NCBI GenBank assembly: GCA_020012075.1
Contig: DWUP01000097.1
Coordinates: 1 to 38,865 of the forward strand
DNA from: Candidatus Avibacteroides avistercoris
GTDB lineage: Bacteria > Bacteroidota > Bacteroidia > Bacteroidales > Bacteroidaceae
Length of the DNA: 38,865 bases
Reading direction: 5' to 3'
Shown here: positions 1 through 38,865 of the stretch, one piece after another
How positions within the stretch are numbered: position 1 is the first letter of the stretch
Layout of the letters: each line of letters starts with the position of its first letter
Notes under the pieces: model-generated
Database searches by the model: none
Told to the model about the DNA's origin: nothing
The model's input: only the letters and a program-made list of their open reading frames with translations
Position numbers and translations under genes: made by a program

Positions 1-29
1 GCCGCCGATGGCGGGGGCGGCAAGTGTCA

Positions 30-866
30 TCACTCGATGTCCATATTCACCACCCAACCCTTGTCGTTGAAGTAAGTGAACGAACACTTCTGGGCTTGAG
101 GCTGTCCCTCGTGCACGTCGCCGATGATCCGCCCGAACGGTGTCACATCGACAAATCTGAATATCGCCTCACAAGTCGCACGGCCGTCCTTGGCCATATC
201 ATCAGTGCAACGCAGGTTGCGCACCTTGTCCAGATCGAGTTTATACAGCTGTACGTAGCACAGCTCGCTCTTCTCACGCGCCTTGGCACGCTCATATTCG
301 CTCATGTCGGCAGTGGCCTTCGATGCAGTGGCCTGTGTTGCCTGTGATTTTGAGGCTTGTGAGCCGCTCGATGACCCGCCTGCGGGAGCCTTGTCGCCCG
401 GGAAAGTCTCTTCGGGCGATACGCCGTCCTCGGGATATTCCTCGCCGGATGCATCAAACTGCAAATCTTCGTCCACGGCAACGGCTGCCATGGCCTCATC
501 TATCTCTTCGATCTGCTCCTGAGTCAGCTGGTATTTCTTGCCCTCCTCTGTCAGCGAGACGGTGACGAAGACATGCTCCTCGTTCCACGAATAATAGTAG
601 CTGCCCTTCTGTTCGAGGATTTTGGCCGCTGAATAGTTAATCACGCCCGCCGCCTGCAATTTGCGCAGCTGATAGCGGTCGGCCTCAGAGTTGAGTTCAT
701 AGTAGCCCACCTTGACTTCGCCGTAGGTAAAATTCTTGGTCATGGGTGAAACCATCTCATTGACCGCACTCTCGGCCGCACCCTCGGTGAACGCTGCACT
801 GTCGCCACATGACGTGGCCAGCAAAGCTCCGCACATGACGAGGCTTGCTATAAACAAATTCTTCAT
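30..866 (-). CDS. Uncharacterised lipoprotein with Ser/Gln/Ala/Thr-rich linker
   Basis: ORF 30..920; the likely start is the internal ATG at 866 (MKNLFIASLVMCGALLATSC, signal peptide plus lipobox). A minus-strand TATATTTG lies just upstream at 904-911. No family recognised. Confidence 0.75.
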   Translation of the reverse strand: MKNLFIASLVMCGALLATSCGDSAAFTEGAAESAVNEMVSPMTKNFTYGEVKVGYYELNSEADRYQLRKLQAAGVINYSAAKILEQKGSYYYSWNEEHVFVTVSLTEEGKKYQLTQEQIEEIDEAMAAVAVDEDLQFDASGEEYPEDGVSPEETFPGDKAPAGGSSSGSQASKSQATQATASKATADMSEYERAKAREKSELCYVQLYKLDLDKVRNLRCTDDMAKDGRATCEAIFRFVDVTPFGRIIGDVHEGQPQAQKCSFTYFNDKGWVVNMDIE

Positions 867-903
867 TGTCACCATATATTTTGTATAATTTAAGTTTATA
901 TCA

Positions 904-933
904 CAAATATAGACATTCACAGATGCCGGGCAA
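904..933 (-). promoter_or_regulatory. Promoter for the lipoprotein gene
   Basis: Minus strand TTG (931-933) - 19 bp - TATATTTG (904-911), 38 bp upstream of ATG 866. Confidence 0.55.
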
Positions 934-1040
934 TAGTCAGGGCAGCGATGGCGGCGAAAATCACTATTTCACATGATGCGGCAGGGCGCAAAGGCGGCGG
1001 CAAGGCGGACAAACCCCAGCAGGGTAGGACACAAAGGCAC

Positions 1041-1156
1041 CGGAGGCGGGACATAAAGTACATTCGCAAGTTGCGTACATATATTCGCAAGCCTCGTATA
1101 TACATTCGCAAGTTTCGTACATATATTCGCAACTTGCGTATATAGTTTGCATGCGG
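1041..1156 (+). repeat. Cassette of four 21-bp imperfect tandem repeats with conserved flanks (copy 1)
   Basis: Units 1060-1080, 1081-1101, 1102-1122, 1123-1143: acattcgcaagttgcgtacat / atattcgcaagcctcgtatat / acattcgcaagtttcgtacat / atattcgcaacttgcgtatat, then agtttgcatgcg. Matches copy 2 at 30.6 kb. Confidence 0.9.
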
Positions 1157-1214
1157 TGATGAGTGGGTTTTCTTCCCTCCCCGGTGAAGTCTGTCCGCCG
1201 GGCCGGGAAGAAAT

Positions 1215-1247
1215 ATCCCGCACCGGACTTGACATCCGATGCGGGAT
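1215..1247 (-). terminator. Hairpin downstream of yidC, probable terminator
   Basis: ATCCCGCA-c-CGGA / cttgaca / TCCG-a-TGCGGGAT, 36 bp past the yidC stop on the minus strand; only a short T-rich tract follows. Confidence 0.6.
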
Positions 1248-1282
1248 TATGGTTTGCAGTCACTCCGGTGGAGCGCGTCACA

Positions 1283-3109
1283 TCATTTCTGGCGGCGCTT
1301 CTGCTCATCCATGATGCGCTGCTGTTCTTTCTGCATTTCCTCCAGACGCTGCATGAAGTTTGACTTCTTGCGCGGCTTTTTGAGATTCTCCTCGAGGCGC
1401 GCCCTCAGCTTCGCTTTATCCAGCGTCTTGTCGAGGACAAACATGATGGCAATGCTGAACACCGTCGAGAGGAAGTAATAGTAGTTCAATCCCGAGGGAT
1501 AATCGTTGAGGATGAAGATGAACATGAGCGGCATGAGATACATGAACCACTTCATGAACGCCATGCCTTCCTGCTGCATGGGCTGCTGCTTCTGCATATA
1601 ATAAGTGTTGGCCAGCGTCGTGATGCACATGAGGAGACAGAAGAGGCTGATATGATTGCCGATCAGAGGGATGTGTACCCCCCAGCTGATCAGTGCGTCA
1701 TAGGACGAGAGGTCGTCCGCCCACAGGAAACTCTGCTGGCGGAGCTCGATGGCCGAGGGCACGAACATGAAGAGGGCGAAAAGCACCGGCATCTGCAACA
1801 GCATCGGCAGGCATCCGCCCATGGGACTGACCCCATAGCGCGAGTATAGTGCCATGGTCTCCTGCTGGCGGCGCATCGCATCCTCCTGATTGGGATACTT
1901 CTTGTTGATTTCGTCAATCTCGGGACGCAAAGCCTTGAGCTTGGCCGACGACATGAATGATTTGTACTGGAAGGGGAATATGACCAGCTTGACGATGACA
2001 GTCATGATGAGCAGGATGAGTCCCATGCTCAGGCCATAACCGCTGAGCCAATCGAAAAGCGGTATGGTGAATATGCGATTGACCCATCTGAAGAGCACCC
2101 AGCCGAGGTAGACCAACTGTTGCAGGTCATAGTCTGTGCCGAGCGTCTCGTCGATGTCCTTCAGGGTGTTGAAATGATTGGGACCGATGTAAAAGAGCAT
2201 CCCGGCCGCCTCATCGTCGGCGCGCAAGTCAATGCCGGCATGTGTGGTGAAGCGCTTCAGATAGCCCTTGGACTCGTCGAGCTGGGCTGACTCGAGCGTC
2301 GTGGACGAAAATCCGGCGTCGCATATCCATGCCGTAGAGAAGAATTGGTTCTTATATCCTATCCACTGCACCAAGTCCTTGATCTCCTCGCTGTCCGAGC
2401 CGCCGCGCGAGAGGTTGTCCACATCGCCGTCCATCGTGCGATAGATCAGCTCGGTGCGTGTATTCTCAAACGTCGCGCTGCGCTCCTGCTGGCGGGTGTC
2501 CTGCACCCAATCGACATCCATCCTGCGGTCGTCGGGCGACATATAGCGGTCCATGCCGTGCGTTGTGACCGAGAATGCGACCAGATAGCTGCCTTGCCTG
2601 AGGGCGTAGTCGAAGTCTATGTAGCTCGTGCTGTCGGCCATGAGGCGCATGGTGAGCGTCGTGTCGGTGTGATTGACGGGGGTAAAATAGTAGTTGGCCG
2701 TGTTGTAGACCTTGCCGTCGGCATTGAATTTGAAATTGAAATGCGCATCTTCGCCTCCGAAGAGCGTGAGCGGCCGGTGCTGCTGGTCATTGTAACGCTT
2801 GAGGACGGCCTGTGCCAATGTCCCTCCCTTGGCATCCACCTCGATGTCAAGCACGTCGTTGTGCAATCTGAGGCTCATGCTTTCGCCACTCGCGGCACGG
2901 CCGAAGAGGGCATTGGTGTCGGCGGCAGCCTTTTTTGCGGCTGCTGCTTCGGCGCGGCGGGCTGCTTCGATTTCGTTTTTCAAATGCTGTATCGAGTCGT
3001 TGTAACGCTCGATGCGGGCTATCTCCTCCTGCGAAGGACGGCTGAAATAGCTGAAGCCCACTATCACAAGTATGATGAGGACGAAACCGATAATGGTATT
3101 CTTATCCAT
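1283..3109 (-). CDS. yidC: Membrane protein insertase YidC
   Basis: 608 aa; N-terminal TM 'MDKNTIIGFVLIILVIVGFSYF', periplasmic domain, C-terminal 60KD_IMP core 'FPFQYKSFMSSAKLKALRPEIDEINKKYPNQEDAMRRQQETMALYSRYGVSPMGGCLPMLLQMPVLFALF'. Confidence 0.97.
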   Translation of the reverse strand: MDKNTIIGFVLIILVIVGFSYFSRPSQEEIARIERYNDSIQHLKNEIEAARRAEAAAAKKAAADTNALFGRAASGESMSLRLHNDVLDIEVDAKGGTLAQAVLKRYNDQQHRPLTLFGGEDAHFNFKFNADGKVYNTANYYFTPVNHTDTTLTMRLMADSTSYIDFDYALRQGSYLVAFSVTTHGMDRYMSPDDRRMDVDWVQDTRQQERSATFENTRTELIYRTMDGDVDNLSRGGSDSEEIKDLVQWIGYKNQFFSTAWICDAGFSSTTLESAQLDESKGYLKRFTTHAGIDLRADDEAAGMLFYIGPNHFNTLKDIDETLGTDYDLQQLVYLGWVLFRWVNRIFTIPLFDWLSGYGLSMGLILLIMTVIVKLVIFPFQYKSFMSSAKLKALRPEIDEINKKYPNQEDAMRRQQETMALYSRYGVSPMGGCLPMLLQMPVLFALFMFVPSAIELRQQSFLWADDLSSYDALISWGVHIPLIGNHISLFCLLMCITTLANTYYMQKQQPMQQEGMAFMKWFMYLMPLMFIFILNDYPSGLNYYYFLSTVFSIAIMFVLDKTLDKAKLRARLEENLKKPRKKSNFMQRLEEMQKEQQRIMDEQKRRQK

Positions 3110-3119
3110 GGGTCTTTGC

Positions 3120-5060
<1,941 letters not shown>

Positions 5061-5134
5061 GCACGCGGAGTCATGCGCGCGACGGCCATTGATAAAATAT
5101 GATTATCGCGATGACATAAATTGAATAAATGTCT

Positions 5135-5142
5135 TACTTTTG
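5135..5142 (+). promoter_or_regulatory. -7 element upstream of the MFS/GH130 pair
   Basis: TACTTTTG, 56 bp before ATG 5198; no clear -33 element. Confidence 0.45.
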
Positions 5143-5197
5143 CACCATACGCCGCGCGGTGTGACGGGCGGCGCGACACAAACGATTGTAGCACAAG

Positions 5198-6565
5198 ATG
5201 GAAAAGAATAATCCTGTGAGAAAGGTGAGCCCCGTGGCGTGGGTGCCGACGGCCTATTTCGCGATGGGCCTGCCATTCGTCATATTAAATATGGTAGCCG
5301 TGCTGATGTTCAGCGGGCTGGGTGTCGATGACAAGCTGACGACATTCTGGACATCACTGATCATGCTGCCGTGGACACTGAAGTTCCTGTGGAGTCCGTT
5401 CATAGGCATCTTCAAGACCAAGAAATTCTTTGTCGTCACGACACAGATTGTCACGGGCGTGGCATTCGGTCTCGTGGCATCGGTCCTCGGGCTGCCCCAC
5501 TTCTTCAGCCTGACGATAGCACTGATGGCCATCATCGCATTCAGCGGCGCCACTCATGACATCGCGTGCGACGGCGTCTACATGAGCGAGCTGTCACTGA
5601 CCGACCAAGCCCGCTACATCGGGTGGCAGGGCGGCTTCTATAACATCGCCAAGGTCGTAGCGATGGGCGGACTGGTCTATGCGGCAGGCTATCTCATCGA
5701 GACGTTCGGCGGGGGCAAGGGCCGTCCGGCCGAGGCCGTGCTCGCGGCCAACGAGAAGGCATGGGCAATCATCATGCTCACCATCGGCATCATCATGGTG
5801 CTGCTGGGCATTTACCATATATTCATACTCCCCTCGCACGAGGACAAGAAGAAAAAGGGCGAGAAGCGCAGCATGAATGAAATAATGGTTGAGATCGGAC
5901 GTGTACTCGCTGACTTCCTGACCAAGCGGCACATCGTCTACTACATCTTCTTCATCATCCTCTACCGCTTCGCCGAGGGATTTGTGATGAAGATTGTCCC
6001 CCTCTTCCTCAAGGCCGACCGCGCGATGGGTGGTCTGGGGCTGAGCGAGAAAGAGATAGGTCTTTACTACGGCACGGGTGGAGCCATAGCCTTCGTGATC
6101 GGCTCGTTGCTGGCCGGATACTACGTTGCCGCCAAGGGTTTGAAGAACACATTGTTCAAATTGTGTTGCATCTTCAACATCCCGTTCGTCGTCTATACCT
6201 ACCTGTCAATATTCCAACCCGACAGCCACATCATAATCTGCTCGTGCATCGTCTTCGAGTACTTCAGCTACGGTTTCGGCTTCGTGGGCCTGACACTGTT
6301 CATGATGCAGCAGATCGCTCCGGGCAAGCACCAGATGGCACACTATGCCTTCGCGTCGGGCATAATGAACCTCGGGGTGATGCTCCCGGGCATGGCCAGC
6401 GGCTGGCTGTGCGAACAGCTGGGACATTGGTTTGACAAGCCCGGCGGCTACGAGCCATTCTTCATCTTCGTGCTTATTGCCACCATCCCGGCATTCTTGA
6501 TCACCTACTTCGTGCCGTTCAAGTACGGCCGCGACGGGCAGCTCCTGCCGGGTGAATCCAACTGA
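5198..6565 (+). CDS. MFS transporter, probable oligosaccharide permease paired with the GH130 gene
   Basis: 455 aa, about 12 hydrophobic segments, 'WVPTAYFAMGLPFVILNMVAVLMFSGLGVDDKLTTFWTSLIMLPWTLKFLWSPFIG'. It ends 44 bp before a GH130 CDS on the same strand. Confidence 0.88.
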   Translation: MEKNNPVRKVSPVAWVPTAYFAMGLPFVILNMVAVLMFSGLGVDDKLTTFWTSLIMLPWTLKFLWSPFIGIFKTKKFFVVTTQIVTGVAFGLVASVLGLPHFFSLTIALMAIIAFSGATHDIACDGVYMSELSLTDQARYIGWQGGFYNIAKVVAMGGLVYAAGYLIETFGGGKGRPAEAVLAANEKAWAIIMLTIGIIMVLLGIYHIFILPSHEDKKKKGEKRSMNEIMVEIGRVLADFLTKRHIVYYIFFIILYRFAEGFVMKIVPLFLKADRAMGGLGLSEKEIGLYYGTGGAIAFVIGSLLAGYYVAAKGLKNTLFKLCCIFNIPFVVYTYLSIFQPDSHIIICSCIVFEYFSYGFGFVGLTLFMMQQIAPGKHQMAHYAFASGIMNLGVMLPGMASGWLCEQLGHWFDKPGGYEPFFIFVLIATIPAFLITYFVPFKYGRDGQLLPGESN

Positions 6566-6609
6566 TTTTGTCAGAAACATTAGATAGAACATAAAAACAG
6601 AAAGAAATT

Positions 6610-7587
6610 ATGTCAGAGAAAATTGCTATGCCATGGGAGGAGCGTCCCGCCGGATGCACAGACCCAATGTGGCGTTACACCAAAAACCCGGTGATAGGAC
6701 GCTACCAGATACCGACATCAAACAGCATCTTCAACAGTGCCGTAGTGCCTTTCAAGGATGGCTATGCCGGCGTGTTCCGCTGCGACAACAAAGCAGTGCA
6801 GATGAATATCTTCGCAGGCTTCAGCAAAGACGGGATAAACTGGGACATCGAGCACACACCCATCAAATTCAAGCCGGGCAACACCGAGATGATCGACTCG
6901 GACTACAAGTATGACCCGCGCGTGACTTGGATCGAAGACCGCTATTGGATCACATGGTGCAACGGTTACCACGGACCGACGATAGGCATAGGCTATACAT
7001 TTGACTTCAAGGAGTTCTTCCAATGCGAGAATGCCTTCCTGCCCTTCAACCGCAACGGCGTGCTGTTCCCGCAGAAATTCAACGGCCGTTATGCCATGTT
7101 GAGCAGACCAAGCGACAACGGACACACACCATTCGGTGACATTTATATCAGCTACAGCCCCGACATGAAATATTGGGGCGAGCACAGATGTGTGATGAAA
7201 GTGACGCCATTCGAGGAGAGCGCATGGCAATGCACCAAGATTGGCGCAGGGTCAGTCCCGTTCCTGACCGATGCAGGATGGCTGATGTTCTATCATGGAG
7301 TCATCACCACGTGCAACGGCTACCGCTATTCGATGGGCGCGGCCATACTTGACAAGGACAACCCCGAGAAGGTGCTCTACCGCACACGCGACTATCTGCT
7401 CGCACCTGCCGCACCCTACGAGCTGCAAGGTGATGTGGCCAATGTCGTATTCCCGTGTGCCGCACTGCACGACGACCGCCGTGTAGCCGTCTACTACGGA
7501 GCTGCCGACACGGTAGTCTGCATGGCATTCGGCTATATAGACGAGATAATAGAATATGTAAAGGCTCATTCCTATACCGGCAAATGA
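6610..7587 (+). CDS. GH130-family beta-mannoside phosphorylase
   Basis: 325 aa; '[34 protein letters not shown]', '[33 protein letters not shown]', '[29 protein letters not shown]' are typical of GH130. Confidence 0.9.
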
Positions 7588-7608
7588 CATAAAAGACGGA
7601 CATATCTG

Positions 7609-7643
7609 ACGAAGGCGTGCCGGCATCGACACGCCTTCGTTTT
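7609..7643 (+). terminator. Rho-independent terminator after the GH130 gene
   Basis: ACGAAGGCGTG - CCGGCATCGA - CACGCCTTCGT then TTT; 11-bp perfect stem. Confidence 0.8.
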
Positions 7644-7675
7644 GGATATGCCCCAAGCCACGACACGACTGACCG

Positions 7676-9007
7676 ATGAAGCCCAACATCACTGACAGGC
7701 AGATAATGGCTATCGCCCTGCCGTCGATAGTGTCCAATGTCACTGTCCCGCTGCTCGGGATGTGCGACCTCGCCATAGCAGGACACACAGGCGATGCCAC
7801 ACTCGTGGCGGCAGTCTCGGTGGGAGCCACGCTGTTTAATGTGCTATACTGGCTCTTCGGCTTCCTGCGGATGGGCACGGGCGGCCTGACCTCGCAGGCA
7901 TACGGCCGCGGGGACGATGCCGGGACGGTGGGCATCATCACACGCTCGATACTGGCAGGGGCTGCAATGTCAGCAATGTTGCTGGCAGTGCACCGGCCAC
8001 TCATAGACTTCACATTCGCCCACATCATCGAGACCGAGCCGTCTGTCGAGCGGCTGGCCCGCACCTACATATCAATATGTATCTGGGGCATCCCCGCCAT
8101 GCTGCTGCAATATTGCTTCACAGGATGGTTCATCGGGATGCAAAATTCCCGCCTGCCGATGGCCGTGTCCATACTCCAGAACATCATCAACATAGCTGTC
8201 AGCCTGTCATGTGTCACCATCGGCGGCATGACAATAGACGGCATAGCCATAGGCACACTGACTGCACAGTGGTCGGCAGTGATGATTTCGGCGGTGGCAT
8301 GGGCACTGCGCTATGGCAATCTGCGGAGGCACCTCCGTGAGGTGCGTCTGTCAGAGATAAAGCCAATGCTGCATTTCCTCGATTTGAACAAAGACATCTT
8401 CCTGCGCACCCTATGTCTGGTGGCCGTCACTCTGTTTTTCACCTCGGCAGGAGCGGCGCAAGGCGACATGACGGTGGCGGCCAATGCCCTGTTGATGCAG
8501 TTTTTCACCATATTCTCCTATATAATGGACGGACTTGCCTACGCTGCCGAGGCCCTCACGGGCAAACATATCGGCGCACGTGATGCGGCATCGCTGCAAA
8601 CGACGGTCAGGCGTATATTCCGTTGGACCTATGGAGTGGTGGCACTGTTTACCATCACATATACCGTGGCAGGCGGAGCACTCATCGGTCTGCTCACTTC
8701 TGATGCGGCGCTGGCCGGATATGCCATGTATTACCACCCGTGGGTAGTGCTCATTCCGTTGGCCGGTTTCCAAGCATTCGTCTGGGACGGAGTCTTCATT
8801 GGTGCGACCGCCACGCGTGCGATGCTGCTCACGATGGCCGTTGCCACAGCCGCATTTTTCATCTGCTACCATCTGACATTCCCGTTGTGGGGCAACAATG
8901 GCCTGTGGATGTCGTTCATCATCTACCTGTTCTCGCGGGGGATGCTCCAGACAGCCTTGGCCAAGCGGACCATATCAAAGACCTTGGACGGCCAAAATGG
9001 CCGGTGA
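7676..9007 (+). CDS. MATE-family efflux transporter (DinF-like)
   Basis: 443 aa; 'IMAIALPSIVSNVTVPLLGMCDLAIAGHTGDATLVAAVSVGATLFNVLYWLFGFLRMGTGGLTSQAYGRGD'. Confidence 0.92.
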   Translation: MKPNITDRQIMAIALPSIVSNVTVPLLGMCDLAIAGHTGDATLVAAVSVGATLFNVLYWLFGFLRMGTGGLTSQAYGRGDDAGTVGIITRSILAGAAMSAMLLAVHRPLIDFTFAHIIETEPSVERLARTYISICIWGIPAMLLQYCFTGWFIGMQNSRLPMAVSILQNIINIAVSLSCVTIGGMTIDGIAIGTLTAQWSAVMISAVAWALRYGNLRRHLREVRLSEIKPMLHFLDLNKDIFLRTLCLVAVTLFFTSAGAAQGDMTVAANALLMQFFTIFSYIMDGLAYAAEALTGKHIGARDAASLQTTVRRIFRWTYGVVALFTITYTVAGGALIGLLTSDAALAGYAMYYHPWVVLIPLAGFQAFVWDGVFIGATATRAMLLTMAVATAAFFICYHLTFPLWGNNGLWMSFIIYLFSRGMLQTALAKRTISKTLDGQNGR

Positions 9008-9063
9008 GAGATGCGCGGCCTTAATATTTGCGGAGCATTGTATCACGAATAAATATTAATACG

Positions 9064-9071
9064 TACTTTTG
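9064..9071 (+). promoter_or_regulatory. -7 element upstream of fumarase
   Basis: TACTTTTG, 36 bp before ATG 9107; a weak TTG lies ~23 bp upstream. Confidence 0.5.
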
Positions 9072-9106
9072 CGATAGCAACAATACCAAACCAAAACTTC
9101 ACTAAT

Positions 9107-10744
9107 ATGGCTAACGTACCGTTTAAGTATAGTCCCATGTTCCAGCAAGGCAAGGACGAAACTGAGTACTACCTGCTCACCAAGGACTATGTGTCAGTAG
9201 GCGAATTCGAGGGGAAACCTATCCTCAAGGTCGCAAAGGAAGGGCTTACCCTCATGGCAAACGCCGCATTCCACGATGTGTCATTCATGCTGCGCCGCTC
9301 ACACAATGAGCAAGTAGCCAAAATCCTCGACGACCCCGAGGCAAGCGACAACGACAAATATGTCGCACTGACTTTCCTCCGCAACGCCGACATCGCAAGC
9401 AAAGGCAAGCTGCCATTCTGCCAAGACACCGGCACAGCCATCATCCACGGCGAAAAGGGCCAGCAAGTGTGGACAGGCTACTGTGACGAAGAGGCACTGT
9501 CGATGGGTGTCTACAAGACTTACACCGAGGAAAACCTCCGTTACTCACAGAATGCGCCGCTGACGATGTATGACGAAGTAAACACCAAGTGCAACCTCCC
9601 GGCACAAATCGACATCGAGGCGACAGAAGGGATGGAGTACCGTTTCCTCTGCGTCACCAAAGGCGGAGGCTCGGCCAACAAGACATACCTCTACCAAGAG
9701 ACCAAGGCAATCCTCAATCCGGCGACCCTCGTCCCGTTCCTCGTAGAGAAAATGAAGACGCTCGGTACGGCCGCATGCCCGCCCTATCACATTGCTTTCG
9801 TCATCGGCGGCACATCTGCCGAGAAAAACCTTCTGACCGTCAAGCTCGCATCGACCCACTACTATGACAACCTGCCGACGACCGGCGACGAGACAGGCCG
9901 TGCGTTCCGCGACGTGGAACTCGAAGCACAGCTCCTCAAGGAGGCACACCGCATAGGGCTCGGAGCACAGTTCGGAGGCAAATATTACGCCCACGACGTG
10001 CGTGTCATCAGACTGCCGCGCCACGGAGCGTCATGCCCCGTAGGCCTCGGAGTGTCATGCTCGGCAGACCGCAATATCAAATGCAAGATTGACAAAGACG
10101 GAATATGGATCGAGAAGCTCGACTCCAACCCGTCTGAACTCATCCCCGAGCACCTGCGTCAGGCCGGCGAAGGCGGTGCAGTGAGCATCGACCTCAACCG
10201 CCCGATGAGCGAAGTCCTCGCAGAGCTGACCAAATACCCCGTCTCGACCCGCCTGTCGCTCAACGGCACCATCATCGTGGGCCGCGACATCGCACATGCC
10301 AAACTCAAAGAACGCCTCGACCGCGGAGAAGACTTGCCGCAATATATGAAAGACCACCCCATCTACTACGCAGGGCCCGCCAAAACACCCGAAGGCATGG
10401 CATGCGGCTCGATGGGCCCCACGACGGCAAACCGCATGGACCCCTACGTAGACCTCTTCCAGAGTCATGGCGGCTCGATGATAATGCTTGCCAAAGGCAA
10501 CCGCAGCCAGATTGTCACCGACGCCTGCAAGAAGCACGGAGGATTCTACCTCGGCTCAATAGGAGGCCCGGCAGCGATACTGGCACAAAACAACATCAAG
10601 AGCATCGAGTGTGTCGAATACCCAGAGCTCGGCATGGAAGCCATCTGGAAGATTGAAGTAGTGGACTTCCCCGCATTCATCCTCGTGGATGACAAAGGCA
10701 ACGACTTCTTCAAACAAATCAAACCGTGGCCTTGCAAAGGCTGA
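9107..10744 (+). CDS. Fumarate hydratase, class I (Fe-S)
   Basis: 545 aa; '[23 protein letters not shown]', '[13 protein letters not shown]', '[48 protein letters not shown]', '[12 protein letters not shown]'. Confidence 0.96.
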
Positions 10745-10772
10745 CGCACCGCAAGCGACACGACAGACCACC

Positions 10773-10810
10773 GAGAGCCGCACAGACGAGACCAAGCCTG
10801 TGCGGCTCTC
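10773..10810 (+). terminator. Hairpin after fumarase gene
   Basis: GAGAGCCGCACAG - ACGAGACCAAGC - CTGTGCGGCTCTC, 13-bp perfect stem; weak U tract. Confidence 0.6.
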
Positions 10811-10874
10811 TCATCTGCACACATCCCGCCCGGCACCGCACGCCCGCACCGGGACACACGGCGAAAGCGCCGAC

Positions 10875-10975
10875 GGCATACGACCCCATCGCCGACAGGG
10901 TCAGACCCCACGACCGGAAACATACTACCCCATCACCCGAAACACCGTACCCCACGGCCGGAAACATACTACCCC
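10875..10975. repeat. 22-bp phased module array (locus L2)
   Basis: ACCCCATCGCCGACAGGGTCAG / ACCCCACGACCGGAAACATACT / ACCCCATCACCCGAAACACCGT / ACCCCACGGCCGGAAACATACT at 10883, 10905, 10927, 10949 (exact 22-bp steps). Confidence 0.85.
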
Positions 10976-11035
10976 GCGGCGCCGTCACACCAGCCCGGCG
11001 CGCCGGGCAATAAAACACACCTTTTCACGTTCTGA

Positions 11036-11755
11036 ATGAAAAAAGCACGCCGAGTGAAGAAACTATTGATGACACTGCTCATGCTCGTCAGCACCATTGC
11101 CGCCTCAGCACAGGTACAAAAGGTGCAGATACGCCCATACATAGACCAAAGGAGATTCCACTACGGATTCTTCATCGGCGTACACATGCAGGACATCGAG
11201 TTTGTAAACAACGGTTTCGTGACCGAGGACGGACAGTCGTGGTTCATGGATGCCAACGAATACCTGCCCGGATTCCAAGTCGGAGTACTCGGCGAACTGT
11301 ATCTGCACAAGAACATCGCCGTGCGCCTGCTCCCCTCACTCTACTTCGGCGACCGCAAAGTCGTATTCAAAGAGTCAGTCAGCGGCGAACGCCGCTACCA
11401 GCAGATGAGGTCATGCTATGTGAGCGTGCCCGTCAATGTCAAGTTTGCCGCCAACCGCGTGAACAACTACCGCCCATACGTCATGGCAGGCATCGCTCCC
11501 ATGTTCAACCTCGTCAATCCCAGACAGAAGGAACTGCGCACCAACATGTATGACATGCAGATCGAAATCGGACTGGGGTGCGACATCTATCTGCCATTCT
11601 TCAAACTTATCCCCGAGTTGAAATTCTGCTTCGGAGTCATAGACATAATCAACAAGAACAGAAATGACCTGACTGACAAAGACATGTATAAGTTCACACA
11701 ATCCATTGACCACGCCATGTCGAGGTCCATCGCACTGACATTCTACTTCGAATGA
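11036..11755 (+). CDS. PorT-like outer-membrane beta-barrel protein
   Basis: 239 aa with signal peptide; 'FHYGFFIGVHMQDIEFVNNG', 'PGFQVGVLGELYLHKNIAVRLLPSLYFGDRKVVFKE', 'YVSVPVNVKFAANRVNNYRPYVMAGIAPMFNL', terminal aromatic residue. Similar to PorT-family proteins. Confidence 0.78.
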   Translation: MKKARRVKKLLMTLLMLVSTIAASAQVQKVQIRPYIDQRRFHYGFFIGVHMQDIEFVNNGFVTEDGQSWFMDANEYLPGFQVGVLGELYLHKNIAVRLLPSLYFGDRKVVFKESVSGERRYQQMRSCYVSVPVNVKFAANRVNNYRPYVMAGIAPMFNLVNPRQKELRTNMYDMQIEIGLGCDIYLPFFKLIPELKFCFGVIDIINKNRNDLTDKDMYKFTQSIDHAMSRSIALTFYFE

Positions 11756-11822
11756 CCCACCATCCGTTTGCAAACGATTATTAATCCGCCGCCCGCACCC
11801 CGGCATGGTGTCCAAAAAAGAT

Positions 11823-11830
11823 TATTTTTG
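11823..11830 (+). promoter_or_regulatory. -7 element upstream of the parvulin/SurA cluster
   Basis: TATTTTTG, 42 bp before ATG 11872. Confidence 0.45.
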
Positions 11831-11871
11831 CAACCACACAGATCAAACCAAAGGAAAACTGACACAGGAAT

Positions 11872-13827
11872 ATGAAAAGACTACTATCACTGGCCGTCTC
11901 GCTGTCGCTTGCCATCACCATAAGCGCCCAAGAGACATCCGACCCGGTAATAATGGAGATCGGAGGCAAAAAAGTGAAACGTTCAGAATTTGAGTACATC
12001 TACAACAAAAACAACTCGGCATCCACGGCCGAAAAGAAAAGCCTCGATGAATATGTAGACATGTTCATCAACTACAAACTCAAAGTACTCGAAGCCGAAA
12101 ACGCCGGTATCGACACCACACAGAGCTTCATCAACGAATTCAACGGCTACCGCGCACAGCTGGCCAAGACCTATCTGACCGACAAGGAAGCCGACGAGGA
12201 ATATGTCAGGACAGTCTATGACCGCCTCAAGGAGGACGTGCGCGCATCACACATACTAATCAACTGCCCCGAGAGCGCATCACCCGCCGACACGCTCAGA
12301 GCTTATGACCGCGCCATGGAGGTCTATGGCAAGCTGGCAGACGGCGCAGACTTCACGGCTACGGCAAGAGAATACTCAGACGACAAGTCGGTGAAGTACA
12401 ACGACGGCGACCTCGGCTATTTCACCGCACTCCAGATGGTGCCGACATTCGAAGCAGCCGTCTATGCACTCAGCCCGGGCGAAATCAGCCTCCCGGTGCG
12501 CTCACGCTTCGGCTATCACATCATCAAGATGACAGGCCGCCGCCCGTCACGAGGCAAAGTGCAGGTAGCACACATCTACAAACACGTGGGGCAGGACGCG
12601 TCAGACAGCGTGATGCAGGCCGCCATGGAGCAGATGGATTCCATCTACGACGCTATAATGGCCGGGGCAGACTTCGGGGAAATGGCAATGAAATACTCCG
12701 ACGACAAAGGCTCGGCACAGCACAGAGGCCAGCTGGGATGGATAGGAATGCGACAGACTATCCCGGAATTTGAAGAAAAGATATTCGCAATGAAAGACGG
12801 CGAAGTCAGCCGCCCGTTTACCACACCGGTCGGAATACATATTGCCAAAGTCATAAAGCACAAAGGACTGGAGCCATTTGACGAAAAACACGACGAGATA
12901 GTCATGATGCTGAACCGCATGGGCGAAAACGACAAAGGACAAAAAGCCATGATCGCACGCCTCAAAAAGGAATACGCCATGAGCGCGGTCAATGAAGCGG
13001 CCTACGCCACACTGCTGGCCACCGCACCCGACGCATGGCTGGGCGACTCGGCATATATCGCGGCACTCGACGGGCGCGACGACACACTGTTTACCCTCGA
13101 CGGCAAACCCTACGGCATACAAGGCTTCATCAGCTTCGTAAACGGCAACTCACGATTCAACAAAGTGTCCCGCCCGCTGGCACTCAAACGACTGATGGAC
13201 ATGTACCGCGACCGCGCAGTATTGGACTATGAAGACTCAAGGCTGGAAGAGAAATATCCCGAATTCGCCCTGCTCGTAAACGAATACCGCGACGGCATCC
13301 TGCTGTTTGACATCAGCAACCGCGAAGTGTGGAACAAGGCCACATCAGACGAAAAAGGACTGGCCGAATACTTCAAAAAGCACAGGCGCGACTATAAATG
13401 GAAGACTCCACGCTTCAAAGGCGTCATTGTGCACTGCGTCAGTGATTCACTCGAACAGCCCGTCAAGCAGCTGCTCGGCAAGACAGAATACGAAAGATGG
13501 ATGGCCGAACTCCGCCGCGCCTATATGTCAGACTCGGTGAAACTGGTCAAAGCGCAGCGAGGCCTCTATGCCAAAGGTGAAAACAAATATGTGGACTTCT
13601 TCAAGTTCAAAGGTCCTGAATTCGAACAACCGGAGGGCTTCCCCTATACATTCGTCTATGGCAAGGTCTTGAAGCGCAGACCCGAGGACTTCCGCGATGT
13701 GCGCGGGCCTGTGTCATCAGACTATCAGAATTATCTGGAGGAACAATGGATCAAGGCACTAAGAAAGAAATACGCCGATCAAATAATTGTCCACGAAGAT
13801 GTCCTCAAAACTGTCAATAACCATTAA
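11872..13827 (+). CDS. Peptidylprolyl isomerase with two parvulin domains (SurA/PrsA-like)
   Basis: 651 aa, signal peptide; two parvulin blocks: 'VRASHILINCPESA...GDLGYFTALQMVPTFEAAVYALSPGEISLPVRSRFGYHIIKM' and 'VAHIYKHVG...GQLGWIGMRQTIPEFEEKIFAMKDGEVSRPFTTPVGIHIAKV'. Confidence 0.92.
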   Translation: MKRLLSLAVSLSLAITISAQETSDPVIMEIGGKKVKRSEFEYIYNKNNSASTAEKKSLDEYVDMFINYKLKVLEAENAGIDTTQSFINEFNGYRAQLAKTYLTDKEADEEYVRTVYDRLKEDVRASHILINCPESASPADTLRAYDRAMEVYGKLADGADFTATAREYSDDKSVKYNDGDLGYFTALQMVPTFEAAVYALSPGEISLPVRSRFGYHIIKMTGRRPSRGKVQVAHIYKHVGQDASDSVMQAAMEQMDSIYDAIMAGADFGEMAMKYSDDKGSAQHRGQLGWIGMRQTIPEFEEKIFAMKDGEVSRPFTTPVGIHIAKVIKHKGLEPFDEKHDEIVMMLNRMGENDKGQKAMIARLKKEYAMSAVNEAAYATLLATAPDAWLGDSAYIAALDGRDDTLFTLDGKPYGIQGFISFVNGNSRFNKVSRPLALKRLMDMYRDRAVLDYEDSRLEEKYPEFALLVNEYRDGILLFDISNREVWNKATSDEKGLAEYFKKHRRDYKWKTPRFKGVIVHCVSDSLEQPVKQLLGKTEYERWMAELRRAYMSDSVKLVKAQRGLYAKGENKYVDFFKFKGPEFEQPEGFPYTFVYGKVLKRRPEDFRDVRGPVSSDYQNYLEEQWIKALRKKYADQIIVHEDVLKTVNNH

Positions 13828-14701
13828 CAGCGGCAGAGGGCAGGCACTACCTGCCCTCTGCCGCTATTGCACGCTCGCATTGATTACGATCGCACTATGC
13901 AGCTGCGGCAACGACACAGAGACCGATGGCGGAACGCCTGTCGTAAAAGTCTATGGACACACACTCTATGTCGATGACGTCGAACACATCGTGCCCGACG
14001 GACTGTCACCGGCCGACAGCGCACAGTTTGTAGCCGACTATGCCAAACGGTGGGCAGAAGAAATCCTCTTTTACGAAAAGGCAAAATCAAATGTCGCCGA
14101 TGACGGCATGATCGAGAAGCTGGTCGAAGACTACCGCAAGAATCTGGTCATCAACTACTATCAAAACCGCTTGATCGACGAACACCTCGACGGCATAATC
14201 TCTGACGACTCGGTGAGGGCATACTACGGACGCAACCACGAGTCACTGCGCATGGACCGGCCGGTAATGAAGGGCGTGTTCATCAAACTGCGCAAAGACA
14301 GCCGCTACATCAAGACCGCCCGCCAGCTGATAAGCAGGCATGACAAGCGTGATGAGCTTGAAAGACTCTCTCTCAAGGCAGCTGCCGGCTACCTGTACTT
14401 CCGCGATCAATGGATGGAGCCGGATGCCGTAGCCGACAGGTCACCGTTTGGGCCACAACTGGAGACTATGGACCGGGGCGGGACAATGCTCGAAACTACC
14501 GACTCGTCTTACACCTACCTCTTTTACATCGACAGCCTGTTGCCCAAAGGCAGTGAGATGCCCTACGGACTGGCAGAGAAATCCATCCGCGAGACAATAC
14601 GCAATGAGCAGAAAGTAGCATTCATCCGCTCGGTCAAAGACGACATCTACCGCTCGGCGACCGAGGCCGGGAAAGTCATCTACAGCACACCACAGCAGTA
14701 G
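13799..14701 (+). CDS. Lipoprotein resembling a SurA N-terminal (chaperone) domain without a parvulin domain
   Basis: ORF 13787..14701, start uncertain (ATG 13787 or 13799), overlapping the preceding CDS end. Lipobox 'LITIALCSC'; helix-rich 'FVADYAKRWAEEILFYEKAKSNV...LVEDYRKNLVINYYQNRLIDEHL' as in SurA/PpiC N-domains. Confidence 0.7.
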   Translation: MSSKLSITINSGRGQALPALCRYCTLALITIALCSCGNDTETDGGTPVVKVYGHTLYVDDVEHIVPDGLSPADSAQFVADYAKRWAEEILFYEKAKSNVADDGMIEKLVEDYRKNLVINYYQNRLIDEHLDGIISDDSVRAYYGRNHESLRMDRPVMKGVFIKLRKDSRYIKTARQLISRHDKRDELERLSLKAAAGYLYFRDQWMEPDAVADRSPFGPQLETMDRGGTMLETTDSSYTYLFYIDSLLPKGSEMPYGLAEKSIRETIRNEQKVAFIRSVKDDIYRSATEAGKVIYSTPQQ

Positions 14702-14809
14702 ACATACCACATGACATGCCATAATACCTAAATATTCTGAAATCATGGCACTGTGACAAAAAATTGATTATTTTCGCTGACTGTTTAAACAACATAAGCC
14801 ATATTGTGA

Positions 14810-16174
14810 ATGATACGGACAATCACACTACCCAAACCAATACTATTACTCATCTCGGTCATTATATCAGCAGCCACATACGCACAAGACAACATCATTG
14901 ACCAAGTGGTGTGGGTCGTCGGCGACGAGGCCATACTCAAATCGGAAGTAGAAGAAGAGCGCCTCAATGCACTGATGGAACACAGAGATCTGGATGGAGA
15001 CCCCTATTGTGTCATACCTGAACAACTCGCCATACAGAAACTGTTCCTCAACCAAGCCGAGATAGACAGTATAGAGGTGACCGAATCTGAAGTCATCGCC
15101 AGACTTGACGCACAACTCAACTTCATGATACAACAGATCGGGTCAGAAGAAAAAGTCGAAGAATACTTCAACAAGACCATGACCCAAATACGTGAGAAAC
15201 TGCGTCAAAACATACATGACGGACTTACAGCGCAACGTATGCAACAAGAAATAGTAGGCGAAATCAAAGTAACTCCCGCCGAAGTACGCAATTTCTTCAA
15301 TCAATTGCCCTATGACAGCATCCCCTACATCCCGACAAACGTCGAGGTACAAATCATAACAAGAGAGCCCAAAGTGCCACAAAAAGAGGTAGATGCCGTA
15401 AAGGCACAGCTACGCGAATTCACAGACCGCATCAACTCGGGCGAAACATCGTTCTCGACATTAGCTTTGCTCTATTCAGAAGACCCGGGATCGCGCATGA
15501 GAGGCGGAGAACTCGGTTTCATGGGACGCGGACAACTCCTCCCGGAGTTTGCAAACGTGGCATTCAACCTGCAAGACCCCAACAAGGTCTCAAAGATTGT
15601 GGAGACCGAATACGGCTTCCACATCATACAGTTAATCGAGAAACGCGGCGACCGCATCAACTGCAGGCACATACTCCTACGCCCGCACATACCGTCAGAG
15701 GCCATCGACAGTGCGATGCTCACGCTCGACTCCATAGCCGACAACATCCGCAACGCCAAATACACCTTCGAGCAGGCTGCGCTCTATCTGTCAGATGACA
15801 AGGACACAAGACTCAACAACGGACTGATGCCCAACCCCTATGACAATACGTCGAAGTTTGAGATGCAGCAACTCCCGCAAGAGATAGCGCGCGTAGTCGA
15901 TGCCCTCAAAGTAGGCGAAATCTCCGACCCCTTTACAATGGTCACCGACAACGGCATGGAAGTCTGCGCGATAGTAAAGCTGAAAACCAAGACCGAAGGA
16001 CACAAGGCCACAATCAGTGAAGACTATCAGCGACTGAAAGACCTTGTAACACAACAAATGGGCGAAGAAAAGCTCAAGGAATGGATAAAGGAGAAGCTCA
16101 AAACCACATACGTCCGCATCGATCCCGCCTGGAGAAACTGCGACTTCAAATATGAAGGTTGGATAAAAGAATGA
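14810..16174 (+). CDS. surA: Periplasmic chaperone/peptidylprolyl isomerase SurA
   Basis: 454 aa, signal peptide; 'DQVVWVVGDEAILKSEVEEERLNAL' SurA N-domain and two parvulin-like domains ('GGELGFMGRGQLLPEFANVAFNLQDPNKVSKIVETEYGFHIIQLIEKRGDRINCRHILLRP'). Confidence 0.9.
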   Translation: MIRTITLPKPILLLISVIISAATYAQDNIIDQVVWVVGDEAILKSEVEEERLNALMEHRDLDGDPYCVIPEQLAIQKLFLNQAEIDSIEVTESEVIARLDAQLNFMIQQIGSEEKVEEYFNKTMTQIREKLRQNIHDGLTAQRMQQEIVGEIKVTPAEVRNFFNQLPYDSIPYIPTNVEVQIITREPKVPQKEVDAVKAQLREFTDRINSGETSFSTLALLYSEDPGSRMRGGELGFMGRGQLLPEFANVAFNLQDPNKVSKIVETEYGFHIIQLIEKRGDRINCRHILLRPHIPSEAIDSAMLTLDSIADNIRNAKYTFEQAALYLSDDKDTRLNNGLMPNPYDNTSKFEMQQLPQEIARVVDALKVGEISDPFTMVTDNGMEVCAIVKLKTKTEGHKATISEDYQRLKDLVTQQMGEEKLKEWIKEKLKTTYVRIDPAWRNCDFKYEGWIKE

Positions 16175-16184
16175 CACCCGCCAG

Positions 16185-17837
16185 ATGAAAGTCCGCATCC
16201 ATGCTTTCATTGCCAGACGACGTGCAGTCCTGATGACCATCATCACGATGGCTGTCATTGCATTTGCTTCGGCCAAGCCCCAGCAGCAAGAAGGGCAACC
16301 AAAGGTCACCAAGGTCTATCTCCTCCATGCCGACAAGGCAAAAGCCGACGACAAACGGCTCCCGGGCGTGCAGATATTGATCGGCAACGTCAAGTTCCGC
16401 CACGACAGCATGTATATGTATTGCGACAGCGCCCATGTCTATGAGGCGACAAACTCATTCGAGGCATTCAATCATGTGCACATGGAGCAAGGTGACACCC
16501 TCTTCATCGACGGCGACCACCTGTTCTACGACGGCCAGTCGATGATAGCACAGATGCGCAACAACGTAGTGATGATCAACCGCAATACCACCCTTGAGAC
16601 CGACAGTTTCAACTTCGACCGCGTGGCCAACCTCGGCTATTACTTCGAGGGAGGCACGCTCTACGACGACAAAAACACACTCACATCTTTCTGGGGGCAA
16701 TACAGCCCGGAGACGAAGATAGCCAAGTTCAATCATGACGTAGAGCTTGTCAACGAACAGATGACCCTGCTGTCAGACACATTGGTCTATTCCACCACTA
16801 CCAAGATAGCCGAAATCGTAGGTCCTTCTGACATATACAACGACAGTAGCCACATCTACTCAGAATTGGGCTTTTACAACACAGGCACCGACCGGGCCAT
16901 CCTGCTCAACCGCTCGATAGTGACGAGCGACAACAAGCAGCTCACAGGCGACAGCATCTTCTATGACCGGCAGAAAGGCTACGGCGAAGCATTCATGAAT
17001 GTCACTCTGACAGACACCATCGACAGGCATCTGCTGCTCGGGGACTATTGCTTCTATGACGAGAAGACAGACTATGCCTATGCCACACACAATGCCGTGG
17101 CAATCGACTACTCACAAGGCGACAGCCTGTATATGCACGCAGACACGCTGAAACTCATCACACGCAACATTGACACCGACTCAATGTACCGCGACATGCT
17201 GGCCTACCGCAAAGTCAGGATATACCGCAGCGACGTGCAGGCCATCTGCGACTCACTGGCATTCTCGACAGCCGACTCCTGCCTGCAGATGTTCTACGAG
17301 CCGGTCCTGTGGCATGGCAAACAACAGATATTGGGCGAGAAGATAGACATCTTCATGAACGACTCCACCATCGACTGGGCACACATCTACAATCAGTCAC
17401 TGTCGGTAGAACACGTGGACACGACCTACTACAACCAAGTCTCAGGCAAGGAAATGTTCGCATACTTCAACGGCGAAGGCGACGTCTACCGCATCGATGT
17501 GGCGGGCAATGTCCTGTCGGTCTACTATCCGCAGGAAAAAGACAGCACCGTGCTGCTCATGAACGTCGCCGAGACAAGCCTGCTCAACGTCTATGTCAGC
17601 GACCGCCGCATAGAGCGCATGGTCATGAGCCCGGCATCCAACGGCGTCGCATACCCGCTGGACCAGATACCCGAAGGCGAAGATTTCCTCAAAGGCTTCG
17701 TATGGCTCGAAGCCCTGCGCCCGAAAGACAAGGACGACATATTCGTCTGGAAAGGCAAAAAGGAAGAAGATAAACTCAAAGACATAGAAACCAGAGAAAT
17801 AAAACTCCCCACACGTGTCATCATCGAAGGCGAATGA
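16185..17837 (+). CDS. OstA/LptA-like envelope protein
   Basis: 550 aa; signal peptide, repeated OstA-type beta strands 'NVKFRHDSMYMYCDSAHVYEATNSFEAFNHVHMEQGDTLFIDGDHLFYDGQSMIAQMRNNVVMINRNTTLETDSFNFDRVANLGYYFEGG'. Confidence 0.88.
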   Translation: MKVRIHAFIARRRAVLMTIITMAVIAFASAKPQQQEGQPKVTKVYLLHADKAKADDKRLPGVQILIGNVKFRHDSMYMYCDSAHVYEATNSFEAFNHVHMEQGDTLFIDGDHLFYDGQSMIAQMRNNVVMINRNTTLETDSFNFDRVANLGYYFEGGTLYDDKNTLTSFWGQYSPETKIAKFNHDVELVNEQMTLLSDTLVYSTTTKIAEIVGPSDIYNDSSHIYSELGFYNTGTDRAILLNRSIVTSDNKQLTGDSIFYDRQKGYGEAFMNVTLTDTIDRHLLLGDYCFYDEKTDYAYATHNAVAIDYSQGDSLYMHADTLKLITRNIDTDSMYRDMLAYRKVRIYRSDVQAICDSLAFSTADSCLQMFYEPVLWHGKQQILGEKIDIFMNDSTIDWAHIYNQSLSVEHVDTTYYNQVSGKEMFAYFNGEGDVYRIDVAGNVLSVYYPQEKDSTVLLMNVAETSLLNVYVSDRRIERMVMSPASNGVAYPLDQIPEGEDFLKGFVWLEALRPKDKDDIFVWKGKKEEDKLKDIETREIKLPTRVIIEGE

Positions 17838-17846
17838 CACCCGCAT

Positions 17847-17925
17847 GGCATTGTATGTTTTGCCTGCCGGGGTCTGACCCCGCCGGCCGCAGGGTCAGAT
17901 GGTTTCGGTCGTTTCATCGTATGGT
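17847..17925. repeat. 22-bp phased palindromic module array (locus L3)
   Basis: Junctions GGCAT-TGT-ATGTT, GGGGT-CTG-ACCCC, AGGGT-CAG-ATGGT, TTCAT-CGT-ATGGT centred at 17853, 17875, 17897, 17919. Confidence 0.75.
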
Positions 17926-17939
17926 AAATTGTTTAGCTT

Positions 17940-19814
17940 ATGAGTGATGTAATCAGACTACTGCCAGACTCCGTAGCCAACCAGATTGCCGCAGGCGAAG
18001 TGATACAACGCCCATCGTCAGTAATCAAAGAGCTGGTCGAAAATGCAGTGGACGCAGGAGCGACCTCCATCAATATCGTCATCACCGATGCCGGCAAGAC
18101 ATGCATCCAAGTCATAGACAATGGCAAAGGCATGTCGGTGACCGACGCCCGCATGGCATTCGAGCGACATGCCACATCCAAGATACGCATGGCCTCAGAC
18201 CTGTTTGCACTGCACACCATGGGCTTCCGTGGGGAAGCATTGGCCTCAATAGCAGCCGTGGCACAAGTAGAGCTACGCACGCGGACAGAAGACGAAGAAG
18301 TAGGCACATCGATTGTCATCGAGGGATCGCAAGTGAAATCACAAGAGCCCGTGGCATGTCCCAAAGGCTCAAACTTTATGGTCAAAAACCTGTTCTACAA
18401 TGTGCCTGCCAGACGCAAGTTCCTAAAGTCCGACCACACAGAGCTCAGCAACATCCTCGCCGAGATGGAACGCATAATGCTGGTCAATCCCGGCATATCA
18501 TTCACCATGCGCCACAACGGCAATGACCTATATTCCTACCTGCCATCCACCACCAAAAAACGCATAGTGGACATCTTCGGGCGCAAAACGGGTCAGCAAC
18601 TGCTGCACATAGCAGTGACGACACAGCTTGCCACTATCGACGGCTTCATCGGCACGCCCGCATCTTCACGCAAAAAGGCCCAACAGTTTTTCTTCGTAAA
18701 CGGCAGATATATGCGCCATCCATACTTCAACAAAGCCGTGATGGAGGCGTATGACAAGATAATACCCGCCGGCGAGCAGGTGCCATATTTCATCTACTTC
18801 ACCGTAGACCCGGCAAGCATCGACGTAAACATACACCCGACCAAGACCGAAATCAAGTTTGAAAACGAACAGTCAATCTGGCAAATACTCCTGTCTGCCG
18901 TACGCGAAGGCATCGCACACTCATCATCAGTCCCGGCGATAGACTTCGACACCGACGGGATGCCCGACATCCCGCCGCTCACATCGGGAGGCAAGACCGA
19001 CGTGCCCCGGGTGTCTGTCAATGACAGCTACAATCCTTTCGACCACGGCCACAGGCGCGACAGCGACAACAACTGGCGTGAGCTCTATGAAGGTCTGAGG
19101 CGAAACGACGATTTCGACGCCGGCTCGTGGGACGACGACCTGGCCAACGCCGTCGGTGGCGGCACGATGACGCCGGCCGCGCCCGACGACAATGCCGACA
19201 CCATCGTGCTCGAGAGCAAGTCCAATGAGACATTCTTCACCGATGAATCAGACAAGACATCCATCTACTTCCAATACAAAGGACGCTACATCCTGACATC
19301 GGTCGCCTCGGGACTGCTCATCATCGACCAGCACCACGCACATGTCCGCATCCTGTATGACCGATTCCGCCGGATGATAGACAGGCACGACGGCAATTCA
19401 CAGGGGCTTTTATTCCCCGAGATACTCACACTCTCGCCGTCTGAAGAAGCCATGATGCCCGTCATCGCCGATGACATGCAGGCTTTGGGCTTCGAAATCA
19501 CCAATCTGGGCGGAGGCTCCTACTCGATCAGTGCAGTGCCGCCCGAACTTAATGGCGCCGATTATGTCAAGGTCATAGGAGAAATGCTCCGTTCTGTCGC
19601 CGACAGAGCCAAGGATGTCAAAGACGACCTGCGGACATCCATGGCACTCAATCTGGCAAAATCATCGGCCATACCATACGGACAAGTGCTTTCAACCAAC
19701 GAAATGGACAACCTCGTCGCCCACCTGCTCGCTTTGCCCGACCACAAGATGACGCCCGACGGCAAAAGGACCATCGTGACCATAAAAGACGACGAACTGA
19801 ACAAAATGTTTTAG
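17940..19814 (+). CDS. mutL: DNA mismatch repair protein MutL
   Basis: 624 aa; 'IRLLPDSVANQIAAGEVIQRPSSVIKELVENAVDAGAT', 'DNGKGMSVTDARMAFERHATSKI', 'GFRGEALASIAAVAQVELRTRT', 'NVPARRKFLKS'. Confidence 0.98.
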   Translation: MSDVIRLLPDSVANQIAAGEVIQRPSSVIKELVENAVDAGATSINIVITDAGKTCIQVIDNGKGMSVTDARMAFERHATSKIRMASDLFALHTMGFRGEALASIAAVAQVELRTRTEDEEVGTSIVIEGSQVKSQEPVACPKGSNFMVKNLFYNVPARRKFLKSDHTELSNILAEMERIMLVNPGISFTMRHNGNDLYSYLPSTTKKRIVDIFGRKTGQQLLHIAVTTQLATIDGFIGTPASSRKKAQQFFFVNGRYMRHPYFNKAVMEAYDKIIPAGEQVPYFIYFTVDPASIDVNIHPTKTEIKFENEQSIWQILLSAVREGIAHSSSVPAIDFDTDGMPDIPPLTSGGKTDVPRVSVNDSYNPFDHGHRRDSDNNWRELYEGLRRNDDFDAGSWDDDLANAVGGGTMTPAAPDDNADTIVLESKSNETFFTDESDKTSIYFQYKGRYILTSVASGLLIIDQHHAHVRILYDRFRRMIDRHDGNSQGLLFPEILTLSPSEEAMMPVIADDMQALGFEITNLGGGSYSISAVPPELNGADYVKVIGEMLRSVADRAKDVKDDLRTSMALNLAKSSAIPYGQVLSTNEMDNLVAHLLALPDHKMTPDGKRTIVTIKDDELNKMF

Positions 19815-19820
19815 CCCGAG

Positions 19821-20600
19821 ATGGAAAAGAACCCTTCAATCACCTATCTGCCACTCGTCCCGGTGCGTGCTTTCCCCTCGGAGAGGGCGGAAATGGTCAC
19901 ACAGATGCTCTTCGGCGAATTGTGCCGCGTCATGGACACGCACGGCAACTGGAGCCGCGTCGAGCTGGAAGCCGACGGATATTCCGGATGGGTGGACAGC
20001 AGGATGATTGACGCCGTGGCAGAAGCCAATACGGACACACTGCTCGGATACGGCAGTTGCGTCGTCACATCGCCCGTCGCAGAGGCCCGCAACGTCACGA
20101 CAGGACGCAGCACGTGGTTGCCCGCCGGCAGTCTGCTGCCGCACTGCGACAGTCAGCGCGGCACGTTCGCGGCACGCAGCATGGTCTATTCGGTCGAGCC
20201 TTCGGCCATAGGCCCCATCGTGGGGCGTTTCACACTGACAGCCCAGCGGTTTCTCGGCGTGCCCTACCTGTGGGGAGGCAAGACCATCTTCGGGATGGAC
20301 TGTTCAGGCTTCATGCAGGTCGTGTTTTCCCTCCACGGCATCAGACTGCCACGCGACGCATCACAGCAGGCATTGTGCGGCCGCCAAGTGCCTTTCAACA
20401 AGAGAGTGGCCGGCGACCTCGCATTCTTCGCCAATGCCGACGGCCACATAGTCCATGTCGGCATGGTGATGGACGGAGGCTCAATCATCCACGCATCAGG
20501 CTCGGTCCGCATAGACCGCCTCGACTCATGCGGCATATTCGACGAGTCGCGCCACATCTACACACACCGTCTGCACAGCATCCGTTCCATCAGCGGATGA
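19821..20600 (+). CDS. SH3-type plus NlpC/P60 (C40) cell-wall peptidase
   Basis: 259 aa; 'FLGVPYLWGGKTIFGMDCSGFMQVVFSLHGIRLPRDASQQALCGRQVPFNKRVAGDLAFFANADGHIVHVGMVMDGGSIIHASGSVRID' with conserved Cys and His. Confidence 0.93.
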   Translation: MEKNPSITYLPLVPVRAFPSERAEMVTQMLFGELCRVMDTHGNWSRVELEADGYSGWVDSRMIDAVAEANTDTLLGYGSCVVTSPVAEARNVTTGRSTWLPAGSLLPHCDSQRGTFAARSMVYSVEPSAIGPIVGRFTLTAQRFLGVPYLWGGKTIFGMDCSGFMQVVFSLHGIRLPRDASQQALCGRQVPFNKRVAGDLAFFANADGHIVHVGMVMDGGSIIHASGSVRIDRLDSCGIFDESRHIYTHRLHSIRSISG

Positions 20601-20617
20601 CACACCGAGCCAATGGC

Positions 20618-20659
20618 AAAAAGACCGTATGCCACGACCGATGGCATACGGTCTTTTTT
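20618..20659 (+). terminator. Rho-independent terminator after the NlpC/P60 gene
   Basis: AAAAAGACCGTATGCCA - CGACCGA - TGGCATACGGTCTTTTTT: 17-bp perfect stem with A tract and T tract. Confidence 0.88.
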
Positions 20660-20699
20660 GTCACAGGGTCTGACCATAATCGCCACGGCATCATACCCT
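20621..20699. repeat. 22-bp phased palindromic module array (locus L4), overlapping a terminator
   Basis: Junctions AAGAC-CGT-ATGCC, GGCAT-ACG-GTCTT, AGGGT-CTG-ACCAT, GGCAT-CAT-ACCCT centred at 20627, 20649, 20671, 20693. Confidence 0.75.
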
Positions 20700-20745
20700 G
20701 CAACCAAGAGGCACCGCACCATCACCCACAATGCCGAATAATCCA

Positions 20746-20753
20746 TATATTTG
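20746..20753 (+). promoter_or_regulatory. -7 element upstream of the GH84 gene
   Basis: TATATTTG, 48 bp before ATG 20801; follows the terminator at 20618-20659. Confidence 0.5.
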
Positions 20754-20800
20754 CAAATGGCGGCCGAGTCGCCGTCATCGGCATTTGTCTCAAAAGGAAT

Positions 20801-23800
20801 ATGACTATGAACAGTAAGAGGATTATGGCATGCGCCATTTCATTGTTAATGGCGGCCATCGTATATGCAGGCTACGACATACACCCCACCCCGCAGCAGA
20901 TGGATGAGACGGGCGAAACAGTCAGCATCACGGGGACGGTCAATGTCGTCTGTGAGGCAGACATCGCGCAGACATCCATCGACCGCCTCATCGAAGTGCT
21001 GACAGGTCACGGGCTGGACTATGTCCTCGCCGACCGGATGTCAGGCACATTGCCCAACGTCATCGTCGGCAGCAACGGCTCGGGCGGAGTGGCAGACAGC
21101 TATGCATCGCGTCTCGGGCTCACAGGAGATGCTTTTGTGGCAGCCGACAACAAGTTTGACGCCCACTGCATAGCGGTGACCAATGCCGACGGGCTCAACG
21201 GCGTAGCCATAATCGGTGATGGCAATGGGTCAGAATACTATGCCATGGCCACACTCGACCAGATACTCGGGCAATCGCCAGACGGGGCAGCCGGCGGTGT
21301 GACCATACGTGACTTCGCCCACACCGAGCATCGCGGCATAGTCGAGGGCTTCTATGGCATCCCTTATTCGCACGAGACGATAGCCGAGCTGCTGGCATTC
21401 TGCAAGAGATATAAGATGAACACCTTCATCTACGGCCCGAAGTCTGACCCCTACCACCTTGGCCAGTGGCGCGAGGACTATCCCACCCGGCTGACAGAAG
21501 AGCAGGAGCGCAACGGAGTGCTCTGTCAAAACGATTTCAGGGAGCTGACCGCCATAGCAAAAGCCTGCAACGTAGACTTCGTGTGGGCGATTCATCCGGG
21601 GATGCAAAACGGCATCAGCTTCACGGACGAAAGCTCCATAGACCAAGGTGTCGCCGACATAATGGACAAATTCAAGCACATGCACGACCTCGGGGTGAGG
21701 GCATTCGGCATCTTCATCGACGACATGAGCTACACTCCGTCGGGAGCTATGCAGGCCAGACTTGCCGACCGCGCACAGGAACAGCTGCGCTCGACATTCG
21801 GCGACGGCGGCGATGACGGTGTCACACCATTGTTTTTCGTGCCGACAGCCTATGCGCTCAACTATTCATCTTCATATACCCTCACAAGCCTTGCCACGGT
21901 AGACCCCGACGTGGTCATAGCTTTCACCGGGTATGACTGTTTCTCCAACATCCGTGGTTCGTCCATCGACGACATGGCCGGCCGTGTGGCACGCCATCCC
22001 GTCATGTGGTGGAACAATCCGGTCAATGACGACCACGACGACAGATTGTACATGCGCAGCCTGACGACACACTGGACCATCGAGGACACAGCGCCCATCG
22101 GCTCGCTCGCCGGCCTCGTGCTCAACCCTATGGTGCAGGGCAATGCCTCCAAGGTGGCACTATTCGGGGCGGCTGAATATGCGTGGCATCCTGCGACATT
22201 CGATGCCGACAAGAGTTGGGAGGACTTCTTCAAGGCAGAATACACCGACAAGGAGATGCGCGAAGCATTGATGACATTCGCTGCCAACTCTGATGCCATT
22301 GTCGAAGAGCAGACCCTGACAGACCTCTACGAGCAGTTCCGCCGCGAATACAGCCCCGGGAAACTGCCCGGATGCGCAGACAAGCTGATGGACGAGGCCG
22401 AAAGGATACGCAAGGCTTGCACCAAGCTCGCAGATATGGAGACGAGCGACGACCCGAGATACAGCCTGATGTATGCCGACATCAAACCATGGGTAGCAAA
22501 ACTCGGATGCATGGCAGGCATAATTGCCGATGCCATAACATATATGAAAGGTGAAGATGAGTCAGCATGGACTCTCGCCCCGCGCATCACAGAGGCTGCC
22601 GCAAGGCTGCACACCGACCCGGACCATGCTGTGACGGTGTTTGAGGGCTCGGGCAACGATGTCACACAACGGCTCCAAGAAGTCAGCCCGTCACAACAAC
22701 AGATGGAGCCTTTCGCCGAATACATTGCAGGCCTCATCGACGATTTCGCCTACAACCTGCCGGAGCGCAGGCAAGAGCCTGAGATAATCACCAATCTCGA
22801 CACTGTCCCCGCAAGGATCAGCATAAATGTAGCAACCGGCAGAATTGCCCTCAAGGGACTTTCGAGCCTGAAACTCGGGAGCAATGAATACATAGGTATA
22901 AACCTCAACAGCATCAAAGCGGCATCTTTCGTGACATGGCCGGAAGATGACACCCCATCCTTGCAGTTGCAACACTCGATGAGCGGCAAGCAGTGGACAG
23001 AAGCATCGCACGGTGACACGACGAGGCAGGAGATGGCCTACTTCCGCCTGCGCAACACAGACCCGCATGACAGTACCACGGTCGCCACAGACTCGATAGT
23101 CATCACATTTGAGGAAGCACACGGGACGGCGGCAGCCACCGCCTCGACCAACATGGAGGCTTACGAAGATTACACCGTAGACAATGTGACCGACGGCGAC
23201 ACCGGCACTTTCTTCTGGAGCGACCGCAAGCAGCAAGAGGGAGATTGCATCACCCTCGACCTTGGGACAACTGCCACATGCCATGAAATAACAGTCAAGT
23301 TCAACGATGGTGACAAGCCATCGGGCATAGCGGCCATTGAGACATCGACCGACAGCCTGTCATGGGACGAAGTAGCTGCTTTCACACGCGGAGAATTGGA
23401 CGATGACAACCGATACACATGCGATGCCGGCGGCCGGCAAGCACGCTACATACGCCTCATCATCAGGACATCGGGCAGCGAAGAATGGCTGCAAGTGGCA
23501 GATTTCTCAGTCATGAGCGCGACAGACATAGCACAAGCCGTGAACGACCAAGGTGAGCCGGTGCCGTGTCTGTCCGACCGCAGGCTCGACGACACTTATT
23601 CTCCCGACGAGGCGGGCCGGGTGATTTACCGGTTCATAGAGAACATCAGTATAGACACCATCACTATCTACCAATACACAGACTTTACCGATGCAGCAAG
23701 CGCTCCCATCGTCGAACTGCTGGCCGACGGGCAAAACATCGACTTGGGACCATTGACCGGTACAGTCATGCACTATGACGTGGCGGGGACAGACAGTATC

Positions 23801-24139
23801 TCGGCCATCCGCATCAGTTGGGAGGCCGACTGCCTCCCCTCACTGGTCGAGGTTTATCCCGTGGGAAAGCCTTACGTGGAGCTTCCCGGCGAGCCGGATG
23901 AACCCGTGGTGGGCCTCACTCCACCGACATCTGTGCCTGTCTGCCGCCATGCAAACATCATCAACATAGGGGACAACGGACAAATAGCCGGCATCAAGGT
24001 CTGGACTGTGGATGGCATTTGTATCGCCGAGGCAACACGTCCATCAACGATCTTAACGCTGGACGAGGCATATAGCAATACTGTCGTCATCGTGACATTG
24101 ACCTTCGACGACGGGAAGGTAATAACCCAAAAACTGTGA
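20801..24139 (+). CDS. GH84 beta-N-acetylglucosaminidase (O-GlcNAcase/NagJ-like) with F5/8 type C-like domains
   Basis: Start reset from the 20057 ORF start to ATG 20801 (MTMNSKRIMACAISLLMAAIVYA, signal peptide; TATATTTG -7 at 20746). GH84 motifs 'EHRGIVEGFYGIPYSHETIAELLAFCKRYKMNTFIYGPKSDPYH', 'WAIHPG', Asp-Asp catalytic pair 'GIFIDDMSY'; C-terminal discoidin-like strands. Confidence 0.93.
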   Translation: MTMNSKRIMACAISLLMAAIVYAGYDIHPTPQQMDETGETVSITGTVNVVCEADIAQTSIDRLIEVLTGHGLDYVLADRMSGTLPNVIVGSNGSGGVADSYASRLGLTGDAFVAADNKFDAHCIAVTNADGLNGVAIIGDGNGSEYYAMATLDQILGQSPDGAAGGVTIRDFAHTEHRGIVEGFYGIPYSHETIAELLAFCKRYKMNTFIYGPKSDPYHLGQWREDYPTRLTEEQERNGVLCQNDFRELTAIAKACNVDFVWAIHPGMQNGISFTDESSIDQGVADIMDKFKHMHDLGVRAFGIFIDDMSYTPSGAMQARLADRAQEQLRSTFGDGGDDGVTPLFFVPTAYALNYSSSYTLTSLATVDPDVVIAFTGYDCFSNIRGSSIDDMAGRVARHPVMWWNNPVNDDHDDRLYMRSLTTHWTIEDTAPIGSLAGLVLNPMVQGNASKVALFGAAEYAWHPATFDADKSWEDFFKAEYTDKEMREALMTFAANSDAIVEEQTLTDLYEQFRREYSPGKLPGCADKLMDEAERIRKACTKLADMETSDDPRYSLMYADIKPWVAKLGCMAGIIADAITYMKGEDESAWTLAPRITEAAARLHTDPDHAVTVFEGSGNDVTQRLQEVSPSQQQMEPFAEYIAGLIDDFAYNLPERRQEPEIITNLDTVPARISINVATGRIALKGLSSLKLGSNEYIGINLNSIKAASFVTWPEDDTPSLQLQHSMSGKQWTEASHGDTTRQEMAYFRLRNTDPHDSTTVATDSIVITFEEAHGTAAATASTNMEAYEDYTVDNVTDGDTGTFFWSDRKQQEGDCITLDLGTTATCHEITVKFNDGDKPSGIAAIETSTDSLSWDEVAAFTRGELDDDNRYTCDAGGRQARYIRLIIRTSGSEEWLQVADFSVMSATDIAQAVNDQGEPVPCLSDRRLDDTYSPDEAGRVIYRFIENISIDTITIYQYTDFTDAASAPIVELLADGQNIDLGPLTGTVMHYDVAGTDSISAIRISWEADCLPSLVEVYPVGKPYVELPGEPDEPVVGLTPPTSVPVCRHANIINIGDNGQIAGIKVWTVDGICIAEATRPSTILTLDEAYSNTVVIVTLTFDDGKVITQKL

Positions 24140-24141
24140 CA

Positions 24142-27100
24142 ATGGACACAAATGACAAGACACAAGGACTGGTCGTCTACAAGGCTTCTGCCGGCAGCGG
24201 GAAGACTTTCACCCTGTCGGTAGAATACATCGAAATGGTCTTGCGCGACACTGCTGCCTACAAGCGCATATTGGCGGTGACATTCACCAACAAAGCAACC
24301 ATCGAGATGAAGACGAGGATTCTGTCACAGCTCTATGGTCTGGCGCACGGCCTTGATTCGTCAGTCCCCTATCGCGAAGTGTTGAAAGAGAGGAACGGGG
24401 ACTTCACCGACGACTACATCACAGAGCGTGCGTCCCGGGCATTCACATCCATCATCAATGATTACAGCAACTTCCGCATCGAGACGATAGACGCATTCTT
24501 CCAGCGGGTATTGAAGCAGCTCGCACACGAATTGAGGCTGAGCACCAGCTTCAACATCGAACTCGACTCGACAAAAGCCCTCGATGAAGCCGTAGACTCA
24601 ATGCTCGAAAACCTGCACAATGACGGAGAATTGCTGAAGACCATCCTGCGATACATAGAAGAGCGCATGACAGATGACAAAGGATGGAAAATCGACGCAA
24701 GCATAAAGGGATTCTCCCGCCATATCTTCGATGAGACCTATGCCACACAACAGACAAGGCCTACGCATCAGACCATCGAGAGATTCAAACTGACACTCGC
24801 ACGGCAACGGGAATCGGCGACAGAGACAATAGGCCAATATGTCGCACAGTTTGATGACTTGCTACGCGACAACGGCCTTTCCGCATCAGACTTCATGAGA
24901 GGCGAGCGCGGACCATGCGGCTTCTTTATCAAGTTGGGCAAAGGCGTGATGTCTGACAGCAAATTTGCCACAAGCACCTATGAAGAGGCAATGAACGACC
25001 CCGACAAATGGGTAAGCAAGAAGTCTCCCGACACGGCAAAGCAACTCGCACCACAATTGGCCGCACTCATGAGACACGCAGACAAAGCCAGGACGGAAGC
25101 TAACTCTATCATCAACACCATCGACCTCGCTTCCAAAGACATCAACAACCTGAGCCTGCTGGAAAACATATCGGCGACACTGAAAAAAGCAAACGAAGAA
25201 AAAAACCGCTTCCTGCTGGCCGACACCAACAGCCTGCTACGTGAAGTCATCGGAGACGACGACCCATCATTCATATATGAGAAACTCGGCAACTATATAG
25301 AGCACATCATGATCGATGAGTTCCAAGACACATCGACACTGCAATGGGAAAACTTCAGCAAACTACTTAAAGAAAGCCTTGCCAACGGCAAACACAACCT
25401 CATCGTCGGTGATGTGAAACAGAGCATATACCGGTGGCGTGGCGGCGACTGGAACATACTCAACTCGCGGCTCGGAGAAGACATTGCACCATTCAAGTGC
25501 GAAGAAAAAACCCTCGCGACCAACAGACGGAGCGAAGAGAATCTGGTCACGTTCAACAACACACTCTTCGAATCAATCGTCAGCGCCATGGGCTTGCCCA
25601 AACTGACACAAGCCTATAGCGACGTCAGACAGGACTTGCCGGCCGGCAAAGCAAGGGACAAAGGCCATGTCAAAGTAGTGCAACTGGGCATGACACCTGA
25701 CGAAACGCCCGGAGACAATGCCGACGAAAGACAAAAGCCCGACTACGTGGCACAGACCCTGGAGCAACTCACAGAGGAGATAAGAGACCTGCTCTCACAC
25801 GGGCTGCGGCAGAAAGACATCTGCATCCTCGTGAGACGGCGCAATGCAATACGCGACATAGCCGACCACATCTCATCATCAATGCCTGAAGTAACTCTGA
25901 TCAGTGAGGAAGCATTCAGACTCGGCACCTCGCACGCCATATCAATCGTCATCTCGGCATTGCGATATCTGAACGACAGCAACGACCACATTGCCATGGC
26001 ACAACTTGCCACCGACGGCAAGACATGCCGCCAGTGGAACGAGACCCTGCTGAGCGACCATGAAGGATTGGCATCCACGGCATTGCCGCCTGAATTCGTC
26101 ACCCGCTATGACGAACTCAGGGCCATGCCACTCTACGAGACGACAGTCAATCTGGCGAGGATATTCAAGATATTCGATTACTGTGACGAACAGGCATATA
26201 TAAGCACGTTCATGGATTTGGTCAAGGATTCATCGGCCGACGACGGGACTGACATCCCGACATTCCTCAAGCAATGGGACGAATCATTGTCAGCAAGGAC
26301 TGTCTCGGCAGGGTCCCCTGACGGGATACGCATAATGACCATACACAAAAGCAAAGGACTGCAGGCACACACCATCTTGCTACCGTTCTGCGACTGGAGT
26401 CTGACGACCGAATCACATCTGGCCGACAACATCGTGTGGTGCAACAATCCCATAGCAGAGAGCGGCGAAGGTCTCGACATCCTGCCTGTCTCCTACGGCA
26501 AACGTATGGCCGAAAGCCGATTTGCGGAAGCCTACGAAGAAGAAACAGAGCAAATGAATGTCGATAGCATCAATCTGCTCTATGTAGCTCTTACGAGGGC
26601 AGAGAAAAACATGGTAATCATCACACGCGAAAAGGCCAATACCGTCGGCGAACAAATATTGATGGCATTAGGTAGTGACAGCATGAAACGTATCTCACAG
26701 TCCCCCCTTCCGACATTCGAGGTCGGGGAAAGAATCTACAAAAGCAAAGACAAAAGCGGTGAAACATCTGACAACCCTCTGACGACCACACCGCACGACC
26801 TGACCGCAGAAATGAAGAATGCACCGATGAGAATCAATTTCCGCCAAAGCAACAAATCTGAAAAATTCATGATGCACGGTGACGTGCAGCAGCAAGAATA
26901 TATTGATCGAGGCGTAGTCATGCACCAACTATTCTCATCACTTGCCACGGGCAGCGAGGCCGAGATAGACAAAGCCGTCCGCGACATCTGGCACCAAGGC
27001 CTCTTCAAGGATGCCGGACAAAAGGACGAAGCAAAATCACTGGCCATCAAGCGCATTGCATCGGTCGCCGGCTACGGATGGTTTGACAGCGGCAACCGCC

Positions 27101-27360
27101 TGTACAACGAGTGCAATATGATCTACTGCGATGCAAGAGGCGACATACAGCAGTGCAGGCCTGACCGTGTGATTGTCAAAGATGACACGGTGACGGTGGT
27201 GGATTTCAAATTCGGCAAGCCACACAATGAGCACCGCGAGCAAGTGCAACACTACAAGGAATTGCTTGCCAAAGTCACTTTCGGCCACAAGCCGGCAGGC
27301 GGAATGACCGTCAAGGGTTATCTGTGGTATGTATATGAAAACAAAATAATAGAAGTCTGA
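24142..27360 (+). CDS. UvrD/AddA-like helicase-nuclease subunit
   Basis: Walker A 'VVYKASAGSGKTFTLSVEYIEMVL', 'ILAVTFTNKATIEMKTRIL', 'IMIDEFQDTSTLQWENF', 'VGDVKQSIYRWRGGDW', 'IMTIHKSKGLQAHTILLPF', C-terminal PD-(D/E)XK-like 'QQCRPDRVIVKDDTVTVVDFKFG'. ATG 24142 is more likely than GTG 24136. Confidence 0.93.
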   Translation: MDTNDKTQGLVVYKASAGSGKTFTLSVEYIEMVLRDTAAYKRILAVTFTNKATIEMKTRILSQLYGLAHGLDSSVPYREVLKERNGDFTDDYITERASRAFTSIINDYSNFRIETIDAFFQRVLKQLAHELRLSTSFNIELDSTKALDEAVDSMLENLHNDGELLKTILRYIEERMTDDKGWKIDASIKGFSRHIFDETYATQQTRPTHQTIERFKLTLARQRESATETIGQYVAQFDDLLRDNGLSASDFMRGERGPCGFFIKLGKGVMSDSKFATSTYEEAMNDPDKWVSKKSPDTAKQLAPQLAALMRHADKARTEANSIINTIDLASKDINNLSLLENISATLKKANEEKNRFLLADTNSLLREVIGDDDPSFIYEKLGNYIEHIMIDEFQDTSTLQWENFSKLLKESLANGKHNLIVGDVKQSIYRWRGGDWNILNSRLGEDIAPFKCEEKTLATNRRSEENLVTFNNTLFESIVSAMGLPKLTQAYSDVRQDLPAGKARDKGHVKVVQLGMTPDETPGDNADERQKPDYVAQTLEQLTEEIRDLLSHGLRQKDICILVRRRNAIRDIADHISSSMPEVTLISEEAFRLGTSHAISIVISALRYLNDSNDHIAMAQLATDGKTCRQWNETLLSDHEGLASTALPPEFVTRYDELRAMPLYETTVNLARIFKIFDYCDEQAYISTFMDLVKDSSADDGTDIPTFLKQWDESLSARTVSAGSPDGIRIMTIHKSKGLQAHTILLPFCDWSLTTESHLADNIVWCNNPIAESGEGLDILPVSYGKRMAESRFAEAYEEETEQMNVDSINLLYVALTRAEKNMVIITREKANTVGEQILMALGSDSMKRISQSPLPTFEVGERIYKSKDKSGETSDNPLTTTPHDLTAEMKNAPMRINFRQSNKSEKFMMHGDVQQQEYIDRGVVMHQLFSSLATGSEAEIDKAVRDIWHQGLFKDAGQKDEAKSLAIKRIASVAGYGWFDSGNRLYNECNMIYCDARGDIQQCRPDRVIVKDDTVTVVDFKFGKPHNEHREQVQHYKELLAKVTFGHKPAGGMTVKGYLWYVYENKIIEV

Positions 27361-27361
27361 G

Positions 27362-30300
27362 ATGAACAAATTCCTACAATCTGTTGCCAAAGACATGAAG
27401 GTTAGGATAGGCAAAGATTTGTCATCCACCCTAGCCGTCTTTCCCAACAAGCGTGCAGCCCTGTTCTTTGACCGCTACCTCGCCGAAGGTGAGAAACACC
27501 CCATCTGGTCACCCCGCTATCTGACCATCAGCGAGCTGTTTCGCGAAGCATGTCCTGCCGTGTCCGTGCCAGACACGATAGAGCTGGTCTGCCGCCTATA
27601 CCACGCATACCGCACGGTCACTGCCGCCCGCATCGCAGACGGACGCAGCGAAACCGATGCATCACCCGAGACACTGGACTATTTCTACCAATGGGGAGAA
27701 ACGTTGCTCTCAGACTTCGACGACATTGACAAAAACCTCATCGACGCCCGCTCTCTGTTCCAGCAGATAGATGATTGGAACAAGATGGAGGACACCGGCT
27801 ACATCAGTCCCGAGATGGAGCAACGCATACGCCACTTCTTCGCAGGCTTCTCGGCCGACAAACTGACAAAGCTCAAGACGAGGTTCATACAGATGTGGGA
27901 AAAACTGGGCGACATATACACACAGTTCAATTCCGACTTGGAAAGCGAGGGGATGGCCTACGAGGGAGCTTTATACAGACGGGTCGCCGAGCAAGGCACC
28001 ATCACCGCATTACCCTACGACAACTTTGCTTTCATAGGTTTCAACGTCATCGACAAAGTAGAGGAACTAATATTCAGGCAGCTTGCCGACGACGGACGCG
28101 CCCTGTTCTATTGGGATTACGACCGGACATGGGACAATGACGAAGCAGGCCGCTTCGTCCGGAAGAATATCGAGAAATTCCCCAACTCGCTGCCCGATGC
28201 GGTTAGCGAGCCGGACACAGCCCCCGACATCACTGTCATTTCATCTAAGACCGGCGACATGCAGGCACAATATGCAGGACAATGGCTGTCAGACAACAAG
28301 ACTGATGACGAGAGCGACACCGCCATCGTGCTCTGTGACGAAGGACAATTGCAGCAAGTCATGCACACCCTGCCACACGATGTCCGTGCGCTCAATGTCA
28401 CTATGGGCTACCCGCTGGCCCAGACCCCGGTGGCAAGTTTCATCAACTGCCTTGCCGGGCTGCAAGACAGCTATGACTTCGCCAGACAATGCTTCAGCCA
28501 TCAATGTGTCTGCAAACTGTTGCGCCACCCCTATGCACCGCTCCTTTCGCCTTTGGCAAGCGGCATCCTCGCCCACATAGTAGGCCAAAACCTGTTTTAC
28601 CCACGCCCCGGGCAGCTCTGCACCGCCGATGGCCGGACAGACGACACGATGCAAGCCGTATTCACTCCGCAAACCGACAACTCGGGCTTCTGCAATTATG
28701 TGCTCAGCCTCATCACCATAGTGGCCCGAACAATACACGACAACCGTGAGGGCGATGCACATGACGGCACAGAGGATGCCGGCCAAGGAGAGGCGGCACT
28801 CTTCACACAGCTATACAACGAGAGCCTTTTCCAAGCCTACACCACCTTCTCACGCTTTGCATCACTCATCGACAGCGGCACACTCGATGTGGGCAGGCCG
28901 ACAATGCTCCGCCTGATAGACCGTGTGATGAAGGGCATCAGCATCCCCTTCCACGGCGAACCTGCCGTCGGGCTGCAAGTGATGGGTATGCTCGAGACGC
29001 GCAATCTCGACTTCAGGCACATCATCATGCTCAATGTCAATGAGGGGATGCTGCCACGGCACGACGACCGCCCGTCGTTCATCCCCGACACTTTGCGCCG
29101 CGCCTTCGGGATGACGACCCCCGACCGCCGCGTGGCAGTCTTCGCCTACTACTTCTTCAGACTCGTCAGGCGGTGCGAGAGGCTCTGTCTGGTCTATAAT
29201 GACGAAGTGGAGAATGGCAAGAAAAATGAGATGTCACGCTTCATCCTGCAACTCATCGCACGGCATGGCTGCCGCATACACAATTTCGTCCTCGTGCCAC
29301 GCCTCAAGCCCGGCGAAAGGCCGCAGATAGCCATCCCACGTGACAATCAGACTCTGGGACGGCTCAAGGCAAGGTTTGCCGACCGCACGACCGGCAGTGC
29401 AAGCCGCGACATAGATGCATGGCTGGCCGCATGGGCTGACAATCCCGGCGCACGCCGCACCATCTGGCACACCACCGACCGGCTCGACAGCAACAGGCGC
29501 ATACTCTCGCCATCGGCCATCAATGTCTACTTGGATTGCCGTCTGAAGTTCTATTTCAGATATATCGCCCGTCTCAAGCCGAGCGAAGAAATGAGTCAGG
29601 ACATCGACAGTGCACTGTTCGGCACGATATTCCATGCCACGGCCGAGGAGGTCTATGACCGCCTCGCTTCTGACGACAACTTCATCGACGCGCCACGCAT
29701 CAGACAGGCGCTGCACGGCGACGACGCGGGCGCCGGGGCAATGCCAGTCGATGACATCGTGGATTTCTACTTCCGCAAATATATGTTCAAGCAGGCGGCA
29801 CTCGACGGCATAGACAGTCTCGCCACGCAAGTCAAAGCCGGCATAGAGTGCCCGGGAGTGGAATACAACGGCATCCAGCTCATCAACCGCGCCGTCATCA
29901 TCCGTCTGGTGCGCAAACTCCTCGACATCGACACCGGTCTCGGCGGCTTCCACTACATAGGCTCTGAGGTGAACGTCAGCCGCCCGATGACCATACGCCT
30001 CAATGACGGCACAGACATCAACCTGCGGCTGGGAGGCAACATCGACCGCATCGACTATGTCACCGGCGGGCAATCGGCGGCAGGAGGCACACTGCGCGTC
30101 ATCGACTACAAGACCGGGGCGAGCAAAGCCACGGCCAAAGACCTCGGCACAATCTTCGCACGTGACGAAAAGCACTCGGGCTACCACCTCCAGACCCTGC
30201 TCTATGCCTCCATCATATCCGACCTCACCGGCGGCAAGGTAGCAGTGTCGCCGGCCCTGCTTTATATCCAAAAGCAACGGCGCGACGAGTCCCCCGCCCT

Positions 30301-30469
30301 CAAGATAGGACGCGACGAGGTCGATGACATCCGCCCCATCAAGCGTGAGGTGGACGACGGCATCGCCTCCATCGTGACAGACATCTTCTGCGGCACCGAC
30401 AACTACACGCAGACCGACGACGAGAGCCGTTGCGCCTACTGCGACTTCAAAGCCCTGTGCGGCAGGTAG
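27362..30469 (+). CDS. AddB-like PD-(D/E)XK nuclease with probable Fe-S cysteine cluster
   Basis: 1035 aa; 'AVFPNKRAALFFDRYL', 'SPSAINVYLDCRLKFYFRYIARL', 'IDRIDYVTGG...LRVIDYKTG', C-terminal 'CAYCDFKALCGR' with an upstream Cys in 'YLDCRLKF' (AddB-type 4-Cys pattern). Directly downstream of the AddA-like gene. Confidence 0.88.
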   Translation: MNKFLQSVAKDMKVRIGKDLSSTLAVFPNKRAALFFDRYLAEGEKHPIWSPRYLTISELFREACPAVSVPDTIELVCRLYHAYRTVTAARIADGRSETDASPETLDYFYQWGETLLSDFDDIDKNLIDARSLFQQIDDWNKMEDTGYISPEMEQRIRHFFAGFSADKLTKLKTRFIQMWEKLGDIYTQFNSDLESEGMAYEGALYRRVAEQGTITALPYDNFAFIGFNVIDKVEELIFRQLADDGRALFYWDYDRTWDNDEAGRFVRKNIEKFPNSLPDAVSEPDTAPDITVISSKTGDMQAQYAGQWLSDNKTDDESDTAIVLCDEGQLQQVMHTLPHDVRALNVTMGYPLAQTPVASFINCLAGLQDSYDFARQCFSHQCVCKLLRHPYAPLLSPLASGILAHIVGQNLFYPRPGQLCTADGRTDDTMQAVFTPQTDNSGFCNYVLSLITIVARTIHDNREGDAHDGTEDAGQGEAALFTQLYNESLFQAYTTFSRFASLIDSGTLDVGRPTMLRLIDRVMKGISIPFHGEPAVGLQVMGMLETRNLDFRHIIMLNVNEGMLPRHDDRPSFIPDTLRRAFGMTTPDRRVAVFAYYFFRLVRRCERLCLVYNDEVENGKKNEMSRFILQLIARHGCRIHNFVLVPRLKPGERPQIAIPRDNQTLGRLKARFADRTTGSASRDIDAWLAAWADNPGARRTIWHTTDRLDSNRRILSPSAINVYLDCRLKFYFRYIARLKPSEEMSQDIDSALFGTIFHATAEEVYDRLASDDNFIDAPRIRQALHGDDAGAGAMPVDDIVDFYFRKYMFKQAALDGIDSLATQVKAGIECPGVEYNGIQLINRAVIIRLVRKLLDIDTGLGGFHYIGSEVNVSRPMTIRLNDGTDINLRLGGNIDRIDYVTGGQSAAGGTLRVIDYKTGASKATAKDLGTIFARDEKHSGYHLQTLLYASIISDLTGGKVAVSPALLYIQKQRRDESPALKIGRDEVDDIRPIKREVDDGIASIVTDIFCGTDNYTQTDDESRCAYCDFKALCGR

Positions 30470-30601
30470 CCGCCCGCCACACACCGCCCCCGCGACAGAG
30501 AGCGGGGCACAGCGGGACAGTCCGGCCACCATCTGACGGTGCGGGGGCAGACGCAGACGCGCCTGACCCCGCACCAAAACTTATATGCCTCCCCGCATAA
30601 A

Positions 30602-30722
30602 CCCGGAAGCACGGCGGACAAAGTATATTCGCAAGTTGCGAATATATAAACGCAAGTTTCGTATGTATATTCGCAAGTTTAGAATATACATTCGCAACTT
30701 GCGTTTATAGTTTACATACGAC
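30602..30722 (+). repeat. Cassette of four 21-bp imperfect tandem repeats with conserved flanks (copy 2)
   Basis: Units 30625-30645, 30646-30666, 30667-30687, 30688-30708: atattcgcaagttgcgaatat (perfect 10+1+10 palindrome) / ataaacgcaagtttcgtatgt / atattcgcaagtttagaatat / acattcgcaacttgcgtttat, then agtttacatacg. Confidence 0.9.
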
Positions 30723-30838
30723 CCGGGGCAACTTTATGTACGGCCGTCAGCAAGTCGGCATGCCTTGCCGCCGCTTTTGCCCGCATCACCGGCAGCACGC
30801 CCACGGCCATGGCGACAGTGACATGCCGCGGCTGATGC

Positions 30839-30870
30839 TTGCCGGCATGGGATAAAAAAGCATAACTTTG
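30839..30870 (+). promoter_or_regulatory. Promoter of the TonB-dependent receptor gene
   Basis: TTG (30839-30841) - 21 bp - TAACTTTG (30863-30870). The short distance to ATG 30879 favours a start at 30891/30894. Confidence 0.5.
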
Positions 30871-30878
30871 CACCGGCA

Positions 30879-33260
30879 ATGAAAGGAGAAATGATGAAAC
30901 AGACAATCATGACTGCCGCCACCGCACTCATGCTCGTCATCTGGGCGGCGACGGCTGCGGCTTATGACATCCGCGGCCGTGTGATCGACAAGATGTCGCG
31001 CGCCCCCATCGCTTACGCCAACGTGTCAGTCGTCGGCCTGCCCACAGTGGGGGCGACGACCGCCGACGACGGCACATTCACCATCACGGGACTCAAGCCG
31101 GGTTTCTATAGCCTCACGGCATCGTTTGTAGGCTACAAGACGGCTGTCACATCAGACTATCAAGTGGCGCAGACCGCACCATTCGTCGAGATAGAGCTTG
31201 AGGAAGACAGCGAGATGCTCGACGGAGTGACAGTCACGTCGTCGGTGTTCCGCCGCCTGCCCGATGCGCCCAACAGCCTGAGACTCATCTCACTGCAAGA
31301 AATCGAGAAGAGTCCCGGCGGCAACCGTGACATCTCACGCATCGTGCGTTCCTATCCCGGGGTGAGCTATTCGCCGGCCGGCTACCGCAACGACCTGATC
31401 GTGCGGGGCGGGTCGCCGTCTGAAAACCGATTCTTCATGGATGGCATCGAAATCCCCAATATCAACCACTTCAGCACACAAGGGGCATCGGGCGGGCCAG
31501 TGGGCATCATCAACGCCGACTTCCTCCGCGAAGTGAAGTTCTACACCGGGAGCTTCCCGGCCGACAAGGGGAATGCGCTCAGCTCCATCCTCGACTTCAG
31601 CCTCAAGGACGGCAACATGACGAGCAACACCTATAAGGCCACGCTCGGTGCGTCAGAGGTGTCGTTCACGGGCGACGGGCACATCGGCGAGCGGGTCAGC
31701 TATCTGGTGTCGGTGCGGCAATCCTATCTGCAACTGCTCTTCAAGATGCTGGGTCTGCCATTCCTGCCCAAGTACACCGACGGGCAGCTTAAGCTCAAGG
31801 TCAAGATTGACAGGCACAACGAGCTCACCATCCTCGGGCTGTTCGGCATCGACGACATGCAGCTCAACACGTCTATCACCGGCGGCAATGCCGAATATCT
31901 GCTGAGCTATCTGCCGACGATCAAGCAAGAGACGTTCACCGCCGGGGCGGCCTACAAGCACTATGGCGGGCGGCACGTGCAGACACTCTCGCTCGGTCAC
32001 AGCTGGCTGAACAACCGCAACTTCAAATACCGCAACAACGACGAGTCGTCGGAAGACAACCTGACACTGCGCATCGGCTCCATCGAGCAGAAGACTTCAT
32101 TGCGGTTTGACAACAAGGCATACCTCGGACGCTGGACGTGGGCGGTGGGAGCCGACGTTGCATACGCCTCCTACACCGACGAGTCGTTCAGACGGATATT
32201 CACCGACAGGACCATGACATCCACCTATTCGACCGACCTCGGGCTGGTGATGTGGGGCATCTATACCACGGCATCCTATACGTCGGCCGACGACCGCTTC
32301 TCCACCTCCTTCGGCTTCAGGAGCGACGGCACGGACTTCTCACACAAGACATCGCAGATGTGGCGCAACATCTCGCCGCGTGCATCAGTGACTTACTCGC
32401 CGTCACGGCATGTGGACATCAGTGCCAGCGCCGGCTACTACAGCCAGTTGCCGGCCTACACAGCACTGGGCTACAAGGACAACGACGGCCACTATGCCAA
32501 CACGGGGCTTGACTATATGCACGTCATGCAAGGCACGCTGGGCGTCAATTGGAATGTCAGGCCCAACGCCTCGCTGTCGGTGGAGGCATTCTACAAAGGT
32601 TACACCGACATCCCCCTGTCTGTCAGCGACAACATCCCGCTGCTCTGCAAGGGCAATGACTATGGCGTCGTCGGCAACGAAGCACTCATATCATCGGCCT
32701 CAGGACGTTCCTACGGCGTGGAACTGATGGGGAAATGGCAAGTGCCGGGCAAAGTGAGCCTCGTGTCGTCGCTCACCATCTACAAGAGCGAGTACCGCAA
32801 CGACCGCCACAGCCCATATATCGCCTCGGCATGGGACAACCGCTTCGTGTGGAACACAAGCTGCACATACGAACTGCCGCACTCGTGGAGCATAGGGGCG
32901 AGGCTCAGCTGCCTCGGCGGGGCACCCTACACGCCCTACGATGCGGACAAATCGTCGCTCATAGAGGCATGGGATGCCACAGGCCGCCCCTATCTCGACT
33001 ATTCACGCTACAATGATGAGCGTCTGCCCGCCTATTACCAGCTCGATGTCAGGGTGGACAAGGTGTTTTTCTTCCCCCGTGTGCGCTTCGGGGTCTATGT
33101 GGACCTCCAGAATGTGACGGTCTCGCAGTACCGCCAACCCGACGCACTGATGAGCACGGGCATCATCGACCCGGCAGACCCGCGACGGTATGTGATGAAA
33201 AGTGTGGACCAAGACAGCGGTTCGCTCATTCCCACCATCGGCCTCAGCGTAGAGTTTTAG
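30879..33260 (+). CDS. TonB-dependent receptor with N-terminal carboxypeptidase-regulatory-like domain
   Basis: 'YDIRGRVIDKMSRAPIAYANVSVVGLPTVGATTADDGTFTITGLKPGFYSLTASFVGYKTA', plug 'ISRIVRSYPGVSYSPAGYRNDLIVRGGSPSENRFFMDGIEIPNINHF', terminal 'LSVEF'. The true start may be ATG 30891 or 30894. Confidence 0.93.
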   Translation: MKGEMMKQTIMTAATALMLVIWAATAAAYDIRGRVIDKMSRAPIAYANVSVVGLPTVGATTADDGTFTITGLKPGFYSLTASFVGYKTAVTSDYQVAQTAPFVEIELEEDSEMLDGVTVTSSVFRRLPDAPNSLRLISLQEIEKSPGGNRDISRIVRSYPGVSYSPAGYRNDLIVRGGSPSENRFFMDGIEIPNINHFSTQGASGGPVGIINADFLREVKFYTGSFPADKGNALSSILDFSLKDGNMTSNTYKATLGASEVSFTGDGHIGERVSYLVSVRQSYLQLLFKMLGLPFLPKYTDGQLKLKVKIDRHNELTILGLFGIDDMQLNTSITGGNAEYLLSYLPTIKQETFTAGAAYKHYGGRHVQTLSLGHSWLNNRNFKYRNNDESSEDNLTLRIGSIEQKTSLRFDNKAYLGRWTWAVGADVAYASYTDESFRRIFTDRTMTSTYSTDLGLVMWGIYTTASYTSADDRFSTSFGFRSDGTDFSHKTSQMWRNISPRASVTYSPSRHVDISASAGYYSQLPAYTALGYKDNDGHYANTGLDYMHVMQGTLGVNWNVRPNASLSVEAFYKGYTDIPLSVSDNIPLLCKGNDYGVVGNEALISSASGRSYGVELMGKWQVPGKVSLVSSLTIYKSEYRNDRHSPYIASAWDNRFVWNTSCTYELPHSWSIGARLSCLGGAPYTPYDADKSSLIEAWDATGRPYLDYSRYNDERLPAYYQLDVRVDKVFFFPRVRFGVYVDLQNVTVSQYRQPDALMSTGIIDPADPRRYVMKSVDQDSGSLIPTIGLSVEF

Positions 33261-33306
33261 AGCCGCGGTTGTCGCCACGGATATTGGCGGCGAGGCATTT
33301 TTGCTG

Positions 33307-33314
33307 TAATTTTG
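33307..33314 (+). promoter_or_regulatory. -7 element upstream of the ThrE-like gene
   Basis: TAATTTTG, 17 bp before ATG 33331/33334. Confidence 0.4.
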
Positions 33315-33330
33315 CAGCCCAAAAACAGAA

Positions 33331-34710
33331 ATGATGGATATTGAAAACGCCAGCGCCTGCCCCAAGGCCGCGCAGGATGACGAGCAAGACGTGCTGCTGT
33401 TGCGCCGCAAACTCGACTTGCTCCTGCGCACCGGCAAACTGCTAATAGAGAATGCCGCCGACACCAACCGCGTCATGCGCAACATGAAGCGTGTCGCCGC
33501 CTATCTGGGGCTGCCCGAAGACAAACTGCACATCGAGGCCAGCTACACGATGCTGCTCGTCAATGTGAGTGACGAAGCACATTCCTATTCCAAATTCCAG
33601 AAGTGCGGGAACCATGCAGTCAATATGACCGTACTGACCGCCGTGAGCAAGCTGTCATGGCGCGCCATCGAGAATGACTATTCGCTCGACCAATATGAAG
33701 CCGAGCTGGTGCGCATCGCGACCAAGCCACGCAACTATCGGCCGATGATTGTCGCCGTCGGCGCGGCTTTCGCCTGTGGCGGCTTCTGCAAACTCTTCGG
33801 GGGAGACTGGATGGCATTCCTCTTCGCATCGATCTGCGCCTTTGCCGGCTACTGGACACGTCAGAAGTGCAACCACTTCGGGATCAACCCTTATATGAGC
33901 ATCGCCATAGCCGCTTTCGTCGCTACCTGCTTGGCATACGCCTCGACGATGAGCGGATTGTCGCAGACCCCCTATCATCCGCTGCTGGCATGTGCACTGT
34001 TTGTCGTGCCGGGAGTGCCACTGATCAACTTCGTCGATGACCTCATCGACAACTATCTGCAAGTGGGGCTGGTGCGTGCGACCAATGTCATGGTGACAAT
34101 GGGGGCAATGGCCTTCGGCATATTCGGTGCAATCAAAGCCCTTTCGATACAGGAAATCAACATCGACAAGAAGTTTTCCGAACTCAGCATGGTGCCACAT
34201 GACACCTACCTCGCCTATGCGCTGGCCGCAGCAATATCGGCAGTGGGCTTCTCGATGATATTCAACATCCAGCGGCGTCTGTTGTGGGTAGTCGCCATCG
34301 GCGGCATGATAGCCGTCTGCACCCGCAACTTCGTCAATTTCGAACTCGGCTACGGCCCGGTGATAGGCTCGTTCATGGGGGCATTCGTCGTGAGCCTCAT
34401 CGCTGTCAAGGCGGTCCACATCTTCCATGTCCCCAACCATGTGCTGACCATCCCCAGTGTCATCCCCATGATACCGGGTGTCCTGATGTATCGCTCGCTG
34501 TTTGCCTTCATCAACATGACGGGCGTCGTGGGTGAAGTAACGGCGGCAGTCTACAATGGCATCAACTCGGCGATGATAATACTCGTCATCTCGATTGGCG
34601 TGGCTTTCCCCAACATCATGGTGCGTCGCTTCATTGCCAAAGACAGGCAGCGTTTCCTCAACGAAGAGCTTGAACGCCGCAGGCAACGTGGTAAATTCAT
34701 CGAATGGTGA
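33331..34710 (+). CDS. Threonine/serine exporter family protein (ThrE-like, fused halves)
   Basis: 459 aa; 'LLLRTGKLLIENAADTNRVMRNMKRVAAYLGLPEDKLHIEASYTMLLVNV' then two multi-TM blocks ('VPGVPLINFVDDLIDNYLQVGLVRATNVMVT', 'IPSVIPMIPGVLMYRSLFAFI'). Confidence 0.9.
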   Translation: MMDIENASACPKAAQDDEQDVLLLRRKLDLLLRTGKLLIENAADTNRVMRNMKRVAAYLGLPEDKLHIEASYTMLLVNVSDEAHSYSKFQKCGNHAVNMTVLTAVSKLSWRAIENDYSLDQYEAELVRIATKPRNYRPMIVAVGAAFACGGFCKLFGGDWMAFLFASICAFAGYWTRQKCNHFGINPYMSIAIAAFVATCLAYASTMSGLSQTPYHPLLACALFVVPGVPLINFVDDLIDNYLQVGLVRATNVMVTMGAMAFGIFGAIKALSIQEINIDKKFSELSMVPHDTYLAYALAAAISAVGFSMIFNIQRRLLWVVAIGGMIAVCTRNFVNFELGYGPVIGSFMGAFVVSLIAVKAVHIFHVPNHVLTIPSVIPMIPGVLMYRSLFAFINMTGVVGEVTAAVYNGINSAMIILVISIGVAFPNIMVRRFIAKDRQRFLNEELERRRQRGKFIEW

Positions 34711-34717
34711 TGCAGCC

Positions 34718-35407
34718 ATGTCCTCACGCCTTACCATTATATTATTATCACTCATCTTACTGCCCGGATGCGGCAATGACCGCAGGATAGACGACCGCAC
34801 GGCAATGGGTATCAACGGCGATGTCAGACAGATGACAGTCGTGCGTGAGGATTTGGCCAACGGGCTGCCGCCCATGCTCGACGATTGGCTGAGCGAAGTG
34901 TGGTTTGACTCCGCCGGACGGCTCTCGGCAGTCAATGGCTTCGAATTCTCTGCCCACGGCGACAGCATCACCGTCACGCCGTCTGACAGCCGCACCGGTA
35001 TCGTCATCAAGCTCCGCAGATGGCAAGACGGCACGGCACTGCACTATGACGGCACGGTCACTGACCTGTCATTCCCGGGAGGGGAAACATCACAATGCTC
35101 GGCAAGCATAACACTCGACGACATGGGGCGGGTGGCAGCCGTGCAAGACACGGGACTGCTGGGCGGATTGCTCCGCTTGGCCGACTACTGCACATCAAGC
35201 ACGAGGACATTCACCTACGAGAGTGAGGGTCCGTTCCCCTCGGGCGAACATATCAAGGCATCGCTCGGCGACAATCTGACAGAAGTGACCATCACGTTCG
35301 CCTACACCGCCACCGACAGCCTTGGCAACTGGACCATGCGCACGGCCACCGATGCCACGACAGGCAAGCCCGCCTACATCGAGAGACGGCGACTGGACTA
35401 CCAATGA
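34718..35407 (+). CDS. Small uncharacterised lipoprotein
   Basis: Start set at ATG 34718 inside ORF 34595..35407: 'MSSRLTIILLSLILLPGCGNDRRID' gives a lipobox. Confidence 0.7.
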   Translation: MSSRLTIILLSLILLPGCGNDRRIDDRTAMGINGDVRQMTVVREDLANGLPPMLDDWLSEVWFDSAGRLSAVNGFEFSAHGDSITVTPSDSRTGIVIKLRRWQDGTALHYDGTVTDLSFPGGETSQCSASITLDDMGRVAAVQDTGLLGGLLRLADYCTSSTRTFTYESEGPFPSGEHIKASLGDNLTEVTITFAYTATDSLGNWTMRTATDATTGKPAYIERRRLDYQ

Positions 35408-35436
35408 CAGTCCGCCGCCATAAGCATGAAAAGCAC

Positions 35437-35444
35437 TATATTTG
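35437..35444 (+). promoter_or_regulatory. -7 element upstream of the AlkD-like gene
   Basis: TATATTTG, 33 bp before ATG 35477. Confidence 0.45.
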
Positions 35445-35476
35445 CAGGCATAACAATATAGCAACACTTCACTTAT

Positions 35477-36142
35477 ATGCCTAACATCGAAGAAACAATC
35501 AAAGACATAAAGACGCAATGCCGCCTTGCAATGAACGGGATGGTCTCGACAGCCATGCGCGAGCGGGGCATGGACTACCGCCTCAACTTCGGTGTCGAAT
35601 ACCCGCGCATCCGAGAGATTGCCCGGAGATATACCCCCGACCACGCCCTTGCATCAGAACTGTGGAAGAGCGGCATACGCGAACTGCAGATCATGGCCGG
35701 CATCTTGCAGCCCGCCGAGACGTTTGACCCCGCGATTGCCGATATATGGATCAGCGACATACACAATAGCGAACTGGCCGAAATGACGAGCATGAACCTC
35801 TTCAGCCGCCTGCCATACGCATCTGAGGCCGCCTTCAGATGGATAGCAGCAGACGACGAAATGACGCAATACTGCGGTTATCTGACCATCACACGCCTCA
35901 TGGCACGCGGAGCATCACTCAATGAACGGGCACGCCACGAGCTGACCGACCAAGCCATAGCTGCCGCCATGACCGAAGACATGTACCCCCGGCGGGCAGC
36001 CATCAACGCACTCTGCGAACTGGCACTCAGCAGCGAGGAGGGCAAAAGGGCAGTCCTCAATGCCGTCAAGCCATATACACACGCCGGCAACCCCCTCGGG
36101 CAAGAGCTGCACACACAGCTGGCCTACGCACTGGGAATGTGA
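35477..36142 (+). CDS. DNA alkylation repair (AlkD-like, HEAT-repeat) protein
   Basis: 221 aa; 'EYPRIREIARRYTPDHALASELWKSGIRELQIMAGILQP' resembles the AlkD N-half. Catalytic residues not confirmed. Confidence 0.65.
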   Translation: MPNIEETIKDIKTQCRLAMNGMVSTAMRERGMDYRLNFGVEYPRIREIARRYTPDHALASELWKSGIRELQIMAGILQPAETFDPAIADIWISDIHNSELAEMTSMNLFSRLPYASEAAFRWIAADDEMTQYCGYLTITRLMARGASLNERARHELTDQAIAAAMTEDMYPRRAAINALCELALSSEEGKRAVLNAVKPYTHAGNPLGQELHTQLAYALGM

Positions 36143-36197
36143 CAAGACGACAAGACATCTTTGGCCGGAGACGGTAATGATTTAAAGGAAAATTGCC

Positions 36198-36205
36198 TAC
36201 CTTTG
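36198..36205 (+). promoter_or_regulatory. -7 element upstream of fur-purA
   Basis: TACCTTTG, 20 bp before ATG 36225. Confidence 0.45.
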
Positions 36206-36224
36206 TCGGACAAGCATTCAACGT

Positions 36225-36704
36225 ATGGGGAACACCGGGGTCCAAGAGAAAGTCAGAAAACTCTTCACCGACTATTTGGAGAAAAACGGCCAAAGGAAAA
36301 CGTCGGAAAGGCTCGCCATACTCGACAAAATCTACTCACTCGACGGCCTCTTCAGCATAGAGCAAATACTGCAAGGCATGGAACAAATGAAGTTCAGGGT
36401 CAGCCGCGCCACAGTCTACAACACCGTCACACTGCTCCTTGATGCCAAGCTGATTGTCCGTCACAACCTCGGCAACGGCTCAAAATACGAAAAGTCATTC
36501 GACCTGACGACACACCATCACATCATCTGCACCGAATGTGGCAAATCACAGGTCTTTGACATCCCGGCCATCAAGAATATCATAGACAACACCAGATTCC
36601 CGAGATTTACCCCCAACGACTATTCCCTATACATATATGGTATATGCAGCACCTGCAAAAGGGCAAAGACAATGAAACTAAAGAAACAGAACAAAACGAA
36701 ATAA
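36225..36704 (+). CDS. Fur-family transcriptional regulator
   Basis: 159 aa; 'RKTSERLAILDKIYSLDGLFSIEQILQGMEQMKFRVSRATVYNTVTLLLDAKLI', 'HHHIICTECGKSQVFD', 'CSTCKRAK' (two CxxC pairs). Confidence 0.94.
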   Translation: MGNTGVQEKVRKLFTDYLEKNGQRKTSERLAILDKIYSLDGLFSIEQILQGMEQMKFRVSRATVYNTVTLLLDAKLIVRHNLGNGSKYEKSFDLTTHHHIICTECGKSQVFDIPAIKNIIDNTRFPRFTPNDYSLYIYGICSTCKRAKTMKLKKQNKTK

Positions 36705-36705
36705 C

Positions 36706-37983
36706 ATGAAATCAGTAGACGTACTATTAGGTTTGCAATGGGGCGACGAAGGCAAAGGTAAAGTCGTCGACGTCCTCACCCCGCGATATGACGTCGTGGC
36801 ACGCTTCCAAGGAGGCCCCAACGCAGGGCACACATTAGAGTTTGAAGGACAGAAATACGTCCTGCGCTCCATCCCGTCGGGCATATTCCAAGGCGACAAA
36901 ATCAACGTCATCGGCAACGGCGTCGTGCTCGACCCGGCACTCTTCCGTCAGGAGGCAGAGCAACTGGCAGCCAGCGGACACGACGTGACCCGGCGACTCT
37001 ATATCTCAAAGAAAGCACACCTCATCATGCCCACACACCGCGTCCTCGACGCCGCCTACGAAGCCGCCAAGGGCGATGCCCGTGTGGGGACGACAGGCAA
37101 AGGCATCGGTCCGACCTACGCCGACAAGACCAGCCGCAACGGACTCCGCGTGGGAGACATCCTCGGGGACTTCCCCGCAGCCTACGCCAAAGCAAAAGCA
37201 CGCCACGAAGCCATATTGCAATCGCTCGGCTACCAGTATGACATCACCGAGGCCGAGCGCGAATGGCTCGACGCCATCGAATATCTGAAGCAATTCACCC
37301 TCATCGACAGCGAGTTTTTCATCAACCAATTGCTCGACGAGGGCAAGTCAGTCCTCTGCGAGGGCGCACAAGGCACGATGCTCGACGTAGACTTCGGGTC
37401 ATATCCATTCGTCACTTCGTCCAACACCATCAGCGCCGGCGCATGCACAGGCCTCGGGGTCGCGCCGCGACGCATAGGCGAAGTCTATGGCATCTTCAAA
37501 GCCTACTGCACACGGGTCGGCGCGGGACCATTCCCCACCGAGCTGCACGACGCCACCGGCGACCTTATCTGCGACCGCGGACATGAATACGGAGCAGTCA
37601 CAGGGCGCAAACGCCGCTGCGGATGGATAGACCTCGTCGCCCTCAGATATGCAGTCATGCTCAACGGAGTGACCCGCCTCATCATGATGAAGAGCGACAT
37701 CCTCGACGACTTCGACACCATCAAGGCCTGCGTCGCCTACGACATCGACGGCACAGAGACCGACCGCTTCCCCTACGACATCACACACGACATCACACCG
37801 GTCTATGCCGAGATGCCCGGATGGAAGACAGACATGAGCTACATGACAGACGAAGACGAGTTCCCCGAAGAGTTCAACGCCTACATATCATTCATCGAGG
37901 ACTACCTCGGGGTGCCCATCAAAATCATATCACTCGGCCCCGACCGCAGCCAGACCATAGAGCGCTACACCGAGGGCGAATGA
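36706..37983 (+). CDS. purA: Adenylosuccinate synthetase
   Basis: 425 aa; 'VDVLLGLQWGDEGKGKVVDVLTPRYDVVARFQGGPNAGHTLEF', 'GTTGKGIGPTYADKTSRNGLRVGD', 'EGAQGTMLDVDFGSYPFVTSSNT'. Starts 1 bp after the Fur-family stop. Confidence 0.98.
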   Translation: MKSVDVLLGLQWGDEGKGKVVDVLTPRYDVVARFQGGPNAGHTLEFEGQKYVLRSIPSGIFQGDKINVIGNGVVLDPALFRQEAEQLAASGHDVTRRLYISKKAHLIMPTHRVLDAAYEAAKGDARVGTTGKGIGPTYADKTSRNGLRVGDILGDFPAAYAKAKARHEAILQSLGYQYDITEAEREWLDAIEYLKQFTLIDSEFFINQLLDEGKSVLCEGAQGTMLDVDFGSYPFVTSSNTISAGACTGLGVAPRRIGEVYGIFKAYCTRVGAGPFPTELHDATGDLICDRGHEYGAVTGRKRRCGWIDLVALRYAVMLNGVTRLIMMKSDILDDFDTIKACVAYDIDGTETDRFPYDITHDITPVYAEMPGWKTDMSYMTDEDEFPEEFNAYISFIEDYLGVPIKIISLGPDRSQTIERYTEGE

Positions 37984-38165
37984 CATCCGCCCAGCACCAC
38001 ACCATTGCCCGCCGGCGACAGGCCACACAGCCACGCCGGCGGGCATCTTGTCTCACTGCCCGAGACATCGCAAGGCAGACGGCCGCACACAGCGGCAGCC
38101 ACATCCCGTCACGAAGCCAACAACACCAGACAAAGAGAGACTGAAGCCCGCACCCCGGAGCTATT

Positions 38166-38247
38166 CCTTAGGCTGCAAATATATATTTGCAGCCTAACGT
38201 CTATATATCTCTAACCTAAAAACACATATTTTTAGCCTAAGCTAAGG
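38166..38247. repeat. AT-rich palindrome plus ~21-22-bp CCTAA-ended repeats
   Basis: Perfect 30-bp palindrome TTAGGCTGCAAATAT/ATATTTGCAGCCTAA (38168-38197) followed by CCTAA at 38193, 38215, 38236; second stem CTAAAAA-CACATA-TTTTTAG and TTAGC-CTAA-GCTAA. Confidence 0.75.
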
Positions 38248-38522
38248 CGACGGCATCCCACCCTGCCGCCATCACCATGGCACATCCGCCCTTCAACGAC
38301 CGTGACCGATTTTTAGCTTCATGGCACTCCATGCACACAGTTTTTAATATCACATCACAGGCAATCTGATGCCTACGCGCGGCACATGCTGTCAAAAAGA
38401 CACTTTATCCGGACATTTCCACCAGAAACAAAGCGAAAGCAAACCATATATCACCTATATTGCAACGCACAAATATCATTATGACAAAATGAAAGAATTA
38501 TTTAAAATTTCATGGCATTTTA

Positions 38523-38554
38523 TTTGGTATTCAGCAAACTTCGCCTTACCTTTG
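38523..38554 (+). promoter_or_regulatory. Bacteroidota primary-sigma type promoter
   Basis: TTTG (38523-38526) - 20 bp - TACCTTTG (38547-38554), matching the TTTG/TAnnTTTG consensus. Confidence 0.65.
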
Positions 38555-38560
38555 ACACGT

Positions 38561-38678
38561 AGGTTAATAAAATTTCATTTCCAAAGGCAAGAGAGCTTGT
38601 TTAATGGCAAAAACTTCATTTTGATATTAACGTATGTTGCGGCGTGATTCTTTGTGAAAAGCATCACGCCGTTTTTTT
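38561..38678 (+). ncRNA. Candidate small RNA (~115 nt)
   Basis: Bounded by the promoter at 38523-38554 and the terminator at 38640-38678. The only fully contained reading frame I noticed is a 6-codon ATG GCA AAA ACT TCA TTT TGA (MAKTSF). Confidence 0.5.
38640..38678 (+). terminator. Strong rho-independent terminator with no CDS upstream within ~650 bp
   Basis: CGGCGTGAT-t-CTTT-GTGA-AAAG-c-ATCACGCCG followed by TTTTTTT; GNRA (GUGA) tetraloop. Confidence 0.88.
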
Positions 38679-38765
38679 ATTGCACAAAATGACAGCCACG
38701 GCGGCAGCCGGGCAGCACATCGCCACAGGAAAGCACTATCTTTGCACACACAAGACCGACGCCGA

Positions 38766-38865
38766 CTGGAAGAAATACAGAGCATACACGACACCGAGCT
38801 GGGCGACATAGCCATCAAGACACATTGGAATGCACGCAAAGCCACCGCGAGAATCACCGGCGGGC
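38766..38865 (+). CDS. Partial N-terminus of a possible YgjP/DUF45-like metallopeptidase, truncated by window end
   Basis: Frame read by hand: (CTG)LEEIQSIHDTELGDIAIKTHWNARKATARITGG, resembling 'xDxELGxIxIrxxxxARrxxxRxxxxG'. No in-frame ATG visible, so the start is uncertain. A TATCTTTG -7 element sits at 38737-38744. Confidence 0.4.
   Translation, partial: MEEIQSIHDTELGDIAIKTHWNARKATARITGG

Follow-up and report, generated by a model that had tools for sequence, protein, structure and literature searches.

The 38,865-nt stretch of DNA from Candidatus Avibacteroides avistercoris analysed here (the window) carries, near the contig end and with purA (36706-37983) as the upstream gene, a perfect Bacteroides-type promoter, TTTG-N20-TACCTTTG, and a strong intrinsic terminator (Table 1). 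The first-pass annotation had described a promoter-terminator unit at this place, and both elements are confirmed, enclosing approximately 120 nt; the AT-rich surroundings it had pointed out are equally evident in the sequence. On the downstream side, the contig ends within a gene whose frame at 38766 reads LEEIQSIHDTELGDIAIKTHWNARKATARITGG and resembles the intact ygjP-like copies of the related loci L002 and L003, with the family (PF01863) assigned on the protein of the related locus L004; it is this resemblance to intact copies in relatives that identifies the gene in the window. This frame is preceded by its own -7 element, TATCTTTG, as had been noted before. In L002 and L003, the ygjP-like gene possesses a perfect TTTG-N19-TAnnTTTG promoter with its TTTG in the loop region of the upstream terminator, and in L004 a perfect promoter with N20 spacing directly follows the T-tract. 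The ygjP promoter thus overlaps or abuts the terminator (1648-1678 in L002 and the corresponding position in L003 and L004), so that the end of one unit and the start signals of the next have sequence in common. Between purA and the promoter-terminator unit, at 38168-38197, a perfect 30-bp palindrome, TTAGGCTGCAAATATATATTTGCAGCCTAA, is located, which is a REP-like dispersed palindromic repeat: 12 copies with up to three mismatches are found in its own 2-Mb genome (control, 0), some of which run on into CGTCTAT...TTTTAGCCTAA.

Table 1. Features at the end of the window
Feature	Position	Strand	Description	Basis or conservation
sigma-ABfr-type promoter	38523..38554	+	-33 TTTG 38523-38526, N20, -7 TACCTTTG 38547-38554	sequence and conservation
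Putative sRNA gene body (RNA model R1)	38555..38678	+	~118-124 nt	fold z, covariance model
Closing helix P1, 5' arm	38558..38569	+	CGTAgGTTAATA	fold; pairs in window, L002 and L003, not in L004
Hairpin P2	38586..38601	+	core CAAG-N4-CTTG	paired in 4/4 aligned species, loop variable
Six-codon ORF MAKTSF	38604..38624	+		judged non-functional: L005 without start, conservation past stop
Invariant 19-nt core, putative seed	38613..38631	+	ACTTCATTTTGATATTAAC; overlaps small hairpin P3 and 3' arm of P1	
Closing helix P1, 3' arm	38625..38636	+	TATTAACgTATG	fold
Intrinsic terminator	38639..38678	+	10+4 bp stem (38639-38672; arms 38640-38653/38658-38671), one mismatch, GTGA loop, T7 (38672-38678)	fold, compensatory changes
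-7-like element of ygjP-like gene	38737..38744	+	TATCTTTG; no -33 TTTG in window	orthologous loci have complete promoters
ygjP-like (PF01863) metallopeptidase gene, 5' end	38766..38865	+	start CTG 38766 or TTG 38742, no ATG; cut by contig end	

Searched on both strands of the window, the pattern TTTG-N19..21-TAnnTTTG is matched once, by this promoter, with 0.14 matches expected. Such a match is not significant alone, as 14 of 100 shuffled windows carry one, but conservation of the promoter with its N20 spacing in three relatives (L002, L003 and L004) backs it. RNA polymerase with sigma-ABfr would initiate at approximately 38558-38561, where the transcription start site is expected, and the transcript would end at the T-tract of the terminator. 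The terminator has a predicted energy of -19.9 kcal/mol; an automated terminator scan of the window made no call at this position, probably because of the internal mismatch. A promoter and an intrinsic terminator of its own in intergenic DNA, generally characteristic of a trans-encoded sRNA, are thus present in the window and kept in L002, L003 and L004.

The RNA delimited in this way folds at -37.2 kcal/mol with a z of -4.5 against shuffles (-35.5 kcal/mol and z -3.8 with slightly shifted ends), and L002 and L003 reach z values of -4.1 and -3.6; for L004 and L005, the predicted fold is not more stable than that of shuffled sequences. A covariance model scores L002, L003 and L004 at 94-147 bits, these being the very sequences from which it was built. 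According to the predicted fold, the RNA would form a closing helix, the CAAG-N4-CTTG hairpin and the terminator hairpin and would present a core, ACUUCAUUUUGAUAUUAAC, the first half of which, ACUUCA, is largely free of pairing in the predicted ensemble, with the last part lying within P1. Pair counts show that six pairs of the terminator stem hold pairing via changes on both sides, that P2 and P3 are unbroken in four species yet hardly vary, and that P1 is intact in three species and broken in L004 with no covariation; covariation therefore supports the terminator, not the closing helix.

This core, approximately 55 nt from the RNA 5' end, and its complementarity to start codons are additions to the first-pass annotation. 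The exact 19 nt occur as one copy in each of the five genomes of the genus and in none of 296 sampled genomes of the other genera of the family, with 0 matches for the reversed-pattern control. The genus sample comprises the five available genomes of this gut lineage (Candidatus Avibacteroides or uncultured Bacteroidaceae), all with a matching locus; four of the five loci are also found in records named Candidatus Avibacteroides excrementipullorum or uncultured Bacteroidaceae bacterium. Promoter, CAAG-N4-CTTG hairpin, an invariant CAAA(A/T)ACTTCATTTTGATATTAACGTA and the terminator are common to the aligned window, L002, L003 and L004, and thus close relatives have kept both promoter and hairpin, a check named in the first-pass annotation; in the fifth locus, L005, core and terminator are the recognisable parts and the promoter match is imperfect. 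When up to three mismatches to a 24-nt core pattern were allowed, 247 genomes of the order yielded one outside match, which equals the control level, and no viral contig searched held the exact core. With the core in five of five genomes of the genus and in none of the other genera, and with the order-wide and viral searches adding nothing, the RNA seems, among the genomes sampled, to be confined to this genus.

Matches outside the Bacteroidaceae are flanked by unrelated sequence and were regarded as chance matches. Among 151 genomes of the family, five weak covariance matches outside the genus consisted of the TTTGTGAAA-type terminator hairpin only; they were rejected as homologs because the core is absent. 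Loops of the TTTGTGAAA type are found repeatedly among the terminators of several genera of Bacteroidaceae (L142-L146), and the family may prefer this loop in its terminators. The Rfam scan, likewise suggested at first pass, gave no match at gathering score for any family including 6S RNA, and a relaxed scan returned chance-level matches.

The reverse complement of the core, GTTAATATCAAAATGAAGT, holds an ATG in an A-rich context, and the core RNA is the exact complement of the AUG start-codon context GUUAAUAUCAAAAUGAAGU. In Bacteroidota an A-rich start context is used in place of the Shine-Dalgarno sequence (PMC7366714), and the Bacteroides thetaiotaomicron sRNAs GibS and FopS repress mRNAs by start-codon pairing (PMC7366714, PMC11697453). 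Pairing of the core with translation-initiation regions is thus its most likely mode of action, whereby initiation would be blocked as by GibS and FopS. A scan for the 12-mer ATCAAAATGAAG matched, in the genome G004, an MTA/SAH-nucleosidase-like gene at its start codon, the best match of the core in that genome; the gene belongs to PF01048 and falls below NCBIfam cut-offs. Over the nucleosidase AUG, the core could form 15 contiguous pairs in G004, 14 in G002 and 15 in G000, the genome of the window, in which the nucleosidase ortholog shares 62% protein identity; the sites in G000 and G002 keep pairing via A-to-G changes that leave G-U pairs. Predicted duplex energies range from -16.2 to -18.8 kcal/mol, and the longest pairing run among 1502 sampled start regions of G004 is 14. 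In G003 and G001 the pairing site is absent with the core unchanged. In G001 the core (G001:C137:36140) lies approximately 2.4 kb from the nucleosidase-like gene (G001:C137:38545-39096), where no pairing site is left.

Across the genome, start regions complementary to the core are not in excess, 36 genes being reached by the core versus a mean of 42 by shuffled cores, which often also attain lower minimum energies; this ranking excludes the nucleosidase gene, an uncalled ORF, which was compared separately. Among 422 ortholog pairs of G004 and G003, no convincing common target was found. pdxJ, compared in the four genomes in which its start was resolved, was dropped as a target, with a site in G002 and G004 and none in G000 and G003. 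In the light of the missing enrichment, the nucleosidase-like mRNA, although the best match, is no more than a candidate target. It is a speculative extension, with a small though real chance of holding, that a genus-wide sRNA masks the nucleosidase start codon in three species and so controls the recycling of S-adenosylmethionine by-products, with further targets keeping the seed invariant.

In four of the five species the RNA precedes ygjP despite a changing upstream neighbour (purA in the window, ribE in L002 and L003), and this linkage is the best remaining argument for a role in cis, as a leader or attenuator of a ygjP(-rimP-nusA) operon with a terminator that is conditionally read through. 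The window copy of ygjP, with its -7 element only and no ATG, and the A interrupting the T-tracts of L002 and L003 would equally suit such a role. An attenuator or riboswitch, however, always stands before the co-transcribed gene it regulates, and ygjP has a perfect promoter of its own in three relatives, while in L005 (the same locus as L014) core and terminator are situated between a divergent gene, which we take from its translated sequence to be MBOAT-like, and a convergent gene, away from ygjP and followed by nothing co-directional. As, furthermore, no alternative anti-terminator pairing was identified, regulation in cis is considered unlikely. The short frame MAKTSF, found upstream of the terminator as the first-pass annotation had indicated, would in turn give the transcript a leader peptide, M(A/T)(K/N)TSF, or make it an RNA with a dual function. 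Although the frame can be read in the window, L002 and L003 from ATG and in L004 from TTG, L005 has no in-frame start codon and an upstream in-frame stop with the bases still identical, and base conservation extends past the stop through GATATTAAC without a synonymous change in ACT TCA TTT, which makes translation highly improbable. Separate ygjP promoters, the L005 context and the non-conservation of the ORF, next to the conserved promoter, core and terminator, therefore make an independent trans-acting sRNA the preferred reading over attenuator and leader peptide, in agreement with the preference expressed at first pass.

That the RNA is real, with a core kept for a protein such as an RNA chaperone or regulator, or for another RNA, instead of serving as an mRNA seed, would accommodate an invariant core for which no genus-wide common mRNA target was found and half of which is sequestered in P1. 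Exact complementarity to the AUG context and sites of 14-15 bp at the nucleosidase gene in three species, on the other hand, fit base-pairing, so that a core of this kind is rather improbable. The account considered rather likely is that the locus constitutes an independently transcribed trans-acting sRNA gene of approximately 120 nt, the product of which pairs with translation-initiation regions. Promoter, terminator, conservation of the core and genomic independence are apparent at the level of the compared sequences; from these we infer transcription, the base-pairing mechanism and the target, and the sRNA probably regulates mRNAs by base-pairing near start codons. By these features it would be a conserved sRNA gene of ordinary type whose core is unusually rigid, and, matching no Rfam family, previously uncatalogued. 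Outside Bacteroides thetaiotaomicron, to our knowledge, few sRNAs of Bacteroidota are characterised. With one copy per genome and a core that is invariant in every base and complementary to a start-codon context, the present sRNA offers a concrete and testable model of riboregulation in bacteria in which mRNAs lack a Shine-Dalgarno sequence.

Compared by description, GibS of B. thetaiotaomicron (PMC7366714) shares the intergenic location, the intrinsic terminator and a conserved seed for target start codons, with the pairing being proposed in the present case; it differs in its non-canonical promoter (PMC11697453) and 5'-terminal unstructured seed, whereas the sRNA described here has a canonical promoter and an internal core located before the terminator. 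The FopS family (PMC11697453) resembles it in the canonical sigma-ABfr promoter and in start-codon pairing, the mode proposed here. FopS, however, comprises 14 paralogs in B. thetaiotaomicron of approximately 65-70 nt with the seed at the 5' end (PMC11697453), in contrast to one copy of approximately 120 nt with the core approximately 55 nt from the 5' end, which places this sRNA outside the FopS family. MasB (BTnc201, PMC10994844), again compared by description, differs in a target site approximately 40 nt inside the coding sequence and is alike as an approximately 100-nt, narrowly conserved intergenic Bacteroides sRNA.
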